DNA of 64,000 nucleotides from Rosistilla carotiformis. GTDB taxonomy: Bacteria > Planctomycetota > Planctomycetia > Pirellulales > Pirellulaceae. The notes under the pieces were generated by a model. That model was not told where the DNA came from and did no database searches. It saw nothing but the letters and a program-made list of their open reading frames with translations. How positions within the stretch are numbered: position 1 is the stretch's first letter; the number at the start of each line of letters is the position of its first letter. This document shows, piece by piece, positions 1-64,000 of this stretch. Location of the stretch: contig NZ_CP036348.1 of the NCBI RefSeq assembly GCF_007753095.1, forward strand, positions 6,115,411 to 6,179,410. The letters are read 5' to 3'. The translations under genes and the position numbers were made by a program.

Positions 1-233
1 TAGATGTCCAGCAAAGTGACATCGGCCAGCTCGCACGCCAACGTCCAACCGCCTCCGTGCCCCTTGACGCTTCGTACGTACTGCTGCTCGCGAAGCCCCG
101 CCATCAGACGACGCACCACGACAGGATTCGTGTCCATGATCTTCGACAAATCGTCCGAAGTCACCGGTTCGTCCAGCTCCGCCATGTGCAACAAAATGTG
201 CAGGACGCCGGATAGCTTGCTATCTCGTTTCAT
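1..233 (-). CDS. Rrf2-family transcriptional regulator (N-terminal part, truncated by window edge)
   Basis: Reading leftward from the ATG at 233, 77 codons are visible before the window ends. The translation starts [20 protein letters not shown] and continues with the winged helix-turn-helix pattern of the Rrf2/IscR/NsrR family: a first helix, a recognition helix around [16 protein letters not shown], and a Gly-rich wing (VKGHGGGW). Rrf2 proteins are dimeric repressors that often sense Fe-S, NO, redox or cysteine status. The C-terminal half, where cluster-binding cysteines would lie, is outside the window, so the signal cannot be judged. It diverges from the methyltransferase at 322, a plausible regulatory target; that link is inferred. 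Confidence 0.8.
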
Positions 234-321
234 GTAACTTACGGTATTACGTGTAGGCGACTCCGTCAAGTTCGGCTTGGAACGCCGCGGCGGCTCAGCC
301 ACACACTCCAGGAGCAATACG
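234..321. promoter_or_regulatory. Divergent intergenic region, candidate Rrf2 control site
   Basis: This 88-bp spacer separates the divergent Rrf2-like and methyltransferase genes. An AT-rich, imperfectly symmetrical stretch, TTACGGTATTACGTGTA, lies at 239-255 next to the regulator's start codon. On the minus strand a TTGACG (269-264) stands 17 bp before a weak TACCGT. An AGGAG ribosome-binding site at 310-314 serves the rightward gene. Operator function is only inferred from position. Confidence 0.3.
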
Positions 322-921
322 TTGTCACAACCCGACTGGAACGCTCGCTATTCCGCATCGGAATTTGCTTACGGCACGGAACCAAACTCGTTTCTCAAAC
401 AGCACGCAGACCTATTGTTGGATCCAGTGCTTTCGATTGCCGAAGGGGAGGGACGCAACGCCGTGTTCTTGGCCTCCAAGGGCTTGCGAGTTCACGCGGT
501 CGACAATTCCAGCGTGGGGCTTGCCAAAGCCGCCAAGTTGGCTGCCGACAGGAAGGTGGACATCACGACCGAAGTTACAGACCTGCAAAACTTTACCCCG
601 GAGCCAAACGCTTACGGCGGCGTTGTCTCGATCTACGCGCATCTGCCGAGCTCGATTCGAGCGAAGCTTTACCCGTTGTTGGTGAAAACAATGAGGCCCG
701 GCGGCATCCTGATTCTGGAATCGTATTCAGAGAACCAACGTGGTCGCGGCACCGGCGGCCCCAGTGATCCCGACCTGCTGCTGACCTGCGGCAAGGTCGA
801 GAAAGAATGGGTCGGACTGGAAACGATCCTGTTGCAGGAAACCGAGCGTGAAGTGCTCGAAGGCAAATTTCACACAGGCCTGGCTTCCGTGATCCAGTAC
901 ATCGGCAAGAAGTCCAGCTAA
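322..921 (+). CDS. Class I SAM-dependent methyltransferase (TehB/SmtA-like)
   Basis: A 199-residue protein that looks like a small class I SAM-dependent methyltransferase. The N-terminal segment [19 protein letters not shown] matches the usual opening of this family. It is followed by a modified motif I ([15 protein letters not shown]), the acidic end of strand 2 (VHAVDNSS) and a motif near [11 protein letters not shown]. The open frame runs upstream to a TTG at 277, but the TTG at 322 is chosen because AGGAG sits seven bases before it and the protein then begins where relatives begin. The acceptor substrate is unknown; relatives act on small molecules such as thiols or tellurite/selenite. 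It diverges from an Rrf2-type regulator. Confidence 0.75.
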
Positions 922-1720
922 ATCCAGTCGGTCAAGCGGGAAGCCACGGCAATGGACTCGTCGCCGACCAGGTAAACGGGAGAAGACGGCACGCCGATCG
1001 CGTACTTGAGCACTAAAACCCCAGACCACAAGCCAGCGCCAGTTTTGAGAAGTATCTGTGAGCGCCATGCGTGCCGTCGAAACGCCAGTCCGCCAGGAGC
1101 CCCTAGGACCAAACGACTCAGCAGATGTCCGCCACGAAGTGACGCAACACGCTCAAGTCGCCTCGACTGCTTCCAGTTCCATGATCGAGTAGGCAAAAAC
1201 AAGAAGCACCGGCGTCGGCCACCGGAGCAGGTTGATAGCATCCGCTGGTGCGATCTGAATACCGGCTTGGGCCCGTGTTCGCTATGCCGGTTGGCCACCC
1301 GTAACTTTCGTGGCCTGCCATTGCCCGAATCCCTGCGACCGTTCCAACTACCACCAGGAACGGCTTCTGAATGTCGCCATCGTGAAGCAATCCTTGAGGC
1401 GTTATCCGATATCCAGACCTGCCGTGAGTTGATAATGTACCATCCCCAGATGCTCGGACCCAACATTATGGATCTTGCGGCGAGACGGCCGGGTAATGTC
1501 GGTGGGCCCTCAAGCAAACTGCCAAGAACTCGCCGAGAGTACTCTCGAAGGTGGATGGAGAAGCCCGTTTGCGATATCCTTACGCCAGACTCCACTTTGC
1601 AAAGCCCTTTTACTCGACATACCCCAGTCGAATGCACAGGGTATTCCCTATTCAATGCGACTGAAAACAACAGGATTTGACGTTCAAATGGTATTCGCAT
1701 TTAGCATCGAAGATTAGCTG
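922..1720. other. Gene-poor stretch with possible decayed coding sequence
   Basis: No convincing intact gene. A 260-codon minus frame is open here but its Arg/Ser/Trp-rich composition argues against it being real. Minus-strand fragments in different frames read more like protein: FLVVVGTVAGIRAMAGHESY near 1350-1300, and NLLRWPTPVLLVFAYSIMEL near 1240-1165 followed by a stop. This may be a frameshifted remnant of a membrane protein, or part of a dispersed repeat, since a 17-nt string at 1209-1225 recurs inverted at 4761-4777. Confidence 0.3.
1209..1225 (-). repeat. 17-nt element, inverted partner of 4761-4777
   Basis: On the minus strand this reads CCGGTGGCCGACGCCGG, identical to the plus strand at 4761-4777. 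The two copies bracket the AT-rich islet in opposite orientation. No homology extends beyond the 17 bases, so it may be a shared fragment of a dispersed repeat rather than the end of a mobile element. Confidence 0.4.
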
Positions 1721-2335
1721 ATGACGCTAGACGAATTTTTAGCCGACCTAAACTGCCAACGCACTGACGAGCAATTAATTGATTTTTGTCGGAAACGCGT
1801 GCTGCATGGAACTCCTCGTGTTTTCACGACGAGAGACGATGACTTCTATGAGTTCCGCAAGAAAATCGCCGTCAAATTTGAGATACCATTTCATGAAGTC
1901 TACATTACCGGATCTGCCAAATTGGGATTCAGCCCATTCAAGAGAAAAGACTTCGACTTGGATTCGGACATCGACGTAGCACTTGTCTCTCCGGCTCTGT
2001 TTGAAAGGATCATGTCCGACATCGCGGAATACCAAATGATGTTCAGAGACAACCGCGCAGTTGTTCGCGAGAGCGAACTCGAGATGTACCATGCCTTTTT
2101 GGAATATGTTGCGTTGGGCTGGATTAGGCCCGACAAACTGCCTATCTCATTTCAAATGGCTGCATTCAAAAATGACTGGTTTGATTTCTTTAGAAGCATC
2201 TCAAACGGAAATTCCGAAGTGGGGAACTACCAAGTAAATGCAGGTGTTTTCAAAAGTTATCTGCATTTAGAAAAATACACTTTCTCTGGAATCAAGTCGA
2301 TCTACACCAAGCGAAAGCTGAGAACCGAGCAGTGA
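1721..2335 (+). CDS. Nucleotidyltransferase-fold protein paired with a DUF262 protein
   Basis: A 204-residue protein with the signature of the polymerase-beta nucleotidyltransferase superfamily: a GS motif (ITGSAKLGF, G64-S65) followed by DLDSDIDVAL with the metal-binding pair D83/D85. Such enzymes transfer NMP to protein, RNA or small molecules; the target here is unknown. No second domain is obvious. Its TGA stop overlaps the GTG start of the DUF262 gene (GTGA), so the two are probably translationally coupled and work together. The gene is visibly AT-richer than its neighbours, consistent with horizontal acquisition. Anti-phage defence is an inference from DUF262 partners such as GmrSD and SspE. 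Confidence 0.75.
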   Translation: MTLDEFLADLNCQRTDEQLIDFCRKRVLHGTPRVFTTRDDDFYEFRKKIAVKFEIPFHEVYITGSAKLGFSPFKRKDFDLDSDIDVALVSPALFERIMSDIAEYQMMFRDNRAVVRESELEMYHAFLEYVALGWIRPDKLPISFQMAAFKNDWFDFFRSISNGNSEVGNYQVNAGVFKSYLHLEKYTFSGIKSIYTKRKLRTEQ

Positions 2336-3318
2336 CCAACCAAATTAAACCTTCTGTCACCAATCCAACGATTGCAGACATTTACGAAAAAGTTGACACC
2401 GACCGGCTTGTTCTCGCACCAGACTTTCAACGTAAATTTGTTTGGACGCAAGAGCACCAGGAAGACTTTCTTGACACGATACTTCATGGCTATCCATTCC
2501 CCGAAATATACGTCTGCCAAGGCGCAACTGACACAAAGAAATTACGAACAACACAGAAGGTCATAGACGGCCAGCAACGCCTTACTACAATCAAAAACTA
2601 CATCGACAACGAATTCAAGAGAGAGCTGAAAAAGATACGTCCTTATGCAGCACTCACCGAAGATGAGAGGGAGGTCTTCCTGTCATACCAAGTCGTGGTG
2701 AGAGATATTGGAAAAGTTGACGATGGTATTGTGCGAGAAATCTTTCGCCGCATTAATCTTACCAAGTTCAAGTTGGACGATATTGAGATCCACAATGCAA
2801 TCTACGACGGCCAATTTATTCGGGTCGCCAAAGAGCTGGCTGAAGAAGTATCGCTAAAGGAATTCGGCGTCTTTCATGAATCAGAGTTCACCCGAATGGC
2901 GGACGTGCACTTCTTCCTGTTGGTCATGTGCACCATCGTTCGAGGCGGGTATTTTCCTCGGGATAACGAAGTTGAAAAATGCGTCGCCGAATTCAATGAC
3001 GAGTTCCCTGATTCACATAAAGTAAAGTCGCAAATTCTGAAATCGATTTCTTTTATCCAGGGGCTTCAATTGGAGCCCGATTCAATATGGTTCAGAAAGT
3101 CATGCTTCTTCACTTTAGTTGTTGAATTTACCAAGCTCAATAGAATTTCTGACGACATGACGGAGAGGCTCAACGCTTTTGATGCGGGAGTGATGGCAAG
3201 CAAAAATCGAAAGGAGACGGATCACGGAAGCTTTTATCATTCGATGTACTCCGGAACTAACGATCGCAAAACAAGAGTCAACAGATCCGATATGTTTAGA
3301 AAATACATTTTGGCATAG
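2332..3318 (+). CDS. DUF262 domain protein (ParB/GmrS-like)
   Basis: A 328-residue protein starting at the GTG that overlaps the upstream stop. The N-terminal DUF262 domain shows LAPDFQRKFVW (about 28-38) and the hallmark DGQQRLTTI (79-87), the ParB-like nucleotide-binding/hydrolysing loop also found in GmrS and SspE. A helical part follows, ending in RKTRVNRSDMFRKYI. There is no DUF1524-type HNH nuclease at the C-terminus and none nearby, so if this is a defence protein the effector must be the ParB-like domain itself or the partner nucleotidyltransferase. It is strikingly AT-rich: 21 of 60 bases are G/C in the line starting at 3001. Function beyond the domain is inferred. Confidence 0.8.
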   Translation: MTNQIKPSVTNPTIADIYEKVDTDRLVLAPDFQRKFVWTQEHQEDFLDTILHGYPFPEIYVCQGATDTKKLRTTQKVIDGQQRLTTIKNYIDNEFKRELKKIRPYAALTEDEREVFLSYQVVVRDIGKVDDGIVREIFRRINLTKFKLDDIEIHNAIYDGQFIRVAKELAEEVSLKEFGVFHESEFTRMADVHFFLLVMCTIVRGGYFPRDNEVEKCVAEFNDEFPDSHKVKSQILKSISFIQGLQLEPDSIWFRKSCFFTLVVEFTKLNRISDDMTERLNAFDAGVMASKNRKETDHGSFYHSMYSGTNDRKTRVNRSDMFRKYILA

Positions 3319-3693
3319 TTCGATCGACCGCGTCAAAAACTCATTGATTTTCTTCAATCAAGGGACATAAGACGCTTGACGTGTCACTAAGAGTGCAGGC
3401 GAGTTTTGCAAGATCGAACGTCGAATCGCGATCCAACTTGCGCAAACTGAGCTCACCTCAATCAGCGACTGATGGCAGGGATTGAATTGGGGAAACGGGC
3501 ATGGAATGCAGTCGAAGTGAGCCAAGGACGATGACAGGACGTCCATAAATCGGCAAAATAGTGTCACCCAAAGCGATTCTCGTATTCGGCAAGAGTTTTC
3601 CAAGACTGATGAGAGCGGCTACAGGCAAGATCGCCCTGTGATATCGATAAACCCGCAAATTGTTTTGCACAAGATTACCACGGAAAATGACGC
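3319..3693. other. Intergenic stretch within the islet
   Basis: No supported gene; the short minus frames lack protein-like composition. A small AT-rich hairpin (TTGATT at 3344-3349 with AATCAA at 3356-3361) follows the DUF262 stop and might weakly terminate transcription. Confidence 0.35.
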
Positions 3694-4551
3694 ATGACGA
3701 CCGAGTTCAATCGTATGACTGTAGTTGCCGCCGCCGAAGTGATCTCAGCTTTCAAATCTCATAACGACATGGCAGTCTTGGAAGTTGAGTGGGGCGTTGC
3801 AGGAAGGTGTGATGATTCAAGCAAGTCTGCACGGGTCGCAAGTTTATCAAGGATTGCCATTGAAGAAAACTTGACTGTGCTCAGCGAGAACGGCAATGTA
3901 GGCCTTTGCCGCGCTCTAGTCGAAACAGCTCTAACTGCACCAGAAAGCACTCACGAGATTGAAGCGTGGAAAAGGCTTATTGCCGGGCTTCATTTTGACG
4001 GATTCGAGATCGACGAATCAAAAAACGAGATCGAGAATAGCTGGGGAAGCCGCAGGCAGCGCAGTACGTTTACGCTGATACGGATGCTTCCAGACGACAT
4101 TCCTGGCCTGGATTTTCGCGAGGCAGGCAACGAGATCGAAATACTTTTGGATAAATGTGGGTTCACAGTGGCAAAGGGCCACTTACGTCAGGCATTATCA
4201 GCCTTCCAAAGAGGCGAGTGGTCTTCAGCCAATGGAGAGTTGAGGAATTTCTACGAGTGCTATTTGAACGAGATCGCTAATGGCCTTGGCTACACAGGTC
4301 CCAATGATAGTAAATTGCGACGGGATTATCTTGGAAGCGGTGTTCAGTCGCCCTTCTTATTGGAAGCATACAACGAGTGGAATGCCAACAATCAAAAACC
4401 TCAGTTCGTTCAGGGACTGATGAGCCGAATGCATCCCCATGGCGGACACCCTGGTCTGTCGGAAGAAGAAGATGCAACATTTAGGATTCAGATTTCGCTT
4501 GTGACCGCACGCCTTTTTCTTCGTCGATACAATCAACGAAGAAGGTCTTGA
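3694..4551 (+). CDS. Unrecognised islet protein with abortive-infection-like C-terminal domain
   Basis: A 285-residue soluble protein starting at ATG 3694. The first 150 or so residues match nothing I recognise (the segment VAAAEVISAFKSHNDMAVLE is helical). The C-terminal part reads like the helical Abi_C type of domain found at the end of many abortive-infection proteins: QRGEWSSANGELRNFYE, then RMHPHGGHPGLSEEEDATFR, and finally a hydrophobic helix ending RLFLRRY. Resemblance to Abi_C is by eye only. It lies on the same strand as the nucleotidyltransferase/DUF262 pair, 375 bp downstream, and is also AT-rich, so it may belong to the same system or be an independent cargo gene. Confidence 0.6.
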   Translation: MTTEFNRMTVVAAAEVISAFKSHNDMAVLEVEWGVAGRCDDSSKSARVASLSRIAIEENLTVLSENGNVGLCRALVETALTAPESTHEIEAWKRLIAGLHFDGFEIDESKNEIENSWGSRRQRSTFTLIRMLPDDIPGLDFREAGNEIEILLDKCGFTVAKGHLRQALSAFQRGEWSSANGELRNFYECYLNEIANGLGYTGPNDSKLRRDYLGSGVQSPFLLEAYNEWNANNQKPQFVQGLMSRMHPHGGHPGLSEEEDATFRIQISLVTARLFLRRYNQRRRS

Positions 4552-4672
4552 GAACTTGATGAGAGTGATTGAGTGCCTATTTGACCAGGCGAAAAGGTTC
4601 AAAGACTAAAACACCTGTTTTTGGTTTGAGCGACCTGACACCAGGGAAGATGCAGTCGACATGGACCAGATT

Positions 4673-4729
4673 ATTTCCTCAAACCGACGTGAGATAAGTC
4701 ACGCTCAATCTCAAGTCGGTTGAGGAAAT
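4673..4729. repeat. Long imperfect inverted repeat (hairpin)
   Basis: Left arm 4673-4694 begins ATTTCCTCAAACCGAC; right arm 4709-4729 ends GTCGGTTGAGGAAAT. The arms are complementary over about 21 positions with one bulge and one mismatch, around a 14-nt loop. No T-run follows, so an intrinsic terminator is unlikely. It could be the relic end of a mobile element or a structured RNA; it marks the right side of the islet. Confidence 0.65.
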
Positions 4730-4760
4730 CGAAGCGATTCCTGGGTTTCTGTACCGCGCA

Positions 4761-4777
4761 CCGGTGGCCGACGCCGG
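4761..4777 (+). repeat. 17-nt element, inverted partner of 1209-1225
   Basis: Reads CCGGTGGCCGACGCCGG, identical to the minus strand at 1209-1225. The pair brackets the accessory genes. Confidence 0.4.
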
Positions 4778-5220
4778 GGCTGGCAAGGATTGGCTGGTTT
4801 CGAAAGTTGGCGTTGAGGACGGTTTGTTCTACGTGGGTCGGCTTCCGTGCGTTGCCGAGATTGGCGGCCTGATGACGGGAGCTTTGCAATCGGGAGCGGA
4901 ATTGCAATGGATGTCGGCGGTCGCTTGCTGCCTAGCGCGCGGTTCGCGTGACGGCGCTGGCAGTGAGGGATCCGGGTGATGCTCTTTAGCCCTGCGGCTT
5001 GGTCGCTTTCTGCAGAGCGGTTTGCCGCGTTGGGAGGGCTGAGAGTCCTGCGCTTTGGAAAAAGACTTCGCCTTGGTGGATCCTCACCAGCGTGGGGACA
5101 GCTCGGACTTGGTATTGCTCGGCCACCTCAAACGGTTAATAAAGCCCCGTTCGCGCGGTCGGCTGAAGCCTTTACTCCAGCGCGGCACGCGGTGATGCGG
5201 CGAAATGCAACACGACCTGC

Positions 5221-6642
5221 TCAGTACCCGAAACCAGCTCGCAAAACGAAGGTATCGTTGTTGTCGATATTATCGTTGGGGGAGTAGCGGTAATCGAGCT
5301 CGCGGTCGAAGACATAACCGGCTTCGAAGAATCCAAATCGGCGACCCGATTGAATCAGGTCGCTGCGGCCCCATTCGAGTCCAATCATGACGCGGATATC
5401 GTTCATGTCGATCGAATCCGTCGCCCCGTCTTCACGCTCCACCGTCCAACTGCCACCGCCATACTCGGCCGACATGTACCACCAAACATCCTGCGTTCCG
5501 ACAGTCGTCAAATAGTGCGACAGCTTCGGAATCGGGAAGAAGAGGTCCCAGCGGGAATGGGGTGTCGGCTGCCAAAGGAAACCGCCGGCGGGAATGATTT
5601 TGATGTCGTTGCGATCGACGTAGTAAACGCCCAACTTGAGCGTTGAGGTTGGCGTGATCCTCAACTTCGCCAACGCCTTGCCCATGATGCGAAAGCTGTC
5701 GCTGTTAAACGTATCGAAATCGGTGAAGACCCCGGTCCGAATCCCCAGTTCGGTTCCGAACATCAGGTTGGGATCGCTCTGCCAGCCGACTTCGACAAAC
5801 GCACTGTATGCCTTCGACGGCAGATCGGCACCGGTCGAACTGTTGGGTCCCTGCCATTGGTGCAGCGAAAACGACGGCAGAACATACAAAGGTTGAAAGC
5901 TGCCCAGAAAGTTGGGCCAGCTGAGAGCCAGCGAAAAATCGCTGTCCAGCACATCTAATGATTCGGGCGAATCGTTGCCACTGACCCAAGCCTGACGAAA
6001 ACGCGGCCCTTGCAGGTATTGGAATGACCCTTGTCCGGCATCGAACATCGTTCCCGGCGGGTTCCAGCCCTGCATCGTGGGAGCGGGAATGTTCCAGTTC
6101 AAACCACCGGGAAACAACACGGGGGGAGCGGTCCCCGGATAGACCGACGACGGGTAGGCGCCGGTTTGCCCCAACGGCGCGTTTGTCGCTTGCGGGGGAT
6201 AAGGGGACGGATACGGCGACGGCGCGGGGGCTCCGAAGGTCGAAGCGGCGGGGTTCCCGTAGGCCGATGGAGTCGCTGGATACCCGATCGGACCGGCAGT
6301 GGGAGCTGAGTTGAAGCCGCCGCCAAAAAATCCCGACATCGGGTTGGTGTTCGGTTGCGCTCGATAGGGATCGAACTGAGGCGCCCCGAGCGAAGCGGCT
6401 GGCGGTGCGATCGGTTGCGTGTTGGGTGGCAGCGTCGGCGCGACGGTTTGCGGATACGGAGGACTCTGCAACGCATTGGGGGACGTCGAGGGGACGGGAA
6501 CCAGGTTCGTGCTGGGAACGCCGGACGAACCACCAAAATTGGGGTTCGTGCGCAGCATATTATCTTGGGCGAATCCCCCATTTATTGACAGAATCGCTAA
6601 AATCGCGACTCCCAACACCCGATAAGTTCTGATACGGACCAA
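5221..6642 (-). CDS. Secreted outer-membrane beta-barrel-like protein with Pro-rich linker
   Basis: A 473-residue exported protein. The frame is open to 6729, but the TTG at 6642 is preferred: a GGGAG site lies six bases upstream and the protein then begins with a classical signal peptide cleaved near GGFA/QDN. Residues about 30-200 are a low-complexity Pro/Ala/Gly/Asn/Tyr region. The rest alternates aromatic-rich strands (KAYSAFVEVGWQSDP, TLKLGVYYVDRND, FLWQPTPHSRWDLFFPIP) and ends in Phe-Gly-Tyr, typical of a barrel. It resembles planctomycete DUF6268-type outer-membrane proteins; that assignment is from memory of the pattern. It follows the uracil-DNA glycosylase gene on the same strand, and no substrate can be named. 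Confidence 0.65.
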   Translation of the reverse strand: MVRIRTYRVLGVAILAILSINGGFAQDNMLRTNPNFGGSSGVPSTNLVPVPSTSPNALQSPPYPQTVAPTLPPNTQPIAPPAASLGAPQFDPYRAQPNTNPMSGFFGGGFNSAPTAGPIGYPATPSAYGNPAASTFGAPAPSPYPSPYPPQATNAPLGQTGAYPSSVYPGTAPPVLFPGGLNWNIPAPTMQGWNPPGTMFDAGQGSFQYLQGPRFRQAWVSGNDSPESLDVLDSDFSLALSWPNFLGSFQPLYVLPSFSLHQWQGPNSSTGADLPSKAYSAFVEVGWQSDPNLMFGTELGIRTGVFTDFDTFNSDSFRIMGKALAKLRITPTSTLKLGVYYVDRNDIKIIPAGGFLWQPTPHSRWDLFFPIPKLSHYLTTVGTQDVWWYMSAEYGGGSWTVEREDGATDSIDMNDIRVMIGLEWGRSDLIQSGRRFGFFEAGYVFDRELDYRYSPNDNIDNNDTFVLRAGFGY

Positions 6643-6729
6643 TCCGCACTCCCTGTTTGCATCCTCGCGCAGGACATCCTGCAGCCATCGCGGGTGGTAA
6701 CTTTCGGGAGGACCGCCCGTCAAGGGCAA

Positions 6730-7722
6730 TCAGGGAGCTAGCGTGCCCATGTCGCGCATCATCATCTGCATGTCTTGCCAGACCGCCCCCTTCATCTTTG
6801 CATTTCGCAGCAAATACGAGGGGTGGTACGTGACGACGACTTTGCTGCCGTGATAGTTGTGAAAACGGCCTCGCATCCTACCGATCGACGGCGCCGATTG
6901 AAGCAGCGATTGTGCTGCGAACAATCCCAAGCAAACGATGTATTCGGGCTGAATAATTTCCAGCTGTGTCTCGAAGAAGGGACGGCAATTTGCTAGCTCA
7001 TCCGGCAGCGGGTTACGGTTTCCCGGGGGCCGGCATTTCAGCGTGTTCATGATATAGACTTCGTCGCGCGATAATTTCGTCGCTTCGATAATCTTGGTCA
7101 GCAATTGCCCGGCGCGGCCGACAAACGGAACCCCTTCGCGATCCTCGTCAGCTCCGGGCGCTTCCCCGAAGAAAACGACGCGGGCTTGTCCGTTTCCGGC
7201 CCCAAACACCGTCTGCTTCCGGGTGCAGGCCAGTTCGTGGCAACGCGTGCACTGCGCCACCTGCTGACGCCAATGCTCCAACGAAGCTTGTCGATCGGCG
7301 ATCGGCTGCGGAACCGTCGTATAGACCGTGGGCCCCTGATCGGACGACGGCGCAGGTTTCGCGGCGGGCTGGCGAATTTCGGGAGGTCGTATCGGAGCAA
7401 CCGGCGGCGGTGCGGGAGCGGATGGCGGCGGTGCGGCATCGGATGGCGGCCTGACGGGTTCCTGAGGCACAACCGCCGAGGGGGCAACCGCGGCGGCAGA
7501 AGCTTCTTCCGCCAAGCTTCCCGACGTCGCAGCGGTCGACGCCACGGGTTCCGTCGCGACAGGCGGAGCGAAGGCAGCCGCCCACTGGGCGACAGCATCG
7601 GCATCGGACACAGGCAGGTACGCGACCCCCACACGCTGCAAATGCTGCAGCAATTGGCCGACACCGACGCGGATTTCGTCAGCCGTTGGAGCGTTCGGGT
7701 TGTCGGCCGAGGCATGGGTCAT
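6730..7722 (-). CDS. Family 4 uracil-DNA glycosylase
   Basis: A 330-residue protein. The C-terminal half is a type 4 (Fe-S) uracil-DNA glycosylase, which removes uracil from DNA in base-excision repair. Motif 1 is [17 protein letters not shown] (187-202), with GRAGQLL after it and the final HPSYLLR loop (H300). Four cysteines in the usual arrangement, C158-x2-C161 and C230-x15-C246, would hold the 4Fe-4S cluster. Residues about 50-130 are an unusually long Pro/Ala-rich linker after a short N-terminal helix. Its ATG overlaps the pyrD stop by four bases, so the two are coupled although functionally unrelated. Confidence 0.92.
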
Positions 7723-8660
7723 GTGTCGACTCGTCGCGTGCTGTCGAGCGTTCCCACGACCTCGCGAACCGATGTCGCCTGCAGTTCCTGCAACGCCGCG
7801 GGCAATTGATCGATCAACCGCGTCGAGACTTGCGGATCATAATAATTCGCGGTGCCGATCTGGACGGCCGTCGCTCCGGTTACCAAGAATTCCATCACAT
7901 CGTCGATCGTGGCGATCCCGCCGATGCCAACGATCGGCACGCTGGATGCCGATCGGACCTGCTGAACACAGCGCAATGCAACAGGCTTGATCGCGGGTCC
8001 GCTGAGCCCCCCCATCACGTTCCCCAACATCGGTCTGCGGCGACGCCAATCGACCGCCATCCCCAGGACGGTGTTGATTAAACAGACGCCATCGGCTCCG
8101 GCGTCCGCTGCCGCGGAAGCCACGTCGGCGATCCGGGTAACATTGGGGGTTAGTTTGGCCAAGATCGGCAGATCGCAGCCCTTACGCGTTGCCGCGACCA
8201 AGCGATGGCAGGCCTGCGGATCGGTACCAAAATCGACGCCACCGGAAACATTGGGGCATGAAACGTTCAATTCCACCGCCGACGCCAACCCGGTCTCGCC
8301 GATCCGACGCGCCAATTCAACGAATTCGTCCTCGGTGCGTCCTGCGATACTGACGACAATCGCCGTGCCGATCGACGCCAAATAGGGAAGATGATGCGAT
8401 AGAAACGCGTCGATTCCATCGTTATCCAGGCCGATCGAATTCAGCAGCCCCGCCGACGTTTCCACCGTCCGCCATGGGGCGTTGCCAACCCGCGGCTCGG
8501 CAGTGATCGTCTTGGGCAAGATGCCTCCCAGGCGAGAACAGTCGACCAGGTTCGCCATCTCACGCGCATATCCAAACGTTCCCGAAGCGACCATGATCGG
8601 GTTGGGAAGGGTCAGGCGGCCTATCTGAACAGAAAGATCAGTCAATGCAGTGGGGTCCAT
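7719..8660 (-). CDS. pyrD: Dihydroorotate dehydrogenase, class 1
   Basis: A 313-residue flavoprotein of de novo pyrimidine synthesis that oxidises dihydroorotate to orotate. Family features: [16 protein letters not shown] at the N-terminus, [10 protein letters not shown] with the class 1 catalytic Cys135, the FMN-binding IVGIGGI loop and AVQIGTANY near the end. A catalytic Cys rather than Ser places it in the soluble class 1. The length suggests the 1B type, but no pyrK electron-transfer partner is adjacent. The frame continues to an ATG at 8693; the start at 8660 gives the usual family length, and neither has a clear ribosome-binding site. It overlaps the glycosylase gene by four bases. Confidence 0.9.
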
Positions 8661-9208
8661 GTTCAAAGGTTGGTTTACAGCAGGGCAAAGCATAACACAT
8701 CGGCCGGTCGATCGTCGCGGAGGGCTGCCCGTTGGTGGGGGGGCACGACGTCAAAAAAGCTTGAATCCAAGGCAATCTGACGCTGCCGGCACGGGGAATC
8801 ACGGGCTCCCACACAACGTTTTCAGGGCGGGTAATTCGCTTGCTTTTTGAAGCCGCCCGACGACAGTGGTACAGGATTCCAACAAGAGCTTGCGGTGGAA
8901 TAATTTATCAAACGGCCGCAGCTGAGCAATTCTAAGCGGTGGCGGCGAAATTCATCAGGTTTTGGCCGCCCGCACCGATTGAGCGGCTTGAGGACTAGCT
9001 GGGGTTCGCTAGCATCAAGGGAGCTGAACGATCGGTCGATGAAGGCGTTGTGCCCATGGGAGCGAAACAACGTTGCCGAATCGCGGGGGTCGTTGCGGTA
9101 GCAAAATCCCTTGCCCAAAAATATTAGAAATCAATTTCGGACCGTAGGTGTCGCTCGCGCCGCCTACCCTTAGCAGACATCCAGCCAATTGAACTGACAG
9201 GCGTTTTG
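8661..9208. other. Intergenic region between divergent pyrD and rpe
   Basis: About 550 bp with no supported gene; short minus frames at 8822-9118 and 9015-9221 overlap each other and lack recognisable content. It should contain the divergent promoters. An AT-rich patch (AAAAATATTAGAAATCAATT, 9117-9136) precedes rpe, but I see no clear -35/-10 pair. Confidence 0.4.
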
Positions 9209-9907
9209 ATGACCAACCCACGTGTAAAGCAGCTTTTCGAAGCCTCTCCGGTAATCTTGCCGTCGCTGCTGCAATGCGATTTTGGCAATCTGGAACGAGA
9301 GGTCCGACAACTGGAAGAAGACGGTTGCCAAGGGCTGCATCTGGACGTCATGGATGGCGTCTTTGTTCCCAATATCTCGTACGGTATGCCGGTCGTCGAC
9401 GCCATTCGCAAACTAACCGACCTTCCCTTGGACGTCCATTTGATGATCCAAGATCCCGGCAAATATGCACAAGCGTTCAGTGACGCCGGCGCCGACCTAC
9501 TGACATTCCACGTCGAAGCGGTTGACGAAATCGCGCCGGTGTTAGACAACGTTCGTTCCTTGAACATGGGGACTGGTCTGGTTTTGAACCCGGGAACTGC
9601 GATAGAAGCAGTGACTCCTTTTCTTAACGAGATCGATGTAGTCCTGGTGATGAGCGTGGACGCCGGTTTTGGCGGACAAGCTTTTAACCCCGTTGCACTC
9701 GACAAACTGAAGGCGTTGCGAGCCATCAAGCCGGACCTGATCTTAGAGATCGACGGTGGCGTGAATCTCGAAACGATCGGAAGTTGTCGCGAGGCCGGCG
9801 CGGATTTGTTTGTAGTTGGTTCGGCGATTTTTCGCAGTTCGGATTACGCGGCCGCGTTGGACCGCTTGCGTTTAGAAGTGCAACGTCATGATCCTCACTC
9901 GAGTTAG
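9209..9907 (+). CDS. rpe: Ribulose-phosphate 3-epimerase
   Basis: A 232-residue TIM-barrel enzyme interconverting ribulose 5-phosphate and xylulose 5-phosphate in the pentose phosphate pathway. Motifs run in order: ILPSLLQCDFGNL, HLDVMDGVFVPN (metal-binding His and catalytic Asp), LDVHLMIQDP (second His), VMSVDAGFGGQAF (catalytic Asp and phosphate loop), LEIDGGVN, and FVVGSAIF. The ATG at 9209 is preferred over the adjacent TTG at 9206. It is followed after nine bases by a degenerate histidine-phosphatase homologue, so they probably share a transcript. Confidence 0.95.
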   Translation: MTNPRVKQLFEASPVILPSLLQCDFGNLEREVRQLEEDGCQGLHLDVMDGVFVPNISYGMPVVDAIRKLTDLPLDVHLMIQDPGKYAQAFSDAGADLLTFHVEAVDEIAPVLDNVRSLNMGTGLVLNPGTAIEAVTPFLNEIDVVLVMSVDAGFGGQAFNPVALDKLKALRAIKPDLILEIDGGVNLETIGSCREAGADLFVVGSAIFRSSDYAAALDRLRLEVQRHDPHSS

Positions 9908-9916
9908 CAGGAAAGT

Positions 9917-10504
9917 ATGTTAAGCATTCTTTTGGTTCGTCCTGGTGCTACCGATTTCGACGATCAACGTCGAATCAAAGGTTCGTTGGATATGCCATTA
10001 AGCGAGTGCGGACGCGAACAGGTTCGGCGCACTGCGCAGGACGTGTCCACGTTCCATCTGCGTGCGGTCTATTCGGCCCCTTGCGAATCGGCACTGACCA
10101 CGTCAGCGGAATTGGTTGCCGGGCGCGATATCCGCGTCAAGGCGATTCCGAATTTCCGCAACGTGGACCATGGCCTGTGGCACGGAAAATTGGTCGACGA
10201 CGTCCGTCGCCAACACCCGCGACTGTATCGCCAGGGCGAGGAATATCCCAACCTGATTTGCCCTCCTGAGGGAGAGACGGTTGAACAAGCCAAACAACGC
10301 GTCTTCAAAGCGCTCCGGAAAGTCATCAAGAAACATCGCGATGGCGCGATCGCGTTGGTGATTCCCGATCCATTGGCAAGCATCGTCCACTGCATCCTCA
10401 GCGGCGAAGGCCCCAAGAGCTTGTGGTTGTCGGAAGTCGATACCGGCAACTGGGAATTGATCGAACTGGAAAGTTCGGACCTTCGCGAACCCGCGATGGT
10501 CTAG
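9917..10504 (+). CDS. Histidine-phosphatase-fold protein lacking the catalytic histidines
   Basis: A 195-residue protein with the phosphoglycerate-mutase/histidine-phosphatase framework (LLVRPGATDF, the LDMPLSECGREQ turn, VYSAPCESALTTSAEL). Every catalytic position appears altered: the RHG phospho-acceptor His is Pro9, the Arg of the SPxxRAxxT motif is Ser58, the general acid of the LREI motif is Asn82, and the second His of the SHGG motif is replaced in VIPDPLAS (Pro150-Asp151). Arg8 remains. It is therefore likely a pseudoenzyme that binds a phospho-ligand or partner. An AGGAA site precedes the ATG, nine bases after rpe. Confidence 0.8.
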   Translation: MLSILLVRPGATDFDDQRRIKGSLDMPLSECGREQVRRTAQDVSTFHLRAVYSAPCESALTTSAELVAGRDIRVKAIPNFRNVDHGLWHGKLVDDVRRQHPRLYRQGEEYPNLICPPEGETVEQAKQRVFKALRKVIKKHRDGAIALVIPDPLASIVHCILSGEGPKSLWLSEVDTGNWELIELESSDLREPAMV

Positions 10505-10537
10505 CCGTCCGACGGGCGACCTTCCATGGCGTGCGAT

Positions 10538-13500
10538 TTATTCGCAGCCATTGGTTCGGTGTTGGATCCATTTCTCGACCTGCTCGGTCATCAAACGGGT
10601 CCGTTGTGCGAGATCGTCGAGATGCGAGACCGCCTCGGCGGTCTTCCCCTCGCGCGATAATCGCTCGACTTTCGCCGACAGCGACGCGACGTCCTCAAAT
10701 TGCACGACCCGCGCGGTCCCTTTCAAGGTGTGCGCCCCGCGAGTCAAGACACGCTGGTCGCCGCTAGCGGCCGAACTTTGCAAGGTTTGAATCAGCTGGG
10801 GTGCCTCGACGACCAGTGCCTTGGCGATGGTCAGGGCATCCTTTTCGCTGAAATCGGTGCACAACTGGTTTAACCCCAAGTGCGACGCAGCGGGCTCGGG
10901 CACCGGTCCGTTGCTTGTCTTCGGTTCGGCACAATCCAACGCCGTCGCCCCTCTGCGAGAATCCGCGGGGGCAACGGACTTCGCCGCCGCCGGTTGCGAA
11001 TGACTCCAGATGCGCGAATCGCTCGAATCCCCTTTGCCGCCGTTGCTACCGAGCACGCGAGTGACCTCAAGCACCAGGCTTTCTTGCGTCACCGGTTTGG
11101 AAATGTAGCCATCCATTCCGGCGTCGAAACATCGCTGTCGATCTCCCTTCATCGCGGCTGCCGTCATGGCGATGATCGGCAGATGACGCTTCGTCCCCGC
11201 TTCCCCCTTGCGGATCGCAACCGTTGCTTTGATCCCGTCCATCACCGGCATCTGCACATCCATCAACACAACGTCGTACCTGCGACGAGCGACATGCTGG
11301 ACCGCTTCGCCACCATGGGTCGCCACGTCGACGTCACACTTTAGCCTTCGCAGCAGCCCCAAAGCGACCTGCCGATTGACCAGGCTGTCTTCCACCAACA
11401 GAACGCGCAACGCCTGCCCCGACGCCGCCGTCAGTTTCACTTGCGTTGAATCATCACTGGGACGCGGAACGATGCCGAGCAGCCGATGCAGCAGCAATTC
11501 TCGCAATCGCCGATGCCCCACCGGCTTGCTTAAATGGTCGATCCCCTCCTGTTTCCACCAATCGATCTGCGTGGGCGTGTAGGCACCGTGCATCATCACC
11601 ACAGGCAGCTTCTCGCAATCGGGCTGCTGACGAATTTTCGAGACACACGGACGGGCAGCCAGGTCCCCTAACGTGTTGTCCAACAAGACGATCGAAACGG
11701 TTTGGTTCGCTAACAAATCGACCGCATCCTGGCCGCTGCTGGCACGCAGCGTTGTGAGCCCCCAGGATTCGAGCATTTCACAGACCGTCTCAAGATTCCG
11801 CGGATGATCGTCGACAACCAACACGCGGAAATCCGTCCCTCGCAGCGGATCGACCTCATTGGGCGAAGGTTGCAGGAAACGCATCGGCATCCGGACACGG
11901 AACCGCGACCCGGCGCCAAGTTCGCTTTCCAATTCGATCTTGCCATCCATCGCTTCGACCAGCTGAGATGAGATCGACAGCCCCAATCCGGTACCGCCAA
12001 ATTCGCGCGTCGTCGAACTATCGGCTTGTCGAAACGCCTCGAAAATGTGTTGTTGATTCGCCGCTGCAATCCCCACCCCCGTATCGACAACATCGATCGT
12101 CAGTTCGACCTTCGCAAATTCCAGCTCCCGTGCCGTGATCTCAATATAGACATGCCCTTGATTGGTGAACTTGATCGCATTGCCGATCAAGTTGAAAAGG
12201 ATCTGGCGCAACCGGCCCGGATCACTGACCATCCGCACCGGCACATTGGGAGCGATCCGGCAGATCAATTCCAGGTCTTTGTCAAATCCGCGGGCGGCTA
12301 ACGTCGCGACCGTGGAATCGACACAGTCGCGGAAATCGAAGGGGACTTTCTCCAATGACAACATCCCGGCTTCGATCTTCGAGAAATCCAAGATGTCGTT
12401 CAGCAGCTGCAACAACCACAGGGCGCACTGCTGCATCGCCATCAGCTGGCTCTGCTGTTCCGGATTTAAATCGCCCGATTCCAACAGCTGGGCCATCCCC
12501 AGGATCCCGTTCATCGGCGTCCGAATCTCGTGACTCATGTTGGCCAGGAACTGACTCTTGGATCGGTTCGCCTTTTCCGCGACGTCGCGTGCATCGACCA
12601 ACTGCAGCTGCACTTCCTTCCGCGTATCGATCTCTTTTTGCAATTCGCCGGTTCGCAGCAGCACACGATCTTCCAGGTCGTGTTCGGTGCGCATCACGGC
12701 ATCGGCCAATTGATTGAATGCGTCCCCTAACGCCGCAATTTCGTCATCCGAATCGACTTTCGCCCGCAACTCCCGTTGCCCCGACGCAAACTGGCTGACG
12801 ACGCGCGTCAAATGATCCAACGGAGCGGTGAATCGACGGGCAAGCCACTGGGTTGCGAGCCACACGAACACCAACAGAAGCGCTTGCGATACAAACAACA
12901 GCTTGGCCAACCGGTAGACCGGCGCATACGCTTCGGCCACGTTGATCTTGACGACCATTCCCCAGTCGCGAACACCAGGTTGCAAATGGATCGGTTGGTA
13001 CGTCGCCAAAACTTCGTCGTCAGCAAGCCGCGTCTGCACCGCCTCGGCGCTCGTCTGCCCGTCGATCGCCAGCTTCATCACCGCCGCCTGTGCGCCCGTT
13101 TCAGGACGGGGGAGAGTCGCGGGGAAGAAATACTTCAAGTCGTCCCCGTCGAGCGATGCGACCAGGATGTCCCCCGACACCCCCAACCCATTGTGATCGC
13201 GTACCAGCTTGCATAGCGGCGTCATATCGCTGGCCACAAACAGCACGCCCAACACGCGATCGGATTCATCCGACACGGGCGCCGTCAGATACGACACCAG
13301 CATGTCGTTCCGCTCTCGCGGCGCCGCGACGAACGCAGTCTCCATTCCATGCAGAAAGCTTTCGTCGTTGGAAAAGTCCTTTCCAATTTGTTCTGGGTCG
13401 GTACTGGCGACGACCTTGCCACGCGTATCGGTCAACCAAGCGTCGACGATGCCGATGAACTGCTGCTTCGATTCGGTCAATACCCGTTTCATCGCCGCGT

Positions 13501-13798
13501 CTTTTTCCGCCGAACTACCGACCGTCCCCAGCGAAGCGGTTTCGGCCCGATAGCGGTTGGCATAGTGCCGGATCCGGACGCGTTGATGGTCGATGTATTC
13601 GGAAAAAATATGATGCCGCGTGGAAGCGACGATCCGCAACCGTTCACGCACCTGCTGGCGGACGATTTCGCGACTGACGTAAAAACCGACCAGCGACATC
13701 ACCAGAGTCACCACAACCAGCAGGACCGTCACAAAGACGCAGACCTTGCGAGCGATCGAACCTGGACGTTGCTTCGATGCGGTTGCAGCCTTGGTCAT
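10538..13798 (-). CDS. Hybrid sensor histidine kinase (Cache-HAMP-HisKA-HATPase-REC-REC-Hpt)
   Basis: A 1086-residue tripartite phosphorelay kinase. Order: membrane helix (about 19-42), periplasmic Cache-like sensor (45-290), second helix (299-318), HAMP (320-372), a dimerisation helix with MSHEIRTPMNG (phospho-His423), an ATPase domain (N-box NLIGNAIKF, DTGVGI, GGTGLGLSI), a first receiver (Asp707 in LLDNTLGD), a second receiver (Asp847 in LMDVQMPVMDG) and a C-terminal Hpt with His1023 (AHTLKGTAR). The architecture is of the BarA/ArcB/EvgS type, in which phosphate passes His-Asp-His to a separate regulator. The first receiver is divergent around its Asp and may be regulatory. No cognate regulator lies next to it, and the ligand is unknown. 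Confidence 0.93.
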   Translation of the reverse strand: MTKAATASKQRPGSIARKVCVFVTVLLVVVTLVMSLVGFYVSREIVRQQVRERLRIVASTRHHIFSEYIDHQRVRIRHYANRYRAETASLGTVGSSAEKDAAMKRVLTESKQQFIGIVDAWLTDTRGKVVASTDPEQIGKDFSNDESFLHGMETAFVAAPRERNDMLVSYLTAPVSDESDRVLGVLFVASDMTPLCKLVRDHNGLGVSGDILVASLDGDDLKYFFPATLPRPETGAQAAVMKLAIDGQTSAEAVQTRLADDEVLATYQPIHLQPGVRDWGMVVKINVAEAYAPVYRLAKLLFVSQALLLVFVWLATQWLARRFTAPLDHLTRVVSQFASGQRELRAKVDSDDEIAALGDAFNQLADAVMRTEHDLEDRVLLRTGELQKEIDTRKEVQLQLVDARDVAEKANRSKSQFLANMSHEIRTPMNGILGMAQLLESGDLNPEQQSQLMAMQQCALWLLQLLNDILDFSKIEAGMLSLEKVPFDFRDCVDSTVATLAARGFDKDLELICRIAPNVPVRMVSDPGRLRQILFNLIGNAIKFTNQGHVYIEITARELEFAKVELTIDVVDTGVGIAAANQQHIFEAFRQADSSTTREFGGTGLGLSISSQLVEAMDGKIELESELGAGSRFRVRMPMRFLQPSPNEVDPLRGTDFRVLVVDDHPRNLETVCEMLESWGLTTLRASSGQDAVDLLANQTVSIVLLDNTLGDLAARPCVSKIRQQPDCEKLPVVMMHGAYTPTQIDWWKQEGIDHLSKPVGHRRLRELLLHRLLGIVPRPSDDSTQVKLTAASGQALRVLLVEDSLVNRQVALGLLRRLKCDVDVATHGGEAVQHVARRRYDVVLMDVQMPVMDGIKATVAIRKGEAGTKRHLPIIAMTAAAMKGDRQRCFDAGMDGYISKPVTQESLVLEVTRVLGSNGGKGDSSDSRIWSHSQPAAAKSVAPADSRRGATALDCAEPKTSNGPVPEPAASHLGLNQLCTDFSEKDALTIAKALVVEAPQLIQTLQSSAASGDQRVLTRGAHTLKGTARVVQFEDVASLSAKVERLSREGKTAEAVSHLDDLAQRTRLMTEQVEKWIQHRTNGCE

Positions 13799-14264
13799 GA
13801 AATTTTCTGGGCCCCTCGAATAATTGCCATCTCGGGCATGCGGTTTCCCACCATCCCAAGACCTCCACCACGCTCTCGCCTGATTCCAGCCTCCTTGTGC
13901 CGCGTCGCAAACCCGCGTTCACCCTGGCCTATCGGTGACCGCGCTCCGCGACCTCAACACAAGTTGCCCCTGACCGAATCTTCAAAAAACGTGATACCAA
14001 TGCATAGTTGGTTCCGAACAGCTGTGATTCTAACAGTTCCGAAGTCCGGTCGTCTAGCAAAGGCATGCCTTCCCCAAGAGCAACTTGGCGTTAAAAAACC
14101 TCCTCCCGTCGGGCCCCTGTTGGTTCGGTCTTCAGGGCATCGAACGACCAGTCTCGGCGGCGCATCGAGGCAGTGCAACGGCGGAGATGCGCGGAATATC
14201 GCGCGCGACATTCCCGTTGGCTCGCGTTATACTGTTCCCATTCAAAGACCTCAGGAAACCCATC
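13799..14264. other. Intergenic region between divergent kinase and SGNH-hydrolase genes
   Basis: About 465 bp without a supported gene. Open frames across it are antisense or upstream extensions of real genes with unlike composition. The only signal I see is the promoter candidate at 14205-14233. Confidence 0.4.
14205..14233 (+). promoter_or_regulatory. Candidate sigma70-type promoter for the SGNH hydrolase gene
   Basis: GCGACA (14205-14210) and TATACT (14228-14233) are separated by 17 bp; the -10 matches consensus at five of six positions, the -35 at four. The start codon is 31 bp downstream, with AGGAA in between at 14253-14257. Confidence 0.4.
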
Positions 14265-15149
14265 ATGAATTACCAACGCATCTGCCTCGTATTGGCCCTT
14301 ACGATCAGCACCTGCTACAGCGCCGATTCGACTGCAGACGACGCTTCCAGCATTCAAACCAACGACCGGATCGCCGTGGTCGGCGGCACGTGGGTCGAAC
14401 GCCTGCAACAAAACGGCTACTTTGAAACCGCCCTGCAAAGCCTGGCCCCCAATCAAAATCTGACAGTTCGCAACCTTGGCTGGTCGGGCGACAATGCCCG
14501 CGCCGAAGCGCGGGCCGTCTTCGGCAGCCCTCAAGACGGCTATGCCCGGCTGCAGCGGGATCTTGCCGCCGCCAATCCAACCGTCGTCGTGGTCGGCTAC
14601 GGATTTGCCGAAGCGATGAATGGTTTAGAGGCTGCCGAACGTTTTCCCGCCGACCTGCAACGCCTTCTGGACGACCAAGCCGCCGCGGGCGTTCGAGTCA
14701 TCCTGTTGCAACCCTTTCACATGCCCGGCGTACGGACTCCCGATTACGACGCGGCCGAGAAAAGCGTTCGCCAAACGATCGCCCAAGCCGCTCAAGAGCG
14801 CAAGCTTCCGCTGATCGATCTGGCCCCCTGGGTCTCCGACGCCGATTTCGACAACGGCCTGCACCTGACCGAACAGGGCTACCAACAGTTGGGCGATCGG
14901 ATTGCCCGCGAATTGCTGCACCAGGCCGCAGCCCCCGCCATCGATTACACCACTGCCAAAACGAAAGCGCTCCGCGACAAAGTGATCGAAAAGAACCAGC
15001 TGTTCTTTCACCGCTATCGCCCGCAAAACGAGACCTATCTGTTCTTGTTCCGCAAACACGAACAAGGGAACAACGCCGTCGATATCCCTCGTTTCGATCC
15101 GCTGATCGAAGCCCTCGACGGCGAAATCCATCAAGTCGCCGCGCAATAG
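14265..15149 (+). CDS. Secreted SGNH/GDSL-family hydrolase
   Basis: A 294-residue protein with an N-terminal signal peptide (ICLVLALTISTCYSADS). The fold reads as an SGNH hydrolase: block I is modified (RIAVVGGTWVERLQ), then VRNLGWSGDNARAE (block II Gly), VVVVGYGF (block III, where the usual Asn is not clear) and the C-terminal DNGLHLTEQGYQQLG, carrying the Asp-x-x-His pair of block V. Planctomycetes encode many such proteins, thought to act as esterases or deacetylases on polysaccharides. Start chosen at ATG 14265 with AGGAA eight bases upstream; the open frame before it has no signal peptide. The weak block I Ser leaves catalysis uncertain. Confidence 0.75.
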   Translation: MNYQRICLVLALTISTCYSADSTADDASSIQTNDRIAVVGGTWVERLQQNGYFETALQSLAPNQNLTVRNLGWSGDNARAEARAVFGSPQDGYARLQRDLAAANPTVVVVGYGFAEAMNGLEAAERFPADLQRLLDDQAAAGVRVILLQPFHMPGVRTPDYDAAEKSVRQTIAQAAQERKLPLIDLAPWVSDADFDNGLHLTEQGYQQLGDRIARELLHQAAAPAIDYTTAKTKALRDKVIEKNQLFFHRYRPQNETYLFLFRKHEQGNNAVDIPRFDPLIEALDGEIHQVAAQ

Positions 15150-15251
15150 CCCTCTCTGCGGCCCACGCCTCCCCGCGCCGCGACCGATCGGCCTACAATG
15201 AAGCGTCCGCACGGGGCGGATCCCACCAACGCATTCTTGAAGGACTGAAAT

Positions 15252-18200
15252 ATGCACCTCCCTCGCTACGCGACCGGTCTGCTTGCGGCCAGCCTTTTGC
15301 TGACGCCAGCAACCCTGTCGATCGCCGACGATCCCGACGCCGCCAAAACCAAACCGGCCGACGGCAAACCGGCTGCATCGGCCGACGTCGCCTCGCCACA
15401 TCACGCTGCGGCCGGAGACCAGGAAAAACTGGATCCCAAGGAAGCGGCCGCCAAAGAGGCGGAGTGGTTGACCGGCACGCGGCAACTGACCTTCAGCGGC
15501 CGCCGTTCGGGCGAGGGCTATTACAGCGCCGACGGCTCGCAAATGGTCTTCCAGAGCGAACGCGAACCGGGCAATCCCTTCTACCAAATCTATCTGCTAG
15601 ACCTCGAGACCGGCGATCTCGATCGCGTCTCCCCCGGCACGGGCAAGACGACCTGCGCCTGGATCCATCCCGACGGGAAGCGAGTCCTGTTTTCATCGAC
15701 TCAAAACGATCCCGCTGCCAAGACGAAACAAGACGAAGAGATCGCGATCCGCGAATCGGGGAAACAGCGACGCTACAGTTGGGATTACGATCCGCAATAC
15801 GAGCTGATGGCGTGGAATCGCGAAACTGAAGAATACACACAATTGACCGACGCCGAGGGCTACGACGCCGAAGCCAGTTATTCGCCCGACGGAAAACAGA
15901 TCGTCTTCGCCTCCAACCGCGTCGCCTACGAGAGGGAACTGACGCCGAAAGAGGCCAAGCTGTTTAAGTTGGATCCGGCTGCGATGATGGACCTCTACAT
16001 CGCCAATGCCGACGGATCGAACGTGCGTCGCTTAACCGATACGTTGGGATACGACGGCGGCCCCTTCTTCTCGCCCGATGGCAAGCGGATCTGTTTCCGG
16101 CGGTTCTCCGAAAACGGAGCCACTGCCGAAGTCATGACGATCGGGATCGATGGATCCGACCCGCAACAGCTGACCAACATGAAAGCGATGAGCTGGGCGC
16201 CGTATTACCATCCCTCGGGGGACTACCTGATCTTCACGACCAACCTGCATGGGTTTGGAAATTTCGAGCTCTACCTGATCGATGCGGCTGGCAAATCCGA
16301 ACCCGTTCGCGTCACCTACACCGACGGTTTTGACGGCCTGCCCGTCTTCTCCCCCGACGGCAAACAGCTCTCCTGGTCGACCAATCGGACCGCCAGCGGC
16401 AACACGCAGATCTACACCGCCGCCTGGAACGACGCGCGGGCGCGCAAGCTGTTGGGGCTCGACGCATCGCAGACCGTCGACACGCAAGATGCCGAGGAGC
16501 TCGGTCGCCAAGCCGCCAGCCAATCGCACGCCGACTTCAAGCCATCGGACATCATGCGGCATGTCGATTACCTGTGCCGCCGCGAACTGGGCGGCCGCTT
16601 GACCGGCACGCCGGGCGAAAAAGCGGCGACCGCTTACGTCGCTGCCTATCTGGAAAACCTGGGCGTCAAACCGGCGGGCGCCGACGGCAGCTTCTTCCAA
16701 AACTTTGAATTCACCGCCGGCGTCGAACTGGGCGAAGGCAATTCGCTGACCGTGGGAGACGAGTCGTTTAAAGCCGGAACCGATTGGCAACCGCTGGCGT
16801 TTTCGAAAACCGGTGAATTCGAACCGGGCAACATCGTCTTCGCCGGCTACGGCATCGTCGCTCCCGGCTCGGAGGAGCATCCCGTTCAGGACGCTTACGT
16901 CCACCTGGATGTCGAAGACAAATGGGTGATGGTCTTCCGCCATCTGCCCGCCGACATCTCCGCCGAAAAGCGACAGCACTGGTCGGCCTACAGCAGCCTG
17001 CGGTTCAAGGCGATGGTCGCTCGCGATCGCGGCGCCCGCGGCTTGATCGTCGTCAGCGGTCCGACCAGCAAGGTCCGCGAACAATTGGTGCCGTTGCGTT
17101 TCGATGGCTCGCTGTCGGGAACCAGCCTGGGCGTGATCAGCGTCACCGATGCGATGGCGGCGAAGATCGTCAAAGCTGCCGGCGAGGAGCTGGCGGAACT
17201 TCAAAAGGAACTCGATTCGGGCGAGCCCGCGATGGGATTCGATCTCGGCGAAGCGAAGTTGACAGCCAAGATCGACGTTCAGAAGCAACAGCGCGTCGGC
17301 CGCAACGTGATCGGTCGTTTGCAAGTTGGCGACGCCCCGAGCGACCAGGCGATCTTGATCGGTGCCCACATCGATCACCTGGGAACCGGCGCCTCGGGAA
17401 ACAGCCTCGCTCGCGACGATGAACGCAACGGAGTTCATGTCGGTGCCGACGACAACGCCAGCGGTGTCGCGGCGATGTTGGAAGTCGCTCAATACCTGAC
17501 CGACCTGCAACGTCGCGGCAAGCTGCCCGCCAAGCGAGACATCTTGTTGGCCGCGTGGTCGGGGGAAGAGTTGGGGTTGTTGGGTTCCGACGCCTTTGCC
17601 GACAAATTCTACGATCTCTATCCGCAAGTACCGGCCCCCGAAGGGCATCCGCCGCTGTCGTTGTATCCCGCGATGTCAGCCTGCCTAAACATGGACATGG
17701 TCGGGCGGCTGCGTGAGAAATTGGTCCTGCAAGGGATCGGTTCTTCGCCCGTGTGGAACGGCGAAATCGAGCGTCGCAACGCTCCGGTCGGTCTCGCGTT
17801 GACCTTGCAATCGGATACCTACCTGCCAACCGATGCGAGCACCTTCTATATGCGTGGCGTTCCGATCCTGTCGGCTTTCACCGGATCGCACAGCGAATAC
17901 CACACGCCGCGCGATACGCCCGACACCTTGAATTACGAAGGGGCAGCGCAAACGGCGCGTCTGATGGGGCTGATCGCTCGTTCGCTGGCGACCGCCGACG
18001 ACGCTCCCGAATACACCAAGCACACCGCACCGCAACAACAGGTCCGGGCGCAGATGCGTGCCTACCTGGGCACGATCCCCGATTACGCCGCCGGCGATGT
18101 CAAAGGGGTGATGTTGAGTGGCGCTTCGGAGAATGGACCGGCAGCCAAGGCGGGAGTCCGCGGTGGCGACCTGATCATCGAACTGGCCGGACGTAAAATC

Positions 18201-18323
18201 GAGAACATCTACGATTACACGTACGCCATCGAAGCGCTCAAGATTGGCGAAGAGGTGCCGATCACGGTGCGACGCGGCGACAAAGAGGTGAAGCTGAAAG
18301 TCACTCCCGGTTCGCGCGATTGA
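15252..18323 (+). CDS. Secreted peptidase: TolB-like propeller, M28 aminopeptidase and PDZ domains
   Basis: A 1023-residue exported protein with a signal peptide at residues 1-25. Residues about 70-400 hold PD40/TolB-like propeller repeats (SPDGKQIVFASNR, SPDGKRICFRRFS, SPDGKQLSWSTNR). Residues about 440-910 are an M28 zinc peptidase with a PA-like insert; ligands can be picked out in GAHIDHLG (H706/D708), GADDNASG (near D734), GEELGLLG (E772/E773), NMDMVG (D815) and EYHTPRD (H884). A PDZ domain closes the protein (about 945-1020; GPAAKAGVRGGDLI). It probably trims extracytoplasmic peptides, with the propeller for recognition. A TACAAT -10-like element lies at 15194-15199 without a clear -35. 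Confidence 0.92.
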   Translation: MHLPRYATGLLAASLLLTPATLSIADDPDAAKTKPADGKPAASADVASPHHAAAGDQEKLDPKEAAAKEAEWLTGTRQLTFSGRRSGEGYYSADGSQMVFQSEREPGNPFYQIYLLDLETGDLDRVSPGTGKTTCAWIHPDGKRVLFSSTQNDPAAKTKQDEEIAIRESGKQRRYSWDYDPQYELMAWNRETEEYTQLTDAEGYDAEASYSPDGKQIVFASNRVAYERELTPKEAKLFKLDPAAMMDLYIANADGSNVRRLTDTLGYDGGPFFSPDGKRICFRRFSENGATAEVMTIGIDGSDPQQLTNMKAMSWAPYYHPSGDYLIFTTNLHGFGNFELYLIDAAGKSEPVRVTYTDGFDGLPVFSPDGKQLSWSTNRTASGNTQIYTAAWNDARARKLLGLDASQTVDTQDAEELGRQAASQSHADFKPSDIMRHVDYLCRRELGGRLTGTPGEKAATAYVAAYLENLGVKPAGADGSFFQNFEFTAGVELGEGNSLTVGDESFKAGTDWQPLAFSKTGEFEPGNIVFAGYGIVAPGSEEHPVQDAYVHLDVEDKWVMVFRHLPADISAEKRQHWSAYSSLRFKAMVARDRGARGLIVVSGPTSKVREQLVPLRFDGSLSGTSLGVISVTDAMAAKIVKAAGEELAELQKELDSGEPAMGFDLGEAKLTAKIDVQKQQRVGRNVIGRLQVGDAPSDQAILIGAHIDHLGTGASGNSLARDDERNGVHVGADDNASGVAAMLEVAQYLTDLQRRGKLPAKRDILLAAWSGEELGLLGSDAFADKFYDLYPQVPAPEGHPPLSLYPAMSACLNMDMVGRLREKLVLQGIGSSPVWNGEIERRNAPVGLALTLQSDTYLPTDASTFYMRGVPILSAFTGSHSEYHTPRDTPDTLNYEGAAQTARLMGLIARSLATADDAPEYTKHTAPQQQVRAQMRAYLGTIPDYAAGDVKGVMLSGASENGPAAKAGVRGGDLIIELAGRKIENIYDYTYAIEALKIGEEVPITVRRGDKEVKLKVTPGSRD

Positions 18324-18343
18324 TCCGCGGCCGCGGCAGTTTC

Positions 18344-18377
18344 CCGCCGCTGAACGCTCGCCGGGCGTCAGCGGCGG
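18344..18377. terminator. Hairpin between convergent genes
   Basis: A perfect 10-bp stem, CCGCCGCTGA (18344-18353) with TCAGCGGCGG (18368-18377), extends by a further three pairs inside. It lies between the convergent M28 peptidase and YceH stops, so it can terminate both ways, although no T-run is present. Confidence 0.5.
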
Positions 18378-18394
18378 ATCGAGCGCGGCGAGGA

Positions 18395-19120
18395 CTATGA
18401 CTCGAGGATATCGAGTCGCTGCTTCAACTGAGCGACCTCTTCGGACAGGCGAGCGATCTCGTCACGCATCGATTGCAATTCGTCGTTCGCCGGAGCGACG
18501 GCAGCCGCAGCAGGAGCTGGCGTCGCGGGTTGCGAGGCGACAGCAACGGGCTGGGGCGGCGGCGAACTGCTGTCTCCGGTGAGCTTCTTTCTCAGGTGGG
18601 CCAGATCGGCGTCGGGGTAGAGGTTGTGCGTAAACAACTGACCGCGGCCTGGCGGCGTGAGCGCGACGATTAAGTTTTTGTCCAGCAACATCTGCAGAAC
18701 CGGTTGCAGCGCCGCAAGATCTTGAAACGGTTCCATCCGTGAAGCCCGCGTCCGCAATTCGCCGGCGGTCTGTTCGCCGCGGAGCAGCAATTCGGTCAGG
18801 ACCGCGATCTCGGGTCCTTTGACATCGAACCAATCGTAAGCGGTGTGACGATACTTGGGGACGCGGCCGCTCCCCTGGACTTCGACCGCAACCCCAACGC
18901 TTCGCAAACGATCCAGCGACAGATCGACATCGTCGTCGTTCAGCTGCATCTGCGGGGCGCGATTGCTCTTCTGATTACAACCGGCGGTCAACGAGGCGAG
19001 TGTGATCGGATAGTTATCGGGGGTCGTCTTCGCCTTTTCGATCAACACGCCCAACACACGGCGTTCGGTCGTACCAAGCGGTTTCCATTTCGGGGCGTCG
19101 GATTCTTGATCAACGTCCAT
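18395..19120 (-). CDS. yceH: YceH family (DUF480) winged-helix protein
   Basis: A 241-residue protein with two tandem winged-helix units characteristic of DUF480/YceH: LGTTERRVLGVLIEKAKTTP, then YPITLASLTAGCNQKSNR, and later PEIAVLTELLLRGEQTAGEL. A Pro/Ala-rich linker leads to a C-terminal coiled coil (about 205-241). The biochemical role of the family is not established. The ATG at 19120 is preferred to the upstream extension because AAGG precedes it and homologues begin there. Confidence 0.88.
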   Translation of the reverse strand: MDVDQESDAPKWKPLGTTERRVLGVLIEKAKTTPDNYPITLASLTAGCNQKSNRAPQMQLNDDDVDLSLDRLRSVGVAVEVQGSGRVPKYRHTAYDWFDVKGPEIAVLTELLLRGEQTAGELRTRASRMEPFQDLAALQPVLQMLLDKNLIVALTPPGRGQLFTHNLYPDADLAHLRKKLTGDSSSPPPQPVAVASQPATPAPAAAAVAPANDELQSMRDEIARLSEEVAQLKQRLDILES

Positions 19121-19188
19121 TCTCACCTTCTCATCGATGGGTTGTAGGGGTTCGTCTAGCGGGATCGAAGCCGCCAGAATATGTCGCC

Positions 19189-19350
19189 ATGGAACGTCGC
19201 GGCAAGCCCGGATCCGTTCAGAAACCCGCCCCCCAACGTCGCGTCGGCACAATCGTTGAGACCGGCACGCAATGCAAGATCGAACTATTTCACGGAACGA
19301 TCAAGGTCGAATTCGATCGCATTGCGCCCCCGCTTCCAGATGAATGCTAG
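19189..19350 (+). CDS. Small hypothetical protein (53 aa)
   Basis: An ATG at 19189 opens a 53-residue frame that reads as a plausible small basic protein: MERRGKPGSVQKPAPQRRVG, then TIVETGTQCKIELFHGTIKV, ending PPLPDEC. Its regular alternating pattern suggests a small beta-rich protein. It fills most of the gap between yceH and the TadE cluster. No family is recognised and no clear ribosome-binding site is seen, so this is a tentative call. Confidence 0.35.
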   Translation: MERRGKPGSVQKPAPQRRVGTIVETGTQCKIELFHGTIKVEFDRIAPPLPDEC

Positions 19351-19479
19351 GCTTCACCCGAACGACACAGCATTTTACAGCGGAACCGAACGGATCCCTC
19401 TCACCAGCCCCGGTATCGCTCGCGCGGTAACCCTCCGCTGGTGTTCTTCGCTTCGTAGCTATTTCCACAAGGTCATCCC

Positions 19480-19980
19480 ATGTCCAAGACAACACGTCGG
19501 AAGTCGAATTTTGTCGACCCCGAAACGCAGCTCTCGCTGCTCAAACGAATCACGTTCCATTGGTTTTCCTTTATTCTCGCCAACAGCGTGGCGTTGATGA
19601 TCTGGTTGATATTGTTCGAACAGGAACCGGGCGGATCGTGGGGTGAAACCTGCAGTTTGTTCGTCCAACGGTACGCACCATTCCTGATCATTTCGGCGGC
19701 GATGCTGCCGATCTTCTTGCGCGACACGATGCGATTGAGCAACCGATTCGCTGGTCCGATTCAACGCCTGCGTCGAGCGATGGAAGCCGTCGCCGAAGGC
19801 TCACACGTCAAACCAATCAGCTTCCGCAAAGGGGACTTCCTGCAAGATCTCGCGGCCGATTTCAACCTCGTGTTGGCCCGACATCAAAAGCAACAACCCG
19901 AAAAAGCATCTCAGGAGACGAAGACGGATCCCCAGTTCTCAGCCTCCGAAGCGGAATCTGAATCCCCCGTTCGTGTTTAA
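19480..19980 (+). CDS. Two-helix membrane protein with HAMP-like segment, first gene of Tad-like cluster
   Basis: A 166-residue inner-membrane protein: a basic N-terminus, two membrane helices (about 26-48 and 66-82), then a HAMP-like amphipathic stretch (LSNRFAGPIQRLRRAMEAVA) and a hydrophilic tail. HAMP segments normally relay signals to a kinase or cyclase domain, but none is present here. It is 15 bases upstream of the TadE-like gene, suggesting co-transcription and a role in assembly or control of the pseudopilin apparatus; that role is inferred from position only. Confidence 0.65.
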   Translation: MSKTTRRKSNFVDPETQLSLLKRITFHWFSFILANSVALMIWLILFEQEPGGSWGETCSLFVQRYAPFLIISAAMLPIFLRDTMRLSNRFAGPIQRLRRAMEAVAEGSHVKPISFRKGDFLQDLAADFNLVLARHQKQQPEKASQETKTDPQFSASEAESESPVRV

Positions 19981-19995
19981 CAAGGCACCCCGACG

Positions 19996-20412
19996 ATGAC
20001 CCAAATGACTCCCGTACGAAGAGCGCGTGCGCACGCCCGCCGCGGTACCGCCATTGTCGAATTTGCAGTCTGCCTGCCGCTGCTGGCGCTGCTGGTGTTT
20101 GGAACAATTGAAGCGGCCAGTCGGATCTTTCTGAAGCAGACGCTCAGCATTTCCGCCTATGAAGCGGCCCGTCAAGCCATCCGCGTGGGTTCGACCACCG
20201 AGAGTTCCAAAGCCAGTGGCGATGCGATCCTGGCCGCACGCAAAGTGAAAGGATCGAAGGTCACCTTCGCTCCGACAGACATCACCAACGCAAGCCGCGG
20301 CGAATTGATCAAGGTCTCGGTCTCCGCGCCGACCAAAGACAATAGTCAGGTACTTGGCAAGTTCATCGCCGACAAAACGATCACGGCAACCGTCGTGATG
20401 GTCAAAGAGTGA
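19996..20412 (+). CDS. TadE-like pseudopilin
   Basis: A 138-residue protein with the TadE signature: a basic leader, then RRGTAIVEFAVCLPLLALLV as the cleavable hydrophobic helix with the conserved Glu, followed by an extracytoplasmic domain (YEAARQAIRVG). TadE proteins are minor pseudopilins of tight-adherence type IVc pili, processed by the TadV prepilin peptidase. No tadA, tadB, tadC or peptidase gene is present in this window, so the secretion machinery must be elsewhere. Second gene of a compact four-gene cluster. Confidence 0.82.
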   Translation: MTQMTPVRRARAHARRGTAIVEFAVCLPLLALLVFGTIEAASRIFLKQTLSISAYEAARQAIRVGSTTESSKASGDAILAARKVKGSKVTFAPTDITNASRGELIKVSVSAPTKDNSQVLGKFIADKTITATVVMVKE

Positions 20413-20455
20413 ACAGCTTCGCAGCGGGTCCATTCACACAACAAGGTTTAATCGC

Positions 20456-21508
20456 ATGTTAGCACAGACAGACAGCTTGGTTCGACGGCGGCAGCTACCC
20501 GCCTCCCATCGCCGCGGTGCGATGATGGTATTTGTGGCCGTCTTGATGATTGCATTTCTGGCGACCGTCGTGTTTTCGATCGATTTAGCCCACATGCACC
20601 TGACCCGCACCCAGCTGCGTTCGGCGACCGATGCCGCAGCCAAGGCCGCCGCCCAAGAACTCTCAGCAACTCAGAGCCGCGATAGTGCGCGGCAGCAAGC
20701 CAAAGCCATTGCGGCCCAAAACCTGGTCGCCGGTCAACCCTTGGTGCTGCAGAACGCAGACATCAAATTTGGTCGCTCCGTTGCCGATCCGCAAACGGGC
20801 AAATTCGTCTTCGAAACCTCCGGCACGCCGATCAATAGCATTCAGGTGCTTGGCGATCGCTCCCGCGGCTCCGCCTCGGGTAGCGTGAAGCTGCTGTTCG
20901 GGGGCATCTTTGGCGTCGACGACTTTCAACCCGAACAAGAAGCCACAGCAACCTTTCTGGAGCGCGACGTCGTCCTGGTGGTCGACCGCAGCGGTTCGAT
21001 GGCTGGCCAGAAAGCAACCGACTTAAAAAACGCGATCAGCATCTTCGTCAACACACTCTCGGGAACACCGGTGGACGAAGTCGTGGGACTCGCCTCCTAC
21101 TCCAACACCGCCACCGCAGACGTGGCGTTGACGACGTCGCTTGGACAGATCACCACCGCGATGAATTCGATGCGGTTCTCCGGAACGACAAGCATCTCGG
21201 CGGGGATGAGCGCCGGCGGCGGAATCCTCAGCGGAGGACGCAACACCGACTTTGTCGAACGCACGATGATCGTGATGACCGACGGTATCCACAACTCGGG
21301 ACGCGACCCACAAATCGACGCGCAAATCCTTGCCAACCAAGGTGTCTTTATCCATACGATCACGTTTGGTGCCGGAGCGGACATCACGCGGATGAAAAAG
21401 ATCGCAACAACCGGCCGGGGTAAGCATTTCCATGCAGCCAACGGTGCCCAATTAATCGCGATCTATCGTGAAATCGCCCTCACACTCAGCACCCTGATCA
21501 CGAAATAG
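20456..21508 (+). CDS. TadG-like membrane protein with von Willebrand factor A domain
   Basis: A 350-residue protein. Near the N-terminus RRGAMMVFVAVLMIAFLATV is a Tad-type hydrophobic helix, followed by DLAHMHLTRTQLRSATDAAA, the conserved opening of TadG proteins. Residues about 170-345 form a vWA domain with an intact MIDAS DxSxS motif (D177, S179, S181 in DRSGSM) and IVMTDGIHN for the distal metal ligand. vWA domains mediate metal-dependent protein binding, so this is probably the adhesive or scaffold component. Flanked on both sides by TadE-like genes. Confidence 0.87.
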   Translation: MLAQTDSLVRRRQLPASHRRGAMMVFVAVLMIAFLATVVFSIDLAHMHLTRTQLRSATDAAAKAAAQELSATQSRDSARQQAKAIAAQNLVAGQPLVLQNADIKFGRSVADPQTGKFVFETSGTPINSIQVLGDRSRGSASGSVKLLFGGIFGVDDFQPEQEATATFLERDVVLVVDRSGSMAGQKATDLKNAISIFVNTLSGTPVDEVVGLASYSNTATADVALTTSLGQITTAMNSMRFSGTTSISAGMSAGGGILSGGRNTDFVERTMIVMTDGIHNSGRDPQIDAQILANQGVFIHTITFGAGADITRMKKIATTGRGKHFHAANGAQLIAIYREIALTLSTLITK

Positions 21509-21510
21509 CC

Positions 21511-21939
21511 ATGAATCGCAAACACTCCACTCGACGACCATCCATCGCTTCGCAACGCGCTCGGCAAGGAGCGGTGGCTGTCGAATTCGCGCTGACCGCG
21601 GGGATCGCGATCGCGTTCTTCTTCGCTTCGTTTGAATTCTGCCGCGTCGCGATGATCCGGCACACGGTCGACAACGCCGTCTACGAAGCCGCTCGTTCAG
21701 GGATCATTCCCGGGGCGACGAGCAACGAAGTTCGCGCCAAGGCAACCGAGATCCTGGCGACGATCGGAATCACCAACGCGAACATCAAGGTGAATCCGGT
21801 CAACATAACCAGCAACGCCCCTAACTTGACAGTCGACATCACCGTGCCGATCGAAAAGAACGCGTTTGGCGCGTCGCTGTTTTTCAAAGGCAAAAACGTC
21901 CAACGCGTGCTAACAATGTCGCGTGAAACGGCGCAGTAG
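21511..21939 (+). CDS. TadE-like pseudopilin
   Basis: A 142-residue protein with the TadE pattern RQGAVAVEFALTAGIAIAFF (conserved Glu in the helix), FEFCRVAMIRH and a small exported domain (VYEAARSGIIPGATSNEVR). It is distinct from the TadE-like protein at 19996, so the cluster encodes two non-identical minor pseudopilins. The ATG lies two bases after the vWA gene stop, consistent with one operon. Confidence 0.82.
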   Translation: MNRKHSTRRPSIASQRARQGAVAVEFALTAGIAIAFFFASFEFCRVAMIRHTVDNAVYEAARSGIIPGATSNEVRAKATEILATIGITNANIKVNPVNITSNAPNLTVDITVPIEKNAFGASLFFKGKNVQRVLTMSRETAQ

Positions 21940-22328
21940 CCGCGCCTTGCGCAGTCTCTTATCGCGCCGCGTCGGCGAGCGCCCTCCCCGTCATTCGCTG
22001 GCGCTCTCCGGTCCGCGCGACCCTCTCCAGTCCCGGGCAAGATCTTGCGTCCCCTCACCTGGGGAACCGCTGTCAAACGGCCATGTGCCCACAGCGGCTT
22101 GACGCCTCTTTCCCACCGGCCCTTCCATCGAAACAACCGGAAAATCCTATCGATCTTACCGCACGTTGCGTTTTTGCATCGTATGTTTACTTGGGCCAAC
22201 GTTCCGGCCCATTCGGTAAACTCAAGCAGTGAACCGGTCGGCAAATCATGGCGTTTGCACTTCGCAAGGTCGCCTTGGTTTTGTGCCGCTTCACGGCTCT
22301 ACGTCAACTCGTCGCTGTTATCGTGTCC
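21940..22328. other. Intergenic stretch, nothing recognised
   Basis: About 390 bp after the Tad-like cluster. The overlapping minus frame is the antisense shadow of the TadE gene. I see no strong hairpin with T-run and no clear promoter. Confidence 0.4.
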
Positions 22329-22853
22329 ATGATTCGTTCTCAAGCTTCCTACCGATTTCCACTGGTCATGCTGTTGGTTGCGACCGCATTGACCGCCACT
22401 CCGGCGACAGCCGAAAGTGCCGCGGAAATCGATTTAGGCTCCAGCATCCTGACCGAACCGCCCGCAATCGATGACCGTGAGGTCTATATCGTGACCAGCA
22501 AGCTCCGCGGCACCGTTCCCAAGGTTGGCGCGATCATGCACGCATCGATCGCGTTCTGTCCCAAAGGGGTCTCGCCGGTGGTGTACGAGAATGGTGTAGC
22601 GGTCAGCAATTGTTATGAGTGCAAGCTCTACGGCACTCAAGTGATGGAACGCGGCTTCCAACTGGAACGAAAACGAATCGGTGTCACAGCAACGAAAGTC
22701 TGCGGGATCTCTGCCGCAACCGCCGAGCGACGGATGCGGAATCACAACGCACTGAACATCCCGATCTTGAACGATTGCCGGCATCACGTGATCCAAGCGT
22801 TGGGGCTTCGCAATCGCCGCGGGCATTTGAAACGCCCGATTGCGCTAAAGTAG
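22329..22853 (+). CDS. Secreted protein of unknown function, possibly permuted papain-like
   Basis: A 174-residue protein with a signal peptide from the ATG at 22329 (ending TPATA/ES); the frame is open to 22248 but that start would bury the signal. The mature part has a His in IMHASIAFCP followed, about 100 residues later, by ILNDCRHHVIQALGL. A His before an (N)xC(x)HF-like motif is the arrangement of LRAT/PPPDE/NlpC-type permuted papain-like enzymes, so a hydrolase or acyltransferase is conceivable, but this is inferred from spacing only. Four further cysteines suggest disulfides. Confidence 0.6.
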   Translation: MIRSQASYRFPLVMLLVATALTATPATAESAAEIDLGSSILTEPPAIDDREVYIVTSKLRGTVPKVGAIMHASIAFCPKGVSPVVYENGVAVSNCYECKLYGTQVMERGFQLERKRIGVTATKVCGISAATAERRMRNHNALNIPILNDCRHHVIQALGLRNRRGHLKRPIALK

Positions 22854-22901
22854 CCTTTGCCTTCAGAGAAGCGTTCGTCGGCGCACAGCCCAGCGAATCG
22901 C

Positions 22902-23354
22902 TCAGGTGAACGCGGCTCGCATCTTCCCAGCCAGTCCCCAGAACTGATCCATGCTGGGCAACGGGTTCGCGCGATACTTCCCCGCGGCCAACTTCACCTC
23001 TTGGTCGACGTGCTTCGAGACGATCTCTTCCACCCTCTCCTGCGACAGATCGCTTTTTTCGATCTCCACGGCCAACAGCGCATCGGTCCGCTGCGATTCG
23101 ATTTGGCTGTAATTGTAACTGGGCAGGAAGATTGTCCCGTTATAGAAATCGACAGCAAAGGCGACGATACCGGGGACGACAAACAACAGCAGCCCGACGC
23201 CATCGAGCGCAACGACCTTCCAATCGATGGGACCACCACGCGGCTGACCAACGCGTTCGGGAAAGAAGATGGTTCCGCATCCAGGCAGGGCCGCCGCCGA
23301 TAGTGCCATAGACGCCTTGATGAGAAACTGACGACGATAATCAGTGATGGGCAT
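22902..23354 (-). CDS. Small lipoprotein with one membrane helix
   Basis: A 150-residue protein beginning at the ATG at 23354 with a basic start (MPITDYRRQF), a hydrophobic signal and a lipobox LPGC. The following GTIFFPERVGQPRGG and IDWKVVALDGVGLLLFVVPG (a membrane-embedded helix) then VDFYNGTIFLP form a pattern I associate with small envelope lipoproteins of unknown role. The C-terminal half is charged and helical. It converges with the upstream secreted-protein gene. Function unknown. Confidence 0.7.
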   Translation of the reverse strand: MPITDYRRQFLIKASMALSAAALPGCGTIFFPERVGQPRGGPIDWKVVALDGVGLLLFVVPGIVAFAVDFYNGTIFLPSYNYSQIESQRTDALLAVEIEKSDLSQERVEEIVSKHVDQEVKLAAGKYRANPLPSMDQFWGLAGKMRAAFT

Positions 23355-23679
23355 CGCGGGCAAAGCTCCTAAATGAATTCGAGGGAATGCTGTTAGCAAC
23401 GGTCAGGTCGTCCATCCGCTGCGACACCTCGAATAACCAAACCAGTGTTCGCGAGTCCAGGTCAAAAACGAGGGTTTGCGTCGAGGCCGCCAATGTCCGA
23501 TGCGACCAGATACAGCGGTTGTGCTGCCAACAACAACAATTGGCAAGTTCGGGGCATGATTGGGACGACCTACAAGCGATGGGCTGAGCCCACAAAATTT
23601 TCCACCACGGATCGGTGCGAACAAACGTTCGGCAGGGATGCCAACCTTGTGACTGCGCTACGTGCTGGAGCACTCTGCC
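23355..23679. other. Intergenic stretch between divergent genes, nothing recognised
   Basis: About 325 bp. Short plus and minus frames overlap each other and look non-coding. Promoters for the divergent lipoprotein and secreted-protein genes must lie here but I cannot identify them confidently. Confidence 0.35.
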
Positions 23680-24453
23680 ATGATTCAACGTCCTCCGATT
23701 TTGCTGTTGCTAGCAGGAGGCCTCGTCGGCGGGCCTTATGTCGCCACCGAAACCGAATTCGGCCAATCGCTGCAAGCCAAATTGACCCAGGTCACCGCCA
23801 GCGGAAGCGACGCTCAAAGCGGTTGGACCTCGCCATCGGCCGATGGTTTGGATTCGCACTACAGCACCGAAGCCCTCTGGGCGCGGGGCGACAAACACCC
23901 GCATCGCGATTTGGATTGGCTCAGCCACCCCAGCCAAGCGCTCGCCGGCGGCCCGTTCCAAGACTTCCGCGACATCTTGCGTTTTGATGCCACCCCCGCC
24001 TGGGTGACCGCCCAATTTTCGCGCGTCACGACCGTCCTGGCCGATCGCCAACTGGAAGGGCTCCGCGTCCCCGTCGTCACCGGGGCCAAACCGGACGACC
24101 TGGCTGGCACGATCACCTACTACTTCACCCCCCAGCATCGGCTGCAACGGATCAGCTTCAACGGTTTCACCGGCGATCCGACGCGGCTGGTTTCGCTGAT
24201 GCTGGCCCACTACCACCTATCGCCCGACCATTCGCTGGGGACCGGCGGGTATTCGTATGGCTGGAACGGCAGCCCGTCGAGCCTGATGAAAATCACGCCC
24301 ACCCCGGTGATCTATTCGGAGAGCCCCAATTCGCGGTTTACGGTTTTTCTGGAACTGAACCAGCCGAACGGGCCTTACGGGCTCAGCCACGCCGCGAGCG
24401 ACATTCTCTCGGTATCGCGGACCGGCCAGTCGCCGCAACGAACTTCTTACTAG
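23680..24453 (+). CDS. Exported protein of unknown function (DUF6690-like)
   Basis: A 257-residue protein with a short N-terminal hydrophobic segment (PPILLLLAGGLVGG) acting as anchor or signal. The conserved-looking core contains DFRDILRFDATPAWV, LEGLRVPVVTG, DDLAGTITYYF and RISFNGFTGDPTRLV, which I associate with a planctomycete-restricted family (DUF6690); I cannot check this. No catalytic motif is evident. The ATG at 23680 is preferred to the one six codons upstream because it gives a more typical signal. Confidence 0.65.
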   Translation: MIQRPPILLLLAGGLVGGPYVATETEFGQSLQAKLTQVTASGSDAQSGWTSPSADGLDSHYSTEALWARGDKHPHRDLDWLSHPSQALAGGPFQDFRDILRFDATPAWVTAQFSRVTTVLADRQLEGLRVPVVTGAKPDDLAGTITYYFTPQHRLQRISFNGFTGDPTRLVSLMLAHYHLSPDHSLGTGGYSYGWNGSPSSLMKITPTPVIYSESPNSRFTVFLELNQPNGPYGLSHAASDILSVSRTGQSPQRTSY

Positions 24454-24745
24454 AATGAAGTAGATGTCGGCGCAGCGGCTCGGTGAGTCAGGCAATCAGC
24501 CGCCGCCGAGCCCCCGATTGGCAGTTTGCTGCCGCCCCCGCTGCGAGTCTAGCTAATCGAGGCACGAGCCCTCCCGTCGCGAATAAGCGATCTAATCGGT
24601 AGCGGGGGGTTAGGTGATTTAGCGACCTTTACGGGGTAAATCTGGTATTCTTGGAATTGTTGAATAAGATGACAGCAGTTCACACCCCTTATTAACTTCC
24701 GGCACGCATGCTCTCGTCCCTGGCCGGAGCGTATGGAGTTTCGAA

Positions 24746-26236
24746 ATGGCAGCTCGCGACGATTCCGTCATTCGCGGCAGTTTGATTACCTGCATTATTG
24801 TTTTGGTCCTGTCGCTGGTCGGCAATTTCTTCATGTGGCAATGGGGCGATGCGGCTTCGCAAGAAAAGACCAAAGCAGCCGCTTCGTTGCAAAACGCGCA
24901 GAATCAAGTGCGGACCCAGGACAGCAAGATCCAGGTAATGGAGCGAATGCTGGGTGTAGGGCAGATGACCGATGCCGAGTTTGCTCAGATGCTGACCAGT
25001 GCCGGCGGCGACGACAAAATGAATTTGATCGAACAACAGTTCGCCCAAGATATGTCGTTGATGAACGAAGACGGCAAGAAGAACTATCACGAATTGCCTT
25101 CGTTCCTGATGCGGACGATTCGCGACAAATCAGCGCTGTTGGCTGCGGCGGAACAGCAGATCGCGCGATTGGGCAAAGAGAAAGACGCGATCCTGGAACG
25201 CGAAACCGCGCGAGCCGACAAAGCGGAAAAAGACAAGGATGACCTGAACACGCAACTGCAAAAAACGATGGCCGATCTGGCCAAGGCGCGCGAAGATCAC
25301 AACCTGAAACAACAGCAGATGCAGGACTTGTTGACCAAATCGCAACAACAGATCACCGCCGTCACCACCTCCGCCGCCCGTGAGAAGACGCAATTGGTTA
25401 AACAGTCGACCCAATTGCAGACCACGATCGACGATCAAAAGAACACCATCGAAACGTTGCGTAACGACGAATTCGAAACACCTCAAGGCCGCGTCGTTCA
25501 CGTAATGCCCGGCGGCAACGTCGTGTTCATCAATCTCGGCAGCGCCGATGGCTTGATCACCGGTGTGACCTTTGGCGTGATCGATCAAGACGAAGTCCGT
25601 GTCACCAACGTTGAACCCAAAGGGAACCTGGAAGTCACCGCGATTCTTGGCTCCCATCTGGCCCAGGCACGCGTGGTGTACAACAAAGAGCTTCGCAATC
25701 CGGTCATCGAAGATGATAAGATCTACACGCCCTTCTGGGCTCCAGGTCGCCGAGTCGAAATCGCACTGGCTGGGTTGATGGATCTCGACGGCGATGGAAC
25801 CGACGATTCCGATCGGATCAAAGCGATGGTCAAATCGGTCGGCGCCACGGTCAGCGCTCAAGTTGACGCCCGAGGTATCGAAACGGGTGAACTCACCTTC
25901 GACACACGCTTCCTGGTTTTGGGTACCAACCCAGAATTTGGTGAAGGGGATGCCGACGCGGACGCGGGCAACGCTTCGGTTTTGGCAGCCGTCGGCAAGC
26001 TGAAGGCACGGGCCAAGCAACTGGGTATCACGACGATCTCGCTGAACAAATTGCTCGGTTATCTCCGCAGCTTGGATCAAGATCTTGTGATCCCATTGGG
26101 GACCGCTTCGCGGGCCGAAGACTTCCCGCCAACAATGACCGAAGGGTTGGGAAAACGCAGCCCAGGGAAAGTCTCGGAACTGTTTGACCGCAAGACTCCC
26201 GATCGCCAATCGGCTCCCAAAGTCGGCGGCAATTAA
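24746..26236 (+). CDS. Membrane-anchored coiled-coil protein, unknown function
   Basis: A 496-residue protein with one N-terminal membrane helix (about 11-32), then a long coiled coil (about 35-240, rich in Gln/Lys/Ala/Glu heptads) and a globular C-terminal domain starting near GRVVHVMPGGNVVFINLGSA. That domain contains a calcium-loop-like DLDGDGTDDSD and an acidic DADADAG stretch. The layout (anchor, periplasmic coiled coil, small beta domain) resembles MreC-like or envelope-spacer proteins, but no family is assigned. A GGAG site seven bases before the ATG supports the start. It converges with the rbs operon. Confidence 0.7.
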   Translation: MAARDDSVIRGSLITCIIVLVLSLVGNFFMWQWGDAASQEKTKAAASLQNAQNQVRTQDSKIQVMERMLGVGQMTDAEFAQMLTSAGGDDKMNLIEQQFAQDMSLMNEDGKKNYHELPSFLMRTIRDKSALLAAAEQQIARLGKEKDAILERETARADKAEKDKDDLNTQLQKTMADLAKAREDHNLKQQQMQDLLTKSQQQITAVTTSAAREKTQLVKQSTQLQTTIDDQKNTIETLRNDEFETPQGRVVHVMPGGNVVFINLGSADGLITGVTFGVIDQDEVRVTNVEPKGNLEVTAILGSHLAQARVVYNKELRNPVIEDDKIYTPFWAPGRRVEIALAGLMDLDGDGTDDSDRIKAMVKSVGATVSAQVDARGIETGELTFDTRFLVLGTNPEFGEGDADADAGNASVLAAVGKLKARAKQLGITTISLNKLLGYLRSLDQDLVIPLGTASRAEDFPPTMTEGLGKRSPGKVSELFDRKTPDRQSAPKVGGN

Positions 26237-26279
26237 ACCACTCGTGGCACCGCGGTCACACCGCCGCCACAAGTCTTCC

Positions 26280-26304
26280 GATCGCGACCGCTTCGGTCGC
26301 GATC
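26280..26304. terminator. Perfect hairpin between convergent genes
   Basis: GATCGCGACCG (26280-26290), loop CTT, CGGTCGCGATC (26294-26304): an 11-bp perfect stem in the short gap between the coiled-coil gene and rbsC, overlapping the last bases of rbsC. Probably a bidirectional terminator, though without a T-run. Confidence 0.5.
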
Positions 26305-27301
26305 ACTCCGCCTGTTGAGCCAGTTCGGCTTGCAGGCGTGCTCGCCGCGCGGCGGCGAAGCGTTTGACATATTCGTCGGCGATCACTCCGCCGAGAATCA
26401 CGATCCCAATCACCGCAAATTCGATGTTGGTGGGGATCGCATCGATCAACGTGATCGAATTCTTCAGCACCTGCATCACCGCGGCTCCGATCACAACACC
26501 GATGATCGTCCCCTCGCCGCCACGCAAGCTGCAGCCCCCCAAGACCGCCGCGGCGATCGCGTAGAGTTCGTAGAAGTTGCCAAAGTCAACAGGCTGGGCA
26601 CTGCCGACATCCAGCACAAACAGCATCCCGCCCAGCCCGCTCAACAGCGCACAGATCATGTAGGCCAGGATGATCATCCGATCGGTGTTGATCCCGCTGT
26701 ACCGAGCCGCGGTTTCGTTGCGGCCCAACGCCAACATGTAACGCCCGTAGATCGTGTAGTTCAAAAACAGGATCGCCAGCACCGCCACAACGGCCAGAAT
26801 CAGACAGGGATAAGGGATGCCAAAGTCGGTCCCGGGCAACGGCATCTGCCCCTGAGCCAGAGCTCGCAGCGATTGGTATCCGCTCTTGAAACCCTGCGTC
26901 TGATCTTGCACGATCCCGCGCGTGATCCCGCGATAGACCAACAGCCCGCACAGCGTGACCACAAACGGTTGCAAGCGGACCTTGGTGATCAGCAGGCCAT
27001 GGCTGAGTCCAACCGCCAGCGAGATCCCCAACGAGATCAGTAAGGCCAGCGGCACCGAGAACTCTTGCTGGACCAACATCCAGGGCAACAGACAGCCGAT
27101 CATGCAGACGACCGATCCGATCGAGAGATCGATCCCACCGGTGATGATCACAAACGCCGCCCCCACCGAAATGATCCCAAACAGCGCGCTGCGGCGGATC
27201 AAATTCTCGATGTTAAACTGCGTCAAAAAGCGATCGCTCATCAGCGCCGTGACGACGCAGATGAAGACCAACAGACCCAAGATGCCAAGTATTTTTTTCA
27301 T
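26303..27301 (-). CDS. rbsC: Ribose-type sugar ABC transporter permease
   Basis: A 332-residue inner-membrane permease of the RbsC/BPD_transp_2 family with eight to ten membrane helices. Typical segments are IIRRSALFGIISVGAAFVII-like helix 2 followed by TGGIDLSIGSV (the signature of this family), VTLCGLLVYRGITRG, and GGCSLRGGEGTIIGVVIGA near the C-terminus (EAA-like contact to the ATPase). It ends with a basic cytoplasmic tail. Third gene of an rbsB-rbsA-rbsC operon on the minus strand, 17 bases after rbsA. The transported sugar is unproven. Confidence 0.92.
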   Translation of the reverse strand: MKKILGILGLLVFICVVTALMSDRFLTQFNIENLIRRSALFGIISVGAAFVIITGGIDLSIGSVVCMIGCLLPWMLVQQEFSVPLALLISLGISLAVGLSHGLLITKVRLQPFVVTLCGLLVYRGITRGIVQDQTQGFKSGYQSLRALAQGQMPLPGTDFGIPYPCLILAVVAVLAILFLNYTIYGRYMLALGRNETAARYSGINTDRMIILAYMICALLSGLGGMLFVLDVGSAQPVDFGNFYELYAIAAAVLGGCSLRGGEGTIIGVVIGAAVMQVLKNSITLIDAIPTNIEFAVIGIVILGGVIADEYVKRFAAARRARLQAELAQQAE

Positions 27302-27318
27302 GTTATCGAATCGTTCGT

Positions 27319-28848
27319 TCAGGTCGACGCGGCGGCGACGGGGTTCCCGGTCGCCAATTGCATCACCGCTTCTTCGGACAATTGCTCGCGTCGCAATTCA
27401 CCGCTGATCTTGCCTTCGTGCATCACGATCGTCCGATCGCTCATGCTTAACACTTCTTCCATTTCGCTGGAAACAAACAGCACCGCCACGCCGCTGGCCG
27501 CCAGTTCTTCCATCAATCGATAGATCTCTTGCTTGGCACCGATGTCGACGCCGCGCGTCGGTTCGTCCAACAACAGCACCTTGGGATGCATCGACAACCA
27601 CTTGCCGATCACCACCTTCTGCTGATTGCCGCCCGACAGAAACTGAGTCGGCAGCATATCCGAACTCGATTTGATCTTCATCTCCGCGATCATCCGATCC
27701 GAATCGGCCCGTTCCTTTTGGCGATTCAAGAAGCCCCCCGGATGCCGATGCCGCTCCAACCCGGGCAGCCCCACATTCATCCGGATCCCCATCTCCAGGA
27801 TCAAACCCTGCTGCTTGCGATCCTCGGGAACCATCGCGATTCCGGCATCGATCGCGTCGCGGCAGTGCCTCAACCGCAGAGGCTTCCCCGCCACCAAAAC
27901 CTTTCCCGAGACAGCCCGCTGAGTTCCGAAGATCGTCGACATCAACTCGGTTCGGCCGGCTCCCACCAATCCCGCGACGCCAACGATCTCGCCAGCGTGA
28001 ACCTTGAAATCCAAAGCGTGAGCGGGCCACGTCGATGTCCGCAGCTGTTTCACTTCCAGCATCACGTCGCCCCGCGGATGCTCCGCTCGCGCGTAATACT
28101 TCGAGATATCGCGTCCTACCATCCGTTGGACCATCGCGTCGTGGCTGATCTGATCGCGGCTCAAATGCCCCGCGTTTTCTCCATCGCGGAGGACGGTGAC
28201 CGTGTCGGCGAGTTCGATGATCTCGCCCAATCGATGCGAGATATAGAGGATCGTCACACCCTGTTCGCGCAGCCGCCGGATGACGCGGAACAACGCTTCG
28301 GTCTCGTGCTGCGAAAGGCTGCTGGTCGGTTCGTCCATGATCAACAACCGCGCATCGACCGACAACGCCTTGGCGATCTCGACCATCTGCTGCATCCCGA
28401 TCGTCAGATCGCCAGCGATCGTCCCCGGATCGATATCCAGCCCGACCATCTGCAAGTACTGCCGCGATGCTTCGCGGATCTTGCCGAAATCGATCAATCC
28501 GAACCGCCGCGGTTCGCGCCCCAAAAACAGATTCGCCCCGACGTCTAGGTTGTCCGAGAGGTTTAACTCTTGATGGATCAGCGCGATCCCCAGCTCCAAC
28601 GCCCGCTGCACCGAATCGATTCGAACCGGTTTGCCGTCCAGCAGAATCTGCCCCGAATCGGGCAACTGCACGCCGGCCAAGATCTTCATCAGCGTGCTCT
28701 TGCCGGCACCGTTTTCGCCGATCACGGCATGCACTTGCCCCCGCGCCGCCGACAGCGAAACGCCGCTGAGCGCAGCGACTCCCGCAAAACGTTTTGTTAC
28801 GTCACGAACCTCTAACAGTGGCACTGCCGCCGGGGAATGGGATGTCAT
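27319..28848 (-). CDS. rbsA: Ribose-type sugar ABC transporter ATP-binding protein (tandem ATPase)
   Basis: A 509-residue protein with two ABC domains, as usual for RbsA/MglA. Domain 1 has Walker A GENGAGKST (44-52), a signature region around LTIGMQQMVEIAKAL, and Walker B LLIMDEPTSSL. Domain 2 has the degenerate Walker A GLVGAGRTE characteristic of the family, the signature LSGGNQQKVVIGKWL and Walker B VLLLDEPTRGVD. It energises import of a pentose or other sugar by the adjacent permease and binding protein. Seventeen bases separate it from rbsC and 68 from rbsB. Confidence 0.95.
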   Translation of the reverse strand: MTSHSPAAVPLLEVRDVTKRFAGVAALSGVSLSAARGQVHAVIGENGAGKSTLMKILAGVQLPDSGQILLDGKPVRIDSVQRALELGIALIHQELNLSDNLDVGANLFLGREPRRFGLIDFGKIREASRQYLQMVGLDIDPGTIAGDLTIGMQQMVEIAKALSVDARLLIMDEPTSSLSQHETEALFRVIRRLREQGVTILYISHRLGEIIELADTVTVLRDGENAGHLSRDQISHDAMVQRMVGRDISKYYARAEHPRGDVMLEVKQLRTSTWPAHALDFKVHAGEIVGVAGLVGAGRTELMSTIFGTQRAVSGKVLVAGKPLRLRHCRDAIDAGIAMVPEDRKQQGLILEMGIRMNVGLPGLERHRHPGGFLNRQKERADSDRMIAEMKIKSSSDMLPTQFLSGGNQQKVVIGKWLSMHPKVLLLDEPTRGVDIGAKQEIYRLMEELAASGVAVLFVSSEMEEVLSMSDRTIVMHEGKISGELRREQLSEEAVMQLATGNPVAAAST

Positions 28849-28916
28849 GCAAACGAACTTGGCTTACGGAAAAAACGGGCACCTCGGCATCGAGGCTCCC
28901 GACGCTCGGCTTGGAA

Positions 28917-29966
28917 TTACTCCGCTGTCTCACCCATGTTCTTCTTCAACTCGGCCCAAAATTCGTCCAGGTTATCCTTGCGAATCTTGCGAGCCGGGAT
29001 GTCGAGGAATCCGTCTTCGGGAATTCCCAGCGACTGGAGATTCTCGCCGCGAGCCAACCCCGCCAACACCTTGACCGATTGCCGTCCGTATTCGAACGGA
29101 TTTTGCACGACGGTTCCGTAGACGTTGCCGTCTTGAATTCCCTGCAGCGTCTCTTGAGCTTCGTCGAATCCGATGACTTTGATTTTTCCAAGATGTCCGC
29201 TCTGCGTGAGCGCTTCGAGCATCAGCGGCGGGTTGTAGGCGAACAGCCCCACCATGCCAGCCAGATCGGGATGGCGGCTGATCGCATCCTCGGCGTTCGC
29301 TTTCCCTTGAGCGCGATCGAATTGATCGGTGTAGGTGCCGACGATGTGCCAATCTCCCTCTTTGATCTCCGCGTCGGGCGGGTCGAAACGGGTCGGATCT
29401 TCGCTGCGTCCCAGGACCGCGTCGATCACTCCCTGACGTCGGCGGCGCGCGTTGTCCTGTTCCAAGCGGCCGATGAAAATCGCCAACTTGCCCCCCTCGG
29501 GCATCGCTTCGCGGACCAGTTCGCCGCACATCCGCCCCGCGATGTAGTTGTCGACCCCGATGTAGCACAGCCGATCCGAATCGGGAGCGTCGCTGTCGTG
29601 CGTGATCACCTTGGCGTACTTCGCCGCCTTGTTGATCAACTCGGTTTGATTCTCTGGATCGATCGGGCTGATCGCGATCCCATCGGTCCCCTTGGTCAAA
29701 AGATCTTCGATCATCCGCTTCTGCGCGGTGATCCCTTCAGCCGGCATCAACACCTCGACGTCGGCATCAAAATCCTTTCCACCTTGCTTAACGCCCGCTT
29801 CGGCGATCACCCAAAACGACGCGACGCCGTTGGTCACATAAGCGACGCTGGGGCGTTGGCCGGAGTCGCCGCCACCGGCCGAATCGCTGGAACTTTTATT
29901 GCATCCGGTACCCAGTACCGAAACGCAGGCGAACAGGGAAAGCAGAAAAAAAGTTGGCTTCGACAT
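28917..29966 (-). CDS. rbsB: Sugar-binding lipoprotein of ribose-type ABC transporter
   Basis: A 349-residue periplasmic-binding-protein type I (Peripla_BP_4) lipoprotein. A hydrophobic signal ends in the lipobox LGTGC (Cys22), followed by a Ser/Gly linker. Binding-fold landmarks are VAYVTNGVASFW, TDGIAISPIDPENQ, VITHDSDAP (sugar contacts) and IKVIGFDEAQETLQGI. First gene of the rbsBAC operon; no ribokinase or sugar regulator gene accompanies it, so induction and ligand cannot be read from context. It diverges from the large unknown gene at 30164. Confidence 0.93.
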   Translation of the reverse strand: MSKPTFFLLSLFACVSVLGTGCNKSSSDSAGGGDSGQRPSVAYVTNGVASFWVIAEAGVKQGGKDFDADVEVLMPAEGITAQKRMIEDLLTKGTDGIAISPIDPENQTELINKAAKYAKVITHDSDAPDSDRLCYIGVDNYIAGRMCGELVREAMPEGGKLAIFIGRLEQDNARRRRQGVIDAVLGRSEDPTRFDPPDAEIKEGDWHIVGTYTDQFDRAQGKANAEDAISRHPDLAGMVGLFAYNPPLMLEALTQSGHLGKIKVIGFDEAQETLQGIQDGNVYGTVVQNPFEYGRQSVKVLAGLARGENLQSLGIPEDGFLDIPARKIRKDNLDEFWAELKKNMGETAE

Positions 29967-30163
29967 GGAGGTCCATTCAACGAGATCAAGTGCAAGGGGG
30001 CGGTCGGCAACAGCAAACGCCCGGTTGGGGAGAATCGATCGAATTGGAAAGTATCGTGTCCACTGTCAGGCTGGTCAACCTTTTCCCCAAACCAAGCTAT
30101 ATTGAAGGCTCGCCGCGATCGGATCGATTCCCATCACCCCCAAATTGAAAAGCGTCTGGCTCA

Positions 30164-32071
30164 ATGCCCCAGTTCCCCGAACCTTTGCAGATCAGTCCAC
30201 GCATCTCGGTGATCCCGATCATCCATGGTAGCGGCGATTTTTCCTGGGAAGTTCGCCGCCGGATGTTGGAGCACGAATTCGATTGCGTTGCGATCCCGCT
30301 GCCTCATTCGTTTCAACAGCGAGTCGAAGAGGGGGTGTTGCAGCTGCCCAAGCCCTCGATCGTGATCCAGCCGACGTCGCCGCGGTTTACCGAATCGGAG
30401 TGGTCCGAATCGCAGTCGGCCGACGACGATGAAGACGATTTCGACGACGAATCCCCGACCAGCTATGTGCCGATCGATCCCTGCCAGCCGGTGATCATGG
30501 CGATCCGGATCGCGATGGGGGAACATCTGCCGCGGCATTTCATCGACCTGGAGACCGATCCGTTTGAGCCGATGTCGGCGACGATGCCCGATCCGTTTGC
30601 GCTCAAACGCGTTCCGCTGGAACGTTTTGCGGCGGCGATGTTGCCGGGCGTTCCGCATCCGCCCGACCGCCAGATCCAACAGCGGATCTTGCACATGGCC
30701 CTGCGGCTCCGCGAACTCGAACAACGCTACGACAAGATCCTGTTGGTCTGCAGCGTTCTGCAGTGGCCTTGGGTCCGGCAGGCGTATCGCGAAAGTGATG
30801 CCGAGATGCCCGAGCACGATCTTGTCGAACCGCCCGAGATCTACGACGTCAATCCGCGGTCGTTGAACTTCATGTTTGGCGAACTCCCCTACATCACGGG
30901 ACTGTACGAACGGGCCCGCGCCGAACTGGAGGACGATCGCTTCATGTCGATCGATGGCGTCAAGCAACTGCTGCTGGCCGCTCGCGATGCCTACCGCGCC
31001 GACCTCGGCGTGCGAGCTCGCAAAGTGACGCCGCTGCTGCTGAGTCAGTGCCTGAAATACATTCGCAACCTGTCGCTGATCGGACGCCGGATGACGCCCG
31101 ATCTGTACACGATCGTCGTCGCGGCAAAACAGATCCTGGGGCCGCAATTCGCGCTGCACGTGGTCGAAACGGCGCGGTCGTATCCTTATCTAAATTCGGA
31201 TTCGAACAACGATCGCAATCAGGTCACGTTGGGGATCGACCAGGCGCGGCTCCCCGATGGCCAGATCGTTCCGCTGGTCAACCGCTTGCCGGGTCCCGAG
31301 GTCAGCTGGCAGACGCTGCAATTAAATCGCCGCCCGACGCAAGAGGAATCGAAGCGTTGGCAGTACCGCTGGAATCCGTATGGGCAATGCAGTTACCCGC
31401 CCGAAGACCAACAGATTGAAAACTTCCGCACCCGCGTCGTCGAACGGGCCCAAGCGATCCTGGGAACCGATCTGGCGCGGACGGAGAAGTTTACCACCAG
31501 TGTGAAAGATGGCATCGACATCCGCGATACGCTGCGTCATTGGTACGAGAAACAGATCTACGTCAAAGTCCTTCCGCCCGATCGCGGCAAGCTCGATTGC
31601 TGCGTGATGCTGTTCGACAGCCCTTCGGATCCGCGCGATTACCCGTGGCGTACGACGTGGTTCGCCGAACACGAAGAGGAATCGACGCTCGCCTTCTACG
31701 CAACCGACTTCTCCAAAGAGATGGTGGGGCCGGGGATCGGGATGTCGGTCTATGGCGGCGCGATGTTCCTGTTCCCGCCGGTCGTGATCCCCGACATCTG
31801 GAACGATCCACGATTGGACTTCGTCGACTCGCTGGAAGAGCGTTTGATCGCCGCGGCCTGCACCTACTCGCGTTCCCGACAGATCGCGATCATGTCCAGC
31901 CTACCGCCGGGAGCGGGCTGGCGTCGGCTGGCCAAGCGATTCCATAAACACTTGGTCCATGTGCCGATCGGATCGTTCAGCGACAGCCACATCCAGCAAC
32001 TGCGAATGGTCCACGTCCTCAACGGCCAACACATCCGCAGCTACGCCGCCGATTTCATCCGCAAAGCGTAA
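30164..32071 (+). CDS. Large conserved-looking protein of unknown function (635 aa)
   Basis: A 635-residue cytoplasmic protein with no signal peptide or membrane helix. Its opening, RISVIPIIHGSGDFSWEVRR, has the feel of the ChaN/TraB/EreA group (a leading strand plus His near the N-terminus). A very acidic linker (DDDEDDFDDE) lies near residue 85. Later segments DKILLVCSVLQWPWV and FMSIDGVKQLLLAARDAYR would fit an alpha/beta core, but I cannot assign a family. The C-terminal 200 residues (YVKVLPPDRGKLDC, then a Gly-rich segment) form a separate domain. It diverges from rbsB. Confidence 0.7.
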   Translation: MPQFPEPLQISPRISVIPIIHGSGDFSWEVRRRMLEHEFDCVAIPLPHSFQQRVEEGVLQLPKPSIVIQPTSPRFTESEWSESQSADDDEDDFDDESPTSYVPIDPCQPVIMAIRIAMGEHLPRHFIDLETDPFEPMSATMPDPFALKRVPLERFAAAMLPGVPHPPDRQIQQRILHMALRLRELEQRYDKILLVCSVLQWPWVRQAYRESDAEMPEHDLVEPPEIYDVNPRSLNFMFGELPYITGLYERARAELEDDRFMSIDGVKQLLLAARDAYRADLGVRARKVTPLLLSQCLKYIRNLSLIGRRMTPDLYTIVVAAKQILGPQFALHVVETARSYPYLNSDSNNDRNQVTLGIDQARLPDGQIVPLVNRLPGPEVSWQTLQLNRRPTQEESKRWQYRWNPYGQCSYPPEDQQIENFRTRVVERAQAILGTDLARTEKFTTSVKDGIDIRDTLRHWYEKQIYVKVLPPDRGKLDCCVMLFDSPSDPRDYPWRTTWFAEHEEESTLAFYATDFSKEMVGPGIGMSVYGGAMFLFPPVVIPDIWNDPRLDFVDSLEERLIAAACTYSRSRQIAIMSSLPPGAGWRRLAKRFHKHLVHVPIGSFSDSHIQQLRMVHVLNGQHIRSYAADFIRKA

Positions 32072-32080
32072 AGCAGTCCC

Positions 32081-32104
32081 GCAATCAGTGTTCCCGCTGA
32101 TTGC
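32081..32104. terminator. Hairpin between convergent genes
   Basis: GCAATCAG (32081-32088), an 8-nt loop and CTGATTGC (32097-32104) form a perfect 8-bp stem in the 41-bp gap between the large unknown gene and dprA, which converge. Likely a shared terminator, without a T-run. Confidence 0.45.
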
Positions 32105-32112
32105 AGACCACC

Positions 32113-33249
32113 TTAAATCCGCACTAGGTGCTGGCCGCCGGTCCGTCGAACCAAGCGTCGCATCTCCAGCACGCTGACGGTCGACAGCACTCGGTGAGCT
32201 GGCAATTTCGTGTTGGCGATGATCTCGTCGATCGATGTTGCCATGGCGCCGATCGCGTCGAGCACTAGGCACTCCTGTTCATTCAACAGCAACTCGGCGG
32301 CCTGATGCAATTGTCGCGGAGCGTCGTCGGAATCGCGAACCTGGACCGGTTGAGACAACGGCCCTAGGCTCTCCAAGATGTCGTCGACCGATTGGATCAA
32401 CGTGACGCCATCGCGGATCAATTGATTCGTGCCGCGCGACATACGAGAATTGACGGGACCGGGCAGGGCGAAACAGTCGCGTCCCTGCTCGCTCGCCAAT
32501 CGCGCTGTAATCAGCGCACCGCTACGGTCGGCCGCTTCGATCACGCAGACGCCAAGCGACAGCCCGCTGATCAAACGGTTGCGTTGCGGGAACATTCCCG
32601 CACGCGGCTTGGCCCACGGCGGATTCTCGCTGATCAAACACCCGTTGGCCGTCACGTCATCCGCCAAACCACCATGTTCCGCCGGATAGATCGCCCCCAT
32701 TCCGCCGCCGAGCACCGCGATCGTGCGGCCTCCCGCATCGAGCGCCGCCTGATGAGCGATGCCATCGATTCCCCGCGCCAGCCCACTGACAACGGTCACT
32801 CCCGCGCGAGCCAAGCCCGCCGCCAACACCTGCGTCTGCCGTCGCCCATAAGGCGTCGGATGCCGAGTGCCGACGATGGCGACCGCCAGTTCATCTTCTT
32901 TGACAAACGTCCCCCGCATGAACAACACCGGCGGCGCGTCGCATAGTTCCAGCAAACGTTTGGGATAGCCGTCGGCAGCCTGCGGCACGATCTCGATCTG
33001 CAACCGCTGGCACTCCGCGATCAAATCCTCGACGTCGATTTGCGCGTCGGGACTGCGGATCGCCTCGACCAACTTCGGCCCCACGCCGGCGACTCGCAGC
33101 AACGCATCGGACGATGCGGCAAGAACATCGCTGGGCGAATCAAAGCACTCCAGCAAAGCGGTCAGCGTCCGTGGACCGATGCCGGGCAACATTGCTAAGC
33201 GAAGCAATGGGATCAGTGGATCGTCGACGTTACCCGAAAATTCAGACAA
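32113..33249 (-). CDS. dprA: DNA-processing protein A (natural transformation)
   Basis: A 378-residue DprA. DprA binds incoming single-stranded DNA and loads RecA during natural transformation. Order: an N-terminal helix-hairpin-helix-like region (LPGIGPRTL, VAGVGPKLVEAI), the Rossmann core with VAIVGTRHPTPYGR, VVSGLARGIDGIAHQAALD and a Gly-rich loop (AVLGGGMG), and a C-terminal winged helix. The frame is open to a TTG at 33282, but that codon lies inside a strong promoter -10; the TTG at 33249 has GGAAG six bases upstream and a 27-nt leader. Confidence 0.92.
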   Translation of the reverse strand: MSEFSGNVDDPLIPLLRLAMLPGIGPRTLTALLECFDSPSDVLAASSDALLRVAGVGPKLVEAIRSPDAQIDVEDLIAECQRLQIEIVPQAADGYPKRLLELCDAPPVLFMRGTFVKEDELAVAIVGTRHPTPYGRRQTQVLAAGLARAGVTVVSGLARGIDGIAHQAALDAGGRTIAVLGGGMGAIYPAEHGGLADDVTANGCLISENPPWAKPRAGMFPQRNRLISGLSLGVCVIEAADRSGALITARLASEQGRDCFALPGPVNSRMSRGTNQLIRDGVTLIQSVDDILESLGPLSQPVQVRDSDDAPRQLHQAAELLLNEQECLVLDAIGAMATSIDEIIANTKLPAHRVLSTVSVLEMRRLVRRTGGQHLVRI

Positions 33250-33281
33250 GGCATTCTTCCGCACGTGGCATCGAATGACCA

Positions 33282-33310
33282 ATTATCAAGTTTACCTTGG
33301 CAAGCGTCAA
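33282..33310 (-). promoter_or_regulatory. Sigma70-type promoter of dprA
   Basis: On the minus strand TTGACG (33310-33305) is followed after exactly 17 bp by GATAAT (33287-33282), each matching consensus at five of six positions. Transcription would begin near 33276, just upstream of the TTG start at 33249. It rules out the longer reading frame and shows dprA need not depend on read-through from the phosphatase gene. Confidence 0.7.
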
Positions 33311-33324
33311 TAAGATGGCGCGAC

Positions 33325-33888
33325 CTAGCTGAGCCGCTTGGCAAATTCAGCGACGACCGGACGTAGATAGACATGCGGATTCACATGCGGTCGACGCTCA
33401 AGCAGAATCTTCTGGGCCTGTTCGGGAGTTTGTCCGCGATACTTGATCAACCAACAAAGAGCGACCGTTGCGCTGCGGGCGCGGCCCGCTTTGCAGTGGA
33501 TGTAAACCGTGTGCTCTTGAGCGACGTGCGACTGCACAAATTCGACAGCCCGCTCGATATCCTCCAACTTCGGATGCGTGAAGTCGGTCGTCGGCATGCG
33601 GAACTGTTCGATTCCCATCGCGTCGTAGACAGCTTGCGGGCCAGCATACTCTTCACACGTGTTGACGACCGCACGGACTCCCTGCTCGTACATCAGCGAG
33701 ACATCGCGAGCGAACGGATACGCGCCGACGATCACATGCGGATCGATCGGATCCCACCAGCGGCGAACTTTCAACGCTCGCCCCAACAACATGTTCCACG
33801 TCAACGTCGGATAGAAGACGCCCCGTGCGTACATGCGCTGCCACAGCGGAACGTTCTTGGGAAGCGGCGTTTCTGGCTTGGGATCCAT
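33325..33888 (-). CDS. PTPMT1-like dual-specificity phosphatase
   Basis: A 187-residue cysteine phosphatase. The active-site loop HCKAGRARSAT gives Cys132-x5-Arg138 and Asp102 (TTDFTHP) is placed to act as general acid. The N-terminal part, RWWDPIDPHVIVGAYPFARD, resembles PTPMT1, the mitochondrial phosphatase that dephosphorylates phosphatidylglycerophosphate on the way to cardiolipin, more than classical protein phosphatases. A role in phosphatidylglycerol synthesis is therefore a reasonable inference, but protein or phosphoinositide substrates cannot be excluded. It stands alone upstream of dprA on the same strand. Confidence 0.85.
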   Translation of the reverse strand: MDPKPETPLPKNVPLWQRMYARGVFYPTLTWNMLLGRALKVRRWWDPIDPHVIVGAYPFARDVSLMYEQGVRAVVNTCEEYAGPQAVYDAMGIEQFRMPTTDFTHPKLEDIERAVEFVQSHVAQEHTVYIHCKAGRARSATVALCWLIKYRGQTPEQAQKILLERRPHVNPHVYLRPVVAEFAKRLS

Positions 33889-33970
33889 GACTTATTTCAA
33901 AGAGGCGGAAAGAGGTTGGTTGGATCGATCCGAACGGGACCGACGATGGCATCGCACAGGCGCCGTCGAC

Positions 33971-34852
33971 CTACGCGGTCAGAATGCGATCGAGCGCTTT
34001 GAGCCCCACGGGAAACGGAGTCGTCCCCTCGCGCATCTGCGACCACCATTGGTTCAAGCTATCGGCGGTGCAATTGCTGTTGATCCGCCGGGTGTTCCAA
34101 GCATCCATCAGCCGCGAAAGTTCGACGTCGCCCAACAGCTCGACGTCGCGAGCGGCTTCGAGAACGATCGGCAACAGGGCCAATGCGGCCAGGTCGGGAA
34201 GGTGTTTCGCGTCGACTAATTTGCTGGCCGCCTTGCGTCCCAGCCCCAGTCGCGCCAACAACCAGCCCAAGCGAACGACTTCGGGAATATCGGGAAACGG
34301 ATTGGCAAGCACCGCCTCGATCCAAACCAGGCCGGTCTCAGGGCTCGCGTCGCCTCCGCCGCCCAAAGCGGGCTGGACGAACGCGACCGTTCCTTTTTTG
34401 GGCATCAGATCGCGATGCGTCAGCTTGCCGATCACGGCGATCAAACCGGGGCCTCGCGCCTCCCATTGCTCCTGCAGCACGCGAGCCCGCAGCGGCAACT
34501 GTTCGCTGAGTTTTGGAAACGCTTCGGCGTAGGCGATTTTCAGATCCGCCAACTGGCCCGAGATCGTCGGAGCGATCGAATCGGCCGCCAGCTCGCCACA
34601 GCCGGCTTGCAGCAACGCCGCTTCGACCCGCGCTCGGTGGTCGCGGGGACGATCGCCCGCGGCGATCAAACCATTCCAAAACCGATCGACGTCGAGGTCG
34701 GCCACGGCAAGACGATCGCTGATCGATTGCACGCTGGCACCGATCAATCCAGCCAATTGAGGGTCGGCCACAGGCATGCCGCTAGCGACCGCCGCCGCTG
34801 CGTACAGCGGGCTGATTTCGGGAGTCGTTTTCCAGGTGATTTTGATAGCCAT
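33971..34852 (-). CDS. Helical protein of unknown function
   Basis: A 293-residue soluble, helix-rich protein starting at the ATG at 34852 (the frame extends nine codons further). It opens MAIKITWKTTPEISPLYAAA and contains repeated Leu/Ala-rich helices such as VRLGWLLARLGLGRKAASKL and a Trp-rich C-terminal part (SLNQWWSQMREG). No catalytic motif or family is recognised. It lies 41 bp downstream of aroH on the same strand and may share its transcript. Confidence 0.65.
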   Translation of the reverse strand: MAIKITWKTTPEISPLYAAAAVASGMPVADPQLAGLIGASVQSISDRLAVADLDVDRFWNGLIAAGDRPRDHRARVEAALLQAGCGELAADSIAPTISGQLADLKIAYAEAFPKLSEQLPLRARVLQEQWEARGPGLIAVIGKLTHRDLMPKKGTVAFVQPALGGGGDASPETGLVWIEAVLANPFPDIPEVVRLGWLLARLGLGRKAASKLVDAKHLPDLAALALLPIVLEAARDVELLGDVELSRLMDAWNTRRINSNCTADSLNQWWSQMREGTTPFPVGLKALDRILTA

Positions 34853-34893
34853 CGTTTCGAAAGGATCCACCGAACGCATCGCCGATGCTGGCG

Positions 34894-35322
34894 TTACGAT
34901 TGCAGATTCTCCGCGATCCAGGCCTCCAACTCCGCGTCATCGACCGGAGGCAGTTTGCAGAGATCGGGCCTTAGGCTGGCCGCATCGCGAAGATAGACAT
35001 GGTGAATCTTGTCTTGCGGGACGTCTGTATTCCAATGCAACAACACGCGAATGCAGCGTGGCAAGGAACCACTGACCGAGATTTCGTAACCGCACATCAA
35101 GGGGACATCGATCCAGCCCAATTGCCGCGCCGCAAGAGCAGGAAATTCCGCGTCCAGATCTTTGGTGACCGTAAAGATGGCACTGGCCAAATCGGTCGCC
35201 TGGATGTCGTTTTGACGCATCATCAAGGCCAACATCTGCCGTGTCGCAAGTAAAATTTGCGATTTTGAATTTTCGTCGACCGTTATCGCGCCGCGCACGC
35301 CGCGGCAAACCAGATTGGGCAT
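34894..35322 (-). CDS. aroH: Monofunctional chorismate mutase, AroH type
   Basis: A 142-residue trimeric AroH-class chorismate mutase that converts chorismate to prephenate for Phe/Tyr synthesis. It opens with the diagnostic [11 protein letters not shown] (active-site Arg), then [15 protein letters not shown] and the C-terminal [13 protein letters not shown]. The start at 35322 gives the normal family length; GAGAG precedes it. Prephenate would feed the TyrA encoded at 54528-55424. Confidence 0.93.
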
Positions 35323-35561
35323 GTTCGCTCTCACAGTAACTATCGTGTTGTTGGAGCGTTAATATACCCCAAACGCGTCGGCAATCGAAGCGGCTTGACA
35401 CCGAGACGGCAAGCCCGCGAACTCCCAGGAAAGCGGACCTACCGAGGGATGCGGCTTGTCAGAGTGAAGATAGCGTCAGCCAACGCTCCGCAACGAACGC
35501 CTTGGGGCACGCGGACCACCTGTTGCACGTCCGCACAGAATCCTGATAGCCGACCGAAACG

Positions 35562-36041
35562 CTACGACGATGTCGCCAGCGTGTGCTCGGGAAAGACCGA
35601 CCGCAAAGCGCGAGCGCCAAACACGAGCAAGCGTTTGTGCTCGCGGACAACGCGCAGAAACTTATCTTCATCGACCGGCTTCTCGATGTAGTCGTCGACC
35701 TTCAGCGTCGAACAAATCGTTCGATTTTCGGGATCGCCCGAAGCAGTGAGGACCACGACGGGAACCTCCGACAAGTTCGGCATCTGCCTCAAATCACGCA
35801 AAAGATCCGTCCCATTGCCATCGGGCAACAACAGATCCAACAGCACAAGATCGGGCTGCGGCGCGCGACGAAAAACCCCCTCTTGCCGAACAAACGCCAA
35901 CGCTTCAGAAATGCTCCGCACCAAGGTCACGCGATGATGGATACTGCACCGCCCCAAAGCCAAGATCGTTACCCGCGCATCGAGCAACCCATCCTCGACC
36001 AGCAAAATCTCCATCGGACGACAAACGGTCTGTGAAAACAT
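35562..36041 (-). CDS. Stand-alone response regulator (CheY/Rcp1-like)
   Basis: A 159-residue single receiver domain. ILLVEDGLLDARV provides the acidic pair, VLLDLLLPDGNG the phospho-acceptor Asp, VVVLTAS the switch Thr and YIEKPVD the conserved Lys. There is no output domain, so it probably acts by phosphotransfer or protein contact. An internal ATG at 36014 (MEILLVEDG) is the alternative start; the longer form has an AGGAG eleven bases upstream. A hemerythrin-like gene lies directly upstream on the same strand; no kinase is adjacent. Confidence 0.85.
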   Translation of the reverse strand: MFSQTVCRPMEILLVEDGLLDARVTILALGRCSIHHRVTLVRSISEALAFVRQEGVFRRAPQPDLVLLDLLLPDGNGTDLLRDLRQMPNLSEVPVVVLTASGDPENRTICSTLKVDDYIEKPVDEDKFLRVVREHKRLLVFGARALRSVFPEHTLATSS

Positions 36042-36106
36042 TAGCTCAAAAACTCCTTCGCAGAGACCAGGAGCGCAACCGCCGCGCTCGCAAGGTACAG
36101 TGCATT

Positions 36107-36580
36107 CTACCGCTTTAAATCAAAATAGGCGATTTCTATCAAATCATCTTCACAGCGTTCATGCTCCTGCAACGCCATGTCGAAGGCTTGTGTTTCGTCA
36201 ATCAATCGCTCCACTTCGTTCGCCGCAAAACCGCGGTATTGCAATTCTTCTGCCAATTCGCACAGGTCGGTCAACTGTAAAAACAAACGACAATGTTGTG
36301 CTTGAGCACGCTCGGCGGTTTCGCTGATTCGTCGTTCGATCGTCCCGGGACACTCAATGTAACCGTACGATTCCTCCAGCGCGAACTGCAGCGACAAATG
36401 ATCGCGCAGCTGATCCAACAATCGCACCAGACGCTTCGCAATTTCCGAACGCAGACCGCCCTCTTCGCAGGTTTGGCGAACCTGATGCAACGTGTCCCAA
36501 AGCTCGTGATTACTCTCTTTGATCTCCTGCAGGAACGCCGGGTTGACGGTGAGCGTCATGACTTTGGTGCGCATCAGCAT
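36107..36580 (-). CDS. Hemerythrin-like (HHE) protein
   Basis: A 157-residue four-helix protein whose histidines and acids fall at the spacing of bacterial hemerythrin domains: H25/H32, H61 with E69 (DHLSLQFALEE), H96 (AQHCRLFLQL) and H140 with an acidic group after it (QEHERCEDDL). Hemerythrins bind O2 or NO at a di-iron centre. The start at 36580 is chosen because GGAGG lies seven bases upstream; the frame opens 22 codons earlier. Together with the neighbouring response regulator it could form an oxygen-responsive unit, but that is inferred. Confidence 0.6.
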   Translation of the reverse strand: MLMRTKVMTLTVNPAFLQEIKESNHELWDTLHQVRQTCEEGGLRSEIAKRLVRLLDQLRDHLSLQFALEESYGYIECPGTIERRISETAERAQAQHCRLFLQLTDLCELAEELQYRGFAANEVERLIDETQAFDMALQEHERCEDDLIEIAYFDLKR

Positions 36581-36774
36581 GATCGAAGCCTCCAGGTTAA
36601 GTGAAAAGTCGGAGACGGGTGCGAGGGCATGGGCCATCCCAACCACCCGAATTGAAGAGAGCAGCCATCTTTTAGGCTACGGCGACCGCAGGGCCTTCGT
36701 CAAGCAAATTCTCGCCGCCCCCACCGGTTCCGTCCCAATCCCCCACGCATTGCACGCAAACCGTTGCTATCAAA

Positions 36775-37677
36775 TCACTTAACTCGCCCCAACAGTCCAT
36801 AGCGCACGATGCACCACAATGCGCTGACCCCATCTTTCCAACCAATTTTCTTGCCCTCGTCATACCACCGATGTTGGTACCGGATGGGGCGTTCGGTGAA
36901 CCGCAACTTACGTTGGGCAAGCTTCGCAGTCAGTTCGATTTCGATGCCAAAACGGTTCTCTTTCAAGTCGAGGACCAGTTCTTGAATGATGTCTCGACGC
37001 ACCATCTTGTAACACGTTTCGACGTCGCTCAATCGCAACCCAATGGCAAGGTTGCACAACCCCGTAATCAAACCATTGACGGCCTGGTGCCACCAAGGGG
37101 ACACTTGGCGATCGCAATGGCCATAACGCGTGCCGTACACCACATCCGCCTCGTCGGCGACCAAGGGTTGCAACAGCCACCGAAAGTCGTTTGGGTCGTA
37201 TTCAAGATCGGCATCTTGCACGACCACGCAATCACCTTGGGCCGCCACAAAGCCAGTCCGCACCGCTGCTCCCTTGCCCGCGTTGGCAGGATGATGGATG
37301 ACGGTTAAATCGGCCGATGCGGGCAGGGCGTCGAGCACTTCGTGACTCCCGTCGGTGCTGCCGTCGTTGACCAAGATGATTTGCAGCGGCAAACCGGTGC
37401 TGCGCAACCGCGTAATCGCCCGTTCCACCGTCGTCGCTTCGTTGTAGACCGGGACGACAACCGACAACAGGAACCCTTCGGGCAGTGGGAAAATCCCCAT
37501 CCGACGACAGACCGCCGGCCCTAGCAAATCGCAACAATTCCGATAGTGCTCATGCGTCCAGACACGAGGATCATTGATCGCCATGCCGCCGTCGTTCTCC
37601 AGCGACAGCTGGCCGCCCCCTCCCGCCATCGGTGTCGGCGTTTTCGTTTGTTTTGACGCGGGGTCGAATTCCGACAT
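36775..37677 (-). CDS. Family 2 glycosyltransferase (dolichyl-phosphate-mannose-synthase-like)
   Basis: A 300-residue GT2 enzyme. The GT-A domain shows LSVVVPVYNEATTVE, IILVNDGSTDGS, the divalent-metal DXD equivalent VVVQDADLEYDP, VVYGTRYG, and a membrane-associated region ending ERPIRYQHRWYDEGKKIGW, typical of the DPM1/GtrB group that makes polyprenyl-linked sugars. An Asn/Gly-rich N-terminal 60 residues precede the domain. The ATG at 37677 is preferred to one at 37719 because a promoter-like pair overlaps the latter. Confidence 0.88.
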   Translation of the reverse strand: MSEFDPASKQTKTPTPMAGGGGQLSLENDGGMAINDPRVWTHEHYRNCCDLLGPAVCRRMGIFPLPEGFLLSVVVPVYNEATTVERAITRLRSTGLPLQIILVNDGSTDGSHEVLDALPASADLTVIHHPANAGKGAAVRTGFVAAQGDCVVVQDADLEYDPNDFRWLLQPLVADEADVVYGTRYGHCDRQVSPWWHQAVNGLITGLCNLAIGLRLSDVETCYKMVRRDIIQELVLDLKENRFGIEIELTAKLAQRKLRFTERPIRYQHRWYDEGKKIGWKDGVSALWCIVRYGLLGRVK

Positions 37678-37690
37678 AGCGAACAGGTCC

Positions 37691-37719
37691 GTAATACGTC
37701 TTGTTAGAAAGCGAATCAA
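37691..37719 (-). promoter_or_regulatory. Candidate promoter of the glycosyltransferase gene
   Basis: On the minus strand TTGATT (37719-37714) and TATTAC (37696-37691) are separated by 17 bp, each four of six to consensus. The preferred ATG follows at 37677. Confidence 0.4.
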
Positions 37720-37870
37720 GATCGAGACCAGACCATTTTGCCAGACGCATACTCAATCCACAAATCGGTCAGCACATCGAAAATCTATCGAGCCGACAAG
37801 GCTTCGCATAGCGCAATGCAAGCATCTCCAGCAAACATGAAAAAATTTGCATTCAGCGCGGGCTGATTGC

Positions 37871-37898
37871 TTGACAACCTTACCGCATCCGGCACAAT
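37871..37898 (+). promoter_or_regulatory. Orphan sigma70-type promoter
   Basis: A perfect -35 TTGACA (37871-37876) is followed after 16 bp by CACAAT (37893-37898, four of six). No gene begins within 590 bp downstream on this strand, so it may drive a non-coding RNA or a very long folK leader. Confidence 0.5.
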
Positions 37899-37904
37899 GA
37901 TGCG

Positions 37905-38372
37905 AAATCATAACGCCTGCTTGGTTGCCAAATCAGCGTTTGGCTTGCGAGCTGCCGAGATGAGATTTAATCGCCTCCGTCTAATGCAAAGTGTGGAATC
38001 GCAGCGATGATAGTCTTTGGAAAACGAAATCGTTCGATTAGTTCTCCGGCCAAACTCTGCGTCCCTACCGACTCTTCCAGCTGACTCCATTTTGGTGTCG
38101 ACCGCGTCCTAAAGGCACGCGTTTCCAATCGCCTTTCGCCCGCAGATCGCGGTTGCAAAACGAAACAAAAAACAGCTCTTCTGTCTACCGTTGCGCCTCG
38201 ACAGAACGACCATACACAGCCAAGGAAACACGAACCGAACTTTTGAACTTGGGGGGTGGTGATGCAGGGAGTCACAGCCAACGACACGAATGTCGAGAAC
38301 CGGACTTCCCCTCCTTGTTTGAGATTGTTGATCCACGCGTCGCCATGGATGGCGAATGCGTGGGTCCTTTTT
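37905..38372 (+). ncRNA. Candidate non-coding transcript of about 470 nt
   Basis: Proposed only from its boundaries: a promoter with perfect -35 just upstream and, near 38330-38372, a strong hairpin followed by five T residues on the same strand, with no convincing protein gene between. The body is AT-richer than neighbouring genes. No known RNA family was recognised. It could equally be a decayed gene with surviving signals. Confidence 0.3.
38330..38372 (+). terminator. Intrinsic terminator-like hairpin
   Basis: GATCCACGCGTCGCCAT (38330-38346) pairs with ATGGCGAATGCGTGGGTC (38349-38366) with one or two mismatches or bulges, and is followed by TTTTT (38368-38372). This is the only hairpin in the window with a proper T-tract, and it points rightward, away from the leftward glycosyltransferase. 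Confidence 0.6.
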
Positions 38373-38490
38373 AGGTTCCCTCGCCCTGTTCAAGCCCAGC
38401 CGAACAACAACGTTCTCCATGGACACCGCAAGGGCTTCAGTCAGCAGGATGCTTGCCCGCTGAAACACCCCACTGCTGAATGATCCACTC

Positions 38491-39453
38491 GTGCCCCACT
38501 GCCTGATTAGTCTGGGATCCAACCTCGGCGATCGCGATGAATTAATGCGATCCGCGGCGATGGCGATCGCCCGCCACCCCGACGTCCTGGCGATGCGATG
38601 CAGCCGGATCTTTACCACGCCGCCGGTCGGTGGCCCCAGCGGCCAATCGATCTTCTTCAACGCAGCGGCCGTGATCGAAACGACCCTCTCGACCGCTGGC
38701 GTACTGAACCTACTGCAGCAGACCGAACAAGATCTTGGCCGCGTTCGCAAACAGCGATGGGACCAACGCAGCATTGACTTGGACGTTGTCTTATACGGCG
38801 ATTTCGTCGGCGCATCGCTGCAACTAAAACTCCCCCACCCTCGCTACACCGCCCGCGGGTTTGTCTTGGCTCCCGCCCAAGATGTCGCTGGCGATTGGCG
38901 CGATCCGAGGTTTGGATGGACCCTGCGACAACTCTACGAACACCTCCAAGCCGCCGCTCCGTCGGTCGCTCTGGTCGGAGGGGGTAGCGAACTGAGATCC
39001 GAGATCTGCAACCAACTGTCCGCGCAGCACGGCATCGCGATCCGCCGCCACACCGCATCCCCACCGGCGATGTCGATCATCGGCCACGCCCCCGGCACCG
39101 TAGCGGCAGCAAACCAAACGCCCCCCGCTGCCCAGACCGCCAACATATCGACGCCCGACAACACACCGTGGGTCGCCGATTTTGTTCCCGAAGCGATCGC
39201 GACGACCTCGCCCGAGATCGCCTCGCGCGATCCCAACATGCCGCGACTGATCGCTCGACTGCACCGCACGACGCCCGAAACCCGCTGGCCCTCGCCGCAG
39301 ATCATCTATCGCAACGGTTGGAATTGGCCCGAATACCGCCTGGAAGTCGACGACCTCCCATGGGCGGTAAGCGAAGTCGCCGCGGCGATCGATTCGATGC
39401 AGTGCGAAGTGCATCCGATCACCCCCGACGGCAACTGGGCATCCGACACCTAA
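38491..39453 (+). CDS. folK: HPPK (folate synthesis) with an unusual C-terminal extension
   Basis: A 320-residue protein, GTG start. Residues 1-160 are 6-hydroxymethyl-7,8-dihydropterin pyrophosphokinase: ISLGSNLGDRDE, TPPVGGPSGQSIFFNAAAV, the signature RWDQRSIDLDVVLYGD and LPHPRYTARGFVLAP. HPPK usually ends there at about 160-170 residues. Here a further 155 residues follow, beginning LVGGGSELRSEICNQL, which reads like the start of a P-loop or Rossmann-like domain, then an Ala/Thr/Pro-rich linker and a Trp-containing tail (RWPSPQIIYRNGW). The extension is not recognised. It is followed by panC after 21 bases. Confidence 0.9.
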   Translation: MPHCLISLGSNLGDRDELMRSAAMAIARHPDVLAMRCSRIFTTPPVGGPSGQSIFFNAAAVIETTLSTAGVLNLLQQTEQDLGRVRKQRWDQRSIDLDVVLYGDFVGASLQLKLPHPRYTARGFVLAPAQDVAGDWRDPRFGWTLRQLYEHLQAAAPSVALVGGGSELRSEICNQLSAQHGIAIRRHTASPPAMSIIGHAPGTVAAANQTPPAAQTANISTPDNTPWVADFVPEAIATTSPEIASRDPNMPRLIARLHRTTPETRWPSPQIIYRNGWNWPEYRLEVDDLPWAVSEVAAAIDSMQCEVHPITPDGNWASDT

Positions 39454-39474
39454 CACCGCCCCAAAGAAACCGTT

Positions 39475-40326
39475 ATGAAAATCGTAAAACTTGTCACCGA
39501 GGCCCAGCGATGGACGCTCGACCAACGCGCCGTCGGGAATCGCGTCGGCCTGGTCCCTACCATGGGGGCACTCCACGCCGGTCACATCAGCCTGGCCCAA
39601 CGGAGTCGCACGACCTGCGATCGCACCGCGGCCACGATCTTCGTGAACCCCACGCAATTCGCTCCTAGCGAAGACCTCGACAAATATCCCCGCACGCTCG
39701 ACGCGGACCTTGAAAAACTGGAAGCCGCCGGCGTCGACTTGGTCTTCACCCCCGAACCGAGCGAAATCTACCCGGCGGGATTTTCGACCTACGTCAGCCC
39801 TCCCGCTGTTGGCGGCACGCTGGAAGGAGCCAGCCGCCCCGACCACTTCCGCGGCGTCACAACGGTCGTCATGAAGCTGTTTAATATAGTTCCGGCCACT
39901 CACGCCTTCTTCGGCCAAAAAGACTACCAACAAGCCGCCGTCATCTCGGCGATGTGCCGCGACCTGAACGTCCCGATCCAACTGGAGATCTGCCCGATCG
40001 TCCGCGAGCCCGACGGATTGGCGATGAGCTCGCGAAATCGCTATCTCTCGGACGACCAACGACAGCGAGCCCTAGGCCTGAGCCGGGCCCTGCAGGCGGC
40101 CGAGCAGCAGTTCCACAGCGGCACAACCGACGGCCCACAGCTAGAACAAACCATGCTCCGCGCACTGACCGAAGCCAAGGTCAACACGCTCGAATACGCA
40201 GTAATCGCCGACGCGATCACGCTCCAACCGCTGCCAACGATCGATCGCCCCGCCGTCGCCCTGATCGCCGCCCGCGTCGGCGTGACCCGGCTGATCGACA
40301 ACATGCTGCTGACGCCAGGCAATTAA
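39475..40326 (+). CDS. panC: Pantothenate synthetase
   Basis: A 283-residue pantoate-beta-alanine ligase, which joins pantoate and beta-alanine with ATP in coenzyme A synthesis. Motifs: VPTMGALHAGH (HIGH-like), FVNPTQF, FRGVTTVVMKLFNIV, FFGQKDYQQ and the KMSKS-equivalent REPDGLAMSSRN. It shares a transcript with folK (21-bp gap). Its stop lies about 20 bp before a tandem hairpin repeat array. Confidence 0.95.
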   Translation: MKIVKLVTEAQRWTLDQRAVGNRVGLVPTMGALHAGHISLAQRSRTTCDRTAATIFVNPTQFAPSEDLDKYPRTLDADLEKLEAAGVDLVFTPEPSEIYPAGFSTYVSPPAVGGTLEGASRPDHFRGVTTVVMKLFNIVPATHAFFGQKDYQQAAVISAMCRDLNVPIQLEICPIVREPDGLAMSSRNRYLSDDQRQRALGLSRALQAAEQQFHSGTTDGPQLEQTMLRALTEAKVNTLEYAVIADAITLQPLPTIDRPAVALIAARVGVTRLIDNMLLTPGN

Positions 40327-40347
40327 CAGAGCTCGCCGCGACAGATT

Positions 40348-41145
40348 TCACCCTCCCATCGCAGCAGGGAGGGTCGGAAAACAAGCGTTTAGCGAGTTTT
40401 TCGGCCAGGGCCGACCGACGCGAGCAATCACCGCGGACATACCTCGCGCCCCCTCCCCGAACCGCGCTTCGCGGGTTCGACCCTCCCCTACCAAACTTCG
40501 TTTGGGGGCGGGTGAAGCGATGCCGCACTTCACCTTCCCGGCGAAGCAGGGAGGGTCGGAAAACAAGCGTTTAGCGAGTTTTTCGGGGAGGGCCGACCGA
40601 CGTGATCGAGCACTGCGGACATACCTCGCAACCCCTCCCCGAACCGCGCTTCGCGGGTTCGACCCTCCCCTACCAAACTTCGTTTGGGGGAGGTGAAGCG
40701 ATGCCGAACTACACCCTCCCAGCGAAGCAGGGAAGGTCGAAAAACAAGCGTTTAGCGAGTTTTCCGGGGAGGGCCGACCGACGCGAGCAATCACCGCGGA
40801 AGTACCTCGCGCCCCCTCCCCGAACCGCGCTTCGCGGGTTCGACCCTCCCCTACCAAACTTCGTTTGGGGGAGGGTGAAGCGATGCCGAAATTCACCCGC
40901 CCAGCGAAGCAGGGAGGGTCGAAAAACAAGCGTTTAGCGAGTTTTTCGGGGAGGGCCGACCGCCGAGATCGAGCACTGCGGACGTACCTCGCACCCCCTC
41001 CCCGAACCGCGCTCCGCGGGTTCGACCCTCCCCTACCAAACTTCGTTTGGGGGAGGGTGAAGCGATGCCGCACTTCACCCGCCCAGCGAAGCAGGGAGGG
41101 TCGGAAAACAAGCGTTTAGCGAGTTTTCCGGGGAGGGCCGACCGA
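40348..41145 (+). repeat. Tandem array of 181-182 bp hairpin-rich units (4.4 copies)
   Basis: The anchor ACAAGCGTTTAGCGAG recurs at 40381, 40563, 40744, 40926 and 41108 (spacing 182, 181, 182, 182). Each unit carries the hairpins GAACCGCGCTTCGCGGGTTC and CCAAACTTCGTTTGG and several copies of GGGAGGGTCG or its complement. Units differ by scattered substitutions, so they are not freshly duplicated. The array begins about 20 bp after the panC stop. Because it is open in most frames it generates long spurious ORFs. A homologous array in opposite orientation lies at 60787-61292. Confidence 0.93.
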
Positions 41146-41313
41146 CTGCAAATCCGCTACGCGACAGCCCGGGCGTCAATTGGCAACTGGCATGCAATCC
41201 AAGCACGCCAGCGGCCGACATCTGTCCCCCATACCGAGAACCTCGCCTGCCAAATACAATAGTGTTTTAGAAAATTCCGAACCTCAGCGGCGCTCCTGGC
41301 GTCTCGGCAACTG

Positions 41314-42744
<1,431 letters not shown>

Positions 42745-42843
42745 CCAGCGGCATCAGCCGACCCGCCCGATCGCCACGCGATCGGGCGTCGCGAAGTACT
42801 CCCGATCACCAAATCTCACCGATACAAAACTGCGTTCAATTCC

Positions 42844-43428
42844 ATGCAAAAGTTCACCAAGCACACCGGCCTCGTCGCGACGATGGATCGCGCCAATGTC
42901 GACACCGACCAAATCATCCCCAAGCAGTTCCTGAAGCGGATCGAGCGGACCGGCTTCGGCCAGTTCCTGTTCTTCGATTGGCGATACAACGAAGACGGGT
43001 CGGACAACCCCGACTTTGAACTGAACCAACCAGCCGTCAAAGATGCTTCGGTCCTGGTCACCCGCCGCAACTTTGGCAACGGATCCAGCCGCGAGCATGC
43101 GGTCTGGGCTTTGGACGACTACGGTTTCCGCGCCGTCCTCGCTCCCTCGTTCGCCGACATCTTCTTCAACAACTGTTTCAAGAACGGCGTCCTGCCGATC
43201 GTGCTCAGCGAAGAAGACATCGAAGAAATCTTCCGCCGCGCCGAACAAAACGCTGGCTACCAATTGACCGTCGACCTGGAAAACAACACGGTCAGCGACG
43301 GCCAAGGTTTCGATCGCACGTTTGAGGTCGAACCATCGCGACGCCACAACATGCTCAACGGCCTCGACGACATCGCGATGACGCTGGAACACGAAGCGAA
43401 GATCTCCGCCTACGAAGCGACCCTCTAG
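42844..43428 (+). CDS. leuD: 3-isopropylmalate dehydratase small subunit
   Basis: A 194-residue swivel-domain partner of LeuC. Family features: [23 protein letters not shown] at the start, [23 protein letters not shown] with the substrate-binding loop, and [18 protein letters not shown]. The leuC-leuD-DUF167 order with short gaps suggests one operon; no leuA or leuB is present here. Confidence 0.95.
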
Positions 43429-43437
43429 TCCCTGGCG

Positions 43438-43740
43438 ATGATCGAAACAACGCCCCGCGAAAACCAATTGATATTCGCGATCCACGTTTCCGCTGGCAGC
43501 CGACGCAACGAAGTCGGCGGCCAGCATGATGGAGCCCTTCGCGTCGCCGTCACGCAAGCTCCCGAGAAGGGCAAAGCCAACGCGGCGATCATCAAACTGC
43601 TGGCCAAAACTCTGGGGATCAGCAAGAGTCAACTCGAGATCATCTCGGGCGACACACACCGCCGCAAAACCATCGCGGCCTCTCAGATCGATCCACACGA
43701 GATCGATCAGCAATTACAGACGCTATCGACGAAGGGCTAG
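43438..43740 (+). CDS. DUF167/YggU family protein
   Basis: A 100-residue protein of the YggU (DUF167) family: FAIHVSAGSRRNEVGG, then APEKGKANAAIIKLLAKTLG and LEIISGDTHRRKTI are typical. The biological role of this small fold is unknown. It begins ten bases after leuD. Confidence 0.88.
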   Translation: MIETTPRENQLIFAIHVSAGSRRNEVGGQHDGALRVAVTQAPEKGKANAAIIKLLAKTLGISKSQLEIISGDTHRRKTIAASQIDPHEIDQQLQTLSTKG

Positions 43741-43811
43741 AGTGTCGCCGACTTTTCATCGGCTTGTTATCTCCTCCATTACACGAACGGTATGAAGCTG
43801 AGTCGACTGCC

Positions 43812-44615
43812 ATGAAATCGATCCAAGAATTGTTTGATGTCGAGAAACCGGTCGCTTTTGTTACCGGCAGCGGAGCTCCTCGCGTGGGCAACGCGATTGC
43901 CTGGCGTTTGGCAAGACGCGGTTTTCGGATCGTCCTGCATTGCAACTCAAGTATCGCGAATGCCGAACAAACGGCTGCGGAGATGGCCGCCGAAGGAACG
44001 GAAGTCTTGATCGTGCGAGGACCGATCGACGACCAAGTGGCGGTGGATCAAATATTTCGCGAAATCGATCAACGCTTCGGCCGAATCGATGTGCTGGTCA
44101 ACAGCGCGGCGATTTGGAGCCCCAAGCGATTCGAAGACGTCACGGCCGACGATGTCCGAAAGAACTTGGAAGTCAACACGCTAGGAACGTTCATCGCTTC
44201 GCAGGCCGCTGGCCTGCGGATGGTTGACCAAACGCGTGGTGGCGTGATTGTGAACATCGGCGACTGGGCCGTGGTCCGGCCCTATGTCGACTATGCCGCT
44301 TACTTCCCCAGCAAGGGTGCGATCCCGACGATGACTCGCAGCCTGGCTGTCGAATTGGCTCAACGAAACCGATTCATCCGCGTCAATGCGATCCTCCCGG
44401 GGCCGGTGCTACTGGGCAGCGATGTGTCCACGGAAGTCGAGGAGGCGAATCGTGAATCGACGCTACTTAAACGTGTTGGCACCGCCGAGCATGTAGCGCA
44501 CGCCGTCGAGTTTCTGGTCGAAAACGACTTTGTCACCGGCATCTGTCTGAACGTCGACGGCGGACGCGCGATCTATGCGGGCGACCCCATGCAGGTTGAC
44601 CATCGCACCGATTGA
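43812..44615 (+). CDS. Short-chain dehydrogenase, pteridine-reductase (PTR1/FolM)-like
   Basis: A 267-residue SDR with the NADPH-binding loop VAFVTGSGAPRVGNAIA, lacking the second glycine pattern of ordinary SDRs, and the catalytic Tyr164-x3-Lys168 (YFPSK). The position of the usual catalytic Ser is taken by Asp151 (NIGDWA), 13 residues before the Tyr, exactly the D-Y-K arrangement of trypanosomatid PTR1 and bacterial FolM (dihydromonapterin reductase). Reduction of a pterin or folate is therefore likely, though not shown. The start at 43812 gives the normal length. It follows the leuCD group on the same strand; folK lies 4.4 kb upstream. Confidence 0.85.
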   Translation: MKSIQELFDVEKPVAFVTGSGAPRVGNAIAWRLARRGFRIVLHCNSSIANAEQTAAEMAAEGTEVLIVRGPIDDQVAVDQIFREIDQRFGRIDVLVNSAAIWSPKRFEDVTADDVRKNLEVNTLGTFIASQAAGLRMVDQTRGGVIVNIGDWAVVRPYVDYAAYFPSKGAIPTMTRSLAVELAQRNRFIRVNAILPGPVLLGSDVSTEVEEANRESTLLKRVGTAEHVAHAVEFLVENDFVTGICLNVDGGRAIYAGDPMQVDHRTD

Positions 44616-44653
44616 CACCGCGGCGAACGGCTTCTATCGCGCCAGGCTTCGGC

Positions 44654-45754
44654 TCATGGAGTGGCTTTGTCGCCGACAGTCCGCAGCAGGAAATCACGCT
44701 GCATCGCGCGAATCTCTGGCTGGGCAAACTCGGGGCCGCCGTGCCCCGCCCCTTCGAGCAGCTGCAGCTGGCTGTCGACACCGGCCGCTTGCAGCGCTTT
44801 GTAAATCGCTTCGCTTTGATTCGGCGGAACGGTTCGATCGTTGGTGCCATGCAGGATGAGAAAAGGCGGGTCGTTGGGCCCAACGTAGCTTATGGGATCT
44901 GCTTTCTTCGCTGCGTCGAGTCGCTTCAGCACTTCGCCGCCAAGTAACCTCGTTTCGGGAGAGCTTGGTCGAGCATGCGATTCGTACCCCGGCGTCTGAA
45001 CGAATTGGATCAAGTCGGTCGGTCCGTAAAGGTCGACAACCGCTTGCACATCGCTGCGCTGATCCGCCCAACCGCCGTTGCCTTCCAGTTCGGTCACGCC
45101 AGCCGACGTACCGAGCAGCGCCGCCAAGTGGCCGCCGGCGGAACTGCCCCCCACCGCAATGCGATCGACGTCGATGTTGTACTCCTTCGCATGCGCCCGT
45201 AGAAAGCGGATCGCACATTTGCAGTCTTCGATCTGTGCCGGGAAGATCGCTTCGCCCGACAACCGGTATTCGATCGTCGCCCCCACAAAGCCATCCCGAA
45301 CGATTGGCACCACCTGCTGAACGCCCCCCTCCTTGCTTCCTCCCATCCATCCGCCGCCATGAATCCACACGTAACATGGTTGCGGTTTCTCAGCGGACTG
45401 TTTCGGGAGAACCAGGTGCATCTTCAGATCGCGACCGCCGCCTTGGCCAAAGACCACATCGCGGCGAATCTGAACGTCGTCGGGCGTCTTCATTGCAGAG
45501 CGATCGCGTCGCGTTGGCATCAAAAAGTCTTTGCTCGTGAGTTCGTCGTCTCCATTACGATCCAATCGATCAAACAACCGTGGCGGCCCTTGAAACTCTT
45601 CACGAGTCACTTTGCCGTCGCGGTTTCGATCGTCGCGTTGCACGCGTTGAAAGATTGCGGGCGTGGAATTTTGCGGTTCCGAAGCTTCCGACTGCCCGAA
45701 AGCGTTCGATTGCAACCCAATAAACATCAGAACAATTAACACCCGAAACTTCAT
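44654..45754 (-). CDS. Secreted alpha/beta-hydrolase esterase with EF-hand-like calcium loops
   Basis: A 366-residue exported protein: signal peptide (to about residue 21, ...SNAFG/Q), two calcium-loop sequences (DRNRDGKVTREEF and DRNGDDELTSKDF), then a BD-FAE/hormone-sensitive-lipase-like hydrolase with the oxyanion HGGGW, the nucleophile GGSSAGGH, Asp in HGTNDRTVP and His in GAGHGGPEF. Such planctomycete enzymes are taken to deacetylate or de-esterify polysaccharides. An alternative ATG lies three codons upstream. It converges with the SDR gene. Confidence 0.88.
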   Translation of the reverse strand: MKFRVLIVLMFIGLQSNAFGQSEASEPQNSTPAIFQRVQRDDRNRDGKVTREEFQGPPRLFDRLDRNGDDELTSKDFLMPTRRDRSAMKTPDDVQIRRDVVFGQGGGRDLKMHLVLPKQSAEKPQPCYVWIHGGGWMGGSKEGGVQQVVPIVRDGFVGATIEYRLSGEAIFPAQIEDCKCAIRFLRAHAKEYNIDVDRIAVGGSSAGGHLAALLGTSAGVTELEGNGGWADQRSDVQAVVDLYGPTDLIQFVQTPGYESHARPSSPETRLLGGEVLKRLDAAKKADPISYVGPNDPPFLILHGTNDRTVPPNQSEAIYKALQAAGVDSQLQLLEGAGHGGPEFAQPEIRAMQRDFLLRTVGDKATP

Positions 45755-45975
45755 ACCGTACATCTTATTGGATCCTCGATCTCTCCGCCGCGTCCCTAAA
45801 AATTACCGCACCAGTCGTTGGCCGCCAGATCACTTAGAACCCCCGCAACCTCCATGGGTTCTGAAAAATCAGCAACTTGCCACCTGCCATCGCATTCTCA
45901 GCGGGATGGATCGTGCCGAAACCGAAGAGAACCAACGGGTGTGTTGGGAGCATATTCTCCCTGCCGACATCAGGT

Positions 45976-47457
45976 CTACTGCACCCGATAGTTAAGCGTG
46001 TAATAGGCTTCGGGGTGCAGCAGCGGGTTGCCCGCGGCGCTCTTCACGCCGTCGCTGTGCAGTTCGTGCACGTGCCCCTCCTGCAAACCATCGATCTTCA
46101 GATGGACCGTCTTGCCATCGTCAGCCACGGTCGCCGAGAGGATCTTTGGCGTCGTGTGGTCGACTTCAGGACTGCCGTAAGAACTTTGGTAGATGTAGGT
46201 GTAGGTTTCCATTTTATACGAGTCGACGTTGCCCGCGGTTTCGGGATCGACGGGTTCGGTGAACTGCAGATCGAAGCCGTCTTTAGCCGCTCGCATCTCC
46301 AAGATTTCAAACGGCACCTTGCCGGTCCAGTTCAGTCGCTGCAGCGAGCCCGGATCGCGGCCGGCCGATCCCCAGCCGCGATTTGTGCCGCCGACAAACA
46401 TCGATCCGTCGGAGGTGATCTCGGTGGCGACGTTCCCCGAACCAAAGCCCTTGCGAAACGGAAAGCAGACGCCTTGGTAATGCCCCTGAACCTTTTCCAG
46501 ATAGACACGCATCACCGTGCTGGCCGATTGGTCGCTGACAAACATCTGCCCGGCAAACGGACCAAACTTGCCGCCGCTGGTATCACACGTCACGCCGCTC
46601 GCCGATTTACCCATCTTGTTGTACGGGAACATCACCACCGGCACTTCGAACTCGGGAATCTTCCGCGCCTGATCCAACGAGCGCGTATTGCTCTCGGGTT
46701 CTTGCGGCCGTTTCCCCAGCACATCTTCCGCCTGTTCATACCACTCGAATCCGCCCGGATGGCCGACGAACTTGCCAGGAATCAATTGCTTCAGATGACA
46801 CGTTCCGTTCCAAGGGCCTTGGTTGTCGGTGTAGAAGATATCGCCAGCGAGGTTGCTTCCCATCCCGCCGGGCGATCGGATCCCACTGGTCGTCGGAACC
46901 GTCTTGCCGTCGGGCGTCACGCGAACACACCAGCCCCGGTAGAGAGCCTTGCTGCTGAACGAACCGGTCAGGCACAGCGTCACCCAGATATCGCCGTTGG
47001 CATCAAACTTCGACCCAAACGCATACTCGTGGTAATCGCCGGTGATCCCCCAGCCATCGGCGACGACTTCAAATTCGTCGGCGCGGCCATCGCCATCGGT
47101 ATCGCGCAATCGGCTGACATCGGGGCGCTGCGTCACATAAAGCCAACCCTCTTTTTCAGTCAGCCCCAACGGTTCGTGCAGCCCGTGGGCGAAGCGATGG
47201 AAGTTCTTTGCCGGGACTTCATCGGCCAACGGGTCATCGATCATCCAGATCTCGCCGCGACGCGTTGCCGCGGCCAATCGGCCGTCGGACATCAACTGAA
47301 CCGCTCCCACCTCCAACAGCTCCCCTTCGGGAATCTGCAGATCGGTCAGCTTATAGTATTCGTCTTCGGTGGGCGGCTGAGCCACCGCGGTGGCGGTAAC
47401 GCACAGTCCGATCAACAGGCCGGAAAAGAGAGTCGTCGCGATTGGGAATCGATTCAT
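45976..47457 (-). CDS. Secreted PQQ-dehydrogenase-like beta-propeller protein
   Basis: A 493-residue exported protein (signal cleaved near TATAVA/QPP). The body is a glucose/sorbosone-dehydrogenase-like propeller as in planctomycete PVC-type proteins (DUF7133-like): [80 protein letters not shown] and [19 protein letters not shown], ending in a small beta domain. The [10 protein letters not shown] segment is a calcium-loop type. It lies 77 bp downstream of the pentaheme gene on the same strand, so it is likely the dehydrogenase whose electrons pass to that protein. Confidence 0.85.
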
Positions 47458-47534
47458 AAGAGCCACCGCTGTGCAGCAGGAAAGTTATCGTTTTGAAATG
47501 AAGTTGTTAGCGTGGGGATTCGGTAAGCCCCGCG

Positions 47535-50500
47535 CTACCAACGGATCTGTTCTTCGATCGTCGCCGTTCCGCTCTCCAGCGAGACCGGCATCCGCAACTC
47601 TTGCCCATCGCCCACAGAGATCACTCGCGCGGGACCGTCAATGCGGATCGAATAGTTGCCGTCGATGCGATACCAGCCGTCGGCGGCCGCTTCGATTTTC
47701 TTGCCGGCTGCCAGGCGAAGCGTCAGTCCCGCGGTGTCGGCGGGGCCCGTCAATTGCAACTGGCGACGTAGCGAGACAGCTCCCGAATCGTCGCCCTGGG
47801 GCAGGGGCGTGTCTTCGACAGTCACCTCGCCGGCGCGATAGCGGAATGTCGGTTGACCGCTAGGATCCAAGCGATACCCCAGGAATCGATATCCCTGCGC
47901 TCGCAGATCTTCCGTCGGCCAGGGAGCATCGATCGCGTCGAGCCGGGCCAGCGGAGCGACTTTCTCCAACGACCGGATTGCGTCTCCCAACGGTCCCTGA
48001 TTCCCCGGGCCACGTCCGACCCAGTGCTTGCTGGCGTCGATGAAGGCTCCCTTCCAAGCCAACGCCAGCGACATCGTTCCGGCGTCCCAGGCGATGTGAA
48101 CGCGTTGAGGATATCCGACGGCGATCCCGCGAGGCGTCAGCCCTTCGATAAAGTTGCGATAGATGATCGGCCGCTGTTCGGGAACCAATTCGATCAGTTC
48201 CTTCCCGACGCCGATCGGCGGGCGGGCTTTGGCACCGTCGGCCAGATAGGTCCACAGGGCACCGATCTGGGCGCTCGGATGGCCGTCATAAAGATCGGGC
48301 ACCACCGATTTGCCGTCGGGGAAACTGGCTGGCATCCGCGTTCCCGGGCGATAGGTTTGCGGCGACATCAGATAACGATGGAACCAATCCTCTCGCAATC
48401 GCGAGGTCATCCGTTGCATGTCGATCGCGCCGATTCCCGGCGCTCCCTGGCCACCAAATGTGTGACACTTAACGCAGGAGAGTCCTTTGTTGCCGGCCAG
48501 CATGCGGCCGGCCGAAAGCTGTTCATCCCGCGGCTGATCGATCGCCGCGATATCGGCTTCTTTTTTCAGATCCAACGCCACCAGTGCGTCGACGAAACCG
48601 GGCATATTGTGCGTTCCAAAGCCTGGCATGTTGGCCAGCATGTAGGGCCGCTCGTCCGCTCCCTTGTTCAGGATCTGCGTGATGTAGTCGGACTGTAATT
48701 TGTCCCCCACGCCGTTCAGCGGCGGCGGCAGACGCCCCTCGTCTCCCATCTCCTGCATCGTCGTCTTAAAGACCGCATCGCGAGTCGCTTCGGGACCACC
48801 AATTTTGTCGCGGCTGTGACAGGCGTAACAGTTCATCGTGGCCATCGTCTGATGGACCAGTCCCGCAACGTCGACCTTCGGCGGCCCCGTCCGTAATTCA
48901 TCGATCGCGCGGCCGATCGCTTGTCGCTGAGCGACGTTCAGATCAAAGTTGGGCAGGCCGGCAGCAGGCGATTCGGCCAAGCAACCAGCAGACGTATCGA
49001 GCGTCTTCATCGCCGGTCCGACCAGCGATTTTGTAGCGTCCGCTGGCAGCGACTTCATTTGATGACAAGACGCACAGCCGACACTTGTGAAAAGCGATCG
49101 TCCCTGCTCGATCAACGCAGGGTCGGGTTGAAAGGTCGACTTGAACAGCGGTTCGGCCATCTGCCCCGACGGATCGAGCGACAGGATCGAATCGATCATC
49201 GTTCGATTTAATCCGCCCCCTTCAATCTCTAGCGACAGCGATTCCTCGCCAGCAAATTCAAAATATTCGACTCGCAGTTCGTGAACGCCTTGCTCCAACA
49301 AGACCTCTGCGGTTCGCGTGCCGTGCGGATGGATGCCGTCGTAGACCACGACCTGCTTGCCGTCGACAAGCACTCGGCTGCCATCGTCCGATCCCAGGTG
49401 GAACTTGTATTTGGCTCGCTTGGGAGCGATGAAGTAGCTGTCAAATCGAGCGGCAAAGCGATCCTTGCGGCCGCTGGCTTGAATGTCCAGGCCAAACGTT
49501 TCGACTTCTTTTTCCGCCGTCAACGTTTCGAAATCGGGGAGCGTCTTCCAACTCCCTTCGTAGAAGGTCGCCTTGGTGTTAACCGCCGCTTCTCCCAAGA
49601 TCACATCTCGCAACAGATAGGTCGCCAGATCTTCTGCCTCTCCACCTTGGAAGCCGAAGCTGGGCATCCGACCGCTGGGCCGCGTCGCATGCGGATGTTT
49701 CAAGAAACCGACCAACGAGTCGAACGTATACTTCTGGTCCAGTTTGCCCAACGGGATCGTTGTCGCATCGGAGACGACCGTGCCGTCTTGCGGCGTGTGG
49801 CAGGCGGTGCAGCCGATCATGTGGAACAGTTCTTTGCCTCGGCCAGCGGCGACGGGATCTCCCACGCGATCGACGACGACGCCGGTCGAACCGAGGTAAC
49901 TGGCGAGCGCTCGAACCGTTGCGTCACGCTGTTGTGGATCGAGCCCCGCCAACAGATCGGGCATCGTCGTTCCCGGCTTCTCCCCGTGCGGGTTGCCGAT
50001 GAACGCGAGCAGATGATCGGGGCGAATCCGGCTGCCGACACTGTCGAGGATCGGAGCCTGTTTGGCGGCGACAACCGGCTTGGATTGTGCGTGGCATGTG
50101 GCGCAGCCGAGTTCGCTGATCAGCAAGTGCCCGCCCAACGCAGTCGCCGCGTCGCCGGTCGCAGCAAAGCGTTCGAAGCCGGGGATGCGGGGACGGCGGG
50201 CTTCTTTATCGGCATCGCGAGGCTGGACCCAGATATTGCGAAACCGAACCGGATTGCCGTGGTTTTGCAGGTACAGCGGTCCCGGTTGGGGCCCTTCGTC
50301 GTTGGGAGCCGCTCGCGTTTTGTGCGGCAGCGCCACGTTCTGTTGCACGATCACGCCGTTTAATCGTACGGTCAGCTTGGCATCAGCGATTTTCTTGCCG
50401 GCGTCATCGTAGCGAGCGGCGGTGAAGTCGGCGTCATAGGTCTGCCAAGCAAGTGGCGGGAAGCACATGTTCAGATCGGGATCGCGGATCGTGTAGATTC

Positions 50501-51107
50501 CGCCGGTCTCGTTCATCGCGCCGGCGAGTCCAAACGAATCGAGGATCTGCGTTTCGTAACGGCCTTGATAATAGACGCCGCTGTTGCCGCGAGCTTGCCC
50601 GCGGGCGGCGGGCATAAAGGGCGTGCGGAATTCCAGATGCAAACGGAAATCGTCGAAACGGTCTTTGCTGGTCACCCCTTCGATCAACAGCCCATCATCG
50701 GTCATCCGACCCGATTGCCAATGAGCGTCCAGCGTTTCGGTGGTGCCATCGAACATCACGATCGCGCCGGGCGGAGGCTGTCGCCCCAACGTGGGACTCT
50801 TGCGATCGACGCGTTGCATTTGATTGGCGTCGACCAGATCGAGGACCCCATCGGAGTCCAGTGGAACGCGTTGTGGTGGCGTCTTGTCCCAGCCGTCGCC
50901 GGGCAGACCGGCCCCGTAGATCACCGCCTCGAACTCTCCATCCCCCAGTGCGATCACCTGCATCGCTCGCTTGGGCCCGACGTATTCGCCTTGGATTGCA
51001 AAGTCGGGATCTTCCGCGGCCGCTTCGGGCGTGGCGTAGGTCGTCGGTTGAGACCAAGCGACCGAACAGATCAAAGCGGTCAATAGGCTGCAGAGTGCAA
51101 TTCGCAT
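47535..51107 (-). CDS. Secreted pentaheme cytochrome with DUF1080 and PA14 domains
   Basis: A 1190-residue exported protein. After a signal peptide (to about residue 19) come an N-terminal part (20-105), a DUF1080/LamG-like glycoside-binding domain (about 110-297), two c-type heme sites (CATCH 335-339, CTACH 433-437), a PA14-like sugar-binding domain (about 512-635), three further heme sites (CASCH 678-682, CYACH 760-764, CVKCH 878-882) and a C-terminal domain of about 250 residues. Five hemes plus two carbohydrate modules suggest an extracytoplasmic oxidative sugar-degradation complex with the adjacent PQQ-like protein. Substrate and electron acceptor are unknown. Confidence 0.9.
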   Translation of the reverse strand: MRIALCSLLTALICSVAWSQPTTYATPEAAAEDPDFAIQGEYVGPKRAMQVIALGDGEFEAVIYGAGLPGDGWDKTPPQRVPLDSDGVLDLVDANQMQRVDRKSPTLGRQPPPGAIVMFDGTTETLDAHWQSGRMTDDGLLIEGVTSKDRFDDFRLHLEFRTPFMPAARGQARGNSGVYYQGRYETQILDSFGLAGAMNETGGIYTIRDPDLNMCFPPLAWQTYDADFTAARYDDAGKKIADAKLTVRLNGVIVQQNVALPHKTRAAPNDEGPQPGPLYLQNHGNPVRFRNIWVQPRDADKEARRPRIPGFERFAATGDAATALGGHLLISELGCATCHAQSKPVVAAKQAPILDSVGSRIRPDHLLAFIGNPHGEKPGTTMPDLLAGLDPQQRDATVRALASYLGSTGVVVDRVGDPVAAGRGKELFHMIGCTACHTPQDGTVVSDATTIPLGKLDQKYTFDSLVGFLKHPHATRPSGRMPSFGFQGGEAEDLATYLLRDVILGEAAVNTKATFYEGSWKTLPDFETLTAEKEVETFGLDIQASGRKDRFAARFDSYFIAPKRAKYKFHLGSDDGSRVLVDGKQVVVYDGIHPHGTRTAEVLLEQGVHELRVEYFEFAGEESLSLEIEGGGLNRTMIDSILSLDPSGQMAEPLFKSTFQPDPALIEQGRSLFTSVGCASCHQMKSLPADATKSLVGPAMKTLDTSAGCLAESPAAGLPNFDLNVAQRQAIGRAIDELRTGPPKVDVAGLVHQTMATMNCYACHSRDKIGGPEATRDAVFKTTMQEMGDEGRLPPPLNGVGDKLQSDYITQILNKGADERPYMLANMPGFGTHNMPGFVDALVALDLKKEADIAAIDQPRDEQLSAGRMLAGNKGLSCVKCHTFGGQGAPGIGAIDMQRMTSRLREDWFHRYLMSPQTYRPGTRMPASFPDGKSVVPDLYDGHPSAQIGALWTYLADGAKARPPIGVGKELIELVPEQRPIIYRNFIEGLTPRGIAVGYPQRVHIAWDAGTMSLALAWKGAFIDASKHWVGRGPGNQGPLGDAIRSLEKVAPLARLDAIDAPWPTEDLRAQGYRFLGYRLDPSGQPTFRYRAGEVTVEDTPLPQGDDSGAVSLRRQLQLTGPADTAGLTLRLAAGKKIEAAADGWYRIDGNYSIRIDGPARVISVGDGQELRMPVSLESGTATIEEQIRW

Positions 51108-51153
51108 GGCATCGTCAGGTCAGGACGGAGTGAGGTGGAATAACAACCGAAGC

Positions 51154-51182
51154 AGTATAGTTACCCAGCAGCGCCGTGTGGG
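51154..51182 (-). promoter_or_regulatory. Candidate promoter of the pentaheme gene
   Basis: On the minus strand TATACT (51159-51154, five of six) is preceded at 17 bp by CCCACA (51182-51177, weak). The ATG is 47 bp downstream. Confidence 0.35.
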
Positions 51183-51537
51183 CAGGGCGCTGCAAGTTTG
51201 CCCTCCCTTAGCGTCTTTGGAAACGCAGTCGAGCACCAAGAACCCAACCATGGTGATTGCCCCGACGAACCGACGCGCACCGGAATCAAGTCGCTTGACT
51301 TACGTCACGCCAAAATGATCTCCCAACCTCCCCTGAAGGGATCCGATTGAGGTGGCAGATGGTTGCGAACACGCAGTGAACACCATCCGATACGAGATTT
51401 CTGAAGGTCGTTTCCATTGCCGAAACAGACCGGCCAGCTCCACCTGCACTCTGAGCAGCCCTCTCCAAACTGGCTCAGAATAAACCGCACATCCTGAACA
51501 TCATTCCTTCGCTTGTGCCACAGCCTTCATTTTGAGG

Positions 51538-51566
51538 TTGACATCTTACATCATGAGGGGTGTAAT
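51538..51566 (+). promoter_or_regulatory. Strong sigma70-type promoter of the DUF1559 gene
   Basis: TTGACA (51538-51543) and TGTAAT (51561-51566) are separated by exactly 17 bp: perfect -35 and five of six at -10. Transcription would start near 51573, leaving a leader of about 105 nt with a hairpin. Confidence 0.75.
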
Positions 51567-51575
51567 GCGGGCCGT

Positions 51576-51598
51576 AATCCCCGCCGTGCGGGGGGATT
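51576..51598 (+). promoter_or_regulatory. Leader hairpin upstream of the DUF1559 gene
   Basis: AATCCCCGC (51576-51584) can pair with GCGGGGGGATT (51588-51598), with extra G residues bulged, right at the predicted transcript 5' end. It could stabilise the mRNA or regulate translation; no T-run follows. Confidence 0.4.
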
Positions 51599-51678
51599 AT
51601 TGGACGCGAGCGTTGTCACGCTCAGATCAGCTGATCGGCAGTTATCATTTTACTTAACGAACATCGAGGAATTCTGTC

Positions 51679-52557
51679 ATGCGAAATCGAACTCAAGGCT
51701 TTACGCTCGTCGAGCTTCTTGTCGTCATCGCGATCATTGGTATTCTCGTCGGCCTCCTGTTGCCGGCTGTACAGGCGGCTCGCGAAGCGGCACGGCGGAT
51801 GCAGTGCAGCAACAATTTGAAGCAATTCGGGCTTGCACTCCATAATTACCACGATACGCACCAGAAATTCCCAGCCGGTTCCAGATTCACCAATGGTACT
51901 GGCAACATCGGCGGGGACCGCATCAACGGTTGGGTTGCGATCCTGCCATTTATGGAGATGGGAAACGTCTACGATCTCTGGGATTTCCGATTCGACTATG
52001 ACAACGCAGCGAACAATGCAGCAAAGGCAACGGTCGTAGATGCAATGTTCTGTCCATCCAAGCCGCGTCCTTTGCAGGGAAGTAGCACCGTGGCATACGG
52101 CGACTACGCATTCAGCACCGGGACTGGCCACACCAACGATGGCAACACGAATTCATGGAGAGGGGTCTTTAATCAGAATTCACGAGTCGCCTTTCGAGAT
52201 ATTACTGATGGCACGAGCAACACGATCGCAGCGGGTGAGATGGACTCGAACTTCAATTTAACCAACCATATCTGGCGCTGGGGCTATCACTCGCACCGAA
52301 ACATGTGCTACCCGATGAACCGAAAAATCGTGGGCGATGCGGCATTCTCCCACATCACAAACAACGGCACTGTCATTGCGGGGACGTCCGCTACGGAATT
52401 TAGCGACTTGTGGGCAAACTTCGGCTCCCATCATCCCGGAGGCGCACAATTCTTGAAAGCTGATGGATCCGTACTCTTCGTCGCCGAGACTATCGAATAT
52501 CTCACCTACCAGTATCTTGGCGACAAAGCGGACGGCAATGTAATCCCTGCCCACTAG
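51679..52557 (+). CDS. DUF1559 protein with prepilin-type N-terminus
   Basis: A 292-residue protein of the DUF1559 (SBP_bac_10) family that is greatly expanded in Planctomycetes. It opens with a type IV prepilin signal, [20 protein letters not shown], including the conserved Glu five residues after the cleavage Gly-Phe. The body has the family landmarks [35 protein letters not shown] and the C-terminal [16 protein letters not shown]. It is presumably processed by a prepilin peptidase and displayed on the cell surface; actual function is unknown. It is driven by a strong promoter and followed by a small lipoprotein gene, the usual pairing. Confidence 0.93.
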
Positions 52558-52740
52558 TAAGGTCACACCGAACTCTTCCCTCCACCGTATCTGTTTGCGG
52601 ATCGGTGGTAGCTGCATGTCGCAATGGCACGGTAGACCGCCGAAGAATGCCTGCCTGAACAACCTATTGCCCCCTCGCTTTGCGCGGAAAAAAGGGGGCC
52701 ACCCCGCAATAATCTCCCCCCCAACAAGGAACAAAAAAGC

Positions 52741-53124
52741 ATGTCACGCCCTACCGCAACCACGATGCGTTGGTGCCTACTACCGGCGATCGTTACATTC
52801 GCCATTGCAATGAACGGTTGCAGTTCTCCGCAACAAGAGCTTGCGCCACCAACGGCCTCGGTGTCGGGAACCATCGCCGTCGCCGGGAAGTCGATGCGTG
52901 AGGGAACGATTCATCTCTACTCGTTTACAACAGGAGAGATTGGAGTGGGGCCGATCGACAAGAAAGGGGAGTTTAAGCTGGACACCCCGCTTGCCAGCGG
53001 AGACTACACGGTCTACCTAAGCAATGTTTCTGGAGTTCCCGAAAAGTTTTACAGCGAGACTTCCAGCGGCCAACAGGTCACCCTCATTGACGGTGACAAT
53101 AACCTAACGATCGACCTCAACTAA
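52741..53124 (+). CDS. Small lipoprotein downstream of DUF1559 gene
   Basis: A 127-residue lipoprotein with a hydrophobic signal and lipobox MNGC (Cys26-27 region), then a transthyretin/carboxypeptidase-regulatory-like beta domain (ASVSGTIAVAGKSMREGTIH, GEFKLDTPLASGDYTVYLS). Such proteins commonly follow DUF1559 genes in Planctomycetes and may be their envelope partner. The 183-bp gap upstream contains a weak hairpin (GCCCCCT 52669-52675 with AGGGGGC 52693-52699). Confidence 0.8.
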   Translation: MSRPTATTMRWCLLPAIVTFAIAMNGCSSPQQELAPPTASVSGTIAVAGKSMREGTIHLYSFTTGEIGVGPIDKKGEFKLDTPLASGDYTVYLSNVSGVPEKFYSETSSGQQVTLIDGDNNLTIDLN

Positions 53125-53172
53125 CCCCCCTCCGATCGACAAATGTCGGGACAAATCGACAGAGCAATCGCA

Positions 53173-53199
53173 GGTGGCTCCCCATGGAAGGGAGCCACC
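53173..53199 (+). terminator. Hairpin after the lipoprotein gene
   Basis: GGTGGCTCCC (53173-53182), a 7-nt loop and GGGAGCCACC (53190-53199): a perfect 10-bp GC-rich stem about 50 bp after the stop. No T-run, but position fits transcription termination. Confidence 0.5.
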
Positions 53200-53352
53200 G
53201 ACTTGTGGGGCGAGACATTTGCAGTGCCTCACTGCAACAAACAAGTCTGCTGACACAGAACACCAACCTCTTCGGTCATCGAGGTCAACGATTTGCCCGC
53301 TGGTAATCCGTTGCGGAACCTCTGTTGCCGCAGCGATTCGCTGGTGATCCCA

Positions 53353-53511
53353 GAAGGTAGCCGGTGGTATGAGCGCAGCGAATACCACCGGATTCGATCG
53401 CCGCAACGCGGTCGCACGCCGGGCCGTTGGCCCTTCTTGTTGTGTTTGTTCGCCTTGCCGTTTACCCAGGCGTTCCGCCTGGGCTATGCAAATTGCCGGC
53501 CCTTCGGTCCT
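53353..53511 (+). repeat. Hairpin-rich dispersed repeat, family 2, copy A
   Basis: Begins GAAGGTAGCCGGTGGTATGA and ends near GCCGGCCCTTCGGTCCT. Contains perfect inverted repeats CCGGTGGTAT/ATACCACCGG and CCCAGGCGTTCCGCCTGGG. It is closely matched by copy B at 53600-53785. Confidence 0.85.
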
Positions 53512-53599
53512 CAGGAGGCCGGCGGTTTGAGACGCGTTGAATGTCATCGGATGCCCACGCCACGACAGTAACCGCATCGTCGGTTCCCGAAGGGGGCAA

Positions 53600-53785
53600 G
53601 AAGGTAGCCGGTGGTTTGAGCGTAGCGAACACCACCGGATTCGATCGCCGCAGCACGCGCCGCCCGCAACGCGGTCGCACGTCCATCGATCGTCGGGCCG
53701 CTGGCCCTTCTTGTTGTGTCTGTTCGCTTTGCCGCTTACCCAGGCGTTCCGCCTGGGCTATGCAAATCGCCGGCCCTTCGGTCCT
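53600..53785 (+). repeat. Hairpin-rich dispersed repeat, family 2, copy B
   Basis: Same order of modules as copy A (CCGGTGGT hairpin, CGGATTCGATCGCCGCA, GGCCCTTCTTGTTGTGT, CCCAGGCG hairpin, GCCGGCCCTTCGGTCCT), with two short insertions making it about 27 bp longer. The stem changes in copy B are partly compensatory (GGTTTGAGCG.../...AACACCACCGG), suggesting selection for structure. Confidence 0.85.
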
Positions 53786-53990
53786 TGTGATGTCCTGCCT
53801 TTTCGCCAACCCTTGGCAACTCTGGCATGCTGGATTTGCCAATGCGATCGACGCCCCAAAGGACGAGATTTCGGCAACGGCAATTTTTTTGGCCGGTTCG
53901 ATTTCTCTCTTGACCTGGCGATTGGGGCGTAATTAGGTTGAAAGGTAGAGGATTTATTTCCTCTTCCTTGCAACAGGAGGAAGACAACCG

Positions 53991-54536
53991 ATGACAGAGA
54001 AACGTGATTCAGCGCCAAGCACGCTACTGCAACGATTCTTTTCTGGGGTTTCCGAATCGATCTTTCATGGTCAGTTGGGCGTGGCCGATGTCCAGTTAGT
54101 CGACTACATCAACGGCCTACTGATTCGATTCGTTCACACCGACATGCTGCATACGGTTCGCCGAGCGACCGGCAGACCGGCGACCGAAGTGGTCGAAATG
54201 CTGGTCGAAGCGGACAAGCGGATCGGCGTCGCTCGCCGTGAAGTCCACCGCCACGTCGGCGATTTCACGCTGTTCTGGAGCGGGATGTATCCCGAGAGCC
54301 TGAGGCAGATGAAGTCGCGCGATCACGCCGATCACTTCGTCGATTATTGCCAGCAGGGGAAGCGAGCCTACGCGATCGCAAGCTCGATCGAAGGGGGCGA
54401 AGATCGACCGCCGTGCGATCTGCTGCGTCGATTGAGCGAGCAATTCGAGATGTGCGCCTACGGTCTTCGCGAGGTCCGCCGCGAACTGGAAAACCGCGAC
54501 GACGATCCGCCTCACCAGAAGACGCTGTTATTCTGA
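53991..54536 (+). CDS. Helical protein of unknown function
   Basis: A 181-residue soluble, helix-rich protein with a good ribosome-binding site (AGGAGG 9-15 bases upstream of the ATG). Segments such as GVADVQLVDYINGLLIRFVH and PATEVVEMLVEADKRIG look well ordered, and HRHVGDFTLFWSGMYPESL is distinctive, but I do not recognise the family. Its last nine bases overlap the 3' end of tyrA on the other strand. Confidence 0.72.
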   Translation: MTEKRDSAPSTLLQRFFSGVSESIFHGQLGVADVQLVDYINGLLIRFVHTDMLHTVRRATGRPATEVVEMLVEADKRIGVARREVHRHVGDFTLFWSGMYPESLRQMKSRDHADHFVDYCQQGKRAYAIASSIEGGEDRPPCDLLRRLSEQFEMCAYGLREVRRELENRDDDPPHQKTLLF

Positions 54537-55424
54537 GTCGTCGACGGGACCACACGTTGCCGCATCGATCGATTGTTTTGCGGCTTGCGCGTCGATAAAC
54601 AGCTTTTCAACTCCAGCCCAATCCTGGTTGGCGATTGCGCCGCGGAACTGGCCGATCGCCGATTCGTATCGCTGCAGTTGAGCCAAGACCGCCGGCGCGT
54701 TCGCTTCGACAATCTGTCGCCACATCAAAGGATCTCCCGCCGCGATCCGCGTCGCGTCGCGGAATCCCGATCCGGTCAGGTGTGCAAATTCTTGTGGCAG
54801 CGCGAGTGCTAAAGCGGCCGATGCAATGTGAGGCATGTGACTGGCAGAGGCCAACGCGAGGTCGTGATCGGCCGGACTCATCGAGATCACGCGGCAACCG
54901 ATCTGTTCCCAAAATCGCTTTACGCGGTCGTGGCGGATCGGATCGGTTTGGCCGGTTGGTGTGGTGATCGAAAGCTTCCCTTGAAACAGGTCAACCGAAG
55001 CGTTTTCAACTCCCGTTCGCTCGCTGCCAGCGATCGGGTGCGAACCGACAAACCGCAGCGCCGCGGCGGGGTGCGCTTCGGCTGCCGCAACGATTTCCTG
55101 TTTGGTGCTACCGACATCGGTGATGATCGCTTCGGGATCGCTGGCATCGGCGATCTCGGGCAGCAATCGCGCGATGTGGCCAACAGGGGCAGCGATGATG
55201 ATCAGGTCGCAATCGGCAACACACTGGATCGCATCGGCAACCGCGTGGTCGACAACTTGCCGATCGAGCATCGTTTGCCGCGTCGCGGGGTTGCGAGATG
55301 AACCGACAAGCGTCGCATCGGGCCAGCGACGCTTCGCTGCCAGCGCCACCGAACCGCCTAATAAACCGACACCAATCACGGCGATCCGTCGCGGCCGCCA
55401 AGCTTCCTGCGCCTCGCGGTTCAT
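54528..55424 (-). CDS. tyrA: Prephenate dehydrogenase
   Basis: A 298-residue NAD-dependent prephenate (or arogenate) dehydrogenase of tyrosine synthesis. Rossmann motif IAVIGVGLLGGSVALAAK (G18, G20, G23), VGSSRNP, IIIAAPVGHI, ITDVGSTK, VGSHPIAGSERTGVENA and the helical C-terminal domain (HMPHIASAALALAL, GSGFRDATRIAAGDP). Its ATG overlaps the ribBA stop by four bases, so it is coupled to riboflavin synthesis. It would use prephenate made by AroH (34894-35322). Confidence 0.95.
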   Translation of the reverse strand: MNREAQEAWRPRRIAVIGVGLLGGSVALAAKRRWPDATLVGSSRNPATRQTMLDRQVVDHAVADAIQCVADCDLIIIAAPVGHIARLLPEIADASDPEAIITDVGSTKQEIVAAAEAHPAAALRFVGSHPIAGSERTGVENASVDLFQGKLSITTPTGQTDPIRHDRVKRFWEQIGCRVISMSPADHDLALASASHMPHIASAALALALPQEFAHLTGSGFRDATRIAAGDPLMWRQIVEANAPAVLAQLQRYESAIGQFRGAIANQDWAGVEKLFIDAQAAKQSIDAATCGPVDDSE

Positions 55425-56653
55425 TCGGCCGACTCGACCGGATCGCTGGGCAATTGGTGTCCCATCTTGTCCCGCTTGGTTTGCAGGTAACGCGCGTTGT
55501 GCACGTTCGATTGGGGGATGATCGGAACTTGATCGACGACCTGCAGATCAAAGCCGCGGAGATTAAAGGCTTCGGTCTTTTTGGGGTTATTGGTTAGCAG
55601 GCGGACTTCGCGAAGTCCGAGGTCCTTGAGGATTTGCAGGCCGATGCCGTAGTCGCGCATGTCGGCTTTAAAGCCCAACGCATGGTTGGCTTCGACGGTA
55701 TCGAGGCCTTGGTCCTGCAAGGCGTAGGCGCGAATCTTCTGGGCCAGCCCGATGCCGCGTCCCTCTTGCGGCAGATAGACCAACGCACCGCGTCCCTCGC
55801 TGCTGATCACCTTCAACGCCATCTTCAATTGGTCGCCGCAGTCGCAGCGAAGCGAATCGACCAGGTCGCCGGTGAAGCAACTGCTGTGCATCCGCACCAA
55901 CGGCGGCGGTCCGTCTTGGGAAGTCAGGTCTCCGTAGACCAGCGCGATCGGTTCTTGGTCTTCGAACTGGACGTCGTAGACGATGATCTTAAAATCGCCA
56001 AACGATGTCGGTAGATCGGCTTGTGCGTTCCGCGAGACCAGCTTTTCGTTCACCCGTCGGTGAGCGATCAGCTCTTCGATCGTGATGATCTTCAGATTGT
56101 GTTTCTTGGCTAGCGCCAGCAGGTCGTCGCGGGTGGCGCGGTCCCCCGATTCGTTGAGGACTTCGCAGAGCGCGCCGGCAGGTTCCAGCCCCGCCATGCG
56201 GGCGAGGTCGACGGCAGCTTCGGTGTGCCCGGCCCGGCGCAACACGCCACCCTCTTTCGCCAACAGCGGATAGACGTGTCCGGGGCGGACAAAGTCTTCG
56301 GCGTGGCTGTGGGGTTGGATCAGCGCCTGGATCGTTTCGGATCGTTCAGCGGCGGTGATGCCGGTCTTGGCGTTGCGATGATCGACTGGGGTTTGGAAAG
56401 CTGTCTTTAAAGGTGCATCGTTACGTTCGACCAACGGGTGCAGATCCAAACGATTGCAGACGTCGGGGAGGACAGCGACGCACAGTTGGCCGCGTCCAGA
56501 GATCATGAAGTTGACGTTTTCGGTCGTCGCTTTTTCAGCCGCGCAGATGTAGTCGCCTTCGTTTTCACGATTCTCGGCGTCGAGAACGATCACGATTTCG
56601 CCACGCGCGATCGCATCAACGGCTTCGGGGACGCTGTTGAACGGGGAACTCAT
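55421..56653 (-). CDS. ribBA: Bifunctional 3,4-dihydroxybutanone-4-phosphate synthase / GTP cyclohydrolase II
   Basis: A 410-residue fusion catalysing the two entry reactions of riboflavin synthesis. The N-terminal DHBP synthase (1-200) shows the metal-binding DAENRENEGD (D25-E32) and GHTEAAVDLARMAGL. The C-terminal GTP cyclohydrolase II (about 205-400) has zinc cysteines C259, C270 and C272 (SSCFTGD, LRCDCGDQ), LPQEGRGIGL and RDYGIGLQILKDLG. Complete and of usual length. Upstream partner of tyrA in a two-gene operon. Confidence 0.96.
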   Translation of the reverse strand: MSSPFNSVPEAVDAIARGEIVIVLDAENRENEGDYICAAEKATTENVNFMISGRGQLCVAVLPDVCNRLDLHPLVERNDAPLKTAFQTPVDHRNAKTGITAAERSETIQALIQPHSHAEDFVRPGHVYPLLAKEGGVLRRAGHTEAAVDLARMAGLEPAGALCEVLNESGDRATRDDLLALAKKHNLKIITIEELIAHRRVNEKLVSRNAQADLPTSFGDFKIIVYDVQFEDQEPIALVYGDLTSQDGPPPLVRMHSSCFTGDLVDSLRCDCGDQLKMALKVISSEGRGALVYLPQEGRGIGLAQKIRAYALQDQGLDTVEANHALGFKADMRDYGIGLQILKDLGLREVRLLTNNPKKTEAFNLRGFDLQVVDQVPIIPQSNVHNARYLQTKRDKMGHQLPSDPVESAE

Positions 56654-56969
56654 ATATCGGGAACACCTGGTTTGACCTATCTGGTCGTCGAGGAAGGGGG
56701 CTCAAGCGGGCAGCGGGGTGAAGATTGGAACGCCTCTGCCTACCGCCTATTATTCTAAGCCCGCGGGGATGATAAAGGGGCCTCCGAAGGAGACGAATCC
56801 AGTTTGCCGCCCCCGTCAGTGGAGCGATGCGCGGGACGCCTGCCCAGCAGGCCGCTCCGCGAGGGCCGGGTGGACTCTATCGGACTTCTCGCCCCGGCGT
56901 GTAAGAGCCAGCAACCGCCGCAAGGGTTCGCGTCGACGGAGGGCGGTCGCGTTTCTGCCGCCGAGGCGT
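56654..56969. other. Intergenic stretch, nothing firm recognised
   Basis: About 315 bp upstream of ribBA and downstream of the methyltransferase, both leftward. Open frames here run from real genes in unlike composition. Low-complexity GC-rich sequence; possibly another dispersed repeat, but no second copy is visible in this window. Confidence 0.35.
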
Positions 56970-57653
56970 CTAGCAGCGTTTCGCCTTGACGATCGTGAAG
57001 AGCGAGAAGGGAGACGATTTGTAGCGATGCTCGACTTCCAACGGCAGATTCTCGATGATCGATTGGCATTCGAGATTGGTTCGCCAGCCGAGGTGCCGGG
57101 TGACGCTGTCGGCGCGATCGACCATGCTGGCGATCCACTTTCGGCGGCTGCGGAAGTGGTTGATGATCAGCAGACGCCCGCCCGGTTTGAGGACGCGCGT
57201 GATCTCCGCCATCATCTTTTGCGGCTTCGAGACGACAGTCACGACGTGAAAGGCGGTCACGAAGTCGAAGCTTTCGTCGGGGAAATCGAGCTGTTCGGCG
57301 TTCATCGCCCGCAGGTCAAAATGATCCCATCCCTCGCGTTGGATCCGTTTTTGAGCGACTTCCAACATCGGTTCGGAGAGGTCGATCCCCGTGATTTGGG
57401 CGTGCTTGGGATAGACCGGCATCGAGACTCCGGTGCCGATTCCGACTTCGAGAACCTTCGATCCCTGGGGAATGTCCAGCGATTGAATGCTGCTGCGGAT
57501 GTGGTTGCGGATCACCAACGGGAACAGGACTTCGTAGGCGGGGGCCAGTTGCTTGTACAACTGCGCCCGTTCAGCCTTCACTTTCGAACCGGAGTGCGAT
57601 GGGGCAGCCTGCTGAGTTTTTTCGTCTTCCGCCGGGGCGACGTCGATTTCCAT
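56970..57653 (-). CDS. Phospholipid N-methyltransferase-like (PmtA-type) methyltransferase
   Basis: A 227-residue class I methyltransferase. After an N-terminal 30-residue tail it reads YKQLAPAYEVLFPLVIRNHI, the SAM loop VLEVGIGTGVSMPVY (E69-G75), ITGIDLSEPMLE, FPDESFDFVTAFHVVTVVSK and LKPGGRLLIINHFRS. This pattern, with LAPAYE at the start, matches PmtA/UbiE-like phosphatidylethanolamine N-methyltransferases. It lies 57 bp downstream of pssA on the same strand, which supports a role in methylating phosphatidylethanolamine. The number of methyl groups added cannot be judged. Confidence 0.8.
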   Translation of the reverse strand: MEIDVAPAEDEKTQQAAPSHSGSKVKAERAQLYKQLAPAYEVLFPLVIRNHIRSSIQSLDIPQGSKVLEVGIGTGVSMPVYPKHAQITGIDLSEPMLEVAQKRIQREGWDHFDLRAMNAEQLDFPDESFDFVTAFHVVTVVSKPQKMMAEITRVLKPGGRLLIINHFRSRRKWIASMVDRADSVTRHLGWRTNLECQSIIENLPLEVEHRYKSSPFSLFTIVKAKRC

Positions 57654-57710
57654 TGTTCTTCTATTCCGTTGGGGGATGTTGGGTAATGAGAAGTTCGCAG
57701 GGGGGGACTG

Positions 57711-58538
57711 CTAACCGCTTGCGCGTGCCGATTCAGGCAGACGCATCCAATTCCGGATCGGGGATTCAAAGGCGTAGTAGCAGAACATCAGCGGCAGAGC
57801 CAATTCCTTCACGACCACGACTGTCATAATAGCAAAAAGAGCCAGGCCGATCTGGAATGGAGACCAGTGTCCGCCGAGCCATTTGGGGACAAAATGCTCG
57901 TAACGGAACCGCGACACCATCAGGTAGGCTAATAGTACCGCGAGAGCCGGCAAAAGGTATTGGCAGCTGGCCAAGACGGTGGCGGCCAATTCTTGAGCCC
58001 GCGGGTCGGCGATGGACGTTTGCATGCCCGAGAGTTCGGGGGTGGCGATCGCAAAGGTGGCGATCGTGCCGGCTGCGGCAGGGCTTGGCAGCCCCTCGAA
58101 ATAGGCGTGGTCTTCGGCGTCGTCGCTTGGCGTTTCGACGTTAAACCGGGCCAGTCGCAGGATCGTGCAGAGCGAAAAGAGGACGCCGATCGGGTAGATC
58201 ACGCGCAGCGGCAGGACGTTGGAGTATTGCCAGACCAGGACTGCGGGGGCGACGCCAAAAGTGATCGCATCGCAAAGGCTATCTAATTGCGCGCCAAATT
58301 CGCTGGTCTGCTTGGTCGCTCGGGCTGCCCAGCCGTCGAACGCGTCGAACAGCATTCCGGCGAAGATCAAGCAACCGGCGGCAAACAGTTTGTTTTCGGT
58401 CGACCAGTTCAGTTCGGCATTATAAGCCATGGCGATACTGGCCATGCCACAGGCCCCGTTGCCCAGGGTCAGCATCGTCGGCAGGAAGCTGAGGCTCATG
58501 CGTGGGCGTCGTCGTTTGCGGGCGGCTCGATAACTCAT
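57711..58538 (-). CDS. pssA: CDP-diacylglycerol-serine O-phosphatidyltransferase
   Basis: A 275-residue membrane enzyme making phosphatidylserine from CDP-diacylglycerol and serine. The CDP-alcohol phosphotransferase motif is complete: D65-x2-D68-G69-x2-A72-R73-x8-G82-x3-D86-x3-D90. Several membrane helices surround it. The start at 58538 (MSYRAARKRRRPRM, basic) is chosen; the frame runs 40 codons further upstream with unlike composition. With the adjacent PmtA-like methyltransferase it suggests PE and methylated-PE or phosphatidylcholine synthesis; no phosphatidylserine decarboxylase gene is present here. Confidence 0.9.
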   Translation of the reverse strand: MSYRAARKRRRPRMSLSFLPTMLTLGNGACGMASIAMAYNAELNWSTENKLFAAGCLIFAGMLFDAFDGWAARATKQTSEFGAQLDSLCDAITFGVAPAVLVWQYSNVLPLRVIYPIGVLFSLCTILRLARFNVETPSDDAEDHAYFEGLPSPAAAGTIATFAIATPELSGMQTSIADPRAQELAATVLASCQYLLPALAVLLAYLMVSRFRYEHFVPKWLGGHWSPFQIGLALFAIMTVVVVKELALPLMFCYYAFESPIRNWMRLPESARASG

Positions 58539-59144
58539 GTATTTGATATTTCCGCTAGGGAAGTGAAGGATCGTTGGCAGGTCGCGGTCGCTGGACTGCC
58601 CGTTGTGAGTTTCCAACTCAATAGGAAGTGAGACCGCAAACCATGTTCCTCTTCGCACCGCCGAGCCATTTCTTGTGCAGAAATTGGAGAGGGCGACTGC
58701 CTGCCGTGGCGGGGAACTGCTCTAAATGATCGCTCGGTCGGCCTCGCATTGCCACCGGCGCGCTGCTCCGCCGCGACATGGGTGCGGATCGTTTTGGTGG
58801 AACGATCTGCGGCTGGGGGCTGGGAGGATTGATCCGCGGTGGCAATCATGGTGCTTCGAAGGGAGAGCGTTGACCTTGGCCAGGCCATTCAAATTGAGCG
58901 ATTTGCGGGAACGACGATCGCGAGATGCCGAGCAAAGGTAGGCCTTTCCCGCCATTTCAGCCGTAGTCTACCAATGATTGGGGCTCAATACTCGACTATA
59001 TTTAGCAAAATGTTAACGTATTCGACACAAGGGTCCAATCGGATCGGTGAGGTGAATTAACGCAGATAGGTGCTTTTCCCGCCGCACTTCCTGCAGCCCT
59101 GATCCTCGCACCCATATTCTCCTCTCGCGCCGGCCGCAGATTTT
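58539..59144. other. Divergent intergenic region of pssA and nadB
   Basis: About 600 bp with no supported gene. It should carry promoters in both directions. AT-rich patches (around 58985-59015) precede nadB but no clear -35/-10 pair stands out. Confidence 0.4.
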
Positions 59145-60779
59145 ATGACACCTCGCTACTTGGTCGCTTTTCATCCAAAACGGGCCCTACACCGCTTCAC
59201 CGACCTCTTGGTCATTGGCGGGGGGCTTTCGGGGTTGCGGGCCGCCAATGCGGCAGCGGCGAACCAATCGGTTCTGGTCGTGACCAAGGACCGGATCCAG
59301 GAATCGAACAGCAATTACGCTCAGGGCGGGATAGCCGGCGTGATCGACGAAACCGATTCTTTTGAGAATCACGTTCAGGACACTTTGAATGCCGGCGGCA
59401 ATCTGTGCGATCGGTCGGTCGTCGACACGGTGATCCGCGAGGCGCCCCGCCGGATCGAGGAGCTGATCGCTTGGGGGACGCGATTTGATTCGCACCAAGA
59501 GGGCTCGCTGATGCTCGGCCGCGAGGGAGGGCACAGCCACCAGCGGATCGTCCACGCGCTGGGAGACGCCACGGGGCGCGAGGTGATGCGGGCGGTGATC
59601 CAGCGGACGCGCGAACGGCAGAACATCCAGATCATGGAAAACGCCTTCACCATGGATCTGCTGACGCACGAGGGGCGATGCCACGGGGCCGTCCTGGGTG
59701 TCGGCACCGACAAACCGACGCTGGTTTGGGCCAAGCAGACAATCCTGTGCACCGGCGGATGTGGGCAGATCTTCCGCGAATCGACCAACCCTCCGGTTGC
59801 GACCGCCGATGGGATCGCCGCAGCTTACCGGGCGGGTGTCGAATTACGCGACATGGAGATGATGCAGTTCCATCCAACGGTCCTCTACATCGCCGGCAGT
59901 TCGCGATTTCTGATCACTGAAGCGGTGCGGGGCGAAGGGGCACATCTGGTCGATGCGTCGGGGCATCGGTTTATGTCCGAATACGATCCGCGCGGCGAAC
60001 TGGCCCCACGCGATGTGGTCAGCCAATCGATCGTCCGCCAGATGAGCAAGACGCAGCATCCGTGTGTCTACTTGGATCTGAACCATCTGGATCCGAAAGA
60101 GGTGAAGTCGCGATTCCCTGGGATCGCCAAGGTCTGCCAAGAGTTTGGTTTGGATATCACGCAGGATCGGATTCCGGTTCGTCCCGGCGCGCACTACATG
60201 ATCGGTGGTGTTTCGGTCGATATCGAAGGCCGGACTTCGCTGCCCGGTTTATGGGCGGCGGGGGAGGTGACCAGCAGCGGGCTGCACGGCGCGAACCGGT
60301 TGGCGTCGAACAGTTTGTTAGAGGGGCTCGTCTACGGAGCCCATGCCGGCGAAGGGGCCGCGCGGGCTGCGGCTGAAATGCCCGACCGCTACGAAGCACT
60401 CAAGATCGAAGGGCCCGCGACGGCTGCCCCCGTGGAACCGCTTGATATCGGTGACATCCGCAACGCGATGAAGAGCTTGATGGGGCGGTTGTGTGGCGTG
60501 CAGCGGGACGCTCCGTCGCTGCGTCAGGCGCTCGATTCGTTGGAGTCTTATTGCAGCTACGCGTTGCCGCGACAGTTCGATTCGGTCGAGGGGTGGGAGC
60601 TGCAGAACATGCTGCTGACCGCTCGCCTGATGGCCGCCACCGCGCTGGCTCGCGAGGAGTCGCGTGGGGTTCATTTCCGGAACGACTTCCCCACCACCAA
60701 CGATGAACAATGGCGTCGCCATCTGACAGTCCAGATCGACCGCGACGGCGGCCGCCCACGTCAAACGCCAATTCTGTAG
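59145..60779 (+). CDS. nadB: L-aspartate oxidase
   Basis: A 544-residue flavoprotein that oxidises aspartate to iminoaspartate for NAD synthesis. FAD-binding DLLVIGGGLSGLRAA near residue 20, SNSNYAQGGIAGVID, REGGHSHQRIVHALGDATGRE, the active-site HPTVLYI region, RPGAHYMIGGVSVDIEGRTS and GLHGANRLASNSLLEGLVYG, with a helical C-terminal domain. The HYMIGGV arrangement and missing quinone-reductase partners favour NadB over succinate dehydrogenase. A repeat array begins within ten bases of its stop. Confidence 0.93.
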   Translation: MTPRYLVAFHPKRALHRFTDLLVIGGGLSGLRAANAAAANQSVLVVTKDRIQESNSNYAQGGIAGVIDETDSFENHVQDTLNAGGNLCDRSVVDTVIREAPRRIEELIAWGTRFDSHQEGSLMLGREGGHSHQRIVHALGDATGREVMRAVIQRTRERQNIQIMENAFTMDLLTHEGRCHGAVLGVGTDKPTLVWAKQTILCTGGCGQIFRESTNPPVATADGIAAAYRAGVELRDMEMMQFHPTVLYIAGSSRFLITEAVRGEGAHLVDASGHRFMSEYDPRGELAPRDVVSQSIVRQMSKTQHPCVYLDLNHLDPKEVKSRFPGIAKVCQEFGLDITQDRIPVRPGAHYMIGGVSVDIEGRTSLPGLWAAGEVTSSGLHGANRLASNSLLEGLVYGAHAGEGAARAAAEMPDRYEALKIEGPATAAPVEPLDIGDIRNAMKSLMGRLCGVQRDAPSLRQALDSLESYCSYALPRQFDSVEGWELQNMLLTARLMAATALAREESRGVHFRNDFPTTNDEQWRRHLTVQIDRDGGRPRQTPIL

Positions 60780-60786
60780 CACTCGT

Positions 60787-61292
60787 CTTCACCCTCCCTC
60801 AAGGAGGGTCGAACCCGCGAAGCGTGGTTCGGGGAGGGAAGTGCGGCAGATCCGACAGCGGTAGGCCCTCCCCGAAAAATTCGCTAGACGCTCCTTTTTC
60901 GACCCTCCCAGCTGCGCTGGGCGGGTGAAGGGCCGGCTTTGTTTTACGATGGCCCGGTAACGCTCGTTTTCACCCTCCCCCAGGGAGGGTCGAACCCGCG
61001 AAGCGTGGTTCGGGGAGGAGAGTGCGGTGGATCCGGCGGCGGTAGGCCCTCCCCGAAAAATTCGCTAGACGCTCCTTTTTCGACCCTCCCAGCTGCGCTG
61101 GGCGGGTGAAGCGCGGGCTTTGTTTTACGCGGGCCCGGTAACACTCGTTTTCACCCTCCCTCAGGGAGGGTCGAACCCGCGAAGCGTGGTTCGGGGAGGG
61201 GAGTTCGGCAGATCCGACAGCGGTAGGCCCTCCCCGAAAAATTCGCTAGACGCTCCTTTTTCGACCCTCCCAGCTGCGCTGGGCGGGTGAAG
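60787..61292 (-). repeat. Tandem array of 181 bp hairpin-rich units (about 2.8 copies)
   Basis: The anchor CTAGACGCTCCTTTTTCGAC recurs at 60884, 61065 and 61246 (spacing 181, 181). Read on the minus strand the units match the 40348-41145 array module for module, with the hairpins GAACCACGCTTCGCGGGTTC and CCAGCTGCGCTGG and the CCCTCCC/GGGAGGG boxes. It fills the space between the convergent nadB and hom genes. Confidence 0.93.
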
Positions 61293-61328
61293 TGCGGGGA
61301 GTGGCCGGCTCACGTTGGGGCGAAGTTC

Positions 61329-62639
61329 TTATTCGCCGACTTTGACTCGCAAGCGAATCACCTTGCCGACGACGCAATCGAGGTTTTCGATCTCGTTTGC
61401 AGCTCGACCGGCGGCTCCTTCGGGAGCGCTGTGAGTCATGATCACCAACGGAACGACATCGCTGGTCCCATCGTTGGCTGGTTCGTGTTGGATCACCGAT
61501 GCGATCGAAACCTGATGGCGCCCCAGAACTCCAGTGATCTCACCCAACACGCCGGGAGAATCGTTGACATGCAGACGCAGATAATAGCGTCCGGGGAGTT
61601 CGCTGAACGGACGCAAACTGACGCGCGGCTGTTCGTCGCCGTTGAACTGTTTTAATGTCTGGAAGGTCAGTCGCGTGCGACCGACCGCGGTGTCGATGAT
61701 GTCGGCGACCACTGCCGATGCGGTTGGCATCTGGCCAGCGCCGAGCCCGTGGTAGAAGACGGGGCCGACGGCATCGCCGCGGACGGCGATCGCGTTAAAC
61801 GCGTCTTGAACTTCGGCCAGCGGCGTCCCCGCTTTGACCAAAGTGGGAGAGACGTGGAGTTCAAGCCCTTCGCTGCCCAAGCGGGCGACGGCTAGCAGCT
61901 TAATGCGATATCCCAGCTCGCGAGCGTATTGCAGGTCGGCCGGGTCCAATTGGTCGACGCCCAGTCGCGGGATGTCGGCCCAACGTGGATGGGCACCAAA
62001 GGCGAGGTGAGCGAGGATCGCCAGTTTTTGAGCGGCATCGGTGCCGTCGACGTCCATCGTCGGATCGGCTTCGGCGTATCCAAGTTCCTGCGCCTGGGCG
62101 ACGGCATCGTCGAAGGACATTCCCAAGCGATCCATCTGCGTGACCAGGAAATTGCTGGTCCCGTTGAGGATCCCTTCGAGCGAGAGGATCTGGTTGGCCG
62201 ACAGGCACTGGCTGATGTTCGTGATGATCGGGATGCCACCGGCAACAGCCGCTTCGAACGCGATGCACTGTCCCAGTTCGCGGGCGCGACCAAACAGTTC
62301 GGGGCCATGTTCGGCCAGCAAAGCCTTGTTGGCGGTGACGACGTCTTTGCCGCTTTCGAGCAATTTCAGCATGATCGTGCGAGCCGGTTCTAAGCCACCG
62401 ATCAATTGCGCGACGACCTTGATCTCGGGATCGTTGAGGACATCGTCGAGGTCTTCGGTGACAACGCCTTCGGGCAAATCGGCGTATTCAGGCTTGCTGG
62501 CATCGCGAACTACCGCGCGTTGCAGCCACAGCGTGCGGCCCGCGTGCCGCGCCGTACGATCGCCGTGATCCAACAGCAGCTTTGCCACGCCGGTACCCAC
62601 GGTTCCCAAACCAACGATTGCAACCTTCGTCTTTTCCAT
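61329..62639 (-). CDS. hom: Homoserine dehydrogenase
   Basis: A 436-residue monofunctional homoserine dehydrogenase reducing aspartate semialdehyde to homoserine for Met/Thr/Ile. NAD(P) motif KVAIVGLGTVGTGVA, GGLEPARTIMLKLLESGKDV, TANKALLAEHG, GGIPIITNISQCLSANQI, ILNGTSNFLVTQM and the catalytic EADPTMDVDGTDAAQKLA. A C-terminal ACT domain (LRLHVNDSPGVLGEITGVLG) provides allosteric control, probably by threonine. The start at 62639 is preferred to an ATG eight codons upstream, giving the usual opening MEKTKVAIVG. Confidence 0.95.
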   Translation of the reverse strand: MEKTKVAIVGLGTVGTGVAKLLLDHGDRTARHAGRTLWLQRAVVRDASKPEYADLPEGVVTEDLDDVLNDPEIKVVAQLIGGLEPARTIMLKLLESGKDVVTANKALLAEHGPELFGRARELGQCIAFEAAVAGGIPIITNISQCLSANQILSLEGILNGTSNFLVTQMDRLGMSFDDAVAQAQELGYAEADPTMDVDGTDAAQKLAILAHLAFGAHPRWADIPRLGVDQLDPADLQYARELGYRIKLLAVARLGSEGLELHVSPTLVKAGTPLAEVQDAFNAIAVRGDAVGPVFYHGLGAGQMPTASAVVADIIDTAVGRTRLTFQTLKQFNGDEQPRVSLRPFSELPGRYYLRLHVNDSPGVLGEITGVLGRHQVSIASVIQHEPANDGTSDVVPLVIMTHSAPEGAAGRAANEIENLDCVVGKVIRLRVKVGE

Positions 62640-63439
62640 TGTCTTGTTATCTTCAAATCGCAAATATTATTGAGGTCCTGACGCCTGGAATGGTAGACGT
62701 TCCCACCGTTGGCTACCAGCATGGCTGCTGACCAGCGACCTTATCTGGCATATAAGAAACGTGCTCGACGCAGGGTTTGACGCTCACCATTCCCTGAATT
62801 TTCCTTGTTTTTCTCGTAAACAATCCCCTCGAGCCCAGGGGAGTTCGGGAGGAAGTCTCGGGCAGAAGAATGGAGCGGATACCGGGCGCAACCGATTTGC
62901 AGCGCAATGTCGACGAGAAACGTCGTCTGAATGTTTGTCGAATCCCCGCGTCACGATGGACAGCATTTCGCTGGCTCCTTCGTGCTTAACGACGGCGCGA
63001 GCGGAAGCAAAAGAGTCGCTGGAATGCCCCCCGCGGTGTGGATGTTCAAGTGCGACTGTTGGGGGCGTGCATGGTGTGCCGTCAAAGTAGTCAGCCAAAA
63101 AACATCGCTGCACACAAAACAGTCTTATCCTCAATCCGCAGGCAAACGCTCGGGCACGTTGGCGATGAAACGGCAGATTGTATCGCAAAATTTTCAAGAT
63201 CGGATCGACGTTGCGGTGGTGGTGAGGTGGAATTCCCCACCGCAAAGCAATTCTTCAGCACGTCTGGCAAATCAGCCAAGGGCCACCTAAGGGGCTGTCG
63301 AGGGAATTTCTGGCACTACGTTTGCGTCTCGTCTTTGGAATCAATTCCGATGCTATTCAATTCGGTGTGTCCACGCACCCCATTTGCACCGGCGTTTTCT
63401 GCCAACCGCCCCCCTCCTTTCCATCTCAAGAGAGTAGAC
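62640..63439. other. Long intergenic region with one hairpin
   Basis: About 800 bp between the divergent hom gene and the second DUF1559 gene, with no convincing gene. An inverted repeat, TTGCGGTGG (63211-63219) and CCACCGCAA (63237-63245), is the only structure noticed. Clear promoter hexamers for either gene were not seen. Confidence 0.4.
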
Positions 63440-64000
63440 ATGAAAAAGAATGCCCCTCCGCGACATGCGTTCACCCTCGTCGAATTGTTAGTCGTTATCG
63501 CAATCATCGGCATCCTCGTCGGCCTGTTGTTGCCCGCGGTTCAAGCTGCCCGCGAAGCGGCTCGGCGAATGAGCTGCTCTAACAACATGAAACAGCTGGG
63601 CTTGGCGATGCACAATTACCACGACACGTTCCGCAAGTTTCCCTACGGCTACGTCGACAGCGGGATGGTCACGCGAAAACGCGATTGCTGGATGCAACGA
63701 CTGTTGCCCTTCTTCGAGGAAGGCAACATGCAGGATTTGTACGAACAACAAAATCCCGAGTGGATCATGGATGTCGATGTATCGATCAAGGATCGGCAGG
63801 TCGCATCGCTGCTGTGCCCCTCCGACACTGCGACTCCCGGCCTGGGTGCCAACGGTGGCGTTCGGTCGGATGGCGCGGGTTTCCAAGGGAACTATGTGAT
63901 GTGCACCGGCGATCAATACATGTATCACACCGCCCGGACGCGCGGACTGATCTACGCTTATTCCGACACCTCCTTCTCGTCGGTGACCGATGGAACATCG
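63440..64000 (+). CDS. Second DUF1559 protein, prepilin-type N-terminus (cut by window end)
   Basis: 187 codons are visible before the window ends in frame. N-terminal [20 protein letters not shown] is the prepilin-like signal, followed by [19 protein letters not shown] and FPYGY as in the family. It resembles the DUF1559 protein at 51679-52557 strongly in the first 70 residues and then diverges, so the two are paralogues rather than recent duplicates. An AGAG stretch precedes the ATG. Confidence 0.9.

What the first reader, a model, noticed from the sequence alone, without database searches (positions are those of the whole stretch)
60787..61292. Homologous array, opposite orientation, between convergent nadB and hom
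A second array of the same period (181, 181) is the reverse complement of the first, module for module, and also begins within ten bases of a biosynthetic gene's stop. Two arrays with the same unit length 20 kb apart suggest a mobile, self-amplifying REP/BIME-like element targeted to gene ends, possibly moved by a transposase encoded elsewhere.
Basis: partly seen in the sequence, partly recalled or inferred. Interest (0 to 1): 0.6.

Follow-up and report, generated by a model that had tools for sequence, protein, structure and literature searches.

The report
Hairpin repeat arrays at gene ends
Behind the nadB gene of this planctomycete sits a three-copy tandem array of a non-coding DNA repeat that recurs at some 35 places in the same genome, mostly at gene ends; it resembles the REP/BIME repeats of other bacteria, seems to grow and shrink in place rather than jump, and in a few cases marks places where the chromosomes of related species were rearranged.

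Summary
The array is real: three 181-bp units between nadB and hom. It belongs to a large family: 108 module-B hairpins (E<=0.01) in this 7.44-Mb genome (Rosistilla carotiformis Poly24, judged by identical genome length), 89 and 77 in two congeners, 63 in one other genus. The unit is an inverted pair of composite hairpins (A and B) between TTCACC and GGTGAA. The usual core is 168-173 bp plus a site-specific spacer; the nadB array reaches 181 bp differently (142 + 39).

The anatomy is BIME-like: alternating hairpins, tandem amplification, gene 3' ends. It fails membership in the RAYT-linked REP families: no GTAG foot, no A/B module at 35 Y1-transposase loci, and the RAYT-like gene examined has its own, different repeats.

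Current movement is hardly seen. Units resemble their own array (92%) and the orthologous array in sister species (88%), not other arrays (72%); 193 of 211 have their nearest relative at home. Module number differs at 18 of 20 three-way shared sites. A few transfers between sites and four groups of synteny junctions at arrays were found.

Best reading: an old BIME-like repeat family, amplified by local duplication and recombination; its original mover is unknown. Triplex folding is the boldest untested idea.

The parts
59145..60779 (+). nadB, L-aspartate oxidase; its stop codon lies 9 bp before the first core
   Evidence: TIGR00551, 563 bits; ORF
60776..61292 (.). the tandem array, period 181, 2.9 copies
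60788..60929 (+). core of unit 1, TTCACC to GGTGAA, 142 bp
60930..60968 (+). spacer 1, 39 bp
60969..61110 (+). core of unit 2, 142 bp
61111..61149 (+). spacer 2, 39 bp
61150..61291 (+). core of unit 3, 142 bp
60811..60837 (+). module-A hairpin with its right foot, unit 1 (tip GCGAAGC); further copies at 60992-61018 and 61173-61199
   Evidence: (locus L158), pair counts
60866..60901 (-). module-B hairpin with its right foot, unit 1; further copies at 61047-61082 and 61228-61263
   Evidence: (locus L158), pair counts
61329..62663 (-). hom, homoserine dehydrogenase, convergent with nadB
   Evidence: PRK06349, 488 bits; ORF
40347..41146 (.). the other array of the family in the window, opposite orientation, between panC and leuC, period 182 with 4.4 copies

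Best explanation
A BIME-like family of non-coding palindromic repeats. SHOWN: each unit is an inverted pair of composite hairpin modules. Read on its own strand a module is TTCACC, a C-rich tract, a short loop, GGGAGGGT, then a second hairpin (A, tip GCGNAGC; or B, tip mostly GCGTTTAGC), then GGGGAGGG. Stems are kept by changes on both sides. Units lie mostly at gene 3' ends and mostly at sites shared with sister species. The number of units at a site differs between species, units within an array and between orthologous arrays are alike, and now and then a unit type is shared by two different sites. A few sites coincide with rearrangement junctions. INFERRED: growth, loss and homogenisation come from replication slippage and homologous recombination between direct copies, helped by hairpins on single-stranded DNA; the 3' position persists because it spares promoters and coding sequence and may help to end or protect transcripts. 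The first spread may have used a single-strand (HUH-type) enzyme, but none was identified.
For: 108 module-B matches at E<=0.01 in G000, 89 in G001, 77 in G002. Strict A/B alternation on opposite strands in nearly every multi-module cluster. Both-side stem changes: 36 cells against a shuffled mean of 2.1 in B, 22 against 9.4 in A (rows are related). Tandem gaps: 19 of 21 clusters nearer the 3' end in G000, 22 of 25 in G001, 17 of 19 in G002. Unit identity 0.921 within arrays (210 pairs), 0.876 between orthologous arrays (338), 0.716 between other arrays of one genome (7304). Nearest unit: same array 103, orthologous group 90, other site 18 of 211. Module number differs at 18 of 20 three-way shared sites. 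Spacers resemble their own flanks: at least 75% match over 6 nt on the left in 39% of 41 arrays against 4% with other sites, on the right 24% of 45 against 3%. Alignments of both flanks break at the array in four groups of sites.
Against: Growth by recombination is inferred from static genomes. Flank-spacer likeness may partly reflect decayed units outside the called array. Some sites were replaced or exchanged (L159/L161, L137/L142, L236/L235, perhaps L136), which local duplication alone does not give. A role in transcription is not shown: no intrinsic terminator was found in the nadB-hom gap. When the whole unit is folded, the best structures are not the simple A and B hairpins. The co-occurring RAYT-like gene leaves transposition possible. 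The convergent excess is modest (12 of 36 against 13 of 86 background gaps, p=0.029; the divergent deficit by gap count is not significant, p=0.18).
Confidence: 0.7

Rival explanations
1. An active non-autonomous element moved today by a RAYT/Y1 transposase encoded elsewhere.
For: Each genome has sites without a counterpart in the others. A RAYT-like gene with NHYH and NYVL motifs exists at G000:2044676-2045302; close homologues are in 5 of 61 genomes and 4 of these 5 are among the 5 of 60 genomes with module B. Units were apparently exchanged between a few sites.
Against: No A/B module around 35 Y1_Tnp loci or the five RAYT-like loci with close homologues. The RAYT-like gene has its own flanking repeats. 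G002 keeps 77 module-B matches without that gene, G061 has 2 matches with only a 26% homologue, and G017 has a broken homologue and no match. No clean empty site or target duplication at the sites examined.
Confidence: 0.15
2. Each half-unit is an intrastrand purine-motif triplex (C-rich tract, GGGAGGG, mirrored GGGAGGG) with hairpin A or B as its second loop; such structures stall replication and cause both array length change and rearrangement.
For: The Y-R-R order with at most one mismatch each is present in 227 of 243 A and 202 of 269 B modules; a blind scan of the G000 loci finds 132 in 21,813 array bases and 2 in 246,622 bases outside. The central A of the feet is fixed, as an A.A-T triad would need. 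E. coli triplex motifs of the same order are associated with rearranged loci (PMC4666352, abstract and passages). Synteny junctions at arrays.
Against: The motif definition was made after seeing the sequence. The feet are invariant, so no covariation tests the third strand; the right feet of A and B are also complementary to each other, which explains their conservation as well. The B-side C-rich tract departs from the complement of its foot in 181 of 269 copies, in 61 by two or more bases. The second loop is far longer than the 1-6 nt of the published motifs.
Confidence: 0.15
3. The modules are G-quadruplex elements with a hairpin loop.
For: G3-N(1-2)-G3 on both sides in 177 of 243 A and 196 of 269 B modules.
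Against: The one-base loop should be free to vary, yet it is A in 830 of 838 feet that match GGGNGGG; over a quarter of the modules lack the tracts.
Confidence: 0.05
4. The arrays are kept chiefly as 3'-UTR or transcription-ending elements for neighbouring genes.
For: Bias to 3' ends and to convergent gaps; conservation of sites.
Against: No U-tract terminator at the nadB-hom array; no shared function among 72 flanking proteins; unit number at a site is free to change.
Confidence: 0.25

Closest known systems
Modular BIMEs / BIME-2 (inverted REP pairs in tandem; E. coli, Stenotrophomonas; PMC2817692, passages)
   Same: Palindromes in alternating orientation, tandem units, inter-REP segments particular to each array, intergenic, palindromes kept by complementary changes.
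   Different: No GTAG foot, no A/B repeat at a RAYT gene, a larger unit of about 180-195 bp with four hairpins and TTCACC/GGTGAA ends, and sites mostly stable over species.
GTAG/CGTC-tagged REPs and REPINs (PMC3733652, passages; PMC3116915, abstract start in listing)
   Same: High-copy palindromes in intergenic DNA, singles and clusters.
   Different: Neither tag is present; a GGGAGGG foot on both sides of the hairpin instead.
Class 3 TnpA-Y1 genes with REPtron-like flanks, mainly in Planctomycetes (PMC6006769, section 27)
   Same: Planctomycete host; structured repeats that can be numerous.
   Different: Those structures have a CnGA foot and flank the gene; A/B repeats do neither here.
Intrastrand triplex motifs (PMC4666352, abstract, section 15 and passages)
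   Same: Order of C-rich tract, purine tract and mirrored purine tract; reported association with rearranged loci.
   Different: The second loop here is a hairpin of more than 20 nt against 1-6 nt there; two motifs are fused as an inverted pair and amplified in tandem.

Membership tests
REP/BIME with a cognate RAYT (REPtron) | high-copy imperfect palindromes in intergenic DNA | tested here: met
   108, 89 and 77 module-B matches in three genomes; 35 of 36 G000 clusters called between genes without overlap listed, and the 36th likewise (one search lists no overlap for G000); one G002 cluster (L223) overlaps a called gene
REP/BIME with a cognate RAYT (REPtron) | alternating orientation and tandem modules | tested here: met
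   cluster strings
REP/BIME with a cognate RAYT (REPtron) | GTAG (or CGTC) tag next to the hairpin | tested here: not met
   alignments A1 (81 rows) and A2 (68 rows) show GGGAGGGT and GGGGAGGG
REP/BIME with a cognate RAYT (REPtron) | copies of the repeat flank the transposase gene | tested here: not met
   0 of 35 Y1_Tnp loci and 0 of 5 loci of the RAYT-like gene and its close homologues; two Y1_Tnp matches of G012 had no locus, and two weaker RAYT-model matches in G000 were not fetched
REP/BIME with a cognate RAYT (REPtron) | presence of the RAYT correlates with abundance of the repeat | tested here: inconclusive
   overlap of 4 between 5 gene carriers of 61 and 5 repeat carriers of 60, but G002 has the repeats without the gene and the gene has other flanking repeats; only this one gene family was tested
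Intrastrand triplex motif | Y-R-R tracts of 6-15 nt with at most one mismatch | tested here: met
   7-nt tracts: 227 of 243 A and 202 of 269 B modules
Intrastrand triplex motif | loops of 1-6 nt | tested here: not met
   the second loop is hairpin A or B
Intrastrand triplex motif | triplex forms in vitro | not testable with these tools
   needs CD, NMR or footprinting
MITE | terminal inverted repeats | tested here: met
   TTCACC/GGTGAA ends, short and with mismatches at some units
MITE | target-site duplication and clean empty sites | tested here: inconclusive
   no clean join by eye at the six sites with adjacent flanks in G000, but these intervals are diverged
CRISPR | unique spacers between repeats | tested here: not met
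   spacers are near-identical within an array

The most novel reading that the evidence does not exclude
Each half-unit folds on single-stranded DNA into a hairpin-capped intrastrand triplex, and this genus maintains some 35-50 such tandem 'triplex-BIMEs', mostly at gene ends, as recombination hot spots. Units are copied between sites as core-plus-spacer monomers (for instance circles that recombine into another core, so that the spacer is a barcode of origin), and the arrays are seams along which these chromosomes are rearranged, without a dedicated transposase.
Probability: 0.17. Interest if true: 0.72.

Novelty: new variant of a known kind. Interest (0 to 1): 0.5.

Why it matters
It gives a BIME-like family in a phylum where few are described, with three closed genomes of one genus, array-specific spacers that can serve as barcodes, and orthologous sites with different copy numbers. 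That makes an old question testable: do such arrays grow by local recombination or by transposase action? The coincidence of some arrays with synteny junctions also offers a case for structured repeats as a cause of chromosome rearrangement.

Tried and rejected
Rfam: no match in the window at gathering thresholds. Named nadB relatives: no A/B motif in 80 loci, 754,583 bases, so the named set gave no orthologous array. Clean empty sites: none seen; where the G000 flanks are adjacent the interval holds 117, 204, 51 and 59 bp at the sites of L174, L177, L192 and L206, about 160 bp at L209 and 1 kb with an open frame at L229; the L206 site keeps what looks by eye like a unit end. Quantised spacers: site medians group at 8-14, 20-28 and 32-39 over 40 sites, but unimodality is rejected only marginally (Silverman p=0.047 on the 37 sites under 45 nt) and a third mode is not supported; a lead only. 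G-quadruplex: rejected because the loop base is fixed. Intrinsic terminator or sigma-70 promoter in the gap: none. Shared neighbour function: 155 Pfam families over 72 flanking proteins, none in more than 3. Likeness of module B to the repeat of the RAYT-like gene (CGAGC.TTYAG.?CGA): 12 in the 7,254 bases of L306 and L307, 25 in the G000 array loci with none outside arrays, 0 in the named loci, but 0 at the homologues L308 and L309; not relied on. Orientation of A relative to the tandem genes: 8 same, 13 opposite in G000, no clear rule. A single crossover between arrays L145 and L147: their present opposite orientation does not give the junction seen in G001/G002, so more than one step is needed.

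Rows dropped: L254 (no motif) from orthology and context counts; 3 of 84 distinct B and 10 of 78 distinct A sequences were left out of alignments A1 and A2; one of 52 G001 clusters without a called gene on both sides; two Y1_Tnp matches of G012 without a locus. Motifs were found by consensus matching with up to 6-9 substitutions, so the counts of modules and of loop variants lean towards the consensus. The genome tool scores only 100-150 candidates per genome for the model, so family sizes are lower bounds.

Full report
WHAT IS THERE. The window is G000:C1:6115411-6179410 of a one-contig genome of 7,437,004 bp. That is the length printed for one strain in the Rosistilla description, whose R. 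carotiformis type strain Poly24 has 7.43 Mb; 7,250,512 bp, the length of G001, stands next to it in the table (PMC7716947, passages only). I therefore take the organism to be R. carotiformis and G001 to be an R. oblonga strain; G002 remains unnamed. The array at 60776-61292 has period 181 and 2.9 copies, with module-A hairpins at 60811, 60992 and 61173. It lies between convergent nadB and hom.

ANATOMY. Two hairpin modules alternate on opposite strands. Module A has the consensus GGGAGGGTCGAACGAGCGAAGCGANGTTCGGGGAGGG, module B GGGAGGGTCGGAAAACGAGCGTTTAGCGAGTTTTTCGGGGAGGG (68 and 81 rows). Each is preceded on its own strand by TTCACC, a C-rich tract and a short loop, so that a half-unit is two abutting hairpins followed by a purine foot. 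DNA folding of the two half-units of unit 2 gives that picture, z -3.49 and -2.61. Folding the whole 181-bp unit does not: there the feet of A and B pair with each other or with the end tracts (z -2.38 as DNA, -2.35 as RNA). Cores run from TTCACC to GGTGAA, mostly 168-173 bp; the nadB core is 142 bp. Spacers are near-identical within most arrays and differ between arrays. The equal period of the two window arrays is thus 142+39 against about 170+12.

STRUCTURE. In module B the pair 15-39 occurs as GC 27, AT 25, GT 21, TA 4, other 4; 36 cells change on both sides against a shuffled mean of 2.1. In module A it is 22 against 9.4, but pair 17-28 is unpaired in 30 of 68 rows. Rows of one array are related, so these are not independent events. 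The tip of module A is GCGNAGC in 231 of 243 copies in three genomes, with N being A 156, C 59, G 11, T 5. That d(GCGNAGC) makes a very stable DNA minihairpin is recalled (a search listing shows papers on an extraordinarily stable GCGAAGC hairpin); that it points to single-stranded DNA as the selected form is my inference.

FAMILY SIZE AND RANGE. BLAST with one unit gives 111 matches in the own genome. The covariance model of module B gives 108 at E<=0.01 there, and 89 in G001 and 77 in G002 at E<=0.001. Of 40 genomes, own included, 6 have a BLAST match: G000, G001, G002, G014, and weakly G012 and G017. Of 60 genomes of the family 5 have model matches at E<=1e-5: G000 100, G001 88, G014 63, G061 2, G053 1. 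In the two G014 loci that I read, the B half and the TTCACC/GGTGAA-type ends are kept, the A half differs, and the units lie among other repeats.

POSITION. With my own codon-usage gene caller (not a published one) the 36 clusters of G000 lie in 12 convergent, 21 tandem and 3 divergent gaps. In tandem gaps 19 of 21 are nearer the 3' end (two-sided p 2.2e-4); G001 and G002 give 22 of 25 and 17 of 19, mostly the same sites and so not independent. Other gaps of at least 30 bp in the same loci number 13 convergent, 57 tandem, 16 divergent. The convergent excess has p 0.029 by gap count and 0.0026 by bases; the divergent deficit 0.18 and 0.020. No Pfam family is found in more than 3 of 72 flanking proteins.

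INHERITANCE AND AMPLIFICATION. Of 34 G000 loci with an array, 26 have both flanks in one G001 array locus and 22 in one G002 array locus, 27 in at least one. Mean unit identity is 0.921 within arrays, 0.876 between orthologous arrays and 0.716 between other arrays of one genome. The nearest unit lies in the same array for 103, in the orthologous group for 90 and elsewhere for 18 of 211 units. Of the 18, nine have no unit at home to match. Signs of transfer between sites: L137 and L142 share an identical 21-nt spacer, 0.90 alike in L224; L159 matches L161 at 0.928 against 0.764 at home; L236 matches L235 at 0.853 against 0.759; L136 matches L249 at 0.832 against 0.652. Module number differs at 18 of 20 three-way shared sites. 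Spacers resemble their own flanks more often than those of other sites, as a duplication of core plus flank would give; decayed units outside the called array could mimic this.

MOVEMENT TESTS. I took 14 sites of G001 or G002 that had no partner among the G000 array loci. Their flanks are adjacent in G000 at 6 (L174, L177, L192, L206, L209, L229), far apart at 2 (L188, L200), clear on one side only at 5 (L178, L180, L191, L196, L214) and not found at 1 (L216). None of the 6 shows a clean join by eye. Beside the split L188 site G000 keeps what looks like a decayed B module. So there is loss and decay, and no demonstrated insertion.

THE TRANSPOSASE QUESTION. Five Y1_Tnp matches in G000 and 30 loci from four relatives show no A/B module in the DNA held, about 3.5 kb and 1.5 kb on each side. 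Three of the five own proteins pass the IS200/IS605 model and none the RAYT model. The best RAYT-model match in G000 (2044799-2045197, 66 bits, cut-off 80; two weaker ones at 3724568 and 4696417 were not fetched) belongs to a gene at 2044676-2045302 with NHYH and NYVL invariant in four aligned homologues. It stands between repeats of its own, containing GCGCTGGAGTCGAGCCTTTAGGCG. By coordinates the nearest A/B match is about 21 kb away. Close homologues occur in 5 of 61 genomes: G000, G001, G014 intact, G017 broken and G053 a fragment with a stop; ten others have only 24-28% matches. Four of these five have module B at the level; G017 has only the weak match. Against this, G002 has the family without the gene and G061 with a 26% match only. 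I read the co-occurrence as suggestive of a past link, or of shared ancestry, and not as proof.

REARRANGEMENT. L190 (G001) and L232 (G002) join the left flank of L147 to the right flank of L145, sites about 967 kb apart in G000; the alignments end 26-42 bp from the G000 arrays and 26-91 bp from the others, arrays plus 25 bp having been masked. L146 (G000) joins the left flank of L231 to the right flank of L227, both array sites of G002. The flanks of L188/L230 lie about 391 kb apart in G000 and those of L200/L238 about 131 kb. The genome-wide number of breakpoints was not determined, so enrichment is not established.

TRIPLEX LEAD. A C-rich tract, a purine tract and a mirrored purine tract, at most one mismatch each, are present in 227 of 243 A and 202 of 269 B modules, and a blind scan of the G000 loci finds 132 in 21,813 array bases and 2 in 246,622 others. 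The definition was made after seeing the sequences, and no change in the feet tests the third strand. Published E. coli motifs of this order are linked with rearranged loci (PMC4666352, abstract and passages), but have short loops (section 15).

COMPARISON WITH THE LITERATURE. Seen: passages of PMC3733652, PMC2817692, PMC8266576, PMC6749651, PMC7716947 and PMC8303584; section 27 and passages of PMC6006769; abstract, section 15 and passages of PMC4666352; of PMC12306157 only two places in its reference list matched my terms. The closest kind is the modular BIME. Searches for a description of this family: planctomycete REPs (5 papers), planctomycete tandem repeats (15 of 21 listed), Rhodopirellula palindromic repeats (1 paper), Rosistilla (10 of 20 listed), and letters of the unit end (5 of 19 listed). 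None of the listed titles and abstract starts describes it; subscription papers are not in that library.

VERDICT. The REP/BIME-like reading is right about what it looks like, and the evidence favours local amplification; current mobility and a transposase are not shown. I call it a new variant of a known kind: BIME-like, not a member of the RAYT-linked REP families.

Noticed in passing
L306:1501-2127 (G000:2044676-2045302): RAYT-like gene (NHYH, NYVL) standing between a cluster of its own repeats with GCGCTGGAGTCGAGCCTTTAGGCG; homologue 95% identical in G001, not found in G002.
   Followed up: partly
L166:3515-4556 (G000 near 2460232): IS200-like gene overlapped downstream by an open frame made of tandem repeats (GWAGVEHEFPRVEDRRSG...), suggesting another repeat array beside a Y1 gene.
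   Followed up: no
L290:3189-4189 (G000 near 1271190-1272190): At the place where G002 has a unit (L229), G000 has about 1 kb of other sequence with an open frame that by eye resembles Rpn-type PD-(D/E)XK nucleases (label recalled, no search made).
   Followed up: no
L192 right flank; several places in G000: Another palindromic repeat, around CCTGGGACGCAAGTCCCAGG: query 1707-1750 matches eight or so places in G000, several near 4472629-4481311.
   Followed up: no
L038 and L051 (G014): In another genus B-type units lie in mosaics with palindromes of the type CCAGCTTGGAAAGCTGG and CGAAACTTTTGACAAGTTTCG.
   Followed up: no
L173 (G001:380100-388600): A variant array with spacers of 139-140 bp, spread over two clusters with similar spacers.
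   Followed up: no
40 array sites of the three genomes: Spacer lengths seem to fall in classes about 12 bp apart (8-14, 20-28, 32-39); statistically marginal.
   Followed up: partly
7060-7092 and 7403-7450: Two short tandem repeats, periods 16 and 21, within the ORF 6730-7722.
   Followed up: no
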